From Rhizobium rhizogenes (lineage in GTDB: Bacteria > Pseudomonadota > Alphaproteobacteria > Rhizobiales > Rhizobiaceae): a DNA stretch of 64,000 nt. Where the stretch lies: contig NZ_CP019701.2 of NCBI RefSeq assembly GCF_002005205.3, positions 310,001 to 374,000 of the forward strand, read 5' to 3'. Of the stretch, positions 1 to 64,000 are shown in pieces; position 1 is the first letter of the stretch, and every line of letters begins with the position of its first letter. Below the pieces are notes generated by a model that worked only from the letters and a program-made list of their open reading frames with translations, ran no database searches and was not told the origin of the DNA. The translations under genes and the position numbers were made by a program.

Positions 1-27
1 GAAAGCGCTGCCGAGCCGCAGCACTGA
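1..27 (+). other. possible 3' end of an upstream gene
   Basis: Frame 1 is open from the window edge and ends in a TGA at 25-27, giving the last residues ESAAEPQH. This could be the tail of an upstream gene co-directional with the DUF2207 gene. A LemA-type gene often sits at that position in other bacteria, but nine codons are too few to identify it. Confidence 0.2.
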
Positions 28-48
28 GCCATTGAGGAGGGACCGCCC

Positions 49-1986
49 GTGAAGACCATCGCCGCAAGATTTCTCGCGCTGTTCGTCTTGCTGGGCGCGG
101 CCTTCCCGGCCTTTGCGGAGGAATTCATCCGCTCCTACCATTCCGTTGTCGACGTGGCGGCGGATGGCAAGCTGACGGTGACGGAAACCATCACCGCCCG
201 CGCCGAAGGTCAGAACATCAAGCGCGGCATCTTCCGCGATTTCCCGCTTTATGCGCTGGATGCGAATAACCGCCGTACCAAGGTGGATTTCAACGTCGTT
301 TCGGTGGAGCGCGATGGCGCGCCGGAAAACTGGCGCACCGAAACTATCGATGGCGGCATCCGCATCTATACCGGCAGCGCCGAGCGTTTTCTGCCGACCG
401 GCGAGCATATCTTCCAGATCACCTACACCACCGCCCGGCAAATCCGTTATTTCAGCGATTATGACGAGCTGACCTGGAACGTCACCGGCAATGGCTGGCA
501 GTTCCCGATGGGCGAGATTTCCGCGACCATCACTCTGCCGCAGGGCGTCAAGGCCATCGATACGGCCGTCTTCACCGGTCCGCTTGGCGCGAAAGGCAAG
601 GATGCCCGCATCTTCAGCGAAGGCAACGAAGTCTTTTTCGCTTCCACCCGCCCGTTTTCGGTGGGTGAAGGTATGACGGTCGCCGTCAAACTGCCGAAGG
701 GTGCCATTGCCGCGCCTGATACGACGCAGGAGGCGGGCTGGTGGCTGCGCGACAATCTGGCCATCCTGCTTTCGGGTGGCGGGCTTTTTGTCGTGCTGCT
801 TTATTATCTGCGGGCGTGGTTCGCGGTCGGCCGTGATCCCGCCAAGGGCGTGGTGGTGCCGCGCTGGGATGCACCGGAGGGGCTTTCCCCGGCTTTGGTC
901 AACTATGTCGATAATCGCGGCTTTTCGGGTGCCGGCTGGACGGCGCTATCCGCCTCGGCCCTTGATCTCGCGGTCAAAGGCTATGTCGTTCTGGAAGACC
1001 TGAAAAATTCCATCGTCATCCGCCGCACGGAAAAGGCAATCGCCGCCGATCTGCCGACCGGGCAGAAAACGCTGCTTTCCGCCATCGGCGGTGCGGGCAA
1101 GGTACTGACCATCGATAAGGCGCATGGGGCGGAAGTCGAAAAGGTCGGCACGCAGTTCCGCGCGGCGATAGAAAAGGAACATCGCGGCAAATATTACCGC
1201 AGCAATGCCGGTTACACCGTCTTCGGCATCTTCCTCAGCATCGCCCTCATCGTCGCGACGTTGATCTTCGGCGATCTCGATGAAAGCGCCATTGCCGCCG
1301 TCCTCGTCTTCGGCTTTTTCGCCTTCTTCTTCAGCATCCTGTCGATCGGTATTGGCCGGCAGTTCTCGCGCGGCGCACCGCTGCGCAAGCGGATTGGCGG
1401 CATCGTCATGCTGGCCTTTGCCGGTTTCGTGGCCTTTTCAGCCATTGGCGGCATCGCCACGCAAATCCTGCTGGATGTGACGCATGACACCAAGTCGCTG
1501 GCGCTGGCCGCCATCGGCGGCATCGTGCTCACCAATGCGCTGTTCCTGTTCCTGATGGGCGCGCCGACGCCGCTCGGCCGCAAACTGATGGACGGCATCG
1601 AAGGGCTTAGAACCTATCTGACGCTGGCGGAAAAAGACCGGATGAACATGGCCGGCGCGCCCGCCATGTCGCCGCAGCATTTCGAGACATTGCTGCCCTA
1701 TGCCGTGGCGCTCGGCGTTGAAAAACCGTGGAGCCGCACCTTCGAGGCATGGCTTGCCACAGCCGCCGCCGGTGCCGCTGCTGCAAGTTATGCGCCCGGC
1801 TGGTATGCGGGCAGCAATTACGGCAGCTTTGGCGACAGGATCGGCGGTTTTTCCACCTCCATGGCCAATACCATCGCTTCCACCATTCCTCAGCCCGTCA
1901 GCTCGTCCGGCTCCAGCTTTTCGGGCGGTGGCGGCGGCGGTTTTTCCGGCTCCGGCGGCGGCGGCGGTGGCGGTGGCGGCTGGTAA
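49..1986 (+). CDS. DUF2207 domain membrane protein
   Basis: This encodes a 645-residue inner-membrane protein of the DUF2207 family, whose role is unknown. A signal peptide covers residues 1-23 and is followed by an exported beta-rich domain to about residue 215. One membrane segment lies near 235-257 and four more lie between about 389 and 503. The cytoplasmic part has the family hallmark GIEGLRTYL. The C-terminus ends in a glycine/serine run closed by a tryptophan, as is common in this family. The start is GTG at 49, preceded by a good Shine-Dalgarno GAGGAGGGA at 34-42. It lies 127 bp upstream of glyS on the same strand. The family often neighbours LemA, whose gene would be outside the window. 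Confidence 0.93.
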   Translation: MKTIAARFLALFVLLGAAFPAFAEEFIRSYHSVVDVAADGKLTVTETITARAEGQNIKRGIFRDFPLYALDANNRRTKVDFNVVSVERDGAPENWRTETIDGGIRIYTGSAERFLPTGEHIFQITYTTARQIRYFSDYDELTWNVTGNGWQFPMGEISATITLPQGVKAIDTAVFTGPLGAKGKDARIFSEGNEVFFASTRPFSVGEGMTVAVKLPKGAIAAPDTTQEAGWWLRDNLAILLSGGGLFVVLLYYLRAWFAVGRDPAKGVVVPRWDAPEGLSPALVNYVDNRGFSGAGWTALSASALDLAVKGYVVLEDLKNSIVIRRTEKAIAADLPTGQKTLLSAIGGAGKVLTIDKAHGAEVEKVGTQFRAAIEKEHRGKYYRSNAGYTVFGIFLSIALIVATLIFGDLDESAIAAVLVFGFFAFFFSILSIGIGRQFSRGAPLRKRIGGIVMLAFAGFVAFSAIGGIATQILLDVTHDTKSLALAAIGGIVLTNALFLFLMGAPTPLGRKLMDGIEGLRTYLTLAEKDRMNMAGAPAMSPQHFETLLPYAVALGVEKPWSRTFEAWLATAAAGAAAASYAPGWYAGSNYGSFGDRIGGFSTSMANTIASTIPQPVSSSGSSFSGGGGGGFSGSGGGGGGGGGW

Positions 1987-2113
1987 CGCCTGCCGGCGGT
2001 AATTTAACCGAATGCCGTGGTGACTTTTGCCGCGTTGCTTGCTAAGCCGACCGCTGTCGCTTTTCGCGGCATACATCGTCCGACAAAAGATACAAAGATA
2101 AAGTCCTTATCCC

Positions 2114-4267
2114 ATGCCCGATCTTCTGCTTGAACTTCGCTCCGAGGAAATCCCCGCCCGCATGCAGCGCAAGGCGGCGGGCGATCTGAAGAAACTCGTC
2201 ACCGATGCCTTGGTGGAGAGAGGGCTGACCTATGAGGGCGCGCGCGAATATTGGACGCCGCGCCGCCTGACGCTGGATATTCGCGGCCTCAACGCCCGCT
2301 CCGCCGATGTGCGCGAAGAAAAGAAGGGCCCGCGCACCGACGCCAATGAAAAGGCCATCGAAGGCTTTTTGCGCGGCGCCGGTCTCAATGATATCTCGGA
2401 AGCGCAGGTTGTTTCCGACCCGAAGAAGGGCGATTTCTACGTCGCCATCATCAACAAGCCCGGCCGCCCGGCGGAAGAGATCATCGCCGAGGTGATGCCC
2501 GGCATCATCCGCTCCTTCCCCTGGCCGAAATCCATGCGCTCCGGCCCGGCCTCCATGCCGAAGGGTTCCAGCTATGCCGGCATCGAAGGCAAGGGCTCGG
2601 AAAGCCTGCGCTGGGTGCGCCCGCTGCAATCCATCGTCTGCCTGTTCGGCCCCGAACATGACGAGACGCAGGTCATTCCTTTCGTGATTGACGGCATCGT
2701 CGCCGGCAATGTTACCTATGGCCACCGTTTCCATGCGCCCGGCCCGATCACCGTGCGCCGTTTCGAGGATTATGTCTCGAACCTCGAAAAGGCCAAGGTC
2801 ATGCTCGATGCGGAGCGCCGCAAGGATATCATCCTGCACGACGCCAAGGATCTGGCCTTCGCCAACGGTCTCGATCTGGTCGAAGACGAAGGCCTGTTGG
2901 AAGAAGTCTCCGGCCTCGTCGAATGGCCGCAGGTGCTGATGGGCACCTTCGAGGAGGATTATCTGCAAATCCCGGCAGAAATCATCCGCCTCACCATCAA
3001 GACCAACCAGAAGTGTTTCGTCACCCGCAATCAGGGTGCGGAAGAGGGCCTTTCCAACCGTTTCATCCTGATCTCGAATATCGAGGCAAGCGATGGCGGC
3101 AAGGAAATCATCCATGGCAATGGCAAGGTCGTGCGCGCCCGCCTGTCGGACGCCCGCCATTTCTGGAACCGTGACCAGGGCGATCTGCCCGATCTCGACA
3201 CCTTGAAGGATTCGGCTGCGAAATTCGGCCTCGATCTCAAGAAGCCGCTCGATCAGCGTATGGCCAAGCTCGATGCGCTGAACGTGACGTTCCATGCCAA
3301 GCTCGGTTCTCAGGGCGAACGCGTTACCCGCATCCGTGAACTGGCGAAGGCGCTGGCCCCGATTGTCGGTGCCGATGCCGCGCTGGTGGACCGCGCCGTG
3401 GTGCTGGCCAAGGCTGACCTGCGCACCGAAGCCGTCGGCGAATTCCCCGAGCTTCAGGGCCTGATGGGCCGCAAATATGCGGCGCTGCAGGGCGAAAACG
3501 AAAGCGTCGCCGCCGCCATCGAGGACCACTACAAGCCGCAGGGCCCCTCGGACCGCCTGCCGGCCGACAAGGTGGCGATCACGGTGGCGCTCGCTGACAA
3601 GCTCGACACTCTCTTAGGCTTCTGGGCCATCGATGAAAAACCGACCGGTTCGAAGGACCCCTTCGCGCTGCGCCGCGCGGCGCTGGGCGTGGTGCGCATT
3701 CTGCTTGAGAAAAACGTGCGGCTTCCGCTGCTGAGCGTTGCGAAGGACCCGGAGCTTCTCTCCTTCTTCCATGATCGCCTGAAAGTTTATCTGCGCGACC
3801 TCGGTGCCCGTTACGATCTAATCGACGCCGTCCTGACGCCGGAATCCGATGATCTCCTGATGATCGCCCGTCGTGTCGAGGCGCTCACCGCCTTCATCAC
3901 CGGCGAGGATGGCCGCAACCTGCTGGCGGGCGCGAAGCGTGCAACCCAGCTTCTGGCTGCGGAGGAAAAGAAGGGTACCGTGGTCGCCGATGGCGTCTCG
4001 GAAGAGCTGTTGAAGCTCGATGCCGAAAAGGCGCTTTATGCGGCGATCAGGACCGCCTCTGCCGACGCTGCGAAAGCTGTTGCGGGCGAGGATTTCCGCT
4101 CCGCCATGCAGGCGCTCTCCACACTTCGCGCGCCCGTTGATAAATTCTTTGAGGATGTGCTCGTCAATGACGAGGATGCGGCTATCCGTGCCAACCGTCT
4201 GGCGCTGCTGAAGGCTATTCGAGAAGCGACCGGAACGGTTGCGGATTTCTCGAAGATCACGGGGTGA
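2114..4267 (+). CDS. glyS: glycyl-tRNA synthetase beta subunit
   Basis: This is the beta subunit of the alpha2-beta2 glycyl-tRNA synthetase, which charges tRNA-Gly in the cytoplasm. The 717-residue product opens with [15 protein letters not shown], the characteristic N-terminus of GlyS. It also has the conserved RWVRPL segment near residue 160 and a C-terminal helical region ending in the DALR-type anticodon-binding domain. It is slightly longer than the E. coli protein (about 690 residues). The alpha subunit gene glyQ is not in the window and may lie upstream of the DUF2207 gene. The ATG at 2114 puts the conserved N-terminus at the start, although the upstream Shine-Dalgarno is weak. A long open frame on the opposite strand is a GC-bias shadow. 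Confidence 0.97.
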
Positions 4268-4301
4268 GGGGTTTCGGGGTAGCCAGGTATGTCAGCGTGC
4301 T

Positions 4302-4470
4302 TGGTTCACCCCCCTCTGTCCTGCCGGACATCTCCCCCTCAAGGGGGGAGATTGGCAAGACGGTCGCTCCCCGCAAAACATTGCAACGTTGAAGATGGTC
4401 GATACGTTGCCACGATGCGATCTCCCCCCTTGAGGGGGAGATGCCCGGCAGGGCAGAGGGGGGTAAGCCG
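4302..4470. repeat. palindromic intergenic repeat, family A, copy 1
   Basis: Two inverted arms of about 50 bp face each other around a core of about 70 bp. Each arm carries a CTCTG(T/C)CCTGCCGG-type block followed by CATCTCCCCCTCAAGGG. A near-identical element lies at 32142-32306. The structure resembles the rhizobial intergenic mosaic elements (RIME type). It sits between glyS and the DUF523 gene and would fold into a long hairpin if transcribed. Confidence 0.85.
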
Positions 4471-4500
4471 CAACCGCGACTCTCACAGGACGACTCCGCA

Positions 4501-4995
4501 TTGACCCACACTACCCCAAAAATCCTCATCAGCGCCTGCCTCCTCGGCCAGCCGGTCCGCTATGACGGCAAGGGCAAACCCCTATCCCACCCGGCGATAG
4601 ACCGCTGGCGGCAGGAGGGCAGGCTGGTGACGATCTGTCCGGAGATGGCGGGTGGCATGCCCGTGCCACGCCCGCCGGCGGAAATCGAAAATGGTGCCTC
4701 CGGTCTCGATGTGCTGGAGGGCCGCGCCCGCGTGCTGGAGGTGGCCGGCGGCGATGTCACGGCGCAATTTATCGCCGGTGCGGAAAGGGCGCTGGCCTTC
4801 GCCAGGGCCAATGGCTGCACATACGCGCTTCTGATCGATGGCAGCCCGTCCTGTGGCTCGGTTGCGATCTATGACGGTTCGTTCTTCGGCCTCAAACATC
4901 CGGGCAACGGCGTGACGGCGGCGCTATTCGAAAAAGCCGGTATTGCCGTATTTTCACCTGCCGATATCGATCGGCTGGCTGCTCTGACAAGCTAA
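4501..4995 (+). CDS. DUF523 family protein
   Basis: The product is a 164-residue cytoplasmic protein of the DUF523 (COG1683) family, of unknown biochemical function. Family features visible here are the N-terminal ISACLLGQPVRYDG and the later IDGSPSCGS with conserved cysteines. An ATG at 4441 in the same frame lies inside the palindromic repeat and would add repeat-encoded residues, so it was not used. The TTG at 4501 follows an AGGACG-like ribosome binding site, and the conserved sequence starts a few codons later. It is transcribed in the same direction as glyS but is separated from it by the repeat. It converges with the chemoreceptor gene downstream. Confidence 0.85.
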   Translation: MTHTTPKILISACLLGQPVRYDGKGKPLSHPAIDRWRQEGRLVTICPEMAGGMPVPRPPAEIENGASGLDVLEGRARVLEVAGGDVTAQFIAGAERALAFARANGCTYALLIDGSPSCGSVAIYDGSFFGLKHPGNGVTAALFEKAGIAVFSPADIDRLAALTS

Positions 4996-5053
4996 AAGAA
5001 AAGCGCCGGAGTTTCCCCCGACGCCGGTTTCCATCGATAGCCCTGAGGCAATA

Positions 5054-6877
5054 TCACCCCGCCATGCGCATCTCTTGTGCCATGCCGTGAAGCTGGTGGC
5101 CGGAGGAGACGCGGAAGCCGCGGATGAGGTTCAGCAGTTCCTCGGTGTCCACGGCGAGCGCTTCCGCCGAAGCCGTGGTTTCTTCCGCCATGGCGGCATT
5201 ATGCTGGGTGGCAACGTCGAGCTGGTTGAGCGACGAGGAGATCGAGCGCAATGTCGTATCCTGTTCGGCGGCCGAATGGGCGATCTTGCTGACGATCTCG
5301 TTTGCGGATTTGATCTGGTCCGAAATGCGTTTCAGCGCATCGCCGGCCTCTCCGACAAGACGCACGCCGTTTTCCACCTGGGCGGAAGAACGGGCGATCT
5401 GGTCCTTGATCTCCTTGGCGGCGGCGGCGGATTTCTGCGCCAGTTCGCGCACTTCCTGCGCCACCACGGCAAAGCCCTTGCCGGCCTCACCCGCACGTGC
5501 CGCTTCCACACCGGCATTCAGCGCCAGAAGATTGGTCTGGAAGGCGATGTCGTCGATCACGCCGATGATGTTGGAAATCTGGTCGGAAGATTGCTCGATA
5601 CCGCTCATCGCGGTGATCGCTTCTTCCACCACCCGGTCACTGCGCATGGCCTCCGAGCTGACGGTGGTGACGCGCTTGGCGGCGTCGGCTGCACCCTCTG
5701 CCGTCTGGCGCACTGCAACGGTCAATTCGTCCAGCGCCGCGGAGGTTTCCTCCAGATTTGCGGCCTGCCGTTCGGTGCGCTGCGAAAGCTCGTTGGAGGC
5801 CTTGCGGATTTCCTCCTTGGAACCGCCAATATCGATGCTCTTGGAATTCACCTTGGCCATGGCCGCATCAAGATGGGTCAGGGCCTCGTTGAAATTGTCG
5901 CGCAGCGCCGCATAACGATTGCCGAGATCGCCGCAACGAACGGTCAGATCGCCGCCTGCCAGCTTTTCCAGCGCCTCGCCGATGGTGGTGACGACACGCG
6001 CCTGCAACTCGGCCTCGTCGCGCTGCATGTCGAGATTGTTCTGACGCTCCGCATTGAGCTGCCGCTGCTGTTCTTCCTCACGGCGCTGCATGGCATGGCG
6101 TTCGCGCACCTTGTCCTGCAGCGAGGCGGTGGCCTTGGCCATCATGCCCACCTCGTTGGTGAGACCGGTATGGGGAATGGCGAGCGAGACGTTTTCATTG
6201 GCCACTTCGCCGAGCGCCCGGTGAATATCGCCGAGAGGCTTCGAAATGCCACGGATGACATAGAAGGCGGCGGCCAGCGCCAGCACGAAGATGATAGCGC
6301 CGATCGACAGCGCCTTCATCACCTCGCCGCGCACCTGCGCGTTCAGATCGTCGATATAAACGCCGGTCACGACCACCACCTGCCATGGTTCGAAGGCGAG
6401 CGCATAGGAACTCTTGGCGTAGTCATTGCCTTCCATGCCGGGTTTCGGACCGTAAAAATCCGTCTGGCCGCCGCCATTGCGGCCAAGCCGCACCAGCTCG
6501 TCACGATAGGCGAAACCCTTGCTGTCCGGCTTGCCCTTGAAGCTCTCGCCGACCCGCTTCGGATCGGGATGGAACTTCATGGTCACGTCGTAATCGTAAC
6601 CGAACAGATAGCCGTCAGGGGTGAACCGTATGGCGCTGACGGTGGCATAAGCCTGCTTCATGGCTTCTTCGCGCGACAGCGTTCCCGCCGTTTCCTTCTC
6701 GTGGAAGGACTGCAGAATGGAGATAGCCGACTGCACCTGTGTCCGCAGCATGCCGTAGCGTTCCTCATAGATCGCGTCGGTGGCGGATTTCAGCTGGTAA
6801 AACGTCGCCACGGCGAAGGCGGCCATAAGGGCCACCACGAGTACGATGAGCTGACGGGAGATGGAGAGATTCTTCAT
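5054..6877 (-). CDS. methyl-accepting chemotaxis protein with periplasmic Cache sensor
   Basis: This 607-residue inner-membrane chemoreceptor signals to CheA/CheW. Membrane segment 1 is at about 7-27. A periplasmic single-Cache domain follows at about 30-185, containing PDGYLFGYDYD and FEPWQVVVVTGVYIDD. Membrane segment 2 is at about 190-209, then a HAMP domain (about 207-260), a charged coiled coil, and a second HAMP-like stretch (about 295-345). The signalling helices end in the hairpin tip around IAFQTNLLALNAG (444-456). The C-terminus lacks a CheR-binding NWETF-type pentapeptide. The ligand cannot be read from sequence; single-Cache receptors often bind small organic acids. It is monocistronic, convergent with the DUF523 gene. 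Confidence 0.95.
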   Translation of the reverse strand: MKNLSISRQLIVLVVALMAAFAVATFYQLKSATDAIYEERYGMLRTQVQSAISILQSFHEKETAGTLSREEAMKQAYATVSAIRFTPDGYLFGYDYDVTMKFHPDPKRVGESFKGKPDSKGFAYRDELVRLGRNGGGQTDFYGPKPGMEGNDYAKSSYALAFEPWQVVVVTGVYIDDLNAQVRGEVMKALSIGAIIFVLALAAAFYVIRGISKPLGDIHRALGEVANENVSLAIPHTGLTNEVGMMAKATASLQDKVRERHAMQRREEEQQRQLNAERQNNLDMQRDEAELQARVVTTIGEALEKLAGGDLTVRCGDLGNRYAALRDNFNEALTHLDAAMAKVNSKSIDIGGSKEEIRKASNELSQRTERQAANLEETSAALDELTVAVRQTAEGAADAAKRVTTVSSEAMRSDRVVEEAITAMSGIEQSSDQISNIIGVIDDIAFQTNLLALNAGVEAARAGEAGKGFAVVAQEVRELAQKSAAAAKEIKDQIARSSAQVENGVRLVGEAGDALKRISDQIKSANEIVSKIAHSAAEQDTTLRSISSSLNQLDVATQHNAAMAEETTASAEALAVDTEELLNLIRGFRVSSGHQLHGMAQEMRMAG

Positions 6878-7201
6878 GGGCGCTCACAAGCGTTTTGCGT
6901 CGCGGCCAGAAAAGGCCGCGTGCTGCCGAAGTTTCGGAAATGGAAAGGGCGCCTGATGCGCGGTGAAGGGCCTGAATAGCTGATATCCGCTTCAGGCCTC
7001 ATGGCGTGCTGCATTGCACTATGAGATCACTTAGCGGCCAAAAATTTGAATAAATATTTAATTAGAGAAAGCTTTATCAGCCCATCCGGCGGAATAACGG
7101 CGGACGAATTTATTATTCCCCGCATGGTTGCCATGGCTTCTGAAAAATACAGCGATCGCGTGATTATTTGACATTTGCCATGAAAATGTATCGGTCGCCT
7201 G
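6878..7201. other. intergenic region upstream of the chemoreceptor gene
   Basis: These 324 bases contain no convincing gene. The part near 7040-7110 is clearly AT-rich (AAATATTTAATTAG) and is the most likely location of the chemoreceptor promoter, which reads leftward. No strong hairpin terminator was seen for the upstream gene. Confidence 0.5.
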
Positions 7202-7714
7202 TCAATTGCCGCGCAATTTGAAATCCGGGAATGCGGGTGCGGCAATCGTGGAGGCGGTAGCGGCAACGGCAGCCTTGTCGGCGGAGATTTCCTTGACACC
7301 GGCAGTCGTCGTTGTCGCGTCGATGCCGGCAGGCGTCGAAACCGCTTCCTCGGGATGCGCCACGGGTTCCACCTTGTCATAGGTCGCAATGGCGGTGCTG
7401 GGGGTTTCTTGCGGCATCCATGCGGGATTGGTGCTGACGAAGGTGACCGGCGCGCCGCCGAGCCAGGCTTCGGTGCGGATGAGGGTGCGCTTTCCGTCGA
7501 CTTCGCGCATTTCCATATGCTGCGTACCCGGCTCGATGGACGGAATGGCATAACCTTCCGCTACCGTTTTATCCTTTGCGGGTTCGCAATCCGTGCAGTC
7601 ACGACGAATGAAGCTGCCATTGCTGGCGTGTACGCCATTGATATATTCGATGGAGGATGCCATGGCCGACCCGCCGGCCAGTGCGACAATGGCTGTCAGA
7701 AAAACACGACGCAT
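7202..7714 (-). CDS. small exported protein, possibly HPE1-like
   Basis: The product is 170 residues with a clear Sec signal peptide (MRRVFLTAIVALAGGSAMA). A short conserved-looking domain follows, containing SIEYINGVHASNGSFI and a CTDC cysteine pair, and then an Ala/Thr/Pro-rich low-complexity tail. The ATG at 7714 was chosen because GGGGG stands just upstream and the signal peptide begins there; the frame is open 23 codons further. Proteins of this shape in Rhizobiaceae are sometimes annotated as plant virulence effector HPE1-like. That assignment is from memory and tentative. The location is periplasmic or secreted, and the function is unknown. It lies between purD and the chemoreceptor gene, on the same strand. 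Confidence 0.8.
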   Translation of the reverse strand: MRRVFLTAIVALAGGSAMASSIEYINGVHASNGSFIRRDCTDCEPAKDKTVAEGYAIPSIEPGTQHMEMREVDGKRTLIRTEAWLGGAPVTFVSTNPAWMPQETPSTAIATYDKVEPVAHPEEAVSTPAGIDATTTTAGVKEISADKAAVAATASTIAAPAFPDFKLRGN

Positions 7715-7871
7715 CGAAAAACCCCCGAAGTAACGGCAGCACCCGTGGTTCAGGCACGGTGCGCCATTTAAATATTCGGGCAAGTATTACCGGTCTTTCG
7801 TTTCCATCGGGTCAGCAAACTTGGTAAAAATTGAACGAAAGATTCGCCCTCACCGGTGTTTGCCTTAAGTA

Positions 7872-9143
7872 TCAGGCCTTTTCGCGTGCGACAGCCTGCC
7901 AGCCGATATCGCGGCGGCAGAAGCCGTTTTCCCACTCGACCTTATCGGCCAGCGCATAGGCGCGCGCCTGCGCTTCCGTCACGGTCTTTCCGAAAGCGGT
8001 GACGTTCAGCACGCGGCCGCCGGTTGCGACGAGTTCGCCGTCCTTCAGCGCGGTGCCGGCGTGGAAAACCTTCGCCTCTTCGCTCGCCTCGGGAATATGG
8101 GCGATCGGCGTGTTCTTGTCGTAAGCGCCGGGATAACCCTTCGAGGCGAGAACGACCGTCAGCGCCGCATCGTCGCGCCATTCCGCCTCAACCTTGTCCA
8201 GCGTGCCGGTGGCGGTGGCGTAGAGGATCGGTAGCAGATCGCTCTTGAGGCGCATCATCAGCACCTGGCACTCGGGATCGCCGAAGCGCACATTATATTC
8301 GATCAGTTCCGGGCCTTTGGCGGTAATCATCAGCCCGGCAAAGAATACGCCGGAGAAAGGATTGCCGTCCTTGGCCATGCCCGCAATCGTCGGCTCGATG
8401 ATCTCCTTCATGGTGCGTTCCACCATGGCCGGTGTCATGACCGGGGCGGGGGAATAGGCGCCCATGCCGCCGGTATTCGGGCCGGTATCGCCGTCGCCGA
8501 CGCGTTTGTGATCCTGTGCGGTTGCGAGCGCCAGCGCGGTCTTGCCGTCGGAAAGGCAGAAGAAGCTCGCTTCCTCGCCATCGAGGAAGGCTTCCACCAC
8601 CACTTCGGCGCCGGCCGTGCCGAAAGCGCCGTCGAAACATTCGTCGATGGCGGCAAGCGCTTCCGCCTCCGTCATCGCAACGGTCACGCCCTTGCCGGCG
8701 GCAAGACCGTCCGCCTTGATGACGATCGGCGCGCCCTGCGCACGAACATAATCCCTGGCCGGTTCGGCGGCCTTGAAACGCTGGTAAGCGCCGGTCGGAA
8801 TATCGTAGCGCGCGCAGAGATCCTTGGTGAAGCCCTTGGAGCCCTCAAGCTGGGCGGCGGCTTTCGCGGGTCCGAATGTGGCGATGCCGGCGGCACGCAG
8901 ATCGTCTGCAAGGCCCGCAACCAGCGGCGCTTCCGGGCCAACGACGACGAAGTCAATTGCCTTTTCCTTCGCAAAGGCGATGACGGCCGCGTGGTCCTCC
9001 ACGTTCAGCGCCACCAGCGTCGCGTGGTCGGCGATGCCGGGATTACCGGGGGCGGCATAAAATTCATCGAGCAGGGGAGACTGGGCGATTTTCCACGCCA
9101 GCGCATGTTCGCGTCCGCCGGAACCGATCAACAGAACTTTCAT
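7872..9143 (-). CDS. purD: phosphoribosylamine--glycine ligase
   Basis: PurD (GAR synthetase) joins glycine to phosphoribosylamine using ATP in the second step of de novo purine synthesis. The product is 423 residues, the usual length. The N-terminal Rossmann-like domain begins [17 protein letters not shown], followed by an ATP-grasp domain with [13 protein letters not shown] and the signature RFGDPECQ. The ATG at 9143 has AGGGG upstream; a TTG two codons earlier (9149) is possible but less likely. The gene is divergent from tex, with about 200 bp between the start codons. All expected motifs are present. Confidence 0.97.
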
Positions 9144-9344
9144 GGTCAATACCCCTGCAAATTCGCCAGTAACCTTGTGGGACGGGCGTTAAGGGCAGGG
9201 GGGCGAAAGGTCAAGGAGAAAGCGCCGCAAATGCCCGTCTTTCCCTTGATCGCCGCCTTTCCTGTGGAATCGTGGATGCCTCTTGTTGTCACGCCACAAT
9301 CAGACATTATGTTCGCCGCTCCAGACATGACAGCAGAGAACCTC

Positions 9345-11663
9345 ATGACCGCAGACAATGCCCGCCTCGCCTCGCTCATAGCCTCCGAAATCAACGCCCG
9401 CCCCGATCAGGTGAAGGCGGCGGTGGCGCTGCTGGACGAGGGCGCGACCGTTCCCTTCATCGCCCGTTACCGCAAGGAGGTGACGGGAGGACTTGATGAC
9501 ACCCAGCTTCGCACGCTTTCGGAACGTCTCGTCTATCTGCGCGAACTTAATGCCCGGCGGGCTTCCATCGTCGATTCCATCACCGGTCAGGACAAGATGA
9601 CCGATGAACTGATGGTCAAGATCATGCAGGCCGGCACCAAGGCGGAGCTGGAAGACCTCTACCTGCCCTATAAGCCGAAGCGCCGCACCCGCGCGGAAAT
9701 CGCCCGTGAGCGTGGTCTCGGCCCGCTTGCCGAAGCCATATGGGAAAACCGCGCCGCCGATCCGGCGAAGCTGGCGGAGGCTTATGTTCAGGGCGAGGTG
9801 GCCGATGTGAAGGCCGCACTTGAGGGCGCGCGCGACATCGTGGCGGAAACCATGACGGAAAACGCCGATCTTCTCGGCCGCCTGCGCGACTATATGCGCC
9901 AGAACGCCACCTTCCGCGCCAAGGTGGTGGACGGCAAGCAGGCCACGGGCGAAAAATTCTCAGACTATTTCGATCATTTCGAGCGCTGGGCCACGGTGCC
10001 GGGCCACCGGGCGCTGGCCATGCTGCGCGGCTGGAACGAGGAAGTGCTGACATTGACCATCGATGTCGATGCGGACGATCCCTCACCGGTCAAGCCCGCG
10101 CAGCGCACCATCGCCGCCGCCTTCGATATCCGCAGTGCCGGCCCCGCCGATCAATGGCTGATGGAGGTCGCTGGCTGGACCTGGCGGGTGAAGCTTTCCA
10201 TGTCGCTTTCGCTCGACCTGATGCGCGAATTGCGCGAACGTGCCGAAGAAGAGGCGATCAATGTCTTTGCCCGCAATCTGAAGGATCTGCTGCTGGCCGC
10301 CCCCGCCGGTTCCCGCGCCACCATGGGGCTCGATCCGGGCATCCGCACCGGCGTCAAGGTGGCTGTGGTGGATGGCACCGGCAAGCTGCTGGACACCACG
10401 ACCGTCTATCCTTTCCCGCCGAAGAACGACGTGCGTGGCACGCAGGCGGAACTCGCCCTGCTCATCCGCAAGCACAATGTCGAGCTGATCGCCATCGGCA
10501 ATGGCACGGGCAGCCGCGAGACGGAAAAGCTGGTCGCCGATCTTCTGGCGCAGATGCCGGCTTCGGGCGCAAAGCCCACCAAGGTCATCGTCTCGGAAGC
10601 GGGTGCATCTGTTTATTCCGCTTCGGAACGGGCGGCCGCGGAATTCCCCAATCTCGACGTTTCGCTGCGCGGTGCCGTCTCCATCGCCCGCCGCCTTCAG
10701 GACCCGCTGGCGGAACTGGTGAAGATCGAGCCGAAATCCATCGGCGTCGGGCAATACCAGCATGATGTCGATCAGGGCCGCCTCAGCCGCTCGCTCGATG
10801 CTGTCGTGGAAGACGCGGTGAATGCCGTCGGCGTCGATCTCAACACGGCCTCGTCGCCGCTTCTCGCGCGCGTATCGGGCCTCGGCAGCTCGATTGCCGA
10901 CGCCATCGTCGCCCATCGCGACCAGACAGGACCCTTCGCCAGCCGCAAGGAGCTGCTGAAGGTGCCGCGCCTTGGCCAGCGCACTTTCGAGCAATGTGCG
11001 GGCTTCCTGCGCATTCCGAACGGCAAGGAGCCGCTGGATGCCTCCTCGGTTCACCCGGAAGCCTATGGCGTGGCGAAAAAGATCGTCGCCGCCTGTGGCC
11101 GCGACCTGCGTTCGCTGATGGGTGACAGCGCCGCGCTGAAGGCGCTTGATCCGAAGACGTTCATCGATGAGCAGTTCGGTCTGCCGACAGTCAGGGACAT
11201 CATCGCCGAACTGGAAAAGCCCGGTCGCGATCCGCGCCCGAGCTTCAAGACCGCGACCTTCGCCGAGGGTGTGGACGAGATCACCGATCTGAAGCCGGGC
11301 ATGCTGCTCGAAGGCACCGTCACCAATGTCGCCGCCTTCGGCGCCTTCGTGGATATCGGCGTGCATCAGGATGGGCTGGTGCATGTCTCGCAGCTCGCCG
11401 ACCGTTTCGTGAAGGACCCGCATGAGGTCGTCAAGGCGGGCGATGTGGTCAAGGTGCGTGTCGTGGAAGTGGATGTGAAGCGCAAGCGCATCGGTCTCAC
11501 CATGCGCAAGGATGGCGGTGAGGCAGCGCCGCAGCCGATGCGTGAAAAGGGCAATGCGGGCGCCATGCGCCATGCGACATCCAAACCGAAAGACCGCAAC
11601 GAGGGGTCGCAATCCGGTGGCGCCCTTGCCGCTGCCCTGGCGGAAGCCATGAAGCGACGCTGA
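9345..11663 (+). CDS. tex: Tex-family RNA-binding transcription accessory protein
   Basis: Tex is a cytoplasmic nucleic-acid-binding protein linked to transcription and stress survival. This copy is about 772 residues. It begins with the Tex helical N-terminus ([17 protein letters not shown] and [17 protein letters not shown]). A YqgF/RNase-H-like domain follows ([15 protein letters not shown]), then a helix-hairpin-helix region ([17 protein letters not shown]) and a C-terminal S1 domain ([16 protein letters not shown]). The frame is open far upstream, over purD. The ATG at 9345 matches the E. coli start by alignment, while ATGs at 9309 and 9327 are also possible. An intrinsic terminator follows at 11689-11723. 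Confidence 0.95.
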
Positions 11664-11688
11664 TCTAGGGTTGAAATGATTTTTTACC

Positions 11689-11723
11689 AAAAAGCCCCGC
11701 CGGGCACCGCGGCGGGGCTTTTT
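11689..11723 (+). terminator. intrinsic terminator after tex
   Basis: The stem AAAAAGCCCCGCCG pairs with CGGCGGGGCTTTTT across a short loop and ends in a T run, 26 bp after the tex stop codon. Confidence 0.9.
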
Positions 11724-11831
11724 GCTTGATGAAATCGTTCAATTTTTTTGAAATAAGACTATCTTGAAACTTGTGCCGAAAGGAATACGGTCAGGAAAAT
11801 TGATAAGTGAGACTTAGCAATTGGGGGTGCC

Positions 11832-13088
11832 ATGGCGTCGTCTCTGCATGTTCTGCTCGAAAAGATAATCAAGATCGGCGATCTTGTCGTAACCAGCCCG
11901 GGAGGAAGCCACACCTATGGTGATGGTACGGGCAAAAAGGTGGTTCTGAATTTCACTGACGAAGCCGCCATGCAGGAGATTGCCGCCGATCCGGCGCTGA
12001 AGCTTGCCGAAATGTATATGGAAGGGCGCGTGAAGGTCGCGGAAGGCGATATTTACGACTTTCTGGCGCTGGTCAAAGGCAATACGCTGAGCGAGGCGCT
12101 GTCCTTCGGCATGGTCTGGCGTGGCATGGCGCGCATCATCGCCGCCCGCATCAAGATGCATCTGCCGGTCAACCATAACAAGAGCAATGTTGCCCACCAC
12201 TATGATCTGAGCGCCAAGCTGTTCGATCTCTTCCTCGATGAGGACTGGCAATATTCCTGCGCTTATTTCAACCCGCCCGGTATCAGCCTCTATGAGGCGC
12301 AGGTTGCGAAAAAGCGGCATATCGCCGCCAAGCTGATGACCGAGCCGGGCCAGAGCGTGCTGGAAATCGGCTCCGGCTGGGGCGGCATGGCGATGTATGT
12401 CGCTGAAAGCGCGGGCGCGGATGTGACCGGCATCACGCTCAGCGAAGAACAGCTACGCGTTTCCCGTGACCGTGCGGCGAAACGTGGCATTGCCGACAAT
12501 GTCCGCTTCGAATTGCAGGATTACCGCTACCTGCCGGCCTCGAAGAAATATGACCGCATCGTCTCCGTCGGCATGTTCGAACATGTCGGGCCGACGCATT
12601 ACCGCGACTATTTCGACAAGGTGGCGGAGGTGCTGGACGACAAGGGTGTGATGGTGCTGCACTCCATCGGCCAGCCCTATCCGGCGCTGGCGACCAATCC
12701 CTTCATCGAAAAATATATTTTCCCCGGCGGTTATATTCCCTCGCTTGCGGAAGTGCTGCCGGCCATTGAAAAGTCGCGGCTGCTGGTGAAGGATATCGAA
12801 ATCCTGCCCATGCATTACGCCCATACGCTGCGGCACTGGCGCGAGCGTTTCGTGGCGCGCAAGGCGGAAGCGGTAGCGCTTTATGACGAGCGCTTCTTCC
12901 GCATGTGGGAGTTTTACCTGGCGGGTTCGGAAATGGCCTTCACCCATGAAAACTTCCATATTTTCCAGATCCAGATCGCCAAGGATCGCGATGCCGTGCC
13001 GCATAACCGCGACTACATCGCACAGAACGAGGCGAAACTGCTGGAGTTCGAAAAGACGCGTGCGCCGCTGGAGAAGGTGACGTTCTGA
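11832..13088 (+). CDS. cyclopropane-fatty-acyl-phospholipid synthase family methyltransferase
   Basis: The product is 418 residues and belongs to the SAM-dependent CFA synthase family, which methylenates unsaturated acyl chains of membrane phospholipids. An N-terminal domain of about 110 residues (LASMYMEG-like stretch LAEMYMEGRVKVAEG) precedes the methyltransferase core. The core has motif I VLEIGSGWGGMA, EDWQYSCAYF and VGMFEHVG, as expected. Several CFA-like paralogues occur in rhizobia, so the symbol cfa is withheld. The ATG at 11832 fits the family length. It is transcribed alone, after the tex terminator, with a palindromic repeat downstream. Confidence 0.92.
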   Translation: MASSLHVLLEKIIKIGDLVVTSPGGSHTYGDGTGKKVVLNFTDEAAMQEIAADPALKLAEMYMEGRVKVAEGDIYDFLALVKGNTLSEALSFGMVWRGMARIIAARIKMHLPVNHNKSNVAHHYDLSAKLFDLFLDEDWQYSCAYFNPPGISLYEAQVAKKRHIAAKLMTEPGQSVLEIGSGWGGMAMYVAESAGADVTGITLSEEQLRVSRDRAAKRGIADNVRFELQDYRYLPASKKYDRIVSVGMFEHVGPTHYRDYFDKVAEVLDDKGVMVLHSIGQPYPALATNPFIEKYIFPGGYIPSLAEVLPAIEKSRLLVKDIEILPMHYAHTLRHWRERFVARKAEAVALYDERFFRMWEFYLAGSEMAFTHENFHIFQIQIAKDRDAVPHNRDYIAQNEAKLLEFEKTRAPLEKVTF

Positions 13089-13134
13089 CGGGCGACTGTC
13101 CTGTGGTGTCTTGACCACCCATCCGCAATCTCGG

Positions 13135-13222
13135 CATCATCCTCGGGCTTGTCCCGAGGATCTGTCCACGTCGCGGAAAGTCGGTCGGACGCAGATGATC
13201 GGGACAAGCCCGAGCATGACGC
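13135..13222. repeat. palindromic intergenic repeat, family C
   Basis: Perfect 16-bp arms CTCGGGCTTGTCCCGA (13142-13157) and TCGGGACAAGCCCGAG (13199-13214) flank a 41-bp core. Repeats with this core are frequent in rhizobial intergenic DNA. It could fold in the 3' end of the CFA-synthase transcript. Confidence 0.8.
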
Positions 13223-13333
13223 AGGGTTAGGTTCGGTGACCCTGCGTCCTCTCCCGCGCTGGTTAATGGAATGGAAAGACAATCCCTCTAAGTCTACGGG
13301 CACCTGTCTGTATTGCGTTTCTGGGGTTCTTTC

Positions 13334-14134
13334 ATGTTCAAGCCGTCAGCGGCCGCCGCCGCCTGTGTCCTGTCGCTTTTTGCCGTGGGTAATGCCCATG
13401 CCGAAGGCTGGTTTTCCGGCGACTGGTATCTGAAACTCGGCGGTGCGGGTTTCACCGCGCCGAAATATCAGGGCGACAACAAGAATGAATTCGGCTTTTC
13501 GCCCATCATTTCGCTCGGCCGTCAGGGGCAGGGCGCGCGTTTCACCTCCCGCAACGACAGCGCTTCGATCTCGCTTCTGGACAATGGCCCGATCAGCATG
13601 GGTCTCGCCGGCAAGCTTATATCCCCGCGCGATGAAGGCGACTCTTCCGATCTGAAGGGCATGACCCGCATCAAGCGCGGCGGCGAGCTTGGCGGTTTCG
13701 CCGAAGCCTATCCGACTGACTGGCTGCGAGTTCGCGGTGAAGTCCGTCAGGGCATCCGCAGCCACAGCGGTGTGGTCGGTGACGTTGCCGTCGATGCCTT
13801 CACCGATATCGCCCCCGGTATCCAGATTTCCGCGGGCCCGCGCGCCACATGGGTCAGCAGCAAATACAACGAGCGTTATTACGGCGTGAGCGCGGCACAG
13901 ACGGCCGCCGGCGCACCTTCGCCCTATAGCCCGGGTGGCGGCCTGCATTCCGCCGGCATCGGCGCCGCCATCACCTGGAAAGTCACCGAAAACGCCGAAG
14001 TCGGCTCGTTTGCGGAATATCGCCGTCTGACCGGCGACGCCGCCGACAGCTCGCTGGTGCGCGAGCGCGGTTCGAAGAACCAGTTCATCATCGGCGTTCA
14101 GGCAAGCTATAAATTCAATTTCTCTCTGCCCTGA
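13334..14134 (+). CDS. MipA/OmpV family outer-membrane protein
   Basis: This 266-residue exported beta-barrel protein belongs to the MipA/OmpV family. The signal peptide spans roughly residues 1-23 (MFKPSAAAAACVLSLFAVGN, cleavage near AHA-EG). Family traits are an early WYLKLGGAGFTAPKYQGD segment, alternating amphipathic strands and a C-terminal ASYKFNFSLP strand. The ATG at 13334 has GGGG just upstream and starts a clean signal peptide, so it is preferred over an in-frame TTG at 13313. The family is described as outer-membrane scaffold or porin-like; the substrate is unknown. A terminator follows at 14158. Confidence 0.9.
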   Translation: MFKPSAAAAACVLSLFAVGNAHAEGWFSGDWYLKLGGAGFTAPKYQGDNKNEFGFSPIISLGRQGQGARFTSRNDSASISLLDNGPISMGLAGKLISPRDEGDSSDLKGMTRIKRGGELGGFAEAYPTDWLRVRGEVRQGIRSHSGVVGDVAVDAFTDIAPGIQISAGPRATWVSSKYNERYYGVSAAQTAAGAPSPYSPGGGLHSAGIGAAITWKVTENAEVGSFAEYRRLTGDAADSSLVRERGSKNQFIIGVQASYKFNFSLP

Positions 14135-14157
14135 AAATAACGGCGATATGGTCCTGC

Positions 14158-14190
14158 AAAGCCCCGTGGCGGAACCGCTGCGGGGCTTTT
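14158..14190 (+). terminator. intrinsic terminator after the MipA/OmpV gene
   Basis: AAAGCCCCGTGGCGG pairs imperfectly with CCGCTGCGGGGCTTTT, a GC-rich stem followed by Ts, 23 bp after the stop codon. Confidence 0.85.
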
Positions 14191-14254
14191 CTGCATGTGT
14201 GGCCGGGTGCTGAAATCCATTCCGATTTTGCCGCCGATGCTGTAGAACCGTCCC

Positions 14255-15208
14255 ATGGTTCACCACAGCGATTTGTCAGACCGCGTTTCCGACGCGCCAT
14301 CCAATAACTGGGTCTATCGGATTTTGCCGAGACCCCTCTGGCCCTATGCGCAGCTGGCAAGGTGGGATCGCCCCATCGGCTGGCAATTGCTGATGTGGCC
14401 ATGCTTCTGGTCCGCAGCCCTTGCGGCCAATGCCGCGTTGGGAAGCGGTGGGTTTTCCTGGGCGACGCTGATCTGGCACCTGGTGCTGTTCTTCATCGGA
14501 TCGGTTGCGATGCGCGGCGCGGGCTGCACCTATAATGACCTGGCCGACCACAAGATCGACATGGCCGTGGCGCGCACCCGCTCCCGGCCGCTCCCGTCTG
14601 GCCGCGTGACCCGGATGCAGGCCAAGGTCTTCATCGTGCTGCAGGCGCTTGCCGGACTTGTCGTGCTTTTGCAGTTCAACGGTTTCGCAATCGCCACCGG
14701 AATCTTCTCGCTGGTTTTCGTGGCGATCTATCCCTTTGCCAAGCGCTTCACCAACTGGCCGCAATTTTTCCTCGGGCTGGCCTTTTCCTGGGGTGCGCTG
14801 ATGGGCTGGGCCGGACAGTTCGGATCGATCGCCTGGCCTCCTGTCCTGCTTTATGTCGGCTCCATCGCCTGGACGATCGGTTATGATACAATCTACGCCC
14901 ATCAGGACAAGGAAGACGACACCGCGGTGGGCATCGGTTCCACCGCCCTGCTGTTTGGCGAGAACACACATCGCTGGCTGGTTTTCCTTTATGGCACAGC
15001 CCTCGTCATGATTGCCCTGTCTTTCTGGGGCGCGGGTGTTAACGTCATTGCTTATAGCGGCCTTGCCGCTGCCGCCCTCATGCTGTTCCGGCAGGTCTGG
15101 GTGCTCAATATCGACGACGTCGATCAGTGCCTCGTGCTGTTCAAATCCAACAACCGTGTCGGCGTGCTGATTTTCGCAGGCCTCATCCTGCCGCTTCTCA
15201 TGGCATAA
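14255..15208 (+). CDS. ubiA: 4-hydroxybenzoate polyprenyltransferase
   Basis: UbiA attaches the polyprenyl chain to 4-hydroxybenzoate in ubiquinone synthesis at the inner membrane. The 317-residue product has about eight to nine membrane helices. Both Asp-rich prenyl-diphosphate motifs are present: NDLADHKID (94-102) followed by RTRSRPL, and YDTIYAHQDKEDD (210-222). Length and motif spacing match bona fide UbiA rather than other prenyltransferases of the superfamily. The ATG at 14255 gives the usual short cytoplasmic N-terminus. The gene stands alone and shares a bidirectional terminator with the convergent DUF6101 gene. Confidence 0.95.
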   Translation: MVHHSDLSDRVSDAPSNNWVYRILPRPLWPYAQLARWDRPIGWQLLMWPCFWSAALAANAALGSGGFSWATLIWHLVLFFIGSVAMRGAGCTYNDLADHKIDMAVARTRSRPLPSGRVTRMQAKVFIVLQALAGLVVLLQFNGFAIATGIFSLVFVAIYPFAKRFTNWPQFFLGLAFSWGALMGWAGQFGSIAWPPVLLYVGSIAWTIGYDTIYAHQDKEDDTAVGIGSTALLFGENTHRWLVFLYGTALVMIALSFWGAGVNVIAYSGLAAAALMLFRQVWVLNIDDVDQCLVLFKSNNRVGVLIFAGLILPLLMA

Positions 15209-15230
15209 GGTTGCGGCAACATAGAACATG

Positions 15231-15267
15231 AAAAAGCCCGGTCGCGTCATCCGCACCGGGCTTTTTT
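15231..15267. terminator. bidirectional terminator between ubiA and the DUF6101 gene
   Basis: The perfect stem AAAAAGCCCGGT / ACCGGGCTTTTT has a 12-bp loop. A and T tracts on both sides let it serve the two convergent genes. Confidence 0.9.
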
Positions 15268-15288
15268 GATTTGTCTGGCTGAAGATTA

Positions 15289-15855
15289 TCAGCTGCGGGC
15301 GATGATTTCCTTGCCTTCGATCTTCATGCTCATGCCCAGCGAACCGGTGGAGCGGCGAACGAGGAAGCGCGGGCGGCGATCCGCGAAATAGGAATGGCGG
15401 CGGCGCGGGCGGGTATTCTGGGTGCGCACCTTGCCGAGATGCTCTTCCAGCGGGCGGGCAACACCATCGGCTTCCACCATCAGCATGGGAATGCGATAGG
15501 CCTCGGACCAGCTGCGCCAGTCGGCGGCGATGTCGCAGAGATCGTGGGCGACCAGCAGCGGAATGCAGAGGTCCGGATCGTCGTGGTGCAGTTCCAGCGT
15601 CACGGTCACCTGGCCGTCACCATGATCGATGGCACGGGCGGCGACGCCCTTGAAGGCGCGGGCGGGCAGGGCGAATGACAAAGGCAGGCCGGAAGAGGAA
15701 AGGACCTTTTTCAGGACGGCGCCCCGTTCATCGAGCGTCACGGCAACGTCGGTTGCGCCATTGCCTCTGCCATAGGTGACCTGTTGCGGAAAACGTGCCG
15801 GTTCAAGTCTGAGTGTGGCGACGGCCCAGTCGGGCTTCAGAACGGTATTGGTCAT
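15289..15855 (-). CDS. DUF6101 family protein
   Basis: The product is 188 residues and looks cytoplasmic, with no signal peptide or membrane segment. Its sequence resembles the DUF6101 proteins of Rhizobiales, for which no function is known. The first 130 residues look like a mixed alpha/beta fold. The C-terminal third is strikingly basic (RTQNTRPRRRHSYFADRRPR), which may indicate nucleic-acid or membrane-lipid contact; that is inference. The ATG at 15855 is used. The upstream leader contains a possible folded RNA at 15877-15931. It is convergent with ubiA. Confidence 0.85.
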   Translation of the reverse strand: MTNTVLKPDWAVATLRLEPARFPQQVTYGRGNGATDVAVTLDERGAVLKKVLSSSGLPLSFALPARAFKGVAARAIDHGDGQVTVTLELHHDDPDLCIPLLVAHDLCDIAADWRSWSEAYRIPMLMVEADGVARPLEEHLGKVRTQNTRPRRRHSYFADRRPRFLVRRSTGSLGMSMKIEGKEIIARS

Positions 15856-16222
15856 GTTTAATCTACCCTTGTTTTACCTGAGAGCCGGTTTCCGGTCTTC
15901 TCATCGGGACTTTTCGTCCTCTGATGTCAGGAGATTATCCGCCGCATGTTCGAGACTGCTTAAAAATCGCGGTTAAGAAAACTTTGCATTCCCAAATGGT
16001 TAGCAAAACCCACTGTGGCATGGTTTCGTTTGGGTAAAGCGGATCGAGACAATGCGGTTTTTATGCCGGCCGAAAATGTGCTCTTTCAAGCTCCGGGCAA
16101 GGCGTGTCCGGCATAGTCATGCCAAGGCTCGCCGTGCGTCCGGATGGCGTGCGACGGGTGGATTTAAAAACCGGAACATCGAGTTCTCCCCAAGGGACGG
16201 GCGGTGTTTCAGAGGGCATCAG
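15856..16222. other. intergenic region between divergent DUF6101 and DUF1217 genes
   Basis: These 367 bases hold no supported gene. They must contain the promoters of both divergent genes. A possible three-way-junction RNA fold lies at 15877-15931, next to the DUF6101 start. The frame of the DUF1217 gene stays open through part of this region (from 16052), but the residues there are not repeat-like and no ribosome binding site supports an earlier start. Confidence 0.5.
15877..15931 (-). ncRNA. possible structured leader of the DUF6101 gene
   Basis: An outer pair CCTGA (15877) / TCAGG (15927) encloses two small hairpins, CCGG-TTT-CCGG (15885-15895) and GGAC-TTTTC-GTCC (15907-15919). It ends about 20 bp before the DUF6101 start codon. 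It matches no riboswitch class that I recognise and could be chance. Confidence 0.25.
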
Positions 16223-18661
16223 ATGGTATCGACTTATCTCAGCTACGACCTCATCAACCGCGATATGAAGACAAGCATCTCGCGCGTTGCGCAGCAGGGG
16301 CTCGTCGAGCGGCAGACGAAATATTACAAGGAAAACATCGGCAATGTGAAAAGCGTCGATGAGTTCCTCAATAACTACCAGCTCTATTCCTATGCCATGG
16401 ACGCCTTCGGTCTCGGTGAAATGACCTATGCCAAGGCCTTCATGAAGAAGGTTCTGGAAAGCGATCTGAACGACCAGAACAGCTTCGCCAACAAGCTGAC
16501 TGACGAGCGCTACCGCGAATTCGCCGCCGCCTTCAATTTCACAGCGTCGACGAAGACGGTCCAGACGGAGGCGCAGCTCGACAAGATGATCGGGCTTTAC
16601 GACACGTCGATATCCGATCTTAACGACAGCCTTGCGGAAGAAACACGTTATTACAAGGCGATCATCGGCACGGTCACCAATGTGGATCAGCTGCTGCAGA
16701 ACGACAGGACCCGCGCCTATATCTTCCAGGTCTTCAGCATCGACGAGAAGACCTACACCTACGCTCACATCCGGGGATTGATGACGAGCGACATTGACGA
16801 TCCCGATAGCTACCTTAATCAGAAATTTGGCGCGGCCTATAATGATGCGGTCGAAAAGCTGGCGATGAAGGGCAACATCGAGCTTCATGGGCAGGTTACG
16901 GCGCGGATCACTGCCATCGATACCGCGCTTGCGGGCACGGAGCTGACGGACGAGGAGCGCACGGCGCTCGAAGCGGAAAAGGTCACCCGTCAGGATCAGC
17001 TGACGCAGCTGGAAGCCGTGCTCCCGCCACAGGATGAGTGGGAGACGAAGCTTGCTGCCATCACCGCACAGCAGACAACGCTGACGAACACCGTCACGCA
17101 ATATAACAAGATGGCGCAGCTCGCCGCCGCCTTCGAATTCAACAACGACGGCACCGTGACCGCCGGTGGAGCGCAGAAGGCCGACAATATCAAGATAATG
17201 ACGGATGCCTATATCAGCAGCGCTCCCCGCGTGACGCCGACCGTCGCCACACTGAACCGGGATTATTTCGAATCGAAGATCGGTTCGATCAAGACCGTCA
17301 CCGAACTGACGTCAGATACGAGGCTTCTCAACTATATCAAGGTCGCCTTCGACCTCAATGACGTAACGATCGTAAAAGCGACGATCGAGAATATCCTCAC
17401 CAGCGATCTCAGCGATCCGAACAATTACATTGCAACCTTCGGCAAGAACGACGAGCGTTATATCGCCTTGAGAAAGGCATTCAATTTCCAGACGGATGGA
17501 ACGCTTGCCGAGGGTACAACGCCCCAGACGACGTTGCAGACCGCGACCACAACCAGCGGCTACATGACGCACTATAACGACAAGGACGACGCAGCCGACG
17601 AAAAGGCACTCAAGCTGTTCAAGAGCGACATAAAAAGCGTGACATCCGTCAAGGATTTCCTCAGCAGTAGCGCGGTCTATAATTATGCGCTGAAGGCCGT
17701 CGGCCTAGACCCGGCCAAGGTGAACGTTTCAGATATCCGCAAGGTCCTCACCAGCGATCTGCAGGACAAGAAGAGCTACGTCTATACGCTGAAGGACGAG
17801 CGTTACGTCAAGTTGGCTGAGCTTTTCAATTTTGCGTCTGATGGGACCGTGGGGGCTCCTGTCCTGGCGCAGTCGGAAATCGAAATGCAGACCATGTCCG
17901 CAGATTATATCAAGAAGAAGTCGGCTTTCGGCACGGAGAAGGACAAGGAGGCGGCCAAGAAAGAGTCGGAATATTTCACGGCCGAGATGCAGAAGATCAA
18001 GACGCTCAAGGAGTTTCTGGCTAATGATCGCTTGACGAAATTCGCGATGGAATCGCTCGGCATCGATCCCGAGAGCGTGACGAAGGAGCAGCTGGAAAAG
18101 ATCTTTACCTCCAAGCTGGATGACAGTGAAAGCTACGTCAACAAGGAGATGGACCCGGTATTCCGCCGTCTCGTTACCGCTTTCAACTTCAATACCGATG
18201 GCAATATTCTCCACGAGGACCGCAGTTTGATCCAGACGCGGCGCGGCCTATACGAGACCTTGGACAATTATCTGACCCAGACGCTGGAAACGCAGGCGGG
18301 TGAAGAGAATGCCGGCGTGCGCCTGGCTCTCTATTTCCAGCGCATGGCGGCAGGAACGACGTCCTATTATTCCATTCTCGCCGACACCGCGATCCAGAAT
18401 TTCATCAACACCACCTTCGGCATTCCCGATGAACTTGGTAATGCCGAGGTCGATACGCAGGTGACGATGATGAAAAAATATTTCGACATCAAGGATTTTC
18501 AGGACCCGGAAAAGGTCAAGAAACTCGTCGCCCGTTTCACCATCATGTATGACAATGCGCAGAACACCACCGATCCGATCATGATGCTGTTTAATGGCAG
18601 CGGCTCGGCGGGCATCAGCGGCGATACGCTGCTGGCGGTCGCCACATTGCGGGCCCGGTAA
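16223..18661 (+). CDS. DUF1217 multi-repeat protein
   Basis: This encodes an 812-residue acidic protein made of DUF1217-type repeats, a family found in alphaproteobacteria and sometimes linked to flagella. Six units can be seen at residues about 34-106, 143-214, 348-422, 463-537, 584-656 and 702-778. The common pattern is YYK.NIG.VKSVDEFL, then YALKAFGLD, then a (V/I)LTSDL.D..SY segment and DERY..L..AFNF. Unit 2 is interrupted by a charged, probably coiled-coil insertion at about 215-300. No signal peptide is evident. The ATG at 16223 follows AGAGGG; earlier in-frame codons encode unrelated residues. It is monocistronic with a terminator at 18686. The function is unknown. Confidence 0.9.
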   Translation: MVSTYLSYDLINRDMKTSISRVAQQGLVERQTKYYKENIGNVKSVDEFLNNYQLYSYAMDAFGLGEMTYAKAFMKKVLESDLNDQNSFANKLTDERYREFAAAFNFTASTKTVQTEAQLDKMIGLYDTSISDLNDSLAEETRYYKAIIGTVTNVDQLLQNDRTRAYIFQVFSIDEKTYTYAHIRGLMTSDIDDPDSYLNQKFGAAYNDAVEKLAMKGNIELHGQVTARITAIDTALAGTELTDEERTALEAEKVTRQDQLTQLEAVLPPQDEWETKLAAITAQQTTLTNTVTQYNKMAQLAAAFEFNNDGTVTAGGAQKADNIKIMTDAYISSAPRVTPTVATLNRDYFESKIGSIKTVTELTSDTRLLNYIKVAFDLNDVTIVKATIENILTSDLSDPNNYIATFGKNDERYIALRKAFNFQTDGTLAEGTTPQTTLQTATTTSGYMTHYNDKDDAADEKALKLFKSDIKSVTSVKDFLSSSAVYNYALKAVGLDPAKVNVSDIRKVLTSDLQDKKSYVYTLKDERYVKLAELFNFASDGTVGAPVLAQSEIEMQTMSADYIKKKSAFGTEKDKEAAKKESEYFTAEMQKIKTLKEFLANDRLTKFAMESLGIDPESVTKEQLEKIFTSKLDDSESYVNKEMDPVFRRLVTAFNFNTDGNILHEDRSLIQTRRGLYETLDNYLTQTLETQAGEENAGVRLALYFQRMAAGTTSYYSILADTAIQNFINTTFGIPDELGNAEVDTQVTMMKKYFDIKDFQDPEKVKKLVARFTIMYDNAQNTTDPIMMLFNGSGSAGISGDTLLAVATLRAR

Positions 18662-18685
18662 ACGGCAGCCGGTAGAGGTACGATT

Positions 18686-18713
18686 AAAAAGGCCGGGATT
18701 TGTCCCGGCCTTT
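18686..18713. terminator. bidirectional terminator between the DUF1217 gene and the LysR gene
   Basis: Perfect 8-bp stem GGCCGGGA / TCCCGGCC with a 4-base loop, flanked by AAAAA and TTT, between convergent genes. Confidence 0.85.
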
Positions 18714-18730
18714 GCATTTGCACCTTCCGC

Positions 18731-19681
18731 CTACCAGCCCGGCAGCATATGCCCGGCGCGCAGGCGCGGCATCTTGGGGTAGGTCTTCACATCGCTGTCC
18801 ATTTCGTCGGCAACGCTCATCGGTGAGATGTTGTCGAGGCAGGCGGTGATGTGGTCGGTGATGGCGTTCACCAGCGAGGGCGAAAGGCCCGGTCGTTTCA
18901 TCAGGCCGATCTGTACCGGCGGCAGGGGTGGGAAGCCGTCCGCAGCGGTCAGGACCTTCATGCCGGTGCGCAGCGCCGATTCCGGCAGCACCGAGACGGC
19001 CATGCCGGCCAGTACGGCGGCGGCGACCACGGTGGAAGACCAGCTGGTGAACAGAACCTGATAATCCCGCCCGTCGGCATCGAGCGCCGAACAGGCAAGC
19101 TGGCGCCAGTGGCAGTCGCGCCGGCCGACGGCGAGCGGCACCGGCGCATCGTCCTTCAGCGGATGGTTGGCGGAAGCGACCCAGCAAAGCGGTTCGGTCC
19201 GCACCACATCGGAGGAGCGGGCACGCGGGTTGTGGGTGACGAGCGCGATATCCAGCTCGCCGCGCGCCATTTTTTCGGCAAGGCTGACCGAAGGTTCGCA
19301 GACGATGTAAAGCTCGACATTCGGATGGGTCTTGGCGAAACGCCCGATGATCTCGGGCATGTAGCGGTCGGCATAGTCATCGGGCGTGCCGATGCGCAGC
19401 ATGCCCTCCAGCCGGTTGTCATCGAAGGCGGCGATCGCCTCGTTGTTGAGGCGGATGATGCGGCGGGCGTAGTTCATCAGTTTTTCGCCCTCCGCCGTCA
19501 GGCGGTTGCCACGCCCGTCCTTGGCGAAAAGCTGTTTGCCGATCCGTTCTTCCAGCCGCCGCATCTGCATGGAAACGGCGGATTGCGTCTTGAAAACACG
19601 GTCTGCGGCCTTGGTGAAGCTGCCCGTATCAACGATGGCGATGAAAGTATGCAACTGGTCTATGTCGAGAGGTGCGGACAT
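18731..19681 (-). CDS. LysR family transcriptional regulator
   Basis: The 316-residue regulator has an N-terminal winged helix (about 8-67; FTKAADRVFKTQSAVSMQMR) and a periplasmic-binding-like effector domain (about 95-290). The recognition-helix sequence with SAVSMQMRRLEE is of the LrhA/PecT-like branch. A C-terminal extension of about 30 residues (EMDSDVKTYPKMPRLRAGHM) goes beyond the usual LysR length. It is divergent from the DUF1127 gene, with 201 bp between the start codons, so that gene and its own promoter are the most obvious targets. In Brucella the LysR regulator VtlR controls DUF1127 genes, but I cannot show that this is the same regulator. Confidence 0.93.
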   Translation of the reverse strand: MSAPLDIDQLHTFIAIVDTGSFTKAADRVFKTQSAVSMQMRRLEERIGKQLFAKDGRGNRLTAEGEKLMNYARRIIRLNNEAIAAFDDNRLEGMLRIGTPDDYADRYMPEIIGRFAKTHPNVELYIVCEPSVSLAEKMARGELDIALVTHNPRARSSDVVRTEPLCWVASANHPLKDDAPVPLAVGRRDCHWRQLACSALDADGRDYQVLFTSWSSTVVAAAVLAGMAVSVLPESALRTGMKVLTAADGFPPLPPVQIGLMKRPGLSPSLVNAITDHITACLDNISPMSVADEMDSDVKTYPKMPRLRAGHMLPGW

Positions 19682-19742
19682 GGATGGTCATCCATCAGAA
19701 TGATTGATGTCTCACATTAGAAACATTCGTTGGACTGATCAA
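19681..19742. promoter_or_regulatory. possible LysR operator region
   Basis: A short palindrome TGGATG-GT-CATCCA (19681-19694) touches the LysR start codon. A spaced inverted pair ATTGAT...ATCAAT follows up to about 19742, in an AT-rich stretch between the two divergent genes. Autoregulation and control of the DUF1127 gene are inferred from position only. Confidence 0.3.
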
Positions 19743-19882
19743 TAGTCTTGCGACATTTTGACTTCAAGCAATCAATATCAACCCCGGCCCGGCGAAACGT
19801 CTGGCCCCAACCCGAGGCAGCTTCTCGCGCGTGGTGCGCCGGGGGCGGTGCCGCATCGTGCCGTTACGAAAGGATAAGTGTC

Positions 19883-20176
19883 ATGCGCACGGCAGAACGG
19901 AGAATGGAACTGGAACTCGCAAGCTCCCGGCAGAACGATACGCTGCGTCGTGTCGCTGTCCTCTTTGCTTTCCGCGTCAAAACGTTCTTGCAGCGCATCT
20001 ACAACCGTATCGTGGCCAATGGCCTCACGGAACTTGATGACCGCCTTCTGGCCGATATCGGTCTGGCGCGCTCGGACGTGAGGGATGCACTCAATACCGG
20101 CCTGCTCGAGGATCCGACCGCTCATCTGACCCGTGCCGCACGCAACCGCGCGGTGACCCGGTTCAAGACCGTTTAA
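19883..20176 (+). CDS. DUF1127 domain protein
   Basis: The product is a 97-residue basic protein ending in a DUF1127 domain (ANGLTELDDRLLADIGLAR). This family of small alphaproteobacterial proteins has been linked in some species to RNA turnover and phosphate or stress responses. The ATG at 19883 is preceded by AAGGATAA. The frame is open for 45 codons upstream, but that part is neither conserved-looking nor preceded by a ribosome binding site. It is longer than the minimal DUF1127 proteins (about 50 residues), with an N-terminal helical extension. It faces the LysR gene and ends just before a small palindromic repeat. Confidence 0.85.
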   Translation: MRTAERRMELELASSRQNDTLRRVAVLFAFRVKTFLQRIYNRIVANGLTELDDRLLADIGLARSDVRDALNTGLLEDPTAHLTRAARNRAVTRFKTV

Positions 20177-20222
20177 AGCATTTCCAGAAAAAGCTGGCCC
20201 CGGTTTTCTGTCCGGAAATGGC
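20174..20222. repeat. palindromic repeat, family D, copy 1
   Basis: Arms CATTTCC (20179-20185) and GGAAATG (20214-20220) surround an AAAAGCTGGCCCCGGTTTTC-like core. A second copy with the same outer arms and a similar core lies at 59701-59741. It begins at the stop codon of the DUF1127 gene. Confidence 0.7.
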
Positions 20223-20328
20223 CAAGCGTTCCAGAATATGCGGGCAATTCCGGCAAACCTCCAGCTGCCGGAATTGCTCCGACCCCAAAGTTTTCCCCGC
20301 AGGGTGATTTGCCAATAGCCCTGCCTTT

Positions 20329-20366
20329 GCCCGGTGTCAGGCCCCTCGGCCGCGCCGGGCTTTTTT
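20329..20366 (+). terminator. probable intrinsic terminator after the DUF1127 gene
   Basis: GCCCGG (20329-20334) pairs with CCGGGC (20355-20360) and is followed by TTTTTT. The loop is long and itself GC-rich. It lies 150 bp past the DUF1127 stop and before the convergent gshA. Confidence 0.6.
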
Positions 20367-20404
20367 ATGGCCTTGCCCGCCTGCGCCGTTTTGCCGGTAC
20401 GGCC

Positions 20405-21778
20405 TCAGTACTGGTATTCCTCGAACACCGGCAGCACCGAACCGCCCCAGCGTCCGTTATAAAGCGCCAGCATGTCTTCGGCGAGCGTGGTCTTCTTCGC
20501 CAGCACTTCGTCCAGCGAAGACAGGAACACGGTTTCGTCCTGGCCTTCGCCATTCAGCCGGTTGCGGTTTTTGAGGCCGGTGCGGGAAATATCGAGCACC
20601 TCGCGGGCAATGCCGAGAAGCGGTTTGCCGGCGATCTCAGCGGTGAGACCCTTGGCCGGCACGGCATCGCGAAGGGCGATGACTTCATCGAAGCTCCAGC
20701 CGGCGGTCAGCGTATCGGCAGCGGTAAGCGCCTCGTCATCATAGAGAAGGCCGACCCAGAAGGCGGGCAGGGCGCAGATACGCCGCCACGGGCCGCCATC
20801 GGCGCCTCGCATTTCGAGAAAGCGCTTCAGGCGCACATCGGGGAACAGTGTGGAAAGATGGTTCGTCCAGTCGCCCATGGTCGGCTGCCAGTCGGCGATT
20901 TCACCCTTCAGCGCGCCGTTCATGAATTGCCGGAAGGTGACATGGGTGCAATCGTGATATTTGCCGTCGCGCACGATGAAATACATCGGCACGTCGAGCG
21001 CCCATTCCACATAGTCCTTGAAGCCGAAGTCCTCCTCGAAGGTGAAAGGCAGCACGCCCGAGCGACGGTTGTCCGTATCGCGCCAGATATCGCCACGCCA
21101 GGAAAGCAGGCCGTTCGGCTTGCCTTCGGTGAAGGGCGAAGAGGCGAAGAGCGCTGTCGCCAGCGATTGCAGCTTCATGGAAACGCGCATCTTGCGGCGC
21201 ATATCCGCTTCGGAGGAGAAGTCGAGATTAACCTGGATCGTACAGGTGCGGTACATCATATCGAGACCCTTGGTCCCGACCTTCGGCATGTAGCGTGTCA
21301 TGATCGCATAGCGCGACTTCGGCATGCGCGGCGTTTCGTCGTAGCTCCACAGCGGGCTGCCGCCGATGCCGAGGAAACGGATACCCATCGGTTCGGCCAC
21401 TTCGCGCAGCGTCGCCAGATGCTGATTGGATTCCTTGCAGGTCTGGTGCAGGTTTTCCAGAGGCGCGCCAGAAAGCTCGAACTGGCCGCCGGGCTCGATG
21501 GAGATGGCGCCCATGCCATGCTGTTCGCCAAGACCGATGATGTTTTCACCGTCCATGATCGGCTCCCAGCCGAGCTTTGCCTGCATGCCCGTCAAAAGCG
21601 CGGAAATGCTGGCATCGCCGTAATAGGGAACCGGGCTGTTGTCCTCCCGGAAGAAGGCGAATTTTTCGTGTTCGGTGCCGATGCGGAAATCGGCTTCAGC
21701 CTTGCAACCGCCCGCCAGATAATCTGTAAGCTCCGTAACGGAGGAGAGGGGGGTCTGGTCGGTCGTGTCGCGTGCCAT
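20405..21778 (-). CDS. gshA: glutamate--cysteine ligase, plant type
   Basis: GshA makes gamma-glutamylcysteine from glutamate and cysteine with ATP, the first and limiting step of glutathione synthesis. The 457-residue product is of the alphaproteobacterial/plant-type group. It has the ATP/substrate motif GTEHEKFAF (34-42), EPIMDGENIIGL and a LEMRGADGG segment. It differs in layout from the E. coli GshA. The ATG at 21778 gives the usual N-terminus. It lies 118 bp downstream of rsmE on the same strand, so pit, rsmE and gshA may share a transcript. No hairpin was seen between rsmE and gshA. Confidence 0.95.
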   Translation of the reverse strand: MARDTTDQTPLSSVTELTDYLAGGCKAEADFRIGTEHEKFAFFREDNSPVPYYGDASISALLTGMQAKLGWEPIMDGENIIGLGEQHGMGAISIEPGGQFELSGAPLENLHQTCKESNQHLATLREVAEPMGIRFLGIGGSPLWSYDETPRMPKSRYAIMTRYMPKVGTKGLDMMYRTCTIQVNLDFSSEADMRRKMRVSMKLQSLATALFASSPFTEGKPNGLLSWRGDIWRDTDNRRSGVLPFTFEEDFGFKDYVEWALDVPMYFIVRDGKYHDCTHVTFRQFMNGALKGEIADWQPTMGDWTNHLSTLFPDVRLKRFLEMRGADGGPWRRICALPAFWVGLLYDDEALTAADTLTAGWSFDEVIALRDAVPAKGLTAEIAGKPLLGIAREVLDISRTGLKNRNRLNGEGQDETVFLSSLDEVLAKKTTLAEDMLALYNGRWGGSVLPVFEEYQY

Positions 21779-21896
21779 GGCTTACCTTGTTATGACGTCT
21801 CTGTTGCGGCGAGGCATATGATTGGCAGATAGAGCCGGATCGTATCCGGAGGCAAATGAATTTCTTTTAAAGATGCATGAAGCGCAATGCTGCCGC

Positions 21897-22634
21897 TCAA
21901 TTCCAGTCGCCGATGGCCGCCTGAATGACGGCCAGCGCGGCGACGGCGGCCGTATCGGCTCTCAGGATGCGAGGCCCAAGCGGAATGGGGGTGACGAAGG
22001 CAAGGCTGCGCAGAAGTTCCCGCTCTTCCTCGGAAAATCCGCCTTCCGGGCCGACCAGCAGGGCGATTTTGCGCTCCGTGACGGCTTGCAGGATCGGCAG
22101 CGGATTTTGTCCCGCATCGCCCTCGTCGCAATAGATGATGCGCCGGTCATGCGGCCAGGTTTCGAGCAGCTCTTTCAGTTTCACCGGTTCGGCCACTTCT
22201 GGCAGAGACAGAATGCCGCATTGTTCGGCCGCCTCGATGGCATTGGCGCGCAGCTTTTCGGTATTGTGGATCTTGCCCTGAACATGCTGCGTCATCACCG
22301 GCTGCAACAGGCCAGCCCCCATCTCCACCGCCTTCTGCACCAGATAGTCCATCCGCCCGACCTTCAGCGGCGCGAATAGATAGTGCAGATCCGGCGCGTC
22401 CGGCTGCGGCCGTGTCTGCTCGAGGGGAATGAGCACGATCTTCTTGCGGCTTGGAAAGGAGAGTTTCGCTTTCCATTCGCCATCGCGGCCGTTGAACAGC
22501 AGGATTTCGGCACCATCGGCCATGCGCAGCACATTGGCGAGGTAGTTGAACTGTTCGCCTGTGGCCTCCTGCGCCACGCCGGCTGCGAGAGTGGCTTCAA
22601 GGAACAGTCGTTGCATCCGGAAATTTGCGCGCAT
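21897..22634 (-). CDS. rsmE: 16S rRNA (uracil1498-N3)-methyltransferase
   Basis: RsmE is a SPOUT-fold enzyme that methylates U1498 of 16S rRNA using SAM. The product is 245 residues. An N-terminal PUA-like domain (about 1-75) is followed by the trefoil-knot domain with GPEGGFS (195-201) and [11 protein letters not shown] (219-229), the SAM-binding signature. The frame is open upstream into pit, but [11 protein letters not shown] at 22634 matches the family start. A second ATG six codons in (22616) is possible. The start lies 17 bp after the pit stop codon, which suggests co-transcription. Confidence 0.95.
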
Positions 22635-22651
22635 GGGATTCGGTTTCAGGT

Positions 22652-24157
22652 TCACAGAAAGAGGAAGGACATGAGCCAGTAGAGCAGCGCTGCAAGTGTA
22701 GCGCTTGCCGGAACGGTGACCAGCCAGGCGGCGATGATCGTCATGAAGTGGGACCGTCGGACGAGATAACGGCGGCGCACTTCGGAAGGATTGTCGGCGT
22801 ATCTGTTTGTCCTTCGGGTCTGGCCGGTGCCGGCACTGACGAGTTCCTGCCGCCGCCGCGACGCCTGCGTGTACCATTCGCGGAAGAAACCGACGCCGAA
22901 CACCGCGCCGATTGCCGTGTGGGTGGTGCTGACCGGCAGGCCGAAGCGCGAGGCCACGAGAACGGTGAGCGCGGTCGCCACGGAAACGCAGAAGGCGCGC
23001 ATCGGATTGAGCTTGGTGATCTGCTCGCCGACAAGGCGGATAAGGCGTGGGCCATAGAGGAGAATACCGCAGGAAAGCCCGAAAGCGCCGACCAGCATAA
23101 CCCATAGCGGTGCGCGTGCCGAAGTTCCCACCGCCTCGTCATGCAGGGCCCGCACGATCGCCACCACGGGGCCGATGGCGTTTGAGACGTCATTTGCCCC
23201 GTGAGCGAAGGACATCAATCCGGCGGCAAGGACGAGCGGCCACTGGAACAGGATGCGAAGCGACTGGTTACGGTTCTCCAGACCTTCGGATTGTTTGCGA
23301 ATGATCGGCACGCAGAGCCGCCAGGCGACGAGGCCGGTCACGAGCCCGATGATACTGGCATGGCCAAGCGACACATGCATGAGCTGCCGCAGTCCGACCC
23401 AGATGAGATAGGCGGCGAAAACCCCCGCCATCAGGCCGATGAGAACAGGCACCCACAGACGCGCGGATTCGATCTTGTCCTCGCGATAGATGATGCATTC
23501 CTTGATGAAGGCCAGAATGACGATGGCGATGGCGGCACTGATGAAGGGCGCAAGCACCCATGCAAAGGCGATGCTGCCAAGCGACAGCCAGTCGATCGCG
23601 CCGATGCCATAGGCCGCAAGGCCCGCGCCCGCAACGCCGCCGACCACCGTATGGGTGGTGGAGATCGGCGCTCTCGTCCATGTCGAGATATTGACGAGAA
23701 GGCCGGCGGCCAGAAGCGCTGATAACATTGCCCAGGAAAATGCAGTCCTGTCGGGAATGGTCTCGATATTGATGATGCCGCTGGAAATGGTCTCCACGAC
23801 GTTGCCGCCGGTAATCAGCGCCCCTGCGATTTCGCAGATCGCGGCGATGATGAGCGCGGCGGCGAGCGGCATGGCCTTGGCGCCGACCGCCGGGCCGACA
23901 TTGTTCGTCACGTCGTTCGCGCCGATATTGATCGCCATATAGGCGCCAATGGCGACAGCGGCGATGATGATGACCGAGCCTGCGGTGCCGGTGACGAAGA
24001 CACCGGCGAATATCGCCGCCAGGACAACGAACATGAATCCCGCGCCAAGGCCGGCAAGCTGCTGCGTGACGTGCAGCGTCGCCTCCTCGACACGGGTGAT
24101 CTTGTCGAGGTCCTTGTCGAGTGTCGGCTTCATGTTCGATGGCGGTTTTATTGCCAT
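22652..24157 (-). CDS. pit: PiT family inorganic phosphate transporter
   Basis: This is a 501-residue inner-membrane permease of the low-affinity PiT family, which takes up metal-phosphate with protons. The protein has about ten to twelve helices in two homologous halves. The duplicated PiT signatures are present: GANDVTN (79-85) with [10 protein letters not shown] (165-174), and GANDVSN (320-326) with [10 protein letters not shown] later. Residues 1-30 are a charged cytoplasmic tail. The start at 24157 or the ATG at 24133 are both plausible. It is followed closely by rsmE. In Sinorhizobium the pit gene is phosphate-regulated, and an inverted repeat upstream (24227-24270) could be a control site. 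Confidence 0.95.
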
Positions 24158-24226
24158 TCAGACCTCGTTTGCCAGCATTCCCTTTCGTCCGGCAGTGTCG
24201 CAGGTTGAAGGCAATTTAAAGAAAGA

Positions 24227-24270
24227 CTGTTACATCTCGCACATCTTTCCAAAAGGAAAGACGGTAACAG
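24227..24270. promoter_or_regulatory. nested inverted repeat upstream of pit
   Basis: CTGTTAC (24227-24233) and GTAACAG (24264-24270) enclose CTTTCC-AAAA-GGAAAG (24245-24260). It lies between the Nudix gene and pit on the minus strand. It may be an operator or a weak terminator of the Nudix transcript. It does not match the direct-repeat PhoB box well. Confidence 0.35.
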
Positions 24271-24318
24271 CCGTGTTGGAAAAACAAACTGCACATTGCC
24301 ACTGTTCGGGCGGACGCG

Positions 24319-24876
24319 CTATTTCGAATGCGCCATCCGCTTGTCGAAAGCGAGCATCAGCGCCTTCAGCTCCGGTTCGTTGACCCGCCTGTTCGCTTCC
24401 TGGGGGCTGACCCATTCCAGCCGTCTGGAGTCCTTTTCGGGAAAGCTGTCCTGCATTTCCGAGACTTCGAGCAGATGCACCTGAACCCTGCACGGCACGT
24501 TGATGCCGCTGTTCAGCTTTTTTTCGTATTCGTAAAAGCCGAAGGGAGCCTTCTCCACCGTGCCTTTGACACCGGCTTCCTCATAGGCTTCCTGTTCGGC
24601 CACCGCATGGGCCTTCTTGCCGCCCATCGGCCAGCCTTTGGGAATGACCCATCGTCCCGTGTCCCTGCTGGTCAGCAACAGGACTTCCGGCGCCGGATTT
24701 TTTTTGGACAACCGATAGCACAGCGCCGCATATTGCTGTCGCGGCGGTCTGCGCAACATCAAGCCAACGTCTGTCGCCAATCGATTCAAAATCTTCAATC
24801 CGGATAGATCCTTCTTTGCCGGGTAGTGATAATTGCTAATATAGATACGCCGCAAGTTCCGCCAATCCCCCTTCAT
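24319..24876 (-). CDS. Nudix hydrolase, DIPP-like
   Basis: This 185-residue cytoplasmic Nudix-fold hydrolase cleaves some nucleoside-diphosphate-X type substrate. The Nudix region (81-103) reads PKGWPMGGKKAHAVAEQEA followed by YEEAGV. It keeps the GWP lead, the EEAG core and the last two metal-binding glutamates, while the first E and the R of the classical box are K and Q. This pattern is usual in the rhizobial/DIPP-like branch, and the preceding LLLTSRDTGRWVIP strand is typical. The ATG at 24876 was chosen because the sequence resembles relatives from about residue 28 on. An upstream start at 24975 or a shorter form at 24759 cannot be excluded. The substrate is unknown. Confidence 0.88.
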   Translation of the reverse strand: MKGDWRNLRRIYISNYHYPAKKDLSGLKILNRLATDVGLMLRRPPRQQYAALCYRLSKKNPAPEVLLLTSRDTGRWVIPKGWPMGGKKAHAVAEQEAYEEAGVKGTVEKAPFGFYEYEKKLNSGINVPCRVQVHLLEVSEMQDSFPEKDSRRLEWVSPQEANRRVNEPELKALMLAFDKRMAHSK

Positions 24877-25054
24877 CCATAACCCACTACTGTCTTCACG
24901 CTGATGAAGCCTGCGGGCAAAGATGGACGGGGTGGATTGGCGAAAAAACTCGCGACCGGGTGTTTCCCATGCCAAACGGCTGATTACGGAATGCCGTTCT
25001 GTCCGCTTTCACGTCATTTGCAACGCAAGCCGCCCCGGACATGGCTGGAATAGG

Positions 25055-25801
25055 CTAGAGGGGGCGCAATCCCCAATGGCGGAGACCTTCGACCACGCCA
25101 TCCGCTTCCGTTGCGTCCGAGAGGAAAAGCCGGCTATTGCCGTCTGCCAGGGACACCAGTTCCCGCAGGGCATTGCCAACGATCACGCCGCGAACGCCGC
25201 TTAATTCGAACATCGCCCGATCATTGCCAGTATCGCCCGCGACGACCGATTCGTCGAGGCCGATACGCAGTTGTCCACATAACCATGCGAGCGCCGCGCC
25301 CTTGTCGGCGGCCTTCGGCAATATGTCGAGGTCGCGGCCGCTGGAATAGACGATGCGGGCATCGATATCTGCTGCCCGCAGAGCGTTTTCAATGTCGGCA
25401 AGCGCCTTTTCATCGGCGTCATGCAGAAACCAGCTGGATTTGAGGCCATGCTGGTAGCGCTCCTCCTGCATCGTCACGCCCGGCCGGCCGGTCATGACAT
25501 CGGCAATCCTCAGCGGGTTGAAACCGGTGCCGAGCGAGTGGCTGTAGGCACCTTCCAGTTCGCTGTGCTCTTTCGCATGCAGCATGGTTCCGACGCCGCC
25601 GATGATATAGTCGGGCCGCGGCAACGGCACCTCTTCGAGCAGCGCAAGCTGGTCATCGACCAGCCTGCCACTGTTGAAGACGAGAAGCGGGCGACGCTCT
25701 TCCGGCAAGGCGTGCCAGAAATCGCGAAACCGGCGCGTCGCGTCATTATCGCCGACGACGGTTCCGTCGAGATCGGTGGAAAAGAGGCGAAGCGGCCTCA
25801 A
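25055..25801 (-). CDS. mfppB: mannosylfructose-phosphate phosphatase
   Basis: This HAD-superfamily phosphatase of the sucrose-6-phosphate phosphatase type has 248 residues. It would release mannosylfructose from mannosylfructose-6-phosphate. HAD motif I is STDLDGTVV (nucleophile Asp10, acid Asp12), motif II is VFNSGR, and motif IV is AGDTGND. The C-terminal extension of plant SPPs is absent. Its ATG overlaps the stop of the upstream glycosyltransferase gene by 4 bp (ATGA), indicating translational coupling. The pair matches, in order and type, the two mannosylfructose genes described in A. tumefaciens C58 (published work recalled, not checked). Sequence alone cannot separate it from a sucrose-phosphate phosphatase. 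Confidence 0.88.
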   Translation of the reverse strand: MRPLRLFSTDLDGTVVGDNDATRRFRDFWHALPEERRPLLVFNSGRLVDDQLALLEEVPLPRPDYIIGGVGTMLHAKEHSELEGAYSHSLGTGFNPLRIADVMTGRPGVTMQEERYQHGLKSSWFLHDADEKALADIENALRAADIDARIVYSSGRDLDILPKAADKGAALAWLCGQLRIGLDESVVAGDTGNDRAMFELSGVRGVIVGNALRELVSLADGNSRLFLSDATEADGVVEGLRHWGLRPL

Positions 25802-27162
25802 TCGCCGTCATTCCACGGTTCGGCCCAGTCCGATTCTTCCAGAACCGGCATCATGGTCCTGCCTTCCACAAGGGCGAGAAGCTGCTGCGCAATGCCCGTC
25901 CAGGTGAACAGGCTGCGCGCCTTGTGTGCGCCCATGCGGGAAAGCCGTCCGTAAAGCCGCTCGTGCTTGAAAGGCTTCATCATGGTGATGCCGAGGTCTT
26001 CCTTGTCGAAAGGATCGGCAAACAGCGCGTGGCGGCCATAGCTCACGGCCCGGAACAGTCCGCCATGGATGGTAACAACGGTCGGCGTGCCGCTCGCCAT
26101 CGCCTCGATCGCGGTCATGCCGAAGGGCTCGTAACGGCTCGAAAGCACGAAGAGATCGGCGGCGCGATACATGTCCGGCAGGTCCTCGTCCGCGACGTAA
26201 CCCGAAAATGCCACCTTGTCTTCCAGACCGAGTGCCTGCACCCGCTCCTTCAACTGGTTGAGGATGGTGGTTTCCTGCTCGTCCATGTTCTCGCCGCCGA
26301 CGGCCAGATGCAGTCGCGCTTCCGGTTCGCGCTCCGCCAGAACGGAAAAGCCGTCGATCAGCAGGTCGTACCCCTTGTTGGTGGCAAGCCGCCCAAGCGC
26401 CAGCACCACCTTGCCCTCAAAGCCGAAACGCTGCCGGATCATCTGCCGTGTCGCATCAGAGACCGGGAAGAAACGGTTGTCGTCGTAACCCGGCGGGATC
26501 ATGTGGATGTGCTTGCGCTTGAGGCCGTAATCCTCGATCAGCACGTCCAGCTGCACCGGCGTTGTGGCGATCACCATGTCGCAGCTGCGATAGATGATCA
26601 GCTCGTGCTGGATGCGTTCCCTGAAGTTGAATTCCAGTTCGAACGTATCGGCCTTTTCCGGGTAATCGGTCTCCATCTGGCGCTTTTTCCAGATGCCGAG
26701 CGAATGCGGCGTGTGCAGATGCGGGATTTTCAGCGCTTCGGACAGCCGCTGCCCGGCCACGCCAGCATCCCAGTAATGGCTGTTGATGAAAGAATAATTC
26801 AGATCGTTTTTCTTGATGAAACGCAGCGCATTTTCGCACCATTCCATCAGGTGCCGGTGCAGATATTCCTTTGGAATGAAATCGCGCCCGCCGCAGGGAA
26901 TGCGCACCACGCGGACGCGCTCGTCAACCTCGTCGAATTCCGGCTGGTCTTCGAAGCGGCGGGTGTAAAGATCGACAGTATAACCGAGCTGGCCGAGTTT
27001 GCGTGCAAGCTCAAGAACATAAACCACCTGTCCCCCGGTGTCCGCCGCGCCAAGTGGCGGGTGCGCGGCGACATAGCCATGCGTCGATATGAGAGCTATC
27101 CGCGGATAGCGTTCAGTTTCGCTCGTGGTCGTCATGGGTCCCATCTTGGTAAATTTTTCCAA
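25798..27162 (-). CDS. mfpsA: mannosylfructose-phosphate synthase (GT4 glycosyltransferase)
   Basis: This 454-residue GT-B fold, family-4 glycosyltransferase is related to sucrose-phosphate synthases. In Agrobacterium it transfers mannose from GDP-mannose to fructose-6-phosphate, producing a compatible solute made under salt stress (established for the family member Atu0661 as I recall). The N-terminal domain has DTGGQVVYVLELARKLG (41-57) and HYWDAG. The C-terminal domain has LGRLATNKGYDLLI and the EPFGMTAIE motif with both conserved glutamates (345, 353). The start is TTG at 27162; ATGs at 27144 and 27135 are alternatives. It is preceded 85 bp upstream by a GntR gene in the same direction and overlaps the phosphatase gene. 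Confidence 0.9.
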   Translation of the reverse strand: MEKFTKMGPMTTTSETERYPRIALISTHGYVAAHPPLGAADTGGQVVYVLELARKLGQLGYTVDLYTRRFEDQPEFDEVDERVRVVRIPCGGRDFIPKEYLHRHLMEWCENALRFIKKNDLNYSFINSHYWDAGVAGQRLSEALKIPHLHTPHSLGIWKKRQMETDYPEKADTFELEFNFRERIQHELIIYRSCDMVIATTPVQLDVLIEDYGLKRKHIHMIPPGYDDNRFFPVSDATRQMIRQRFGFEGKVVLALGRLATNKGYDLLIDGFSVLAEREPEARLHLAVGGENMDEQETTILNQLKERVQALGLEDKVAFSGYVADEDLPDMYRAADLFVLSSRYEPFGMTAIEAMASGTPTVVTIHGGLFRAVSYGRHALFADPFDKEDLGITMMKPFKHERLYGRLSRMGAHKARSLFTWTGIAQQLLALVEGRTMMPVLEESDWAEPWNDGD

Positions 27163-27247
27163 TTAACCCGATAAAAAGACCAAAGGGCACAAAAGGTTCC
27201 ATCAAAACCTGAATAAAAGAGCTGTCGTATTTCGCCGGATGGCGTTT

Positions 27248-28021
27248 TCAGGTGCTGCGCTGCTGCTGCCTCAGGCGCGAAATCCGGTCCCATTCCCGCG
27301 CCTGATGCGCCTTGGATGTCGTTTCCACGATGAAGTCGATATGGGCCTCCGCCGCCGCTCTTGCCCGTACCGGATCGCCGGCGGCAATGGCATCGTGGAT
27401 GGCGATATGCTGTCTCAGCACCTCGTCATGGGCGCCGGCAACGGTGAAGATGAGATGGCGATTGTAGAAGATATCGTCGCTCAGAAGCCGGTAGCAGGAG
27501 CGCAGCGTGTGCATCAGCACGATATTATGCGCCGCCTCGCCGATGGCGTTGTGAAATTCCACATCGCCCGCAAGCTCCTCTTCGAAACGGCCCGCCTCAT
27601 GCGCCTCAAGCATCCTGTCGACGATGGCGGCAAGGTTGCGCCTGTCCGGTTCCGTCGTCCGCTGCGCGGCAAGTTCGGCGGTCATGCCTTCGATATAACG
27701 GCGATATTCGAGGAAATCCCGCGTCGCCCGGCTGTGGCGGGTGATCAGCGCGCTCAGGGGATCGGAAAAGACCGGGCCGACAATATCGGCGACATAGGTG
27801 CCGCCGCCATGCCGGCTCACGAGAAGGCCACGGGTTTCAAGCTCCTTCAGCGCTTCCCGCAGGATCGGCCGCGAGACATCGAGCCGTTGCGCCAGTTCGC
27901 GCTCGCCCGGCAGCCGGTCGCCATCGCGCAATATACCGTCGAGGATCAGTTCCTCGAAGCGCAGGATCACCTCCTGCGATGTGCGGCTATGCTCGATGCG
28001 CGCAAAAAGGGTTTCGTCCAT
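27248..28021 (-). CDS. GntR/FadR-type transcriptional regulator (FCD domain)
   Basis: This 257-residue regulator has a GntR winged helix at about 10-75 (LPGERELAQRLDVSRPILRE) and an FCD effector domain at about 95-225. The metal-ligand histidines of FCD proteins can be seen in DVEFHNAI, RHLIF and EHDEVL-like AGAHDEVLRQH contexts, suggesting a metal-assisted carboxylate or sugar-acid ligand. It lies upstream of mfpsA in the same orientation. It could control the mannosylfructose genes, itself, or the divergent DUF3422 gene. An inverted repeat ACTGG-N13-CCAGT at 28088-28110, upstream of its start, may be its operator. The ligand is unknown. Confidence 0.92.
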   Translation of the reverse strand: MDETLFARIEHSRTSQEVILRFEELILDGILRDGDRLPGERELAQRLDVSRPILREALKELETRGLLVSRHGGGTYVADIVGPVFSDPLSALITRHSRATRDFLEYRRYIEGMTAELAAQRTTEPDRRNLAAIVDRMLEAHEAGRFEEELAGDVEFHNAIGEAAHNIVLMHTLRSCYRLLSDDIFYNRHLIFTVAGAHDEVLRQHIAIHDAIAAGDPVRARAAAEAHIDFIVETTSKAHQAREWDRISRLRQQQRST

Positions 28022-28317
28022 CGCAGAAGTCTCCGGCGAAATCCCGCCCCGTGTTTGATGCCGGGCAAATTATCAGCGAAGCATCGTACTGGTCAAATAT
28101 TCTGTCCAGTTCCGCGCGGGTGGCGTCTTGTGTCCCTGCGGCAACTCGGCATCTGCCTTTCTAAACTGGCTTTTGTTAAAGCAGGCTTGGGACAGGGTGA
28201 CGATGGCGGATTTTTGCCGTCAGATGGATCAAAACAATTACATCGGCTTCGATTGCGGTGTTTTCATCACGATCGATGTTTTAGAAATCCGGGACAGGAA
28301 GCGGGGACGAAATCGCA
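28022..28317. promoter_or_regulatory. divergent promoter region, GntR gene / DUF3422 gene
   Basis: About 296 bases without a supported gene. ACTGG (28088-28092) and CCAGT (28106-28110) form a spaced inverted repeat with an AT-rich centre, in the position expected for a FadR-type operator. No other structure was noticed. Confidence 0.4.
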
Positions 28318-29592
28318 ATGGCCAAGGGTAGATTTGCTTTTGCAAGCGCGCCGGAAAGGTCGCTGGCTCTGGGCGAGGTGCATGCGCGCCCCACGGTGCT
28401 GCTCGCACCGTCGCGCATCATCATCCAGCTTGCCTTCATGATGGATGGCGGCTCCGCCGTGCATCACTCCGTCATCGCGGAAATGTCGCGCAGCCGCGGT
28501 GTCGCGCCGCCGGAACGCGACGCCCGCCACCATGCCATGCCCTGGGGGCAGGGCACGCTGCGCTGGGAGCGGCACACGGAATTTTCCACCTGGTTCTGGG
28601 ACGGGCCGGCGCCGGAAAAATTCGGCGGCGAGATTGCCGGCGACCCGTTCGGCGACGGCTTTTCGCCGCCTGGCTCGCTGATCTCGGGCGTGCGGCTGGA
28701 AATCCATCAGGATAACGCGCTCGCGGCGCGAGCCGAGACGATGTTCGAGCCGACCAGCCTCTGTCACAGCGACCTGCGCGACGGGCAGGCGGCGATCCTC
28801 ACCGATTTCCGTCAGGATCGCGACGGGCTGACACAGATTCTGGTGATCGACCGCGGTTTGAGCGATTACAGCCGCGGCGCGCTGGTACAGCGGCTTCTCG
28901 ATATCGAGACCTACCGCACGCTTGCCATGCTCGGCCTGCCGATGGCGCAGACGCTGTCGCCGGAAATCCGCCGCATCGAGGATGGCCTGACCGGCATCAC
29001 CCAGCGCATGAAAAACGGTGCGCGTGACGAGGCCGATGCGCTGCTGGCCGAAATGACAAGGCTTGCGGCCGAACTGGAAGCCAATGCCGCGCTCAGCCTT
29101 TATCGTTTCGGCGCCAGCCGCGCCTATGACGGCATCGTGCGTGAACGTATCCGGGCGCTCGCGGAAACCCCGGTGCACGGGCACGAAACCATGGGCAGCT
29201 TTCTGGAGCGGCGCATGGCGCCCGCCATGCGCACCTGCCAGTCGGTGGAAGAGCGGCAGGCGAACCTCTCGCGCAAGCTCTACCGCGCCACGGCTCTGGT
29301 TCGAAGCTGGATCGATGTGGAGCTGGAGCGGCAGAATACCGTGCTCCTGAACACCATGAACAAGCGCGCGGCCATGCAGCTTCGCCTGCAGCAGACGGTG
29401 GAAGGCCTCTCCGTCGCCGCTATCTCCTATTATGTCGTCGGCCTCATCGGTTATCTCACCAAGGCGATCAGCCACGACGTGCTGCCGGTCGATCCCGCCG
29501 TGGTCACCGGTATCTCCGTTCCCTTCGCGGTTCTCGGCGTCTGGTGGGTGGTGCGTCGCATCCGCCGCTCCCATGCCGAGGGCGGGCACTGA
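28318..29592 (+). CDS. DUF3422 family membrane-anchored protein
   Basis: The product is 424 residues and belongs to the DUF3422 family of proteobacterial proteins of unknown function. The large N-terminal part is soluble (LGEVHARPTVLLAPSR near the start, a family trait) and contains a predicted helical/coiled region at about 220-350. Two membrane helices close the protein, at about 362-386 (AAISYYVVGLIGYLTKAIS) and about 395-415, with a short basic tail. The layout suggests a cytoplasmic domain anchored at the inner membrane by a C-terminal hairpin. The ATG at 28318 is used. It is divergent from the GntR gene and convergent with a LysR gene. Confidence 0.9.
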   Translation: MAKGRFAFASAPERSLALGEVHARPTVLLAPSRIIIQLAFMMDGGSAVHHSVIAEMSRSRGVAPPERDARHHAMPWGQGTLRWERHTEFSTWFWDGPAPEKFGGEIAGDPFGDGFSPPGSLISGVRLEIHQDNALAARAETMFEPTSLCHSDLRDGQAAILTDFRQDRDGLTQILVIDRGLSDYSRGALVQRLLDIETYRTLAMLGLPMAQTLSPEIRRIEDGLTGITQRMKNGARDEADALLAEMTRLAAELEANAALSLYRFGASRAYDGIVRERIRALAETPVHGHETMGSFLERRMAPAMRTCQSVEERQANLSRKLYRATALVRSWIDVELERQNTVLLNTMNKRAAMQLRLQQTVEGLSVAAISYYVVGLIGYLTKAISHDVLPVDPAVVTGISVPFAVLGVWWVVRRIRRSHAEGGH

Positions 29593-29600
29593 GGGCCAGG

Positions 29601-29640
29601 TTTCCCTCTTTCCTGTGACACGCACAGGGATGAGGGAGGA
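29601..29640. terminator. hairpin between convergent DUF3422 and LysR genes
   Basis: CCCTC-TTT-CCTGTG pairs with CACAGG-GAT-GAGGG around a short loop. There is no clear T run, so intrinsic termination is only possible, not certain. Confidence 0.4.
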
Positions 29641-29666
29641 TAGGTGGTGCCGATGCGAAGCCTGCC

Positions 29667-30566
29667 TCAGCCCTGCTCCCAATAGGGTGAAGGCCCATAA
29701 AGCCCGGCCAGATAATCGATGAACAGCCGCACTTTCGCAGGCAGGAACTGCCGGCTCGGATAAACCGCCGAGAGCGTGACGTTTCGCGATCCCTCATAAC
29801 CCGGCAGAACCTGCACCAGCTTGCCGCTGCGCAATTCATGGCCGATATCCCAGGTGGAGCGCAGCGCAATGCCAAGCCCTGATATCACCGCCTCGCGGAT
29901 CACCTCGCTGGAATTGGTGATGAGCATCCCCTCCGGGCGAATGCTCATCGCGCCGCCCGGTCCTTCCAGCCGCCAGACATCGTTATTGTGGGCCGGCAGG
30001 CAGCGGTGCCTTTTCAGATCCTCGATTGTCGCCGGCATCCCGTGCGCGGCCACATAATCCGCTGAAGCGCAGAGCACGCGACGCACCGGTGCCAGCCTGC
30101 GGGCGACGAGGCTGGAGGAATTGAGATCGGCGATGCGGATCGCCAGATCAAAACCACCCTCGATGATGTCGATGAACTCGTCGCTCAGCACGAGATTAAC
30201 CGAGAGATCAGGATGCCGCTCCATGAAACCCTTCAGATGCGGCGCGATATGCATGCGCCCGAAGGAGGTCGGCGCGGAAACCTTCAGCGTGCCGTTGACC
30301 GTATTGGCGCGGCCGGACACGAAATCCTCGGCCTCTTCAAGTCCCTCCAGCACGGCCAGCACACGCTCGTAAAAGCCCTGCCCCGCTTCGGTCAGGGAAA
30401 TCTGCCGTGTGGTGCGCTGGAACAGCCGCGCGCCGAGCTTTTCTTCCAGCCGCTTGATGCGCTTGGAAATCACGGCGGGCGAATAACCAAGCTCTTTGGC
30501 GGCGAGCGACATGCTGCTGGAGGCGGCAACGCTTGCGAAGACTTCCAGATCGCCCAGATTCGTCAT
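29667..30566 (-). CDS. LysR family transcriptional regulator, divergent from glcDEF
   Basis: This 299-residue LysR regulator has a winged helix at about 4-62 (MSLAAKELGYSPAVISKRIKR) and a substrate-binding-like domain at about 90-290. The sequence GRMHIAPHLKGFMERHPD is typical of the DsdC/AaeR-like majority group. The start codon lies 110 bp from the glcD start, on the other strand. The intergenic DNA carries a 6-bp-arm palindrome TTTCCA-GAA-TGGAAA (30582-30596). Control of glycolate oxidase genes is therefore likely, with glycolate or a related 2-hydroxy acid as a plausible effector; this is inferred from context only. Confidence 0.93.
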   Translation of the reverse strand: MTNLGDLEVFASVAASSSMSLAAKELGYSPAVISKRIKRLEEKLGARLFQRTTRQISLTEAGQGFYERVLAVLEGLEEAEDFVSGRANTVNGTLKVSAPTSFGRMHIAPHLKGFMERHPDLSVNLVLSDEFIDIIEGGFDLAIRIADLNSSSLVARRLAPVRRVLCASADYVAAHGMPATIEDLKRHRCLPAHNNDVWRLEGPGGAMSIRPEGMLITNSSEVIREAVISGLGIALRSTWDIGHELRSGKLVQVLPGYEGSRNVTLSAVYPSRQFLPAKVRLFIDYLAGLYGPSPYWEQG

Positions 30567-30581
30567 AGTTGCCCTCGATTG

Positions 30582-30596
30582 TTTCCAGAATGGAAA
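30582..30596. promoter_or_regulatory. palindrome between LysR gene and glcD
   Basis: TTTCCA-GAA-TGGAAA is a perfect 6-bp-arm palindrome, 16 bp upstream of the LysR start and about 80 bp upstream of glcD. This is a typical spot for a LysR recognition site. Confidence 0.45.
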
Positions 30597-30676
30597 AAAT
30601 CCATAACATTTGATTGCGCTGTTTCAAAGTGGTAAAGAAAGAATACCAGTTGGGAAAATGGCATGGAGGAGGCGCG

Positions 30677-32110
30677 GTGACGCAGCCGATCAAGTTTCTG
30701 GAGCCGCGCGCGAAAGTCGTCGCCGGCCGTGACCGCATCATAGCGGACCTCAAGGATATTCTGCCGGCGGACTGTCTTGTGCACGAACCGCGCGAACTCG
30801 TGCCTTTCGAAACCGATGCCTTCGTCTCTTATCGCCGGCTGCCGCTCGCCGTCGCACTGCCGAAGACGACGGAAGAGGTGGCGGCGGTGATGAAATATTG
30901 TCACCGTTACGGCATTCCGGTCGTGCCGCGCGGTGCCGGCACGTCGCTCTCCGGCGGCGCGATCCCGCAGGAGGATGCGGTGGTGATCGGCCTTTCGAAA
31001 ATGGCCTCGATCCTCGAGCTGGATTTTTACAATCGTACCGCACGAGTGCAGGCGGGCGTCACCAATCTCTCCATTTCCGATGCGGCCGGCGCGGAAGGTT
31101 TCTTTTATGCGCCGGATCCCAGCTCGCAGCTTGCCTGCACCATCGGCGGCAATATCGGCATGAATTCCGGCGGCGCGCATTGCCTGAAATATGGCGTTAC
31201 CACCAACAATCTGCTCGGCGTGAAAATGGTGCTGGTGGATGGCACAGTGCTGGAACTGGGCGGCAAGCACCTCGACGCCGCCGGTTACGATCTGCTCGCC
31301 CTTGTCTGTGGTTCGGAAGGCCAGCTCGGTATCGTGACGGAAGCGACAGTGCGGCTGATCGCCAGGCCGGAAGGCGCGCGACCGGTGCTGTTCGGCTTCG
31401 AGACATCCGAGGAGGCCGGCTCCTGTGTGGCCGATATTATCGGTGCGGGTATCATCCCGGTCGCCATCGAATTCATGGACAAGCCGGCCATCGAGATTTG
31501 CGAGGCCTTCGCCAAGGCGGGATATCCGCTGGATGTTGGCGCGCTGCTGATCGTCGAGGTTGAAGGTTCAGAGGTGGAAATGGACGCCATGCTGGCCGAT
31601 ATCGTCACCATCGCCCGAAAACATGGCGTGAAGACCGTGAAGGAATGCCAGTCGGCCATGGAAGCGGCGGCGATCTGGAAAGGTCGCAAATCCGCCTTCG
31701 GTGCGACGGGTCGTATCGCGGATTATATCTGCATGGATGGCACCGTGCCGCTTTCGCAACTTTCCTACGTGCTGAAAAAGACGAGCGAGATTACCGACCG
31801 GCTCGGCCTGCGCGTCGCCAATGTCTTCCATGCCGGCGATGGCAACATGCACCCGCTCATCCTGTTCAATGCCAACGACCCTGATGATGCGGCCCGCGCC
31901 GAGGAGGCGGGCAATGAGATATTGAAGCTCTGCGTGGATGCCGGCGGGTGTTTGACCGGCGAGCACGGTGTCGGCATCGAAAAGCGCGATCTGATGCGCC
32001 ACCAGTATGCTGAGGCCGATCTTGCCCAGCAGATGGCGGTGAGGGCGGCTTTCGATGAGGGCTGGCTGATGAACCCTTCCAAGGTGTTTCCGCTGGAGGG
32101 GAGGGGATGA
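30677..32110 (+). CDS. glcD: glycolate oxidase FAD-binding subunit GlcD
   Basis: GlcD is the catalytic FAD subunit of glycolate dehydrogenase (GlcDEF), which oxidises glycolate to glyoxylate at the membrane. The 477-residue product has the FAD-binding PCMH motif PRGAGTSLSGGA (84-95), the DPSSQLACTIGGNIG stretch, and the C-terminal family signature CLTGEHGVGIEKRDLM (from 425). The GTG at 30677 follows an ideal GGAGGAGG and fits the family N-terminus. The frame opens 21 codons earlier without support. glcE and glcF follow in the same direction, but a palindromic repeat separates glcD from glcE. Confidence 0.95.
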   Translation: MTQPIKFLEPRAKVVAGRDRIIADLKDILPADCLVHEPRELVPFETDAFVSYRRLPLAVALPKTTEEVAAVMKYCHRYGIPVVPRGAGTSLSGGAIPQEDAVVIGLSKMASILELDFYNRTARVQAGVTNLSISDAAGAEGFFYAPDPSSQLACTIGGNIGMNSGGAHCLKYGVTTNNLLGVKMVLVDGTVLELGGKHLDAAGYDLLALVCGSEGQLGIVTEATVRLIARPEGARPVLFGFETSEEAGSCVADIIGAGIIPVAIEFMDKPAIEICEAFAKAGYPLDVGALLIVEVEGSEVEMDAMLADIVTIARKHGVKTVKECQSAMEAAAIWKGRKSAFGATGRIADYICMDGTVPLSQLSYVLKKTSEITDRLGLRVANVFHAGDGNMHPLILFNANDPDDAARAEEAGNEILKLCVDAGGCLTGEHGVGIEKRDLMRHQYAEADLAQQMAVRAAFDEGWLMNPSKVFPLEGRG

Positions 32111-32141
32111 TGGCTGTGGATTTTGTGACGTTGATGGGTGT

Positions 32142-32306
32142 GGCTTACCCCCCTCTGCCCTGCCGGGCATCTCCCCCTCAAGGGGGGAGATCGGCAAGCG
32201 GAATGCTCCTTGCCTCAAGGACAAGTTCGACATTGTTGAGCGAGCGGCTGCGTCATCCGATCTCCCCCCTTGAGGGGGAGATGCCCGGCAGGGCAGAGGG
32301 GGGTAC
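32142..32306. repeat. palindromic intergenic repeat, family A, copy 2 (inside the glc operon)
   Basis: This is the same element as 4302-4470. The outer arms (GCTTACCCCCCTCTGCCCTG and its complement, then CATCTCCCCCTCAAGGGG) are almost perfectly inverted around a core of about 70 bp that differs from copy 1. It occupies most of the 262 bp between glcD and glcE. Confidence 0.88.
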
Positions 32307-32372
32307 CTCTTGCTCGGAGCGCAGTCTCTCTTGCGCCAACCGCGCCACCCCATGCCCGGAGCACGCCACCCC

Positions 32373-33575
32373 ATGCTGACCCCATACTCAGAAACACAGG
32401 CCGCCGATATCGTCCGCGACCACGCAACGCGAAAAAAACCGCTGAAAATCATCGGTGGCAACACCCGTTCCGGTTTCGGCAACGCAGTCGCGGCAAATGA
32501 TGCGCTCTCCTCCCGCGCCATGAACGGCATCGTCTCTTACGTTCCCGCCGAAATGGTCATGACCGTCAAGGCCGGCACTCCACTCGCTATCGTCGAAGCC
32601 GCCCTTGCTGAAAACCGCCAGATGATGGCCTTCGAGCCGATGGACCATCGCCCGATCATGGGAACTGCGGGCGAGCCGACCATCGGCGGCGTCTTCGCCG
32701 CCAATGTTTCCGGCCCGCGCCGTTATGTGGCGGGTGCGGCCCGCGACAGCCTGCTCGGCATCCGTTTCGTCAATGGCGGCGGAGAGATTATCAAGGCCGG
32801 CGGCCGCGTCATGAAGAATGTCACCGGGCTCGATCTGTCGAAATTTCTCGCCGGCTCCTTCGGCACGCTCGGTTTCCTCACCGAAGTGACCTTCCGTGTG
32901 CTGCCGAAACCGCCGGCCGAAAAAACCGTGGTCGTGTCCAGTCTCGATGACGAGGCGGCGACACGCATCATGGCGGCGGCGATGGCGATGAGCGTCGAGG
33001 TCTCCGGCGCGGCGCATCTGCCGGAAAGTGTTCGCTCCCGTTTCATCGATGGCGGATTGCCGGATGGCCCGGCAACCATCCTGCGGCTGGAAGGGCTTTT
33101 CGCCTCGGTGGAGGCGCGCACGGCCAAACTCCTCTCGGTCATGGATCGGGTCGGGCCGTGGGCGCTGCTGGAGGCTGAGGAGAGCAGGCTTTTGTGGCGT
33201 CAGGTGCGGGATGTTGCACCCTATGCCGGACAAGGAGCGAAGCCCTTGTGGAAAGTATCGGTCGCGCCTTCAGTGGGTCATCAGCTTGTCGCGGCGTTGC
33301 GCATGGAAGCGGGCATAGACGCCTTTTACGACTGGCAGGGCGGCCTCGTCTGGATGCAGATGGAGGCCGACCCCGAGGCGGATTTGCTGCGCGGCGCGAT
33401 CCGGGCGCTCGGCGGTGGTCACGCAACGCTGGTGAGGGCAAGCGATGCGGTGCGCGCCACGGTCACGGCATTCGAGCCGCGCCCGGCCGCAGAGGCCATC
33501 CTGTCGGCACGGATCAGGGAAAAGCTCGATCCGGCGGGCATCTTCAATCCCGGCAAGATGGCCGGAGCGATATAA
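32373..33575 (+). CDS. glcE: glycolate oxidase subunit GlcE
   Basis: GlcE is the second FAD-binding subunit of glycolate dehydrogenase. The 400-residue product has an N-terminal PCMH-type FAD domain (IIGGNTRSGFG; GEPTIGGVFAANVSGPRRY), the GGRVMKNVTGLDLSKFLAGS segment and a shorter C-terminal cap than GlcD. It ends with the expected DPAGIFNPGKM. It is somewhat longer than E. coli GlcE (about 350). The ATG at 32373 is preferred; two in-frame ATGs just upstream lie beside the repeat. glcF starts 14 bp after its stop, so these two are surely co-transcribed. Confidence 0.93.
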   Translation: MLTPYSETQAADIVRDHATRKKPLKIIGGNTRSGFGNAVAANDALSSRAMNGIVSYVPAEMVMTVKAGTPLAIVEAALAENRQMMAFEPMDHRPIMGTAGEPTIGGVFAANVSGPRRYVAGAARDSLLGIRFVNGGGEIIKAGGRVMKNVTGLDLSKFLAGSFGTLGFLTEVTFRVLPKPPAEKTVVVSSLDDEAATRIMAAAMAMSVEVSGAAHLPESVRSRFIDGGLPDGPATILRLEGLFASVEARTAKLLSVMDRVGPWALLEAEESRLLWRQVRDVAPYAGQGAKPLWKVSVAPSVGHQLVAALRMEAGIDAFYDWQGGLVWMQMEADPEADLLRGAIRALGGGHATLVRASDAVRATVTAFEPRPAAEAILSARIREKLDPAGIFNPGKMAGAI

Positions 33576-33589
33576 GGGCGGTCTGAACC

Positions 33590-34891
33590 ATGCAAACATC
33601 CTTCACGCCGCAACAGCTGGCCGATCCGCATGTGGCGGAATCCGAAAAAATCCTGCGCAAATGTGTGCATTGCGGTTTCTGCACTGCCACCTGTCCCACC
33701 TATGTCACGCTCGGCAACGAGCTGGACAGCCCGCGCGGCCGCATCTACCTCATCAAGGACATGCTGGAAAACAGCCGTCCGGCCGACCGCGAGGTCGTCA
33801 CCCATATAGACCGCTGCCTCTCCTGCCTTGCCTGCACCACCACCTGTCCCTCCGGCGTGGATTACATGCATCTGGTCGATCATGCCCGCGCCCATATCGA
33901 ACAGACCTATAAGCGCCCCTTCATGGATCGGCTGTTCCGCAATCTTCTGGTCGCCGTCCTGCCCCATCCCACGCGTTTTCGGCTGGCCCTGCACCTGGCC
34001 CGGCTGGCGCGGCCCTTCTCAGGCCTGCTTGCCAGGGTTCCAGCGCTGAAGCCGCTGCAATCCATGCTCGCTCTCGCGCCCGCCGCCGTGCCTTCCGCCT
34101 CCGCTTCCGCCCGTCCGGGTGAACGGCCGGCCGAGGGCGAAAGGCGCGGGCGTGTCGCCATTCTCACCGGCTGCGCCCAGCCGGTGCTCGACCCCGGCAT
34201 CAACGAAGCGACGCTGCGCCTGCTTGCGCGGCTCGGCATCGAGGTCGTGGTGCCGAAGGGCGAGGGCTGCTGCGGTTCGCTGGTGCATCACATGGGCCGG
34301 GAGGAAGAAGCGCTCGCTTCAGCCCGGCGTAATGTCGATGTCTGGACGCGGGAGATGGAGAGCGGCGGCCTCGACGCCGTCATCATCACGGCTTCCGGCT
34401 GCGGCACCACCATCAAGGATTACGGCCATATGCTGCGGCTTGATCCCGCCTATGCGGAAAAAGCCGCGCGGGTCTCGGCGCTTGCAAAGGACATCACCGA
34501 ATATCTCGCCACGCTCGATCTGCCACAACGGCAAAGCCAGGGCCTGACGGTCGCTTATCATTCCGCCTGCTCCATGCAACACGGCCAGAAGATCACGCTC
34601 GCCCCGAAACAGCTGCTGAAGGCGGCGGGTTTTACCGTTCGCGATCCGGCGGAAGGGCATCTCTGCTGCGGCTCGGCCGGAACCTACAATATCCTGCAGC
34701 CGGAAATTTCCGCCAAGCTCAAGGCGCGCAAGGTGAAGAATATCGAGGCCACCCGCGCGGATGTCATCGCTACCGGCAATATTGGCTGCATCACACAGAT
34801 CGGAACCGGCACTGATATGCCGATCCTGCACACGGTTGAGCTGCTGGACTGGGCCTATGGCGGGCCGAAGCCGGCGCGGCTTTCGGTTTAG
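33590..34891 (+). CDS. glcF: glycolate oxidase iron-sulfur subunit GlcF
   Basis: GlcF passes electrons from GlcD/E to the respiratory chain. The 433-residue product carries two ferredoxin-type 4Fe-4S motifs, Cys25-28-31-35 (CVHCGFCTATCP) and Cys76-79-82-86 (CLSCLACTTTCP). Two CCG domains follow, with GEGCCGSLVHHMG and HLCCGSAGTYN, as in heterodisulfide-reductase-like subunits. All cluster ligands are present. Its start is 14 bp after glcE. It ends the operon; a hairpin-forming sequence lies downstream at 34957-35021. Confidence 0.96.
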   Translation: MQTSFTPQQLADPHVAESEKILRKCVHCGFCTATCPTYVTLGNELDSPRGRIYLIKDMLENSRPADREVVTHIDRCLSCLACTTTCPSGVDYMHLVDHARAHIEQTYKRPFMDRLFRNLLVAVLPHPTRFRLALHLARLARPFSGLLARVPALKPLQSMLALAPAAVPSASASARPGERPAEGERRGRVAILTGCAQPVLDPGINEATLRLLARLGIEVVVPKGEGCCGSLVHHMGREEEALASARRNVDVWTREMESGGLDAVIITASGCGTTIKDYGHMLRLDPAYAEKAARVSALAKDITEYLATLDLPQRQSQGLTVAYHSACSMQHGQKITLAPKQLLKAAGFTVRDPAEGHLCCGSAGTYNILQPEISAKLKARKVKNIEATRADVIATGNIGCITQIGTGTDMPILHTVELLDWAYGGPKPARLSV

Positions 34892-34956
34892 AAACGTCCC
34901 GTGGTACTTTCGACTGCGCAGTACCCGAGGCAGCTTTCGCGCACGCACTTTCGGCA

Positions 34957-35021
34957 TCCAGTCGGCGCGCGTCGGCGCGACGAGAAGAGTCTTTCCAGCC
35001 CAATGACTTGGGCTGACTGGA
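34957..35021. repeat. hairpin-forming repeat remnant between convergent genes
   Basis: TCCAGTC (34957) / GACTGGA (35015) and, inside, CAGCCCAA / TTGGGCTG (34996-35015) can fold. The following ATTCCGGCTCATGGACGGAA looks like part of another rhizobial intergenic repeat. It may terminate glcF and the convergent barrel-protein gene. Confidence 0.45.
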
Positions 35022-35090
35022 TTCCGGCTCATGGACGGAATGACGAAGAAAGCGAGCGTCGTCCACGCGGCACGCTTTGCGCCATATCTT

Positions 35091-35750
35091 TTAGAACTTA
35101 TATGCCACGCCGAAATTCACCGCATTGGTGATGATATCGGTCTTCAGCGACGCGCCATTGTCGATATCGACGTCGATAAAGGAATAGGTGCCCTTATATT
35201 CCACGAAGGTCGACCAGTTGTCGGTGATGCGGTAGCTGAGGCCGGCCTGCGCCTGCAGGGTGGCGCCGCCAAACTGGTATTCGAAGGTCTTGCCCGACGG
35301 ACGGTTCACTTCCACATGCGGCACGTTGATGCCGACGCCGGCGCCCACATAGGGGGTGATCGGCAGGGATTCCAGCGGAAAGCGATAGAGCGCGTTGAGC
35401 GTCAGAAGGTTCAGGCCGTCGGTGAATTCGAAATGCGACCAGCCGGAGCGGGCAAGCGTCTGGTCGTCGGCATAAACCTTGTCATGGGTGAAATCGAGCG
35501 AGATACCGAAATTGTTGAGCCGACCCTCTTCGAACCAGTAGGTGCCGCGCACGCCCCAATAGGGCGGGCTGGAAAACGACTTGCCTTCCCAGCCGGCGCG
35601 AAAATCCGGTCCGTCGGAAACCGTCACATCGCTGTGCGGGGCGCTTTGCCAGCCGCCATAACCGGAAATTTCAAATTCGCCTGCGAGTGCGGCAGAGAAG
35701 GAAACGCCGCTGAGGAGCAGGGCGCAGACAAAAGAAGCATAGCGCGGCAT
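35091..35750 (-). CDS. outer-membrane beta-barrel protein, LpxQ-like
   Basis: The product is 219 residues with a signal peptide (about 1-23, cleavage after ALA). The mature part consists of alternating hydrophobic strands ending in the aromatic VNFGVAYKF, the mark of an outer-membrane barrel. Segments such as GYGGWQSAPHSDV, TDGLNLLTLNALYRFP and TPYVGAGVGINVPHVE resemble the rhizobial lipid A oxidase LpxQ. That enzyme converts the proximal glucosamine of lipid A to aminogluconate. Whether this copy is active cannot be told from sequence, because LpxQ catalytic residues are not firmly known to me. It is monocistronic and convergent with glcF. Confidence 0.85.
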   Translation of the reverse strand: MPRYASFVCALLLSGVSFSAALAGEFEISGYGGWQSAPHSDVTVSDGPDFRAGWEGKSFSSPPYWGVRGTYWFEEGRLNNFGISLDFTHDKVYADDQTLARSGWSHFEFTDGLNLLTLNALYRFPLESLPITPYVGAGVGINVPHVEVNRPSGKTFEYQFGGATLQAQAGLSYRITDNWSTFVEYKGTYSFIDVDIDNGASLKTDIITNAVNFGVAYKF

Positions 35751-35820
35751 GGAGAGAATCCAAGTTGATATCAGAAATCCACCAAACCGTTTTTTGATAA
35801 CATTTGAATGACAGAAACGA

Positions 35821-35850
35821 AAAACGGGCGGTCAGCTGACCACCCGTTTT
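35821..35850 (-). terminator. strong intrinsic terminator reading leftward
   Basis: AAAACGGGCGGTCAGCTGAC pairs with the following GTCAGCTGACCACCCGTTTT; the centre GGTCAGCTGACC is a perfect palindrome. On the minus strand it ends in TTTTTCGTTT. It lies between the L,D-transpeptidase gene and the barrel-protein gene and could end the former, or a small RNA. Confidence 0.75.
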
Positions 35851-36020
35851 AAGGCCGTTCCATCATCCCCCTGAGAGAGGTCCGGCGCCTGGCGTCCCCC
35901 GCCAAGTCTCGTCGAATGCTTCGTTCGATTGAATTCAGCCCGAGTGTACCCGCGCAAGGCGGCAATTCAAGCGGATACGCCGCCCTGCCGGTCCTGAAGC
36001 GGCCGGAATGGCGTAACCGT
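35821..36020 (-). ncRNA. candidate small RNA or structured 3' UTR
   Basis: Read leftward, the 175 bp after the L,D-transpeptidase stop contain two further hairpins: TCGAA..TTCGA near 35910-35940 and a stable TTGGCG-loop-CGCCA near 35885-35910. A pyrimidine-rich ACCTCTCTC that resembles an anti-Shine-Dalgarno follows, and then the strong terminator at 35821-35850. No reading frame explains this. It could be an independent small RNA or a processed 3' UTR; boundaries are approximate. Confidence 0.35.
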
Positions 36021-36025
36021 TGCCG

Positions 36026-36802
36026 TCATATCACAATGACCTTGGTTCCGACGTTTACGCGCTCATAAAGATCGGTGACATCCTCGTTGCGCATGCGAAT
36101 GCAGCCGGAGGAGTTGTTGCTGCCGATGGTCCAGGGCTGGTTGGTGCCGTGGATGCGGTAAAGCGTGGAGCCGAGATACATGGCGCGCGCGCCCATCGGG
36201 TTGGCCGGGCCGCCTTCCATGAAGGCGGGTAGGTAATGTCCCTTGGCCGCCTCGCGGGTGATCATTTCCTTCGGCGGGGTCCAGCTCGGCCATTCCGCCT
36301 TGCGGGTCACCTTGTGGGTTCCGGCCCATTCGAAGCCGGGTTTGCCGACGCCGACGCCATAACGCCGCGCCTTGCCGTCGGCGAGCACGAGATAGAGGAA
36401 GCGGTTCGGCGTATCGATGACGATGGTGCCGGGTTTTTCATTGGTCTGGTAGGTGACGATCTGCGGCAGGAACTGGGGCGCGATCTGCGTGCGCACCGGC
36501 GCGTTGGGTCGCACGGCGGCATTCTGCACCCGCGCCGGGCGCTGCGATGTGACGCCGGAGCTGGGGCGCTGCGGCATGGCGGCCTGGCGCTGCTGGAAGA
36601 ATGGCTGGCGTGCGGCAGGCGCGCGCGGATAAACCACCGGGCGCACATTGCCGCGACCACCCAGCTGCGTGACCCATGGTGCGGAAAGGTCCGGGCTGAC
36701 GACGATCGGCGGGCGCTCGCGGTAACGCTCATTGGCCATGGCGGCCGGCACAGCAAGGGTGGAAACGAGGCTCAGTGCCAGAAAAACGGACTTCATCGTC
36801 AT
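36026..36802 (-). CDS. L,D-transpeptidase (YkuD domain)
   Basis: This 258-residue periplasmic enzyme forms 3-3 peptidoglycan cross-links or anchors proteins to the wall. The signal peptide is MKSVFLALSLVSTLAVPAAMA. A basic, Ala/Pro/Gln-rich linker (about 45-120) precedes the YkuD domain (about 125-258). The catalytic motif is complete, with HGTNQPW starting at His218 and SSGCIRM with the nucleophile Cys234. The start at 36802 (MTMKS) follows GAGAG; an open stretch upstream has no signal-like features. It belongs to the large rhizobial family of L,D-transpeptidases, used by Agrobacterium in polar growth. Which paralogue this is cannot be said. Confidence 0.93.
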   Translation of the reverse strand: MTMKSVFLALSLVSTLAVPAAMANERYRERPPIVVSPDLSAPWVTQLGGRGNVRPVVYPRAPAARQPFFQQRQAAMPQRPSSGVTSQRPARVQNAAVRPNAPVRTQIAPQFLPQIVTYQTNEKPGTIVIDTPNRFLYLVLADGKARRYGVGVGKPGFEWAGTHKVTRKAEWPSWTPPKEMITREAAKGHYLPAFMEGGPANPMGARAMYLGSTLYRIHGTNQPWTIGSNNSSGCIRMRNEDVTDLYERVNVGTKVIVI

Positions 36803-37040
36803 CGGGTGGACTCTCTCTGCGGTATGCCGCAACAATGGAAATGGCGGGGAATATTGTCCCGCATTGCCGGACACGTTCGCACCTCGACGCCAGCGAATCG
36901 TAAATGGCTGTTCATTAAAAAGACCTTGATTAGGGAAAGCTGTATTTAAGGTTAGCGCCCGGTTTTGAAACGTGGTGAATGAGTGGTAAGTGCGCAGCTT
37001 CCAACGGTCACGGGCGGGAGCGGAAAAGGATTGTTGCGGA

Positions 37041-37670
37041 ATGAGCGAAGCGGGACTTGAAACCGGTGCGGATGGCCGCGTGCGGTGCTTCTGGCAGCAG
37101 GGGCTGGAGGATTACAGCCGGTATCACGACGATGAATGGGGTTATCCCGTCACGGATGATCGCCGCCTGTTCGAGAAGATTTGTCTGGAAGGTTTCCAGT
37201 CCGGGCTTTCCTGGCTGACGGTTCTGCGCAAGCGGGAAGCTTTCCGGCTTGCCTTTGCCAATTTCGAATTCGAAAAAGTGGCAGAGTTCGGCGATGCCGA
37301 TATCGAGCGCTGTGTTGCGGACAAGTCCATCATCCGCCATCGCGGCAAGATCGTTTCGACCATCAACAATGCCCGCCGCGCCGTGGCGCTGCGGGACGAA
37401 TTCGGCTCGCTTGCCCGATATTTCTGGGGTTTCGAACCCGCCGCCGCAGAAAGGCCGCAAAGGCTGGACTATGCGACGTTAAGGGCCAACCCCACCAGCG
37501 CCGCCTCTATCCGCCTTTCCAAGGATTTGAAGAAGCGGGGCTGGACCTTCGTCGGCCCGACGACCGTTTATGCATTCATGCAGGCCATGGGTATGGTCAA
37601 CGACCATATCGAGGGCTGCCATTGCCGCCAGCCGATCGAGGCCCTGCGGCGGGAGTTCATACGTCCATGA
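37041..37670 (+). CDS. tag: DNA-3-methyladenine glycosylase I
   Basis: Tag removes 3-methyladenine from alkylated DNA as the first step of base excision repair. The 209-residue product aligns over its length with E. coli Tag: YHDDEWGYP, ICLEGFQSGLSWLTVLRKRE, IIRHRGKI, SKDLKKRGWTFVGPT and MVNDHIEGCHC. The four zinc ligands of Tag (C4, H17, H175, C179 in E. coli) correspond here to C16, H29, H189 and C193, all kept. The ATG at 37041 is preferred. Its stop overlaps the start of the next gene by 4 bp (ATGA), so the two are translationally coupled. Confidence 0.96.
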   Translation: MSEAGLETGADGRVRCFWQQGLEDYSRYHDDEWGYPVTDDRRLFEKICLEGFQSGLSWLTVLRKREAFRLAFANFEFEKVAEFGDADIERCVADKSIIRHRGKIVSTINNARRAVALRDEFGSLARYFWGFEPAAAERPQRLDYATLRANPTSAASIRLSKDLKKRGWTFVGPTTVYAFMQAMGMVNDHIEGCHCRQPIEALRREFIRP

Positions 37671-38110
37671 AGGCAACGTCCCTTCTTCTGGCTTTCACCA
37701 TGACTGTGGCCGCCGTGCCGCATCCGTCTTTTGCGGAAAGCCGCAATGTCGATGGCATCTGGCTCGATGACGGCGAAAGGCTGAAGGAAGTGGCGCTGCC
37801 GCCGTCTGGACCGCTGACGCTGGATGGCTGGACCCGGCGTGGGCGTGGCGATGTTTATCGCCTGAAGGTGAAGGCCGGGCAGACGGTGAAGATCGAGCTT
37901 GCCGCCTCCAGCGAATTTGTCCTGATGGCGGTCTTCGATTTTTCGACGCCGGATGAGGATGCGATCTTCTTCAGCGATTCCGGCGGCAAGATCGCGACGC
38001 TGACGCCGAAGGCGGATACCGAATGGCTGATCCGCCCGACACTCATTCTGGGGTCGCCGCGCCGTGGCCTCGGCGCGCATTACACGTTGACGGTCAGCAC
38101 CGGGAAATAG
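37667..38110 (+). CDS. small exported protein coupled to tag
   Basis: The product is 147 residues with a Sec signal peptide (MKATSLLLAFTMTVAAVPHP, cleavage near SFA-ES). The mature protein is predicted to be all-beta, with a VYRLKVKAGQTVKIELAAS segment. That segment recalls the small beta-sandwich pre-peptidase C-terminal or jelly-roll-like domains that stabilise exported proteins. The start codon ATG (37667) overlaps the tag stop codon. It ends 8 bp before the convergent yeiH-like gene. No firm family or function can be given; the link to a DNA repair gene may be no more than shared transcription. Confidence 0.8.
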   Translation: MKATSLLLAFTMTVAAVPHPSFAESRNVDGIWLDDGERLKEVALPPSGPLTLDGWTRRGRGDVYRLKVKAGQTVKIELAASSEFVLMAVFDFSTPDEDAIFFSDSGGKIATLTPKADTEWLIRPTLILGSPRRGLGAHYTLTVSTGK

Positions 38111-38118
38111 GCCCGCCC

Positions 38119-39162
38119 TCAGGCCGCCTGTGTCAGCACGATCAGGCCGAAACTCAGAACACCCAGCAGCACCAGCGACAGGCTGGCGGCGACGATGACC
38201 TTGCCGCCGGCATGGCGAAGGCTGCGAATATCGACCGAAAGACCCAGCGCCGCCATCGACATGATGGTGAGGATATTGGAGAGCGAGGCGACGGGGGAAA
38301 GCAGAACTTCGGGGATGAGGCCGAAGGAACGGGCCATGATCATCAGCACGAAGCCGATGATGAACCACGGAACCATCTGCTGCAGCTTCAGGCGTCCCTT
38401 GCCGGACTGGCCATGGATGACGGAAAGCGTGGCGATGACCGGCCCCAGCATCAGCACGCGAATGAGCTTGACGATGGTGCCGGTCTGCACGGCAATCGCG
38501 CCGAGCGGCGCGGTGGCGGCCAGAACCTGCGGCACGGCATAGACCGTCAGGCCGGCGAAAATGCCGTATTGGGTGGCATCGAGACCCAGAAGCTGCGGCA
38601 GGAATGGCATCAAAAGCACGGCGGCGACGCCGAGAACCGCGGTAAAGGCAATCGATGCGGCGACATCTTCCGGCTTGGCACCAATGGCGGGCGCGGCGGC
38701 GGCGATGGCGGAATTGCCGCAGATGGAATTACCGCAGGCGATCAGCGTTGCAAGCTTGGGCGGCAGGCCCAGCATTCGCCCGGCGGCATAGCTGACGATT
38801 AGCGACAGCGCGACGATCAGCGCGATGCCACCAATCAGCAGCCCGCCGGCGCCCTTGAGAATGGCAAGGCTGAGGGACGCGCCGAGAAGCGCCACCGCGA
38901 TTTCGAGCAGGGTCTTGGCGCTGAACCTGATGCCGGCCGAAGCGACCGCTGGAAGCGACACCAGAGAACGCAAAAGTGTGCCGATCAGAATGGCAAGCAC
39001 AAGATCGCCAAGCCATGCATGGCCGGCAAGCCGCACCTGAAAACGCTCGGCCAGAATGGCGGCGCAGCTGACGGCTGCGCAGAGCAGGATGCCCGGCAGA
39101 AGCGGGGTGAACCAACGTAGGGAAAACTGAAAGGGATGGGTGAGGGTGCGATGCTGTGCCAT
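38119..39162 (-). CDS. YeiH family putative sulfate/sulfite exporter
   Basis: This is a 347-residue inner-membrane protein of the YeiH (UPF0324, PSE) family, with about ten helices. Family features are LLRSLVSLPAVASAGI, the central ACGNSICGNSAIAAAAPAIG segment, and GLSVDIRSL in the C-terminal half. The family is proposed to export sulfur oxyanions or related acids. It faces a LysR regulator across an 81-bp intergenic region with a strong palindrome. The same divergent pair (yeiH with yeiE) exists in E. coli, where YeiE relates to sulfite tolerance. The start is the ATG at 39162. Confidence 0.92.
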   Translation of the reverse strand: MAQHRTLTHPFQFSLRWFTPLLPGILLCAAVSCAAILAERFQVRLAGHAWLGDLVLAILIGTLLRSLVSLPAVASAGIRFSAKTLLEIAVALLGASLSLAILKGAGGLLIGGIALIVALSLIVSYAAGRMLGLPPKLATLIACGNSICGNSAIAAAAPAIGAKPEDVAASIAFTAVLGVAAVLLMPFLPQLLGLDATQYGIFAGLTVYAVPQVLAATAPLGAIAVQTGTIVKLIRVLMLGPVIATLSVIHGQSGKGRLKLQQMVPWFIIGFVLMIMARSFGLIPEVLLSPVASLSNILTIMSMAALGLSVDIRSLRHAGGKVIVAASLSLVLLGVLSFGLIVLTQAA

Positions 39163-39195
39163 GGCCAGACAATGCCGTAGCGGCCTGTTTTATTC

Positions 39196-39226
39196 TATCA
39201 AATAATATGGCATATATTATTCGATA
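39196..39226. promoter_or_regulatory. operator palindrome between yeiH-like and LysR genes
   Basis: Arms of 13 bp, TATCAAATAATAT (39196-39208) and ATATTATTCGATA (39214-39226), match as inverted repeats with a single mismatch and a 5-bp spacer. The AT-rich dyad sits between the divergent start codons and is the expected LysR-type binding site. Confidence 0.65.
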
Positions 39227-39243
39227 AAATCGAATGAAAAGCC

Positions 39244-40161
39244 ATGACCTTCGAACAACTCCGCATCTTTATCGCCGTCGCCGAACGCGAACATCTGACA
39301 AGGGCCGCCGAAGCCATCGGCCTGACAGCTTCCGCCGTCAGTTCCGCCATCAAGAATCTCGAGGCGTTTTATAATGTCGAGCTGTTCCATCGTGTCGGCC
39401 GCAACATCGAACTGACCGAAAGCGGCCGGGTATTTCTGGGCGAAGCAAAGGCGACCTTGGCGCGCGTGCGCAATGCCGAATTGATTCTTTCCGAAATGGG
39501 CGGGCTGACGCGCGGCGAAATCACCGTCTGCGCCAGCCAGACCATTGCAAGCTACTGGCTGCCGCCGATCCTGATGCAGTTCAAGAAGCTCTATCCCGGC
39601 GTCACCGTGCGGCTTGATATCGGCAATACCAAGACTGTCACGCAGGCGGTGCTGGACGGTCTGGCGGAGGTCGGTTTTATCGAGGGCAGGATCGACGAGC
39701 CGGCCTTGCTGGTGCAGCCCGTCGTGTCGGACAAGCTACTGGTCGTCACCGGTTCGGCCCATCCCTTCGCCGATGGCCGTTATCTCACCGCGCTCGATAT
39801 GCTTTACGGCACCTCATGGGTGTTGCGTGAGCAGGGCTCCGGCACCCGCTCCGCCTTCGAGGCGGCGGTGCGGCAGATGGGCGTCGATCCCGGCGAGCTT
39901 TCCGTCATGCTGGAACTGCCGTCCAACGAGGCGGTGGTGATGGCGGCGCGCTCGGGTGGGGCCGCGACGGCAGTTTCAGCCTCGGTCGCGTCACTGTTTT
40001 TGCGGCAGGGTTTGCTGGTCCGTTCGGGCATCGATCTGCCCGCCCGCAACTTCGCCCTTTTGCGCCATAAGGAACGCCACACCAGCCGCGCGGCCATGGA
40101 GCTGGAACGCCTCAGCCGTGCGGCATCGGAGGACTACAAGGCCGGTCTTGCGGGGGTGTAA
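39244..40161 (+). CDS. LysR family regulator, YeiE-like
   Basis: This 305-residue regulator has a winged helix at about 1-60 (LTRAAEAIGLTASAVSSAIK) and a CysB/Cbl-like effector domain (GEITVCASQTIASYWLPP; VGFIEGRID; WVLREQGSGTRSAFE). These blocks are typical of the YeiE/CysL branch that senses sulfur compounds. It is transcribed divergently from the yeiH-like exporter, as yeiE and yeiH are in E. coli, and a near-perfect dyad lies between them. It therefore probably controls the exporter and itself. The ATG at 39244 is used. A family B palindromic repeat follows at 40228. Confidence 0.93.
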   Translation: MTFEQLRIFIAVAEREHLTRAAEAIGLTASAVSSAIKNLEAFYNVELFHRVGRNIELTESGRVFLGEAKATLARVRNAELILSEMGGLTRGEITVCASQTIASYWLPPILMQFKKLYPGVTVRLDIGNTKTVTQAVLDGLAEVGFIEGRIDEPALLVQPVVSDKLLVVTGSAHPFADGRYLTALDMLYGTSWVLREQGSGTRSAFEAAVRQMGVDPGELSVMLELPSNEAVVMAARSGGAATAVSASVASLFLRQGLLVRSGIDLPARNFALLRHKERHTSRAAMELERLSRAASEDYKAGLAGV

Positions 40162-40227
40162 TAGAGTGCGGAGTGGTACGGGCCGCGTTCGCGCGGTTGC
40201 CGTAGGCATGGGAAAGCTGCCGCTTGT

Positions 40228-40350
40228 TTCTTCTCCCCGTCGGGGAGAAGTCCGCGGCAGCGGGATGAGGGGGCGAGCTCTCCGAAACCCGGCAACGTTG
40301 CCCCCTCATCCGACCCTTCGGGCCACCTTCTCCCCGGCGGGGAGAAGAAA
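40228..40350. repeat. palindromic intergenic repeat, family B
   Basis: CTTCTCCCCGTCGGGGAGAAG at the left and CTTCTCCCCGGCGGGGAGAAG at the right are each palindromes. Between them GATGAGGGGGC faces GCCCCCTCATC. This is a common rhizobial mosaic repeat. A fragment of the same family is at 60861-60881. Confidence 0.85.
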
Positions 40351-40392
40351 AAGTGGAGCGCCATAGCCGGCGCTCCCCTTCAACAATAGCAA

Positions 40393-40767
40393 TCACTTGC
40401 CCTTGGACTTCAGCCAGGCCTTCATCATGGCGATTTCGCCTTCCTGCGCCTTGATCACCTCTTCGGCCAGCTTGCGGATTTCCGGGTCCTTGCCATATTC
40501 GAGCTGGACCTTGGCCATATCGATTGCGCCCTGATGATGCGGGATCATGCCGCGCACGAAATCGACATCGGCATCGCCACTGTAATCGATGGCCATATCG
40601 CCATGCATCTTCTTGCTGGCTTCGATGAAAGCCTTGGTGGAATCGGTTTCGCTTGCGGCACCCTTGGACATGGTGTGCCCGGCATGGCCGCCCGCTTCCT
40701 GTGCGAAAACGGGCATGGCGAAGACGGCCGCGAAAGCGGCGGCGAGCGTGATGGTCTTGATAGACAT
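40393..40767 (-). CDS. DUF305 exported protein, probable metal-related
   Basis: The product is 124 residues with a signal peptide ([21 protein letters not shown], cleavage near AQ). A His/Met-containing linker ([11 protein letters not shown]) precedes the DUF305 domain with [22 protein letters not shown]305 is a ferritin-like helical fold often found with copper-handling genes, with the MIPHHQGAI motif supplying metal-type ligands. It lies 58 bp downstream of another His/Met/Cys-rich exported protein gene and probably shares its transcript. A role in periplasmic copper or other metal handling is inferred from composition and family context; no metal ATPase or regulator is near. Confidence 0.9.
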
Positions 40768-40825
40768 GGATTATCCTTCCTGTGTCTGACGGATTTTTCG
40801 ATGGATTGACTGGAAAAATCTGGTG

Positions 40826-41230
40826 TCAGGCGCGGGGAGGCGGCAGCGGCGGCGCGAAAGCCTTGCCATTAAAGAGAATGCCACGCTGTGGCTTGGGGTA
40901 GTCGAAGATCATCCGGCCGGCATCGGCGAAGATCATTTGCGGAACCACGATCAGGCAGGCGGCGCAGGATCCGGGATGCGTGGCGTCATCACCATGTGGG
41001 CAGCAATCGCCCATGCCGGATTTATGGGCTTTGGCTATATTCTGCCCATGGGTCTCGGCACCGATGTCCCGATCTCCGGCATGGTTTGAATGGCCATTTT
41101 CATGGCTCATCGCAGGTTGCGACGAAAGGGCCATGCCTGTGCCCAGCGGCATGCTCATCGCCATCTGCGCCGGCATTGCACCGTAAAGCAGGCAGGCAAG
41201 AAACATCAAAGTGCGGACCATCAGGTGCAT
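40826..41230 (-). CDS. His/Met/Cys-rich exported protein
   Basis: The product is 134 residues with an N-terminal hydrophobic signal or anchor (VRTLMFLACLLYGAMPAQ). A Met/His-rich stretch follows (MAMSMPLGTGMALSSQPAMS, HENGHSNHAG), then CCPHGDD...HPGSCAACLIV and a proline-rich C-terminus (PPLPPPRA). This composition, with CC and CAAC pairs, is like small copper-associated proteins (DUF2946/CopL-like), although no exact family can be assigned. It starts at the ATG at 41230; the third codon region has a second ATG (41221). It is followed 58 bp later by the DUF305 gene, suggesting a two-gene metal-handling operon. Confidence 0.75.
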   Translation of the reverse strand: MHLMVRTLMFLACLLYGAMPAQMAMSMPLGTGMALSSQPAMSHENGHSNHAGDRDIGAETHGQNIAKAHKSGMGDCCPHGDDATHPGSCAACLIVVPQMIFADAGRMIFDYPKPQRGILFNGKAFAPPLPPPRA

Positions 41231-41271
41231 GGTGTGAATTTACCGCGAAAATTGTGGAATAAGCATGACGC

Positions 41272-42036
41272 TCAGGTCAGTTCACGCGCGATGACGTGAT
41301 GTATGATGCGGTAATCCCTGCTTTCCTCGCCGAAGGGGGCAAGCGGCCATTCCCATGCGGCGGTGGGTGAGGAAATCTCGATGCCGTGCAGCAAATCCTC
41401 GTGCTGTTGCAGGCTGCCATCCCTGCCGATGACATCGAAGGATGTGTCCGTTACCAGACAGGCCTTGCAGGGAAGCCCGGCCAGCGCATCGAGATGCGTC
41501 CGAATGAGTTTCGCCAGCAGATCATCCGGCGCATTCGTGATCTTCTCGCGCTCCAGCCGGTGGCGTGCACCGGTGCCGATCTGCGACAGGAGATTGGCCG
41601 AGACGACGAGATCGAGATAGGGCACCCGCCGCAGGAAATCGAGCGGTTCCGGCTGTCGGTCGGCGAGTACATCGTCAAAGCCGGAAAGATCGCGGTTGGC
41701 GATGCGGACGTTCTTTTTGGCATTGAGGCGCAGTTTTGCCTGCACGCTGGCGAGATGTACCAGATCGACCAGAACGACGGTATCGAACATCGCCACCAGC
41801 GCGTCATAGGGCACATCGCGCAAGAGGCCGGACCCCAGCACCACTGCCGTTCGCCGCTGTCTCAGCTTTCTGGCCGATTGCAGCACGAATTGCCGGCTGT
41901 TGTCCTCATGCTCCGCCCATGCCTTGGCGCAGCGGTTGGCGCGCGCCCACAGGTTTACGGAATAGCGGATATGCGGCCGGAATTCTTTCGGCGTGACCGC
42001 GCGGGTGGCGGCATATTGCAGGGCTTCGAGGATCAT
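41272..42036 (-). CDS. SAM-methyltransferase-like protein of unknown function
   Basis: The product is 254 residues and cytoplasmic. The middle shows a Rossmann-like core: TAVVLGSGLLRDVPYDAL resembles SAM motif I, VVLVDLVHL the acidic loop after strand 2, and YLDLVVSANLLSQI the motif IV strand. The N-terminus (LWARANRCAKAWAEHEDNSR) is helical and basic. No substrate can be proposed. Its ATG is only 6 bp after the stop of the relE-like toxin gene, so the antitoxin, toxin and this gene form one apparent transcription unit. It may be an ordinary gene placed behind the module, or a functional third member. Confidence 0.8.
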   Translation of the reverse strand: MILEALQYAATRAVTPKEFRPHIRYSVNLWARANRCAKAWAEHEDNSRQFVLQSARKLRQRRTAVVLGSGLLRDVPYDALVAMFDTVVLVDLVHLASVQAKLRLNAKKNVRIANRDLSGFDDVLADRQPEPLDFLRRVPYLDLVVSANLLSQIGTGARHRLEREKITNAPDDLLAKLIRTHLDALAGLPCKACLVTDTSFDVIGRDGSLQQHEDLLHGIEISSPTAAWEWPLAPFGEESRDYRIIHHVIARELT

Positions 42037-42042
42037 GGATGC

Positions 42043-42312
42043 CTAACGGTAGATTTCACGGCGATGACCGATTTCGACCACCAGCACGACGAGCTTGTGA
42101 TCCTGTATATCGCAGATGATGCGATAGTCGCCCACCCGATAGCGCCAGAAATTTCCAAGCTCGGAGCCCTGCAGGGCGGCGCCGGTCTGGCGCGGATCGT
42201 CCAGTGCCGCCAGCCGGTCATGGAGAAAGCTGCGGATTCGCCGGCGTATTTCCGGATTTATCTTGCGCATCTCTTTCTGGACAAGTGTGTGATATTCAAT
42301 TGTCCAGATCAC
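42043..42312 (-). CDS. RelE/ParE superfamily toxin
   Basis: This 89-residue protein is of the RelE fold, whose toxins cut mRNA at the ribosome or act on gyrase. The fold is visible in WTIEYHTLVQKEMRKI, HDRLAALDDPRQTG, LQGSELGNFWRYRVGDYRII and VVLVVEIGHRREIYR, with basic and aromatic residues (R, Y, R, H, Y) toward the C-terminus as in active RelE. Its start overlaps the antitoxin gene end by 17 bp, the usual arrangement. The close match of the core suggests RelE/StbE-type mRNA interferase, but ParE-type action cannot be excluded. Confidence 0.92.
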   Translation of the reverse strand: MIWTIEYHTLVQKEMRKINPEIRRRIRSFLHDRLAALDDPRQTGAALQGSELGNFWRYRVGDYRIICDIQDHKLVVLVVEIGHRREIYR

Positions 42313-42523
42313 GCCAGAACTCCTCGGCGCTTACGACCTTCGATTCTCCGCGCTGAATGCGCCGCGTCGCCTCTTCCGCGAGATAGAGGTCTTCCATATC
42401 CTCGATATGTTTCTCGATCGCCTCGCGGATGTAATAGGCGGATGTGCGGCCGGTGCGCTCGGAAAGCGCCTTCAGCCGCTCATAGGTCTCATCAGGCAGG
42501 CGGATGGCTGTCTGTTTGCTCAT
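42296..42523 (-). CDS. ribbon-helix-helix antitoxin
   Basis: The 75-residue antitoxin pairs with the downstream RelE-like toxin. The N-terminus KQTAIRLPDETYERLKALS is a ribbon-helix-helix DNA-binding fold (strand then two helices) and would autoregulate the operon. The acidic C-terminal half (EDMEDLYLAEEATRRIQ) likely wraps the toxin. The ATG at 42523 was chosen since MSKQTAIRLP is the standard start; upstream codons are unlike the family. The promoter should lie in 42524-42600, where TACATGTATCCCATATAG gives a small dyad (ATACATGTAT) suitable as its operator. Confidence 0.92.
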   Translation of the reverse strand: MSKQTAIRLPDETYERLKALSERTGRTSAYYIREAIEKHIEDMEDLYLAEEATRRIQRGESKVVSAEEFWRDLDN

Positions 42524-42548
42524 GGGGCGCGTCCTTCCCGATCTCAAT

Positions 42549-42560
42549 TGGGATACATGT
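42549..42560. promoter_or_regulatory. possible operator of the toxin-antitoxin operon
   Basis: GGATACATGTATCC is a perfect 14-bp palindrome just upstream of the antitoxin start codon (about 42550-42563; coordinates approximate by a few bases). RHH antitoxins usually bind such dyads. Confidence 0.5.
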
Positions 42561-42680
42561 ATCCCATATAGCACCGCTTGGCTGCGCAGGCCAGTAAAAC
42601 CGCAGCCTTTGCGGCTTGCCGCACCGGGCTTCATCCTCTAATACACCGGCTTGATTTCAGGAAAATATCGGACCGGTCCC

Positions 42681-44204
42681 ATGAGCGAAAAAGCAAAAAA
42701 GCCTCAGAAACTGAAAGCCCGCCTGCCGCGCGGCTTCGTGGATCGCTCGGTTGCCGATATCCATGCCACCAATGAGATGATCGAGAAGATCCGCAGGGTC
42801 TATGAGCTTTACGGCTTCGATCCGGTGGAGACCCCGCTGTTCGAATATACCGATGCGCTCGGCAAGTTCCTGCCGGATAGTGACCGGCCGAACGAAGGCG
42901 TGTTTTCGCTGCAGGACGATGACGACCAGTGGATGAGCCTGCGCTACGATCTCACCGCGCCGCTCGCTCGCCATGTCGCGGAAAATTTCAACGAAATCCA
43001 GCTGCCGTACCGCACCTATCGCGCCGGTTATGTCTTCCGCAACGAAAAACCCGGCCCCGGCCGCTTCCGGCAGTTCATGCAGTTCGATGCCGATACGGTG
43101 GGCGCTGCCGGCGTGCAGGCGGATGCCGAAATGTGCATGATGATGTCCGATACGTTGGAAGCACTGGGCATTGCGCGCGGCGACTATGTCATCCGCGTCA
43201 ACAACCGCAAGGTGCTCGACGGCGTCATGGAAGCCATCGGCCTCGGCGGTGAGGACAATGCCGGCCGTCGTCTCAATGTGCTGCGTGCCATCGACAAGCT
43301 CGACAAGTTCGGTCCTGAAGGCGTGAAGCTGCTGCTCGGTCCCGGCCGCAAGGATGAATCCGGTGACTTCACCAAGGGTGCGGGCCTTGGCGAAGAGCAG
43401 ATCGAAAAGGTGCTGTTTTTCGTTGGCATCAAGGATTATGCGGAAAGCGCTGATGATCTGGCCAAACTTGTTGCTGGCACCTCGAAAGGCGAAGAAGGCG
43501 TTGACGAGCTGAACATCATCGGCGCCCTGGTCTCCAGTGCCGGTTACGATGCGACGCGCATCAAGATTGATCCTTCCGTCGTTCGCGGCCTCGAATATTA
43601 CACCGGCCCGGTCTATGAGGCCGAACTGACCTTCGATGTCACCAATGAAAAGGGCGAAAAAGTCGTGTTCGGCTCGGTCGGCGGCGGCGGCCGTTATGAT
43701 GGCCTCGTGTCGCGCTTCATGGGCCAGCCGGTTCCGGCCACGGGCTTCTCCATCGGCGTTTCGCGCCTGATGACGGCGCTGAAGAACCTCGGCAAGCTCG
43801 GTCAGGTCAAGCCGCTTGCCCCCGTTCTCATCACCGTCATGGATGGCGATGTGGAGAGCATGGGCCGTTACCAGCGCTTCACGCAGGCGCTGCGCGCCGA
43901 AGGCATCCGCGCTGAAATGTATCAGGGCAACTGGAAGAAATTCGGCAACCAGCTGAAATATGCCGACCGTCTCGGCTCCCCCATCGCCATCATCCAGGGC
44001 GGTGACGAGCGCGCCGAAGGCGTGGTGCAGATCAAGGATCTGATCGAAGGCAAGCGCCTCTCCGGCGAGATCGAGGACAATGCCAGCTGGCGCGAGGCGC
44101 GTGTGGCGCAGGTCAGCGTGCCGGAGGCCGAACTGGTGGCGAAGGTCCGCGAGATTTTAGAGCATCAGGCAGAGGACGTTCGCCGCGCCGCCGAAGGGCG
44201 TTAA
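42681..44204 (+). CDS. hisS: histidyl-tRNA synthetase
   Basis: HisRS charges tRNA-His. The 507-residue class II synthetase has motif 1 region [16 protein letters not shown], motif 2 [20 protein letters not shown], the histidine-binding loops [17 protein letters not shown] and [12 protein letters not shown], and an anticodon-binding domain from about residue 400. The [15 protein letters not shown] form and the long insertion are of the alphaproteobacterial type. The ATG at 42681 (MSEKAKK) is preferred to one ten codons upstream. It heads a run with a VOC-fold gene, hisZ and hisG. Since HisZ is a HisRS paralogue, hisS and hisZ stand close to their common origin here. Confidence 0.96.
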
Positions 44205-44208
44205 GGCC

Positions 44209-44577
44209 ATGGCGATCCTCGCGCTCGACCATGTTCAATTGGCGATGCCGGCGGGCCGCGAAGATGAGGCGCGCGCTTTCTATGGCGGCCTGCTCGGCTT
44301 TGCGGAGCAGGCAAAGCCTGCCAATCTGGCCGCGCGCGGCGGGTGCTGGTTCAGCCGGAGTTCGATAAAACTGCATCTCGGCGTCGAGCAGGATTTCCGC
44401 CCGGCACGCAAAGCCCATCCGGCCTTTCTGGTCGATGATCTGGCAACCTTGCGAAAAACACTTGAAACAGCAGGCTGCCATGTGGTTGAGGATGAGCCGC
44501 TGGAAGGGTATCACCGGTTTTATGTCCATGATCCCTTCGGAAACCGCATCGAAATGATGCAGCCGCTCGAACCGTGA
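44209..44577 (+). CDS. VOC (glyoxalase/bleomycin resistance) family protein
   Basis: The 122-residue single-domain protein has the vicinal oxygen chelate fold. Two beta-alpha-beta-beta-beta modules are visible: LDHVQLAMPAGREDEARAFY...KLHLGVE, and AHPAFLVDDLATLRKTL...GYHRFYVHDPFGNRIEMMQ. Metal-ligand candidates are the His near residue 8, the His in KLHLG and the Glu in RIEMM. The substrate is unknown; options include dioxygenase, glyoxalase or resistance functions. It begins 4 bp after hisS stops and ends 16 bp before hisZ, so it is part of the same transcript. A role in histidine metabolism is not implied by sequence. Confidence 0.92.
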   Translation: MAILALDHVQLAMPAGREDEARAFYGGLLGFAEQAKPANLAARGGCWFSRSSIKLHLGVEQDFRPARKAHPAFLVDDLATLRKTLETAGCHVVEDEPLEGYHRFYVHDPFGNRIEMMQPLEP

Positions 44578-44593
44578 CGAAAAGTACCGTTCC

Positions 44594-45721
44594 ATGCCCC
44601 TGATCGACATGCCGGAATTTTCCGGCGAGCTACTGGAAGAATTCACCGCGCGCCGCACGAGCCGTGTGAACACGCCCGTCATCCAGCCCGCCGAACCGTT
44701 CCTGGATATGGCCGGCGAGGATTTGCGCCGCCGTATCTTCATGACGGAGAACGAAACGGGGACAAGCCTGTGCCTGCGTCCCGAATTCACCATTCCCGTC
44801 TGCCTGCGCCACATCGAGACGGCGACCGGCACACCGAAGCGTTATTCCTATCTCGGCGAAGTCTTCCGCCAGCGCCGTGAGGGTGCCAACGAGTTTTATC
44901 AGGCCGGCATCGAGGATCTCGGCGATACCGATATCGCTGCCGCCGATGCCCGTGCCGTCATCGACGCAACCGCCATATTGAAACGGCTGCTGCCCGGCCG
45001 GGCGCTCGCCGTCACGCTCGGCGACCAGCAGGTTTTCGAGGCGGTGGTTGCCGCCCTCGGCCTGCCGCTCGGCTGGCAGAAGCGGCTGGTGCAGGCTTTC
45101 GGCGATATGGCGCAGCTCGACGCGCTGCTGGAAAGCCTTGTGCATCCCAAGCCGATGACCGGCCTCGATGCCCGCGTCGCCGGCCTGCTGGCGACGGGCG
45201 ACGAGACGGTGCTGGTCGATTATCTCGATACGGTGATGCAGGAAACCGGCTATTCCACCAATGCCAGCCGCTCGCCGCAGGAAATCGCCCGCCGTCTGCG
45301 GGAGAAGCTGGCGCTCGCGGCCACGCGGCTGCCGGATGAAAGCTTTGCGCTGCTCAAGCAGTTCCTTGCCTTGAAGGCACCCCTGCCGCAGGCTTCGCAG
45401 GTTCTGGCTGATTTTGCCGCAAAGGCGAAGCTGAAACTGGATGGCGCGCTTTCCGCTTTCGACAAGCGTGTCGCAGCCCTTGCCAATGCCGGTGTCGATC
45501 TCGAAACCGTGACCTATGGCGCGGCCTTCGGTCGCCCGCTCGATTATTACACCGGCCTTGTCTTCGAGGTGGTGGAAGCGGGCGGCGACAGCGTGCTGGC
45601 CGGCGGCGGCCGTTTCGACCGGCTGCTGACCCTGCTCGGCGCACAGGAAAAAATCCCGGCTGTGGGCTTCTCGCTCTGGCTGGATCGTATCGAAGCGGTG
45701 CGCGGGAGCGACAAGCCATGA
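44594..45721 (+). CDS. hisZ: ATP phosphoribosyltransferase regulatory subunit
   Basis: HisZ is a catalytically dead HisRS paralogue that activates and gives histidine feedback to the short form of HisG. The 375-residue product has HisRS-like blocks ([56 protein letters not shown]) but no anticodon-binding domain. It overlaps hisG by 4 bp (ATGA), which fits a stoichiometric complex. The ATG at 44594 gives the usual N-terminus. It is co-transcribed with hisS, the VOC gene and hisG. Confidence 0.95.
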
Positions 45722-46410
45722 TCACCATCGCATTGCCCTCCAAGGGCCGGATGAAGGAAGATGCCTCCGCCGTTCTGGAACGCGCCGGGCTGAAAGTCGC
45801 GGCTGTCGGCAATGACCGTTCCTATCGCGGCCGCATCGAAGGGCGAGACGATATCGAAATCGCCTATCTGTCGGCTTCCGAGATCGCCCGCGAGATCGGC
45901 GCCGGCACGGTGGATTTCGGCGTGACGGGTGAAGATCTGGTGCGCGAGGGACTGACCAATGCCGATGCGCAGGTGGAATTCTGTGCCCGCCTCGGTTTCG
46001 GCCATGCGGACGTCGTGGTTGCCGTGCCGGAAATCTGGCTGGATGTGGACAGCATGGCCGATCTTGGCGATGTGGCCTCGGAATTCCGCGCCCGCCATGG
46101 CCGGAGACTGGCGATCGCCACCAAATATTGGCGGCTGACGCAGCAGTTCTTTTCGCGCCAGCACGGCATTCAGCTTTACCGCATCGTCGAAAGCCTTGGC
46201 GCGACCGAGGGTGCGCCGGCGGCGGGGCAGGCGGATATCATCGTCGATATAACCTCCACCGGCTCGACGCTGAAGGCCAACCATCTGAAAATCCTCTCCG
46301 ATGGCATCATCATCCGTTCGGAAGCCTGCTTCGTGCGTGCCCGCAAGCCGGAACATGATGGCGATGCGACGGTTCAGGAGATCGCCTCGCGCATAAGGGC
46401 GGCGGTCTGA
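45718..46410 (+). CDS. hisG: ATP phosphoribosyltransferase, short form
   Basis: HisG condenses ATP and PRPP in the first step of histidine synthesis. The 230-residue product is the short form, lacking the C-terminal regulatory ACT-like domain, and needs HisZ. It begins [15 protein letters not shown]. It contains [14 protein letters not shown] and the PRPP-binding loop [17 protein letters not shown] in place of the long-form signature. The start overlaps the hisZ stop. A bidirectional terminator follows within 12 bp of the stop. Confidence 0.97.
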
Positions 46411-46421
46411 CGATAAAAAAC

Positions 46422-46453
46422 AAAAAGCCGCCGGAGCGATCCGGCGGCTTTTT
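46422..46453. terminator. bidirectional terminator between hisG and the DoxX gene
   Basis: Perfect 13-bp stem AAAAAGCCGCCGG / CCGGCGGCTTTTT with a 6-bp loop, serving both convergent transcripts. Confidence 0.93.
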
Positions 46454-46472
46454 GTTGGTCGATTTATTTGGC

Positions 46473-46919
46473 TTATGCGTGGGCAACAGCCGCGCGGCGC
46501 CGAGCGTCGATGGAATAGGCGCCGGGGCCGAAGGCGGCAAGCAGGATGTAAGCGCCGGCAAGGGTGATGTTCTTCACCATCATGATGCCGTTCAGCGTGT
46601 TGATCCAGCCAAGAGCCGGCTCAGGCCAGCCGGGAACGGCAACGGTGCCGCTGTGGAAAACCAGACCGGTGAAGACGCAGAAGACGGCAAGCGCCCAGGC
46701 GGCGATTTTGGTCTGGAAACCAACGAGAATGGCAAGACCGGCAACGAGTTCGAACAGGCCTGCGAGATAGGCAAGCGCGGTTGCGGCGGGCAGGCCGGCG
46801 CCGGTGATCATGCCGGCCGTGCCGGCCGGATCGGCGAGCTTGCCAAAGCCCGATGAGATGAAGATGAAGGAAAGCAGAATGCGGGCGATGAGAACGAGGA
46901 CGTTCTGGCTGCTGGACAT
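46473..46919 (-). CDS. DoxX family membrane protein
   Basis: The 148-residue inner-membrane protein has four helices, of the DoxX/YphA type. The hallmark SSGFGKLADP-like sequence (FISSGFGKLADPAGTAG) after helix 1 and LAGLFELVAGLAILVGF in helix 2 are present. DoxX proteins are linked to thiosulfate oxidation or to oxidative-stress membrane complexes in other bacteria; their role in rhizobia is unknown. The start is the ATG at 46919 with GGAGATAT upstream. About 100 bp upstream lies a palindrome, GAAGACAA-A-TTGTCTTC (47021-47037), that may bind a regulator. Confidence 0.92.
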   Translation of the reverse strand: MSSSQNVLVLIARILLSFIFISSGFGKLADPAGTAGMITGAGLPAATALAYLAGLFELVAGLAILVGFQTKIAAWALAVFCVFTGLVFHSGTVAVPGWPEPALGWINTLNGIMMVKNITLAGAYILLAAFGPGAYSIDARRRAAVAHA

Positions 46920-47020
46920 GGATATCTCCGGTGGATGATCGGCGTGTCGCCGGTTAACTGCAAGGCAATGTCTGGAGATATCAATGCCCGAAAATCACTC
47001 ATCTATAAAGATGAACGACA

Positions 47021-47037
47021 GAAGACAAATTGTCTTC
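47021..47037. promoter_or_regulatory. palindrome upstream of the DoxX gene
   Basis: GAAGACAA-A-TTGTCTTC has perfect 8-bp arms around a single base. It lies about 100 bp upstream of the DoxX start codon; a second small dyad CATC-TATAAA-GATG (about 47000-47013) is nearby. Probably an operator. Confidence 0.45.
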
Positions 47038-47072
47038 ATTTTGTGAACAATCTTCGGTCTCAACCGGCGTGG

Positions 47073-47492
47073 TCAGGCGGCGAAGCGGATATCTTCAAAC
47101 CGCGGAAACAGGAACAGCCCGGAAATCCAGCCCTGCTGGCCGCCTTCGAAGCCGGAGGATTCGCCCATGCAGATGACCGGCTGCCGCATTGCCGGCAAGA
47201 TGGAGACGCCGGTTGAAAAACAGAAGCGCGAGGGGGCGGTGGAAGCCTGCTCGAAAAGTTCAAGCACGCGCGCGTGGTCGCCACGGTCATAGCAGCGGAC
47301 CAGGCTGAGCAGTCCGCATTCGCCCGGCGGCAGGCCGTGCATGAAAGACGCGTGTTCGCCAAGCCGGATGACGCCGCTCGCAAGATCGCTGCTCCATTCC
47401 TCCGAAATAAAGAAATGCGACAGGGTTTGCGGATCGGGCATGGTCGCCGCAGCTCCGGGCAGAGCATCGTTGCGTCTTGATATCTCGAACAA
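47073..47492 (-). CDS. small PAS-like protein
   Basis: The product is about 139 residues and resembles stand-alone PAS-domain proteins of Rhizobiales. A core of strands and helices runs through WSSDLASGVIRLGEHASFMHG, GLLSLVRCYDRGDHARVLELF, SRFCFSTGVSI and RQPVICMGES to a terminal FLFPRFEDIRF. No output domain is attached, so it may act by partner binding. The start is uncertain: TTG at 47492 has GGGGGCG upstream, while the ATG at 47441 would give a shorter form of about 122 residues. It stands alone next to the gene-poor region before the repeat array. Confidence 0.7.
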   Translation of the reverse strand: MFEISRRNDALPGAAATMPDPQTLSHFFISEEWSSDLASGVIRLGEHASFMHGLPPGECGLLSLVRCYDRGDHARVLELFEQASTAPSRFCFSTGVSILPAMRQPVICMGESSGFEGGQQGWISGLFLFPRFEDIRFAA

Positions 47493-47970
47493 ATCGCGCC
47501 CCCGCTGAACATCGTGCCAGCGCCGCTATTTCCAAGCGTCGCCGTCAGATTGTACTTTCACCGCCATCCGCAGTTGGACGTATTTGCAAGCATCGAAACC
47601 CCTTCAATGCTTGCGTCCTGTCGCGGCACCCTTATGGGCGCTGACTTATAGTTTATTTTCCTCTACCGACAACAACCGATCAGTGAGAAAATCAAAAATA
47701 TTATGTATTCCTTCATCGCAATCGCGAAATATATGAAAAAAGACAACTAAATGTCGAACTTATAGGCCCGGAAATGCGGAATTCCGAGCCGCCGGCGATG
47801 GTGATTCGCCCATCTGGATGTCCCATTATTGCATGGGTCGCTGAAAACAAGCCGGCTAAAGTTACGGATGTCTCAAAAAGAGACAATATTTTGAAGCGAC
47901 GCCCGCCATTGCAGTTTGCAGGCTCCTGTATAGCCTGAATGCAAGTTGCTCCGTGGAATTTTTCAAAAGA
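47493..47970. other. gene-poor intergenic region
   Basis: About 478 bases with no supported gene. 47640-47760 is AT-rich and may hold the promoter of the PAS-like gene, which reads leftward. A dyad TGTCTC-AAAAA-GAGACA lies at 47869-47885, followed by ATATTTT. The only longer open frame here, on the minus strand, runs into the repeat array and has no family-like features. Confidence 0.5.
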
Positions 47971-48000
47971 AAAAGGGCGATCCGGAGACCGCCCTTTCTT
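47971..48000 (-). terminator. terminator copy 4 (farthest from groEL)
   Basis: AAAAGGGCGATCCGGAGACC then GCCCTTTCTT; on the minus strand AAAGGGCGGTC...GATCGCCCTTTT forms a stem with a T tail. The loop differs by one base from the other copies. Confidence 0.85.
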
Positions 48001-48090
48001 AATTCCGGTGACAGGACTGATTGGAAGTCCATGCCGCCTGTTTGGCGCGCTTGCGACGCCGGAGCGCTCGACGGGCATGGGCGGCAAACG

Positions 48091-48121
48091 AAAAAGGGCG
48101 ATCCGAAGACCGCCCTTTCTT
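48091..48121 (-). terminator. terminator copy 3
   Basis: Same hairpin as the one nearest groEL (stem AAAGGGCG / CGCCCTTT with GTCTTCGGAT loop region, T tail on the minus strand), 121 bp away from the next copy. Confidence 0.88.
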
Positions 48122-48211
48122 AATTCCGGTGACAGGACTGATTGGAAGTCCATGCCGCCCGTCCGGCGCGCTTGCGACGCCGGAGCGCTCGACGGGCATG
48201 GGCGGCAAACG

Positions 48212-48242
48212 AAAAAGGGCGATCCGAAGACCGCCCTTTCTT
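48212..48242 (-). terminator. terminator copy 2
   Basis: Identical hairpin to copy 3, one 121-bp period closer to groEL. Confidence 0.88.
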
Positions 48243-48332
48243 AATTCCGGTGACAGGACTGCTTGGAAGTCCATGCCGCCTGTCTGGCGCGCTTGCGACG
48301 CCGGACCGCTCGAAGGGCATGGGCGGCAAACG

Positions 48333-48363
48333 AAAAAGGGCGATCCGAAGACCGCCCTTTCTT
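48333..48363 (-). terminator. terminator of groEL (copy 1)
   Basis: The first hairpin after the groEL stop codon, 20 bp downstream of it. Stem AAAGGGCG / CGCCCTTT and TTTTT tail on the minus strand: a standard intrinsic terminator. Confidence 0.92.
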
Positions 48364-48383
48364 AATTCCGGTGACAGGACTGA

Positions 48384-50066
<1,683 letters not shown>

Positions 50067-50092
50067 TTAAGGAAACGATGGGTCGACTGAAA

Positions 50093-50389
50093 TCAGCCGA
50101 TGATGCCCATGATGTCGGCTTCCTTCATGATCAGAAGGTCTTCGCCGTTGAGCTTGACTTCGGTGCCCGACCACTTGCCGAACAGAACGCGGTCGCCAGC
50201 CTTGACGTCGAGAGCGACAACCTTGCCGGACTCGTCACGTGCGCCGGAACCGACGGCGACGATTTCGCCTTCCTGCGGCTTTTCCTTGGCGGTATCGGGA
50301 ATGATGATGCCGCCCTTGGTCTTGGCTTCGGATTCAACGCGACGAACGACGACGCGATCGTGAAGCGGGCGGAAATTGGTGCTTGTCAT
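50093..50389 (-). CDS. groES: co-chaperonin GroES
   Basis: GroES caps the GroEL ring during folding. The 98-residue product has the usual [15 protein letters not shown] start, the mobile loop [16 protein letters not shown] with the IIIP contact motif, and the roof and core blocks [14 protein letters not shown] and GEDLLIMKE. It is the first gene of the groESL operon. Control is well supported by sequence: a CIRCE operator at 50446-50472 and a heat-shock-type promoter at 50480-50508 lie upstream. This suggests combined HrcA repression and sigma-32 activation. Confidence 0.99.
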
Positions 50390-50445
50390 TGCCTAATCCC
50401 TCGATCAAATGACTGCGCGAGCTTTTGGAACTCGCCTGATGGGTG

Positions 50446-50472
50446 TTAGCACTCTCCTTTATCGAGTGCCAG
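50446..50472 (-). promoter_or_regulatory. CIRCE element upstream of groES
   Basis: TTAGCACTC-N9-GAGTGCCAG matches the CIRCE consensus (TTAGCACTC-N9-GAGTGCTAA) perfectly in one arm and 7 of 9 in the other. It is the binding site of the HrcA repressor and lies about 60 bp upstream of the groES start codon, just after the predicted transcription start. Confidence 0.95.
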
Positions 50473-50479
50473 CGGAACC

Positions 50480-50508
50480 GAGATAAGGAGGGCTTCTGTC
50501 GGAGTCAA
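50480..50508 (-). promoter_or_regulatory. groESL heat-shock-type promoter
   Basis: On the minus strand, CTTGACT (-35) and CTTATCTCGG (-10 region) are separated by 17 bp between TTGACT and TATCTC. The -10 matches the alphaproteobacterial RpoH pattern CYTATYTnnG as I recall it. The start point would fall a few bases before the CIRCE element. Confidence 0.75.
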
Positions 50509-50756
50509 GAACGCCCTGTCTGAAAAATTTCATGGCTTATGGTTATCAGCGTTCCATGACAGAAATTTCCCATGCGCGGACGGGCGCGCAGACGTCGTTC
50601 TTTTTGCCCGTTGCGGCCGCATCGCATCTAAGGGGCATTTGTGTTCATGCTGCGCAGGCGGGCCAAGGACCGGCCTGGCGGCGCTTTTTTCCTTGCCATC
50701 GGCGTCCCGCTTTGCGATGTGACGCTCACCCTTTTCTCGCATCCGGAAAGCATCTC
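50509..50756. other. intergenic remainder upstream of the HAD gene
   Basis: Together with the groES control region this makes 367 bases without a gene. The frame of the HAD gene is open here from 50532, but the residues are not family-like. It must hold the HAD gene promoter; no clear repeat or RNA structure was seen. Confidence 0.45.
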
Positions 50757-51605
50757 ATGGCCCATCGCATTCTCACCCTCGGCGAAATCACTGATGGGTT
50801 CGACGTTATTCTTTCGGATGTCTGGGGCGTGCTGCACAATGGCGTCAGCGCCTTTCCGGATGCGGCGGTTGCACTGCGGGAAGCGCGCAACGCCGGCAAG
50901 ACGGTGGTGCTCATCACCAATTCGCCGCGCCCCGCTCCCGGCGTCATTGCCCAGCTGCGCGTTCTCGGCGTACCGGATGAGGCCTATGATCGCATCATCA
51001 CATCCGGCGACGTCACCCGCGGCCTGATCGCGGAAGGCCCGAAAAAAGTCTTCCTGCTCGGCCCGGAGCGGGACATGCCGCTGCTTGACGGCCTCGATGT
51101 CGAGCGCGTCGGCGAGGCGGAAGCGCAGTCCGTGGTCTGCACCGGCTTTTTCGATGACGAGACGGAAACGCCCGAGGATTATACCGAAATGCTCAAGGGC
51201 TTCATTGCCCGCAACGTGCCGATGATCTGCGCCAATCCCGATCTGGTGGTGGAGCGCGGAGAGCGCATCATTCCCTGCGCCGGCGCCATGGCGGCCTATT
51301 ACGAACAGCTCGGCGGCGAGGTCCGCATTGCCGGCAAGCCGCATGCGCCGATCTATGAGGCCTGCCTTGCGGCGGCCAAAGAGGTGCGCGGCACCTTCGC
51401 CAAGGATCGCGTGCTTGCCATCGGCGACGGCATGCCGACGGATGTGAAGGGCGCGATTGCGAGCGGCCTCAACCTTCTTTATATCAGCGGCGGCATTCAC
51501 GCCGCCGAATACACGCTGAACGGCCAAACGGACGAGGCGCTTCTCAACGCCTATCTCAAGGGGCAGGGCGCGGCTCCCGGCTGGTGGATGCCCCGTCTTG
51601 CCTGA
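50757..51605 (+). CDS. HAD superfamily class IIA hydrolase (TIGR01459-like)
   Basis: The product is 282 residues and cytoplasmic. Motif I is LSDVWGVLHNG, where Trp stands in place of the second Asp of the usual DxD, a trait of the TIGR01459 group of alphaproteobacterial HAD proteins. Motif II is VLITNSPRP, and motif IV is AIGDGMPTDVKGA. The C2 cap (LVVERGERIIPCAGAMAAYY, GKPHAPIYE) is of the NagD type. The substrate is unknown. The missing general-acid Asp could lower or alter phosphatase activity. The ATG at 50757 has GGAAAG upstream and begins the conserved part. ribF follows 62 bp later, in the same direction. Confidence 0.92.
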   Translation: MAHRILTLGEITDGFDVILSDVWGVLHNGVSAFPDAAVALREARNAGKTVVLITNSPRPAPGVIAQLRVLGVPDEAYDRIITSGDVTRGLIAEGPKKVFLLGPERDMPLLDGLDVERVGEAEAQSVVCTGFFDDETETPEDYTEMLKGFIARNVPMICANPDLVVERGERIIPCAGAMAAYYEQLGGEVRIAGKPHAPIYEACLAAAKEVRGTFAKDRVLAIGDGMPTDVKGAIASGLNLLYISGGIHAAEYTLNGQTDEALLNAYLKGQGAAPGWWMPRLA

Positions 51606-51667
51606 GGTGCCTTGCCTGAGTGGCGTCTCGGCTGAGGAATAGCTGGCGCAGGAATGGATCGATTGCC

Positions 51668-52648
51668 ATGACCGTCTTTCACCGCAATGAAAAAAAGGAG
51701 CCGCTGCCGGAAGCTCTTCGCGGCGGCGTCATCGCCATCGGCAATTTCGACGGCGTGCATCGCGGCCACCGGGCCGTGCTGGATCGTGCCCTGGAGCTGG
51801 CGGAAGCCCGTGGCGTTCCCGCGCTGGTGCTGACTTTCGAGCCGCATCCCCGTTCCATCTTCCGTCCCGATACGCCGGTCTTTCGCCTCACGCCCGCGCC
51901 ACTCAAGGCGCGCATCCTTGAGGCCATCGGTTTCCGCTCCGTCATCGAATATCCCTTCGACCGGGAATTTTCGCAGCGCTCGGCGGAGGAATTCGTCCAG
52001 TCCATTCTGGTCGACTGGCTTCACGCCAGCGCTGTCGTCACCGGCTTCGATTTTCATTTCGGCAAGGGCCGCGAAGGCGGGCCGGCATTTCTGATGGAGG
52101 CCGGCAAACGCCATGGCTTCGACGTGACGCTGGTGGATGCCTTCCGCGACGAGGGCGCGGATGTCGTCTCCTCCAGCCGGATTCGCTCGCTTTTGTGCGA
52201 AGGCGATGTGGCCGGCGCCGCCGGCCTGCTCGGTTATCGCTTCACGGTGGAAAGCGAGGTCATCGGTGGCCAGAAGCTCGGTCGCACGCTGGGTTATCCC
52301 ACCGCCAACATGGCGCTGGCGCCGGAAACGGAACTGAAGGCCGGCATCTATGCCGTGCGGTTCCGCCGCCCGGACGGTTCGATCCGCGATGGCGTGGCAA
52401 GCTTCGGTTACCGCCCGACCGTCACTGAAAACGGTGCGGCGCTGCTCGAAACATTCGTCTTCGATTTTTCCGGCGATCTCTATGGCGAGGTCTGTTCGGT
52501 CTCCTTCTTCGGGCACCTGCGCGATGAACTGAAATTCGACGGTCTCGATCCGCTCGTCGCCCAGATCAGGCGCGATGAAGAAGAGGCGAGGGCGATGTTA
52601 TCGGGCGTGCGCCCGCTCAGCGAACTGGACGCCAGGATCGCGTTCTGA
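51668..52648 (+). CDS. ribF: bifunctional riboflavin kinase / FAD synthetase
   Basis: RibF makes FMN from riboflavin and then FAD from FMN. The 326-residue product has an N-terminal nucleotidyltransferase domain with GNFDGVHRGH (25-34), TFEPHPRS and VVTGFDFHFGKGREG. The C-terminal kinase domain has LGRTLGYPTANM, the substrate loop, and GVASFGYRPTV with the catalytic-site glutamate in LLETFVFDF. Length is typical. The ATG at 51668 is used. A small hairpin TGACCGG-CCGGTCA spans the stop codon (52646-52665). It is co-directional with the HAD gene and ileS. Confidence 0.96.
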   Translation: MTVFHRNEKKEPLPEALRGGVIAIGNFDGVHRGHRAVLDRALELAEARGVPALVLTFEPHPRSIFRPDTPVFRLTPAPLKARILEAIGFRSVIEYPFDREFSQRSAEEFVQSILVDWLHASAVVTGFDFHFGKGREGGPAFLMEAGKRHGFDVTLVDAFRDEGADVVSSSRIRSLLCEGDVAGAAGLLGYRFTVESEVIGGQKLGRTLGYPTANMALAPETELKAGIYAVRFRRPDGSIRDGVASFGYRPTVTENGAALLETFVFDFSGDLYGEVCSVSFFGHLRDELKFDGLDPLVAQIRRDEEEARAMLSGVRPLSELDARIAF

Positions 52649-52928
52649 CCGGGTAAGGCCGGTCAGCCCCTGTTCCGGCCGATATTGCCGTCGCTTTTCT
52701 CTTCCTTTTTGCCGGAAAACCGCATAAACAACCGGCCATGTCCCAATACCGGTTGATGTTTAAAACTCAGATTGGCCGAATTATTGGCCCGGCCTTCCGC
52801 CCGCTCTGACGAGCCGGAAGGTCCGGGATTTTGGCGCTTGTCATGACTTTGGTCATGGCGCTTTCCGTATTTGCCCTCTTTGAAATTGAGACGGCGCGAC
52901 CGACACGGCGCGCAACAACGGTACGATT

Positions 52929-55874
52929 ATGAGCGACACCGCAGAAAAACTGGATTACTCCTCCACCCTCTATCTGCCGCAGACGGATTTTCCGATGCGC
53001 GCCGGCCTGCCGCAAAAAGAACCGGAAACGGTGAAACGCTGGCAGGAGATGGGCCTTTACAAGCGCCTGCGCGCCTCCGCCGCCGGCCGCGAAAAATTCG
53101 TGCTGCATGACGGCCCGCCCTATGCCAACGGCAATATCCACATCGGCCATGCGCTGAACAAGATACTGAAAGACGTCATCACCCGCTCGTTCCAGATGCG
53201 CGGTTACGACGCCAATTACGTGCCGGGCTGGGATTGCCACGGCCTGCCGATCGAATGGAAGATCGAGGAAGCCTATCGCGCCAGGGGCAAGAACAAGGAC
53301 GAGGTTCCGGTCAACGAATTCCGCAAGGAGTGCCGTGACTTCGCGGCCGGCTGGATCAAGGTTCAGTCGGAGGAGTTCAAGCGCCTCGGCATCGAGGGCG
53401 ACTTCGACAATCCCTACACCACGATGAACTTCCACGCCGAAGCCCGCATCGCCGGCGAACTCCTGAAGATCGCCCGCACCGGCCAGCTCTATCGCGGCTC
53501 GAAGCCCATCATGTGGTCGGTGGTCGAGCGCACGGCGCTGGCGGAAGCCGAAGTCGAATATGCCGATGTCGAGAGCGACATGATCTGGGTGAAGTTCCCG
53601 GTAGTGCATGATCAGCGTCCAGCCAATGTCGTGGATGGTAAGTTTGAATTCCCTGCAATGTCGGCAGGAGAAGCATCGGTAGTCATCTGGACGACGACGC
53701 CGTGGACCATCCCCGGCAACCGCGCCATCGCGTTTTCGTCGCGGGTCGAGTATGGCCTCTACGAAGTGGAAAGCGCCCAGAACGATTTCGGCCCGCAGCC
53801 GGGTGAAAAGCTGATCTTCGCCAAGAAGCTTGCCGATGAGGCCGCAACCAAGGCGAAGCTGACCTTCAAGCTCGTTCGCGACGTGAAAACCGAAGAACTG
53901 GCCGCCATCACCTGCGCCCATCCTCTGGCATCGCTCGGCTATGATTTCCCGGTTCCGCTTCTCGATGGCGATCACGTCACCGACGATGCCGGTACGGGCT
54001 TCGTGCACACCGCGCCAAGCCATGGCCGCGAGGACTTTGACGTCTGGACCGCGCATCAGCGTGAGCTGGAAGCGCGCGGCGTTTCGTCGGCCATCCCGTT
54101 CCCGGTTGGCGATGACGGTTTCTACACCGAAGACGCCCCCGGTTTCGGCCCGTCCGCCGAAGGCGGCGCTGCCCGTGTCATGGACGACAACGGCAAGAAG
54201 GGTGACGCGAACGAGCGTGTCATCAAGGCGCTGATCGCGGAAAACAACCTGTTTGCCCGTGGCCGCCTGAAGCACAGCTATCCGCATAGCTGGCGCTCCA
54301 AGAAGCCGGTCATCTTCCGCAACACGCCGCAATGGTTCGTCTATATGGACAAGGAACTGGGCGACGGCACGACGCTGCGGTCGCGCTCGCTTGATGCCAT
54401 CGACCAGACCCGCTTCGTTCCGGCCTCCGGCCAGAACCGCCTGCGCGCCATGATCGAAGGTCGTCCCGACTGGGTTCTGTCGCGCCAGCGCAGCTGGGGC
54501 GTGCCGATCGCCGTCTTCGCCGATGAAAAGGGTGAGGTTCTGGTCGATGAGGCCGTCAACGCCCGCATTCTGGAGGCCTTCGAGGCCGAAGGCGCGGATG
54601 CCTGGTTCGCCGAAGGCGCCAAGGAACGTTTCCTCGGCAACGACCACGACCATGCCCGTTGGCAGCAGGTCATGGACATTCTCGACGTCTGGTTCGACAG
54701 CGGCTGCACCCATACCTTCACGCTGGAAGATCGCCCGGACATGAAGTGGCCGGCGGATGTCTATCTCGAAGGTTCCGACCAGCATCGCGGCTGGTTCCAT
54801 TCGTCGCTGCTCGAAAGCTGCGCGACGCGCGGCCGTGCGCCCTATAACGCCGTTGTCACCCATGGTTTCACCATGGATGAGAAGGGCGAGAAGATGTCCA
54901 AGTCCAAGGGCAACGTCGTCTCGCCGCAGGAAGTCATGAAGGACGCGGGCGCCGATATCCTGCGCCTGTGGGTCATGACAACAGACTACTGGGATGACCA
55001 GCGCCTCGGCAAGGCCATCATCCAGACCAATGTCGATGCCTATCGCAAGCTGCGCAACACCATCCGCTGGATGCTCGGCACCCTTGCCCACTACAAGGGC
55101 GAAGAGATCGCCTATGACGATCTGCCGGAGCTGGAAAAGCTGGTGCTGCACCGCCTGTCCGATCTGGATAAGGTCGTGCGCGAGGGTTATGACGGCTTCG
55201 AATTCAAGAAGATCGCCCGCGCGCTGGTGGATTTCGCCAATGTCGAACTTTCCGCCTTCTATTTCGATATCCGCAAGGACACGCTTTATTGCGACGCGCC
55301 ATCGTCGCTGAAGCGCCGTGCCGCCCTGTCGGTCATCGCCAAACTGTTCGACTGCCTCGTGTCTTGGCTCGCGCCGATGCTGCCCTTCACGGCGGAAGAA
55401 GCGTGGCTGTCGCGTTATCCGGATGCGGAATCGGTGCATCTCGTCCAGTTCCCGGAAATCCCGGCGGAATGGAAAAACGATGCGCTGGAAGCGAAGTGGG
55501 AAAAAATCCGCAAGGTCCGCACCGTCGTGACGGGCGCGCTGGAAGTCGAACGCCGTGAAAAGCGCATCGGTTCCTCGCTCGAGGCCGCGCCGATCGTCCA
55601 CATCGCCGATGCCGATCTTCTGGCAGCGCTGAAGGGCCAGGACTTCGCCGAAATCTGCATCACCTCGGCCATCTCGGTTGTGGGCGATGAAGGCCCCGCG
55701 GATGGCTTCCGTCTGCCGGAAGTTGCAAAGGTCGTGGTCGAGCAGAAGCTGGCGGAAGGCGCAAAATGTGCCCGCTCCTGGCGCATCACCACCGATGTCG
55801 GCTCCGATCCGGACTATCCCGATGTATCGGCCCGCGATGCGGCGGCGCTGCGTGAGCTTGCCGCACTCTCGTAA
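52929..55874 (+). CDS. ileS: isoleucyl-tRNA synthetase
   Basis: IleRS charges tRNA-Ile. The 981-residue class I synthetase has the HIGH signature [12 protein letters not shown] (HIGH at 71-74), a CP1 editing domain with [11 protein letters not shown] and a [19 protein letters not shown] block, the KMSKS loop (655-659), and an anticodon-binding domain. The C-terminal zinc ribbon of E. coli IleRS is degenerate: only one CARSW cysteine remains and the CGRC-like pair is absent. This is common among alphaproteobacteria as far as I know. The ATG at 52929 is used. The 280 bp upstream contain no gene; a very long open frame antisense to ileS is a codon-bias artefact. Confidence 0.98.
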
Positions 55875-56016
55875 TGAAAATGGCCGGGTGAATTGCGCTT
55901 TGCCTCTTCATCCGGTACACCTGCCTGAAAATGGCCGGATTTGCACGGCAATGCGGGCTGCCGCCTGCCGAAAGACGATGTCTGGCGAAGTGGGACGGAC
56001 GGCTGGAAGGGTTTCA

Positions 56017-56661
56017 ATGAAGACGATGCAGGGTAATGCGCAGGGTTTGGGCATGTTTCGCACGGTTGTTGGCGTCACGACGATAGGCGTGCTGCTGGGC
56101 GCCTGCACGAGCCCGACCTACGGTACGGGCAAGACGGCGGCTGAACAGCTTGTCGACGATCTCGGCAGCGCGACCTCGATCACCGGCAACGATCAGGAAA
56201 AGCGTAACCTGAAATACAGCCCGCGCCCCGGCCTCGTCGTTCCCGCCCAGGCCCGTGCCGAACAGCTGGCCGCGCCGCAGCAGAACATGGCGAACCGCGA
56301 AAACAATCCGCAATGGGTCGAATCGCCGGAAGAAACCCGCGAACGCCTGCGCGAAGAGGCGGACGCCAACAAGAACAACCCGCATTACCGCTCGCCGCTG
56401 CTTGCCGGCAACGGCACGGCCGGCCAGATGACCGAAAGCCAGAAATGGGAAGCCTTCCGCAAGGCCAAGGCCGACGCCCAGGGCGGTTCCGTCGTCAACG
56501 CCCAGCGCCGCTTCCTCACCGACCCGCCGGCTGAATATCGCAGTGTTCCACAGGATCAGCTGACCGATCTTGGCGAGCCGGAACAGAAGAAGGAAAAGCG
56601 CCGCAAGAAAGAAGCGGCCGTGGCAAATACCGGCAAGAGCTGGTGGAACCCTTTCCAGTAA
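56017..56661 (+). CDS. predicted lipoprotein of unknown function
   Basis: The product is up to 214 residues with a lipoprotein signal (TVVGVTTIGVLLGAC; lipobox LGAC). Two starts fit: ATG at 56017 after GGAAGGG (lipid Cys30) or ATG at 56053 (Cys18). The mature part is hydrophilic, rich in Gln, Asn, Glu and Arg. It contains the blocks KYSPRPGLVVP, NPQWVESPEETRERLREEAD and SQKWEAFRKAKADAQG, and ends in a basic KKEKRRKKEA run followed by SWWNPFQ. The shape is that of a periplasmic membrane-tethered protein conserved beside ileS in rhizobia (from memory). No enzymatic motif is visible. Confidence 0.85.
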   Translation: MKTMQGNAQGLGMFRTVVGVTTIGVLLGACTSPTYGTGKTAAEQLVDDLGSATSITGNDQEKRNLKYSPRPGLVVPAQARAEQLAAPQQNMANRENNPQWVESPEETRERLREEADANKNNPHYRSPLLAGNGTAGQMTESQKWEAFRKAKADAQGGSVVNAQRRFLTDPPAEYRSVPQDQLTDLGEPEQKKEKRRKKEAAVANTGKSWWNPFQ

Positions 56662-56722
56662 AAACTGGCCGGTAAAAAATGGCTGATGGCTGGCGGGAAG
56701 CTTCATCTCTCCCGCTCGCCGC

Positions 56723-57181
56723 TCAATCCTCGAGACGTTTCTCGCGAAAGAACTGCCGCAGAATGTCAGCACTTTCGCTTTCCGCCAGTCCCGAATAGAC
56801 ATCCGGCGCATGGTGGCATGTCGGCTGGCTGAAGAAGCGCACGCCACTCTCCACAGCGCCGCCCTTTGGGTCCTGCGCGCCGTAATAGAGCCGGCGGATA
56901 CGGGCGAATGAAATCGCCGCCGCGCACATGGTGCAGGGCTCCAGCGTAACGTAGAGATCGGCGCCCGGCAGGCGTTCCTGTCCAAGAGCCTCGCAGGCCA
57001 TGCGGATCACGGCGATTTCGGCGTGAGCCGTCACATCGTTCAATTCACGGGTGCGATTGCCGGAACGGGCGATGACGCGGCCGTCCAGAACCAGTACGGC
57101 GCCGATCGGAACCTCCTGCCGCTCAGCCGCGGCTCGGGCTTCCGCAAGCGCCAGCTCCATGAAATGCGTCCTTTCGGCCAT
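56723..57181 (-). CDS. tadA: tRNA-specific adenosine deaminase
   Basis: TadA deaminates adenosine 34 of tRNA-Arg(ACG) to inosine and is usually essential. The 152-residue cytidine-deaminase-fold protein has the zinc motif TAHAEI (His53, catalytic Glu55) and PCTMC (Cys83, Cys86), spaced as in TadA. The segment after it, YYGAQDPKGGAVESGVRFF, is also typical. It is divergent from the pseudouridine synthase gene, with 71 bp between the starts. Other deaminases of this fold exist, but the motif context favours TadA. Confidence 0.93.
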   Translation of the reverse strand: MAERTHFMELALAEARAAAERQEVPIGAVLVLDGRVIARSGNRTRELNDVTAHAEIAVIRMACEALGQERLPGADLYVTLEPCTMCAAAISFARIRRLYYGAQDPKGGAVESGVRFFSQPTCHHAPDVYSGLAESESADILRQFFREKRLED

Positions 57182-57252
57182 TGCGTTTCAATTTCCTCTT
57201 AACCCTTGTGCTTGGACCTGATAGGACAGCCCAAACAACAGGCAAACAGCAA

Positions 57253-59160
57253 ATGACTTTTAAAGACAAGCCGAAGCGTGACGGTGGCAAGACATTTAGC
57301 CGCGACAGGAAGCCGAAAGGCCCCGGCAAGCCCGCCGCAGAGCGTGAAAAGAAACCGGCCGAGGCAAAGGCTGCCCCGGCGCCCGAAACCGTTGGCGGTG
57401 GCAAGCCGGAGCGCATTTCCAAGATCATGGCGCGCGCCGGTGTCGCCTCGCGCCGCGATGTCGAGCGCATGATCATGGAAGGCCGCGTGTCGCTGAACGG
57501 CGTCAAGCTGGATACGCCGGTGGTCAACGCCACGCTGTCCGACAAGATCGAAGTGGACGGCATGCCGATTCGCGGTGCCGAGCGCACGCGACTGTGGCTC
57601 TACCACAAGCCCGCCGGTCTGGTGACGACCAATTCCGACCCGGAAGGCCGTCCGACCGTTTTCGACAATCTGCCGGGCGAGCTGCCCCGTGTGCTCTCCA
57701 TCGGCCGCCTCGATATCAATACCGAAGGCCTGCTGCTGCTCACAAACGATGGCGGTCTTTCCCGCGTGCTGGAACTGCCGACCACCGGCTGGCTGCGCCG
57801 CTACCGCGTGCGCGCCCATGGCGAGGTCGATCAGGCCGCGCTCGACAAGCTGAAGGAAGGTATCGCCGTCGACGGCGTGCTTTATGGCGCGATCGACGCG
57901 ACGCTCGACCGCACCCAGGGCCATAATGTCTGGATCAGCATGGGTCTGCGCGAAGGCAAGAACCGCGAGATCAAGAACGTGCTCGGCGCGCTGGGTCTCG
58001 AGGTCAACCGCCTGATCCGCGTTTCCTACGGCCCGTTCCAGCTTGGCGATCTGGCTGAGGGCAAGGTGCTGGAAGTGCGTGGCCGCATGCTGCGCGACCA
58101 GCTTGGCCCGCGCCTGATCGAAGAGGCGGGCGCCAATTTCGATGCACCGATCTATAATGCGCCCGTTGAGGATGAGGAAGACAACGCGCCGAAGCGGCCC
58201 GTGAAATCCGAATGGGCAAAGAGCGATGCGCCGGAAGGCAAGCCGCGCTTCGAAAAGGGCGGCAAGCCCGAGGATCGTCGCGAAAAGGCGCTCGGCCGTC
58301 TCGATACCAAGCGTGGCGACAAGCCAGCCGGCAAGTTTGGCTCCAAGCCCGCCGGGAAATTTGGTGCCAAGGGCCGCAGCGAGGATGATGGCGACGACCG
58401 CCGCCCACGCCAGCCGGCCGGCACCAGCCGCACGGCCAATGTCTGGATGGCGCCCGGTGCAAGGCCGACCCGTGACGGCAAGGAACACAAGTCTTCCGCC
58501 CGTGCGGAAGCCGAAAACCTCTTCAAGAAGCCTTCCGCCCAGGACGAAGCGCGCCGCAACGTCGTGCGGCATGCGGATGCCGAGGGCGAGTGGATCCGTT
58601 CGGATTCCCCCCGCGAAGAAGAAGGCGGTCGCGGACGCGGCGACCGTCCGCGCGGCGAAAAGAGCTTTGGTGATCGTGGTGGACGCGGCGCAAAGCCGTT
58701 CGGCGACCGGCCATTCCGCGACAGGCCGCGTGAAGAAGGGGATCGCCCGCGCGGTGAAAAGAGCTTCGGCGACCGCCCGGCGCGCGGCGGCAAAGCTTTT
58801 GGCGACCGGCCATTTCGTGACAGGCCGCGCGAAGAGGGTGACCGCCCGCGCAGCGACCGTCCACGTGGCGAAAAACCTTTCGGTGACCGTCCGTTCCGCG
58901 ACAGGCCCCGTGAAGACGGTGACCGCCCACGCGGTGAGCGCCCTGCGGGAGACAAGCCCCGTGGCGGCAAGCCGGCCGGTAAACCCGGCTTCGGCAAGCC
59001 ATCTTTCGGAAAATCGGGCGAGCGTGGCGAACGTTCGGGTTTCTCAGGCAAGAGCAAAGGCCCCGGTGGTCCCGGCGGCGGCAAGCCGGGCGGCAAAGGC
59101 CCGGGTGGCAAACCTTCTGGAGGCAGGGGAATGACACGTAATGCGGATCGTAGGCGGTGA
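57253..59160 (+). CDS. RluB/RsuA-type pseudouridine synthase with long charged tail
   Basis: This 635-residue protein isomerises uridine in rRNA, probably 23S (RluB-like). A basic N-terminal linker precedes an S4 RNA-binding domain (about 53-100; ERISKIMARAGVASRR). The synthase domain (about 110-290) carries the catalytic Asp154 in GRLDINTEGLLLL. The remaining 340 residues are a low-complexity, Arg/Gly/Asp/Lys/Pro-rich tail with three near-identical copies of FGDRPFRDRPRE(E/D)GDRPR, like RGG-type RNA-binding tails. E. coli RluB has only a short tail. The ATG at 57253 starts a family-like N-terminus. rsmD overlaps its end by 20 bp. Confidence 0.92.
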   Translation: MTFKDKPKRDGGKTFSRDRKPKGPGKPAAEREKKPAEAKAAPAPETVGGGKPERISKIMARAGVASRRDVERMIMEGRVSLNGVKLDTPVVNATLSDKIEVDGMPIRGAERTRLWLYHKPAGLVTTNSDPEGRPTVFDNLPGELPRVLSIGRLDINTEGLLLLTNDGGLSRVLELPTTGWLRRYRVRAHGEVDQAALDKLKEGIAVDGVLYGAIDATLDRTQGHNVWISMGLREGKNREIKNVLGALGLEVNRLIRVSYGPFQLGDLAEGKVLEVRGRMLRDQLGPRLIEEAGANFDAPIYNAPVEDEEDNAPKRPVKSEWAKSDAPEGKPRFEKGGKPEDRREKALGRLDTKRGDKPAGKFGSKPAGKFGAKGRSEDDGDDRRPRQPAGTSRTANVWMAPGARPTRDGKEHKSSARAEAENLFKKPSAQDEARRNVVRHADAEGEWIRSDSPREEEGGRGRGDRPRGEKSFGDRGGRGAKPFGDRPFRDRPREEGDRPRGEKSFGDRPARGGKAFGDRPFRDRPREEGDRPRSDRPRGEKPFGDRPFRDRPREDGDRPRGERPAGDKPRGGKPAGKPGFGKPSFGKSGERGERSGFSGKSKGPGGPGGGKPGGKGPGGKPSGGRGMTRNADRRR

Positions 59161-59698
59161 GTTCCGCGGCCGGACTTTGGCCGCGCCGAAAACCAATTCC
59201 ATTCGTCCGACCATCGACAGGACGCGGGAAAGCCTCTTCAACATTCTGAGCCACGCCTATCCGGAAAGTCTTGACGGTACGCGGGTTCTGGACGTTTTCG
59301 CCGGAACCGGCGCGGTCGGGCTGGAGGCCCTGTCGCGCGGGTGCCGGGTGGCGCTCTTCGTCGAAAACGGCGTCGAGGGCAGGGGGCTGCTCTGGGAAAA
59401 TATCGATGCGCTGGGCCTGCATGGCCGCGCCCGCATCCTGCGGCGTGACGCCACCAAGCTCGGCGGCGTCAACAATATCGAGCCCTTCGATCTTCTCTTC
59501 GCCGATCCGCCCTATGGCCATGGCCATGGCGAAAAGGCTTTCGCGGCAGCGCATGGCGGCGGCTGGCTGACACCCGGCGCGCTCGCCATTCTGGAAGAGC
59601 GCGGCGACGTGACGGTGAAGGTCGATGCAGCGTTCAAACCGCTCGAAAGCCGCATCTTTGGTGACACGAAAATGCATTTCTACCGCTACGAGCCCTAG
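59141..59698 (+). CDS. rsmD: 16S rRNA (guanine966-N2)-methyltransferase
   Basis: RsmD methylates G966 of 16S rRNA in the assembling 30S subunit. The 185-residue product begins MRIVGGEFRGRTL. It has RPTIDRTRESLFNIL, SAM motif I VFAGTGAVGLEALSRG (52-67) and the catalytic DPPY (122-125). It starts 20 bp inside the end of the pseudouridine synthase gene, so the two rRNA-modifying enzymes are translationally linked. Length is standard. A family D repeat begins right after its stop. Confidence 0.96.
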   Translation: MRIVGGEFRGRTLAAPKTNSIRPTIDRTRESLFNILSHAYPESLDGTRVLDVFAGTGAVGLEALSRGCRVALFVENGVEGRGLLWENIDALGLHGRARILRRDATKLGGVNNIEPFDLLFADPPYGHGHGEKAFAAAHGGGWLTPGALAILEERGDVTVKVDAAFKPLESRIFGDTKMHFYRYEP

Positions 59699-59800
59699 GG
59701 CATTTCCAGGAAAAGCGGAGACCGGTTTCCGTCCGGAAATGCGACAGAACAAAGAGTTAGAGCGTTTTGGCGATTCTTGGGAAAAGCGAAACGCTCTAAC
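59698..59800. repeat. palindromic repeat, family D, copy 2, with a second hairpin
   Basis: CATTTCC (59701) / GGAAATG (59735) enclose the same kind of core as copy 1 at 20179. It is followed by a second dyad with perfect 12-bp arms, GTTAGAGCGTTT (59756-59767) and AAACGCTCTAAC (59789-59800). It lies between rsmD and the patatin gene and may end the rsmD transcript. Confidence 0.8.
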
Positions 59801-59885
59801 AGGAACACCTTCCCGTCACGCCACGGTCTTGTCTTGTTTGCCGAATAGGCAAAGTCTTTTCCGCGGAGAGAGTTTGGGTATTCGC

Positions 59886-60812
59886 ATGGATCAGGGTGTA
59901 AACGAGAACGTCACGGTCGTCCGCGCCGGGGAAGATGTCCTCAAGGGCGATGGTGCGGGCAGCCACGAGCCGACATTCGGGCTGGCGCTCGGCGGTGGCG
60001 GTGCACGCGGCATCTGCCACATCAATGTCATCGAAGCGCTGGACGAACTCGGCATCCGACCGGTGGTGCTGTCTGGCTCCTCCATCGGCTCCATCATCGG
60101 CGCGGGCATGGCGGCAGGCATGTCGGGCCGGGAAATCCGCGAATACACGCTCGAACTCATGGGGCGCAAGGGTTCGGTCGCCAACCGGCTCTGGAGCCTC
60201 GGACCTGCATCCATGCGCCACGCGGTCGATGGTTTTCGCCTCGGCCAGTTCAATCTCGAGCTCATCCTCCATGCCTTGATGCCGCAGGCTTTGCCGAAGG
60301 ACTTCTCAGAGCTTGCCATTCCCCTGAAGGTGGTCACGACGGATTATTACGCCCAGACCGAAGTGGTGGTGGAAAGCGGCGAGATTATCCAGGCGCTGGC
60401 GGCATCCGCCGCCATTCCGGCGCTGTTCATGCCGGTGCGCATCGATGGCCGCATCATGATCGATGGCGGCATCTTCAATCCCGTTCCCTATGAGCACCTG
60501 CTGGATCATGCCGATATCGTCATCGGCATCGATGTGGTCGGTGGCCCGGAAGGCGACGGCACCACCATGCCGAACCGTCTGGACAGCCTGTTCGGCGCCA
60601 GCCAGCTGATGATGCAGGCGGCGATTGCCCTGAAACTCAGATTACGCCCGCCGCATATCTTCCTGCGCCCGCCGGTGCACCGTTTCGGCGTGCTGGATTT
60701 CCTGAAGTCGGAAGAGGTGCTGAACGCCTCCGCCGGCATCAAGGACGATCTGAAACGGCAGATCGACATGCAGGTGGAGCTGTTTCATCGCGGGCAGGGC
60801 GTGGAAGCCTGA
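59886..60812 (+). CDS. patatin-like phospholipase family protein
   Basis: This 308-residue predicted serine lipase/acyl hydrolase belongs to the RssA/patatin family. The oxyanion-hole block LGGGGARG (35-42), the nucleophile elbow GSSIG (Ser66) and the catalytic DGG (Asp193 in IDGGIFNP) form a complete Ser-Asp dyad. No signal peptide is seen, so it probably acts on membrane lipids from the cytoplasm. The ATG at 59886 is used; a TTG four codons upstream (59874) has a slightly better placed GGAGAG. It stands between a palindromic repeat and the convergent antiporter gene. Confidence 0.92.
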   Translation: MDQGVNENVTVVRAGEDVLKGDGAGSHEPTFGLALGGGGARGICHINVIEALDELGIRPVVLSGSSIGSIIGAGMAAGMSGREIREYTLELMGRKGSVANRLWSLGPASMRHAVDGFRLGQFNLELILHALMPQALPKDFSELAIPLKVVTTDYYAQTEVVVESGEIIQALAASAAIPALFMPVRIDGRIMIDGGIFNPVPYEHLLDHADIVIGIDVVGGPEGDGTTMPNRLDSLFGASQLMMQAAIALKLRLRPPHIFLRPPVHRFGVLDFLKSEEVLNASAGIKDDLKRQIDMQVELFHRGQGVEA

Positions 60813-60860
60813 GCGCTCTCCCTTGAGTATTCTCCAGAAACGAGCGGGTGCCACTGATTT

Positions 60861-60881
60861 CTTCTCCCCGGCGGGGAGAAG
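60861..60881. repeat. fragment of palindromic repeat family B
   Basis: CTTCTCCCCGGCGGGGAGAAG, a perfect 21-base dyad with an odd centre base, equals the right end of the element at 40228-40350. It lies between convergent genes and could act as a hairpin at both 3' ends. Confidence 0.75.
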
Positions 60882-60922
60882 AAACACGCGACGCGCTCCC
60901 AGTCACTGACTTGACGTGGAAT

Positions 60923-62755
60923 TCACAGCGACACTTCCGTCTCGCTGTCCTCCATATCCCCTTCTTCCTCCTCCCGCTTCTCCGCCTTGTTCTTCGGCTT
61001 CATCAGCGGCTCCGGCTTCACTTCGCGCACCGGCTTGTTGTGCAGCATCTGCCGGCCGGCGGCGAGGCCTTCCACGGCTTGAAGCTGCAGCCGTTCCTCG
61101 TCACGTTCGCGAATATCGTCGGAGATCGCCAGCGCCCGCTCGCCGTCCATGTCCAGCCCTTCCAGAATTCGCCTGCCGAACAGCAAGCCGGATTCCAGCG
61201 TTTCACGGATTTCATATTCCACGCCCTTTTTCCTCAGCGACAGGGAATGGACGCGATCATAGGAGCGGGCATAGATACGCACACTGGGAAATTCCGACTG
61301 GATCATGTCGATGATGCGGTCGGTGACCTCTTTCTTGTGGGTGCAGACGGCCACGAGATCGGCCCGCTCTATTCCGGCGGCGATCAGCACGTCCTTGCGG
61401 GTGCCGTCTCCGAAAAAGATACGGAAACCGAAACGGGCAGCCTGGCGCACACGGTCGGCGGAACTGTCGATGACAGTGACGTCGCGCCCGCCGGCCAGAA
61501 GAATCTGCGAGGCGATCTGGCCGAAGCGGGAAAAACCGATCATCAGCACATCCGCACCCGCGCCGTCGAAATCCTCTTCCAGCTTGTCCTCCTCCGCATC
61601 CTCCGCCGTCAGCCGGCGGGAAATCACCGCCAAAAGCGGCGTCAGCGCCATGGAAAGCGTGACGACGGCAACGAGGATCGAGGCGGTCGCCTGCGGAAAC
61701 AGCCCCGAAGCTGCAGCCGTGGTGAAGAGTACGAAGCCGAATTCGCCGCCCTGCGCCAGAAGCAGCGCGATGCGGCTCGATGCATAACGCGAGGAACCGG
61801 CAATGCGGCAAAGAGCATAGATCAGCGCCGCCTTCACCGCCATCATCGCCGGCACGGCGATCAGGATGAGGAGAATGTGCTCATAGACGATGTTGACATG
61901 CAGCGACATGCCGACGGCCATGAAGAACAACGCCAGAAACAGTCCGCGAAACGGCTCGATATCGGCTTCCAGCTCGTGCCGGTAGGAGGATTCCGACAGC
62001 ATCAGCCCCGCCAGCAGCGCTCCCATGCCCATGGAAAGCCCGACAGCCTCCATGATGGCGGCCGCACCGATGACGACGAAGAGTGCCGCCGCGATCATCA
62101 CTTCGCGTGCACCCGTGCGGGCGATGATCTGGAACATCGGTGTCAGCAGGAAGCGTCCGGCCAGCACCATGCCCGCCACCGCAAGGACCGAGGCGACGAG
62201 ATCGTAAACCATCGAGTCCGATGCCACATCCGGCCGGTTGGAAAGAATGGTGACGAGGGCGAGAAGCGGCACGATGGCGAGGTCCTGAAACAGCAGGATC
62301 GAGAAGGACCGATTGCCGTGCCGGGTATTCATGTCGCCGTCATCTTCAAGGATTTGCAGCGCGAAGGCGGTGGAGGAAAGCGCAAGACCGAAACCCGCAA
62401 CGAGGCTGCCGCGCGCATCGATCAGCCCGGCCCACCAGGCAATGGCCGCCAGCACGCTTCCGGTCACCAGCACCTGCGCCAGCCCGAGACCTAAAATATC
62501 GCGCCGCATCTGCCATATGCGCGAGGGCTTCAGTTCCAGACCGATGATGAAGAGCAGGAAAACCACGCCCAGTTCCGAGACATTGAAGATGTCCTTCGCA
62601 TCCGTGACCAGATGCAGGAACGGCCCGATGATGATGCCCGCCACCAGATAACCGAGCACGGTGCCAAGCCCGAGCTTGCGGAAAACCGAGGCGGCGATGA
62701 CCGCGCCGGCCAGAAGCAGCAATGGTTCGGAAAAGAGAGCGTCGTGCTCGGTCAT
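60923..62755 (-). CDS. CPA2 family monovalent cation/proton antiporter with RCK domain
   Basis: This 610-residue inner-membrane protein is of the KefB/KefC type. About 12-13 helices (residues 10-380) form the Na/H-exchanger fold, with LFLLFIIGLELKPSR and GFGLALSSTAFALQIL typical of the CPA2 core. A cytoplasmic TrkA-N (RCK) domain follows at about 400-520 (VLMIGFSRFGQIASQIL, with a degenerate GxGxxG reading GFSRFG). The C-terminus is long, charged and Glu/Lys-rich (KPKNKAEKREEEEGDMEDSE). Potassium efflux coupled to proton entry is the likely role; glutathione gating cannot be judged. The ATG at 62755 begins the first helix; an upstream extension to 62842 is not family-like. Confidence 0.93.
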   Translation of the reverse strand: MTEHDALFSEPLLLLAGAVIAASVFRKLGLGTVLGYLVAGIIIGPFLHLVTDAKDIFNVSELGVVFLLFIIGLELKPSRIWQMRRDILGLGLAQVLVTGSVLAAIAWWAGLIDARGSLVAGFGLALSSTAFALQILEDDGDMNTRHGNRSFSILLFQDLAIVPLLALVTILSNRPDVASDSMVYDLVASVLAVAGMVLAGRFLLTPMFQIIARTGAREVMIAAALFVVIGAAAIMEAVGLSMGMGALLAGLMLSESSYRHELEADIEPFRGLFLALFFMAVGMSLHVNIVYEHILLILIAVPAMMAVKAALIYALCRIAGSSRYASSRIALLLAQGGEFGFVLFTTAAASGLFPQATASILVAVVTLSMALTPLLAVISRRLTAEDAEEDKLEEDFDGAGADVLMIGFSRFGQIASQILLAGGRDVTVIDSSADRVRQAARFGFRIFFGDGTRKDVLIAAGIERADLVAVCTHKKEVTDRIIDMIQSEFPSVRIYARSYDRVHSLSLRKKGVEYEIRETLESGLLFGRRILEGLDMDGERALAISDDIRERDEERLQLQAVEGLAAGRQMLHNKPVREVKPEPLMKPKNKAEKREEEEGDMEDSETEVSL

Positions 62756-62871
62756 GCGGGTGGACTTTCGAATATGGTGGCGACAGAGCCTTGCCGATGG
62801 AGAAAGCGGCGTTTCGCCCTTGATGCGGGGTTGCTGGCACAATAAATGGAACAGGAATGAAAGGCCAACTC

Positions 62872-64000
62872 ATGTCCTCAGAAATAGATTCTTCCAAACT
62901 TCTCGATCGCGCCAGCGAACTTGTCGATCTTGCCCGTGCCGCCGGCGCGGATGAGGCGGATGCCGTTGTCGTGCGCTCCCGCTCGCAATCGGTCGGTGTG
63001 CGGCTTGGCAAGGTGGAAAGCACCGAATCTTCCGAAAGCGACGATTTTTCCCTGCGCGTCTTCGTTGGCCGCCGGGTGGCGAGCGTTTCCGCCAATCCGG
63101 GCTTTGATCTGAAGACGCTGGCCGAACGGGCGGTGGCCATGGCGAAGGTCTCGCCGGAAGATCCCTTTGCCTGCCTTGCGGACAAGGAACGGCTGGCGAC
63201 ATCCTATGACGATCTCCAGCTTTTCGACGCGACGGAAGTGTCAGCCGATCAGCTGCGCGAGGCTGCCCTTGCTTCGGAAGAGGCGGCACTCGGCGTCACG
63301 GGCGTCAGCAATTCCTCGGGCGCTGGCGCATCGAGCGGCATGGGCGGCCTCGTGCTTGCCACATCGCACGGTTTTTCCGGCAGTTATATGGGCAGCCGCT
63401 TCAGCCGTTCCGTCAGCGTGATCGCCGGCGAAGGCACGAAGATGGAGCGCGACTACGATTTCGACAGCCGGCTTTATTATGCCGATCTGGACGCCGCCGA
63501 GGAGATTGGCCGCCGCGCCGGTGAAAAAGTGGTGCGGCGCGTCGGCCCGCGTCAGGTCGATACCGGCAGCGATATCACCGTGGTTTTCGATCCGCGCATC
63601 GCCCGCGGCTTTGTCGGTGCGATTGCCGGCGCCATCAACGGCGCGTCGGTTGCCCGCAAGACCAGCTTCCTGCGCGATAAAATGGGCCAGCAGGTTCTGA
63701 AAAAGGGCCTTTACCTTACGGATGATCCGCAGATCGTGCGTGGCCCGTCCTCGCGTCCCTTCGATGGCGAGGGTGTCCGGGGCGAGAAGATGGTAATGAT
63801 CGAGGACGGAGTGCTGAAGCACTGGTTCCTTTCCACCTCGGCGGCGCGGGAACTCGGCCTTGAAACCAACGGGCGCGGCGTGCGCGGCGGCACCTCGGTT
63901 TCGCCGGCCTCCACCAATCTGGCGCTGGAGCCGGGGGATATTTCGCCAGAGGACTTGCTGCGGCAGGTCGGAACCGGCTTTTACGTCACCGAGCTGATCG
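62872..64000 (+). CDS. pmbA: TldE/PmbA family metalloprotease component, 5' part
   Basis: The gene is cut by the window end after about 376 codons; no stop is reached. It matches the PmbA/TldE family, partner of TldD in the heterodimeric protease that matures modified peptides and degrades CcdA. Visible blocks are an N-terminal domain with AAGADEADAVVVRSRSQSVG and GRRVASVSANP. The C-terminal beta domain has DPRIARGFVGAIAGAINGAS, KKGLYLTDDPQIVRGPSSRP and NGRGVRGGTSVSPASTNLAL. The zinc-binding HEXXH of TldD is absent in the part seen, consistent with TldE. Start is ATG at 62872 (AAAGG upstream) or 62857. It is divergent from the antiporter gene, 116 bp apart. Confidence 0.9.
   Translation, partial: MSSEIDSSKLLDRASELVDLARAAGADEADAVVVRSRSQSVGVRLGKVESTESSESDDFSLRVFVGRRVASVSANPGFDLKTLAERAVAMAKVSPEDPFACLADKERLATSYDDLQLFDATEVSADQLREAALASEEAALGVTGVSNSSGAGASSGMGGLVLATSHGFSGSYMGSRFSRSVSVIAGEGTKMERDYDFDSRLYYADLDAAEEIGRRAGEKVVRRVGPRQVDTGSDITVVFDPRIARGFVGAIAGAINGASVARKTSFLRDKMGQQVLKKGLYLTDDPQIVRGPSSRPFDGEGVRGEKMVMIEDGVLKHWFLSTSAARELGLETNGRGVRGGTSVSPASTNLALEPGDISPEDLLRQVGTGFYVTELI

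Follow-up and report, generated by a model that had tools for sequence, protein, structure and literature searches.

A tandem array behind groEL in Rhizobium rhizogenes is an expanded case of a widespread groEL 3'-end module

Behind groEL in Rhizobium rhizogenes the end of the gene recurs several times, and the question is what these extra copies are, how they arose and whether they are kept for a purpose. groEL is among the most studied of bacterial genes. The locus lies in a stretch of 64,000 nucleotides, here called the window, that is part of a 3.0-Mb contig in a 3-contig assembly. A first-pass annotation of the window had described the groEL tail, 3' UTR and terminator as recurring three times at 121-bp spacing, and both Tandem Repeats Finder and our alignment of the units bear this out: the array at 47964-48402 has a period of 121, 3.6 copies, 95% matches, no indels and a score of 808. 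Such a score at an exact period is not chance, and an assembly artefact is very unlikely, as 14 other congeneric genomes have one or two extra copies of the 121-bp unit and the assembly is in three contigs. The copies in those genomes also have species-specific differences, and we give chance and artefact together a negligible probability.

groEL is on the minus strand, so the extra copies are at lower coordinates than the gene (Table 1), and the array extends into coding sequence, with 48387-48402 also inside the repeat. Each unit has the tail GGCGGCATGGACTTC, the stop position, about 20 nt, an 11-bp hairpin with T behind it and then a spacer of about 57 nt, which is missing from the last unit of the array. 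The three extra copies all read CAA at the stop position, where the gene copy has TAA; on this point also the alignment of the four units agrees with the first-pass annotation. The segment 47940-48400 folds far better than shuffled sequence (z -7.5, with 0 of 100 shuffles as good). Five consecutive T follow the hairpin and three of them pair with an A-tract, which is probably why the hairpins are absent from the output of a consensus terminator scan. A read-through protein is ruled out, since the unit period is not as a rule a multiple of three (counts of 36, 25 and 24 in the three classes modulo 3). We also rejected an Rfam family or known sRNA as the identity of the element, as none of the matches listed for 47600-48600 reached the gathering score (the best was MicX, 31.8 against 75) and ten related loci gave no Rfam match. 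A search for plasmid relatives found none.

Table 1. Features of the groEL locus and of the array behind it, in window coordinates
Feature	Position	Strand	Basis
groEL, host gene, 546 aa, C-terminus GGGMGGMDF	48384..50024	-	ORF; Pfam Cpn60_TCP1 E 3.7e-81
groEL stop codon	48384-48386	-	ORF list
Unit 0 (gene copy): coding tail GGCGGCATGGACTTC, TAA, 3' UTR, terminator hairpin, antitail, palindrome	48281..48401	-	
Unit 1 (first extra copy), CAA at stop position	48160..48280	-	unit alignment
Unit 2 (second extra copy), CAA at stop position	48039..48159	-	unit alignment
Unit 3 (third extra copy, partial): tail copy, CAA, terminator, no module behind	47964..48038	-	
Terminator hairpin of unit 0: 11-bp stem, UUCG loop, then TTC	48335..48360	-	fold, -16.6 kcal/mol
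Terminator hairpin of unit 1	48214..48239	-	fold
Terminator hairpin of unit 2	48093..48118	-	fold
Terminator hairpin of unit 3, loop UCCG	47972..47997	-	fold
Palindromic module 1: antitail GCCGCCCAT 48319-48327, strong hairpin ~48282-48306, tail copy 48266-48280	48266..48327	-	covariance model, E 8.2e-8
Palindromic module 2: antitail 48198-48206, hairpin ~48161-48185, tail copy 48145-48159	48145..48206	-	covariance model, E 3.3e-8
Palindromic module 3: antitail 48077-48085, hairpin ~48040-48064, tail copy 48024-48038	48024..48085	-	covariance model, E 7.7e-8

What the first-pass annotation overlooked is a palindromic module inside the unit, and the occurrence of this module in other genera. 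In the direction of groEL the order is an inverted copy of the tail (the antitail), a stretch with a mini-hairpin (judged by eye), a strong hairpin and a direct copy of the tail, so that the module sits between the real end of groEL and a second, non-coding copy of that end. The antitail GCCGCCCAT is the reverse complement of ATGGGCGGC from the groEL tail. We compared 85 distinct loci that have a tail copy downstream, a set that leaves aside four others in which the module is present (L192, L213, L218 and L208). The antitail matches exactly in 54 of them, at one mismatch in 12 and at two or three mismatches in 19; for the tail copy, the numbers of loci with zero, one and two mismatches are 62, 17 and 6. 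The distance from antitail to tail copy is 44-62 nt, and is 45-50 nt in 76 of the 85. The unit hairpins may be intrinsic (Rho-independent) terminators, as each unit of the own genus has a stable UUCG-looped hairpin and then T, whereas the strong hairpin of the window module runs into the tail copy with no T-run. In one genome (G233, locus L178) there is an extra palindrome in the loop between the groEL stop and the antitail, so hairpins can nest inside the module.

The strong hairpin is conserved in form while its sequence varies. Across 83 distinct modules, Watson-Crick pairs make up 853 of the 906 in the stem, the stem is 8-13 bp in 80 and the loop 2-5 nt in 67, and in 62 the hairpin is at or above the 99th percentile of shuffles. 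In an alignment of 36 modules, in which the rows from the own genus are out of register in the loop, 68 cells have changed on both sides of the stem with pairing preserved, against 21.0 in shuffles (0 of 500 as high), and the covariation score is 0.334 against 0.129, falling to 0.03-0.11 when the partner is slid by 1-3 columns. Two of the five measures of this test are not above shuffles: there are 6 pairs with a change on both sides against 5.3 (243 of 500 as high) and 14 further pair types against 14.3 (360 of 500 as high). The outer GCCGCC/GGCGGC stem is nearly invariant, and gives evidence neither for nor against pairing. Such conservation of structure with free sequence points to structure in either RNA or DNA. 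Nothing shows that it is RNA rather than DNA structure that is kept, G-U and A-C combinations in the stems being 20 and 13 (p=0.30).

In the own genome the covariance model finds the three copies at groEL and nothing else below E 0.4. We also searched 397 genomes of the order, which we take, from the named relatives, to be Hyphomicrobiales. There were matches at E<=0.01 in 73, and the places of all of them were inspected. The module is directly behind groEL in 64 genomes, from 18 of the 52 families sampled, and is thus not peculiar to this strain. The figure of 64 is a lower bound, as stricter filters were used in searches over 40 genomes. Of the remaining genomes with matches, eight have matches with no groEL nearby (G048, G050, G231, G266, G268, G304, G320 and G403) and one (G427) has groEL with no module. 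Every match at E<=2.2e-4 adjoins groEL except for L221, a contig-edge piece without groEL. Where weak matches, at E 3.6e-4 and above, lie away from groEL, as in L216, L217 and L222-L233, we regard them as chance. Those at groEL are true modules in L218 and L219, and in L220 a groEL end without module.

An exact pattern for the two conserved ends of the module is present in 35 of the 397 genomes, and its reversed control in none. Of 30 pattern-match loci fetched, 25 have groEL and five do not; the five (L118, L119, L121, L122 and L140) were rejected as having no hairpin by eye, and it follows that some of the 35 are chance matches. A search of 385 genomes across the class gave matches in six, the own genome and G570 (L148), the sole convincing further case, with the other four rejected as a groEL tail without module (L150, L151) or an unrelated gene (L149, L152). 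A repeat scan of groEL loci took in 400 nt downstream of the stop, except in L072 and L077, where the sequence did not reach that far. Among 80 named alphaproteobacterial groEL loci, six have a tail copy and the order of elements given above: those of Rhizobium leucaenae, a Rhizobiales isolate, Aureimonas, Stappia, an Alphaproteobacteria MAG and a Siculibacillus MAG. Six genomes have two groEL genes, each with its own version of the module (G079 with L181/L185, G115 with L213/L218, G119 with L194/L201, G175 with L175/L189, G203 with L161/L183 and G362 with L182/L190).

The array is one expanded case of a widespread groEL 3'-end module. In our preferred reading, to which we give a probability of about 0.6, it is a local expansion by recombination of a palindromic module tied to the groEL 3' end in this order, and the single module may be kept for a structured 3' end. 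The direct tail copies that flank the palindrome would allow unequal recombination or replication slippage to add or remove whole units. In the own genus the terminator lies between tail and antitail, and thus inside the unit, and it is for this reason that terminators are multiplied there, so that expansion would also stack them. With less confidence, we suggest that the hairpins give groEL mRNA a structured 3' end, for protection, definition of the 3' end or backup termination, and that this is why the module is kept. This putative function raises the question whether the chaperonin message has a 3'-end control of its own. The four-fold array itself is probably a near-neutral by-product. Counted against the preferred reading are the 333 of 397 genomes of the order with no verified module, the tail copy being found in six of the 80 named loci, and also the greater divergence of the extra units between species and the frequently broken distal terminators described below. 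The two covariation measures that stay at the level of shuffles, the G-U and A-C comparison and the codon comparison given below count against it as well.

The first-pass annotation had proposed that the unit be sought in related groEL loci and its copies counted. We inspected the groEL ends of 30 of the 39 genomes of the genus, the own genome included. Fifteen have no extra copy, nine have one, five have two, and three are found in the own genome. The 0-1-2-3 series inside this genus amounts to a natural experiment on terminators in tandem. A groEL tree was built for 29 of the genomes (L029 was left out as too short), and 12 of its 26 inner branches are weak. Copy number has changed at least 9 times on this tree, where the least possible is 3 and the shuffled mean 12.9, so that copy number is also clustered on the tree. 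Presence or absence of extra copies needs at least 5 changes. All carriers are inside one well-supported set of 21, and the nearest neighbour of the own genome, with groEL 99% identical and fork support of 85/86, has no extra copy. The changes on the tree and this neighbour support a recent expansion, which was one of the two explanations in the first-pass annotation. Apparent truncated remnants are present in L018, L019 and L021.

The head-to-tail arrangement at an exact period, with copy number differing between species, is that of a tandem duplication or VNTR. The array resembles a VNTR that turns over by unequal recombination in its exact period, labile copy number and partial last unit, but differs in that the seed of the repeat is a module of fixed anatomy, common to 18 families with different hairpin sequences. 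The extra units are closer to the gene copy of their own genome than to the gene copies of other species (p=0.0014), which indicates mild concerted evolution. Identity between species is 0.855 for extra units and 0.948 for gene copies.

The other explanation in the first-pass annotation was selection for several serial terminators behind a strongly transcribed heat-shock operon. The four window hairpins are intact, with a predicted stem energy of -16.6 kcal/mol in each; the sequence is identical in units 0-2 and the fourth unit has a single loop change (UCCG for UUCG). Within the genus the gene-copy terminators are intact in 15 of 15 arrays (14 by our intactness rule) and the inner extra terminators in 7 of 7 (6 by rule), the difference in each case being L003, in which the rule scored units 0 and 1 as broken while both are intact by eye. 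The intact window hairpins and inner extra terminators are in favour of serial termination, but the outermost terminator is broken in 7 of the 15 arrays (extra-copy terminators as a whole are intact in 14 of 22 by rule, and 15 after correction of L003), the extra units are the more divergent ones, and the nearest relative has no extra copy. Outside the genus there is no T-run between stop and module in 58 of 70 loci, and the repeated unit is thus without a terminator there; over all 85 loci, only 27 have a repeated unit that contains a T-run. Taken overall the data do not support selection for stacked termination, which we consider highly doubtful.

The selective loss of the stop that had been claimed for the extra copies is mostly true of the own genus, where the stop position in 22 extra copies is CAA in 15, CAG in 2 and TAA in 5. 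It is not true elsewhere, as outside the genus 77 of 85 extra copies (70 loci) keep the stop. For the genus we infer one old substitution that was copied along, which explains the change better than repeated selection.

We compared 378 ORF ends, groEL included, from mechanical ORFs of at least 120 aa in 464 kb (the window, and 20 stretches of 20 kb sampled from three genomes). Only at groEL are the last 15 coding bases copied at 0-1 mismatch within about 250 nt, and two other ends have a match at two mismatches. At 18 loci the gene tail differs from GGCGGCATGGACTTC. There the tail copy resembles the own tail more than the consensus in 15 and the consensus more in 2, with 1 tie, though the test leans to the own tail because a copy with at most three mismatches to it was a condition for choosing the loci. 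When the four GMDMM genes are left out, for which a consensus copy was not selectable, the count is 11 of 14, with some of the loci from close relatives. The antitail also follows the gene in L148 and L183 (GGCGAC with GTCGCC), L197 (GGCGGT with ACCGCC) and L206 (GGT with ACC), and does not follow it in L120, L168, L188 and L215. The module is a clean case for study of how non-coding copies of a gene end arise, spread and follow the gene. A groEL reading through the module, as suggested by protein searches for L192, L213 and L218, is an artefact of those searches, with ordinary stops preceding the module.

It could be that all of this is a neutral by-product of replication, in which a self-similar tail coding for GGM, together with its palindromes, provokes template switching and slippage, so that inverted and direct tail copies arise repeatedly in different lineages and the module has no function. 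The direct-inverted-direct arrangement of the tails is in accord with this, as are tail copies that follow the local gene, the labile copy number, the divergence of the extra units, the broken outermost terminators and the lack of a codon constraint specific to the module (see below). However the strong hairpin does not simply repeat the tail, it is near-perfect even between deeply diverged lineages and it is at a near-fixed distance in 18 families; nor is there a copy at 0-1 mismatch behind any of the 377 ORF ends other than groEL. We see functionless origin as possible though rather unlikely for the module.

A further possibility is a translation-responsive RNA switch on groEL of Hyphomicrobiales, in which the antitail pairs with either the coding tail or the downstream tail copy. 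In the untranslated state the stop codon would be in a hairpin loop, and in the translated state the antitail would be on the non-coding tail copy, so that arrival of the ribosome at the stop would be coupled to the fate of the 3' end of groEL mRNA. If true, the non-coding copy of the last codons would be a decoy partner that co-evolves with groEL. The predicted gain in energy over the 85 loci has a median of -17.5 kcal/mol for the upstream pairing, with the coding tail, and of -12.1 kcal/mol for the downstream one, and in several species, for example at L115 and L117, the upstream pairing is predicted as an interrupted hairpin of up to 18 pairs with the stop codon in its loop. The 54 exact antitails and the four loci in which antitail and gene have changed together also fit a switch. 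Against it, the pairings are unbalanced, with that to the coding tail predicted to be the stronger in 81 of 85 loci, 19 antitails have two or three mismatches, four do not follow the gene and the distribution is patchy. Consensus codons make up 63 of 72 in groEL tails with module (36.0 expected from own codon usage) and 28 of 39 in tails without (16.6 expected), and the equal excess indicates that pairing does not visibly constrain the gene. This and the comparison of G-U with A-C are two tests for an RNA role of the module, and neither gave support. We regard the switch as distinctly unlikely.

The nearest known kind of element is the REP/REPIN/BIME group, and the module might be a miniature mobile element of a REP/REPIN-like kind, inserted behind groEL, that carried the tail or duplicated it as a target site. 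According to PMC3116915 tandem clusters that include flanks are typical of REPINs, and according to PMC6006769 the tag of a REP is GTAG or GTGG 0-2 nt 5' of the hairpin. By comparison with REPINs and BIMEs with RAYT, the module is alike in short-spaced palindromes, tandem arrays with flanks and hairpin size, but is locked to one gene, is not dispersed in the own genome, has no Y1 transposase there, is mostly untagged and holds a copy of the coding tail of its host gene. With regard to a REPIN-type inverted pair of hairpins, the antitail/tail pairing gives an outer stem, and the partner hairpin differs in kind.

The tag GT[AG]G is at the foot of the hairpin in 25 of 83 distinct modules if overlap with the first stem base is allowed, and at the opposite foot in none, an asymmetry that favours a link to REP elements. 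However it is strictly outside the stem in 2 and missing in 58, and we rejected it as an explanation of the mini-hairpin because it is mostly absent. The Y1 transposase family PF01797 is present in 3 of 14 genomes searched, and the own genome is among the 11 that lack it; of the 14, all but G129 carry the module. PMC6006769 states that Y1 genes are few or lacking in Alphaproteobacteria such as Rhizobiales. As to dispersal, every verified full module adjoins groEL, and in the own genome the hairpin core is found at 5 other places, each with 2-3 mismatches, against 2 for the reversed control. The module has GCCGCC/GGCGGC inverted repeats as a MITE might, and its tail copy might be taken for a long duplicated target, but the full module is not dispersed in the own genome.

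Dispersed relatives of the core are found in other genomes. The AAGTCGG..CCGACTT hairpin core of family f34 has 27 matches in G253, 13 in G273 and 6 in G413 (reversed control 1, 1 and 0), with one match at groEL in each of G273 and G413; at L256 and L265-L267 the spacer resembles that of the module. We do not class the module as REP, since in the own genome it is neither dispersed nor accompanied by the Y1 transposase and since most modules lack the tag, and the mobile element is in our view an unlikely account of it. A link to REP elements may nevertheless exist, given the tag asymmetry and the dispersed f34 cores. The 20 places inspected, L254-L273 (15 of them from G273 and G413), are mainly from f34 genomes. 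The hairpins there are dispersed and REPIN-like, and at many of the places two lie side by side and are nested in other palindromes such as CCTCTCCC..GGGAGAGG or GATCCATC..GATGGATC. PF01797 was not found in G253 or G273, and has one match in G413.

The module seems undescribed so far, as we found no paper on a groEL-linked palindromic module in the literature searched, which has most subscription journals outside it. The Br-REP1 and Br-REP2 elements of Bradyrhizobium are, according to PMC5082802, palindromic, located in 3' UTRs and dispersed over intergenic regions. They share with the module the palindromic form and a place in alphaproteobacterial 3' UTRs, and differ in being dispersed; groEL is not mentioned in the main text of that paper. 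A term search of PMC3733652 gave neither groEL nor Agrobacterium.

There are other features near the array. A palindrome TGTCTC..GAGACA at 47869-47885, about 80 nt beyond the array, recurs downstream of groEL in many loci of the genus. Downstream of groEL and in the same direction there is an ORF of 139 aa (47073-47492, minus strand) with no Pfam match, and it is possible that this is a beneficiary of termination behind groEL. The window also has tandem repeats elsewhere, with a 99-bp unit in 2.2 copies at 58642-58856 and 24-bp units at 58314-58371 and 1918-1964.
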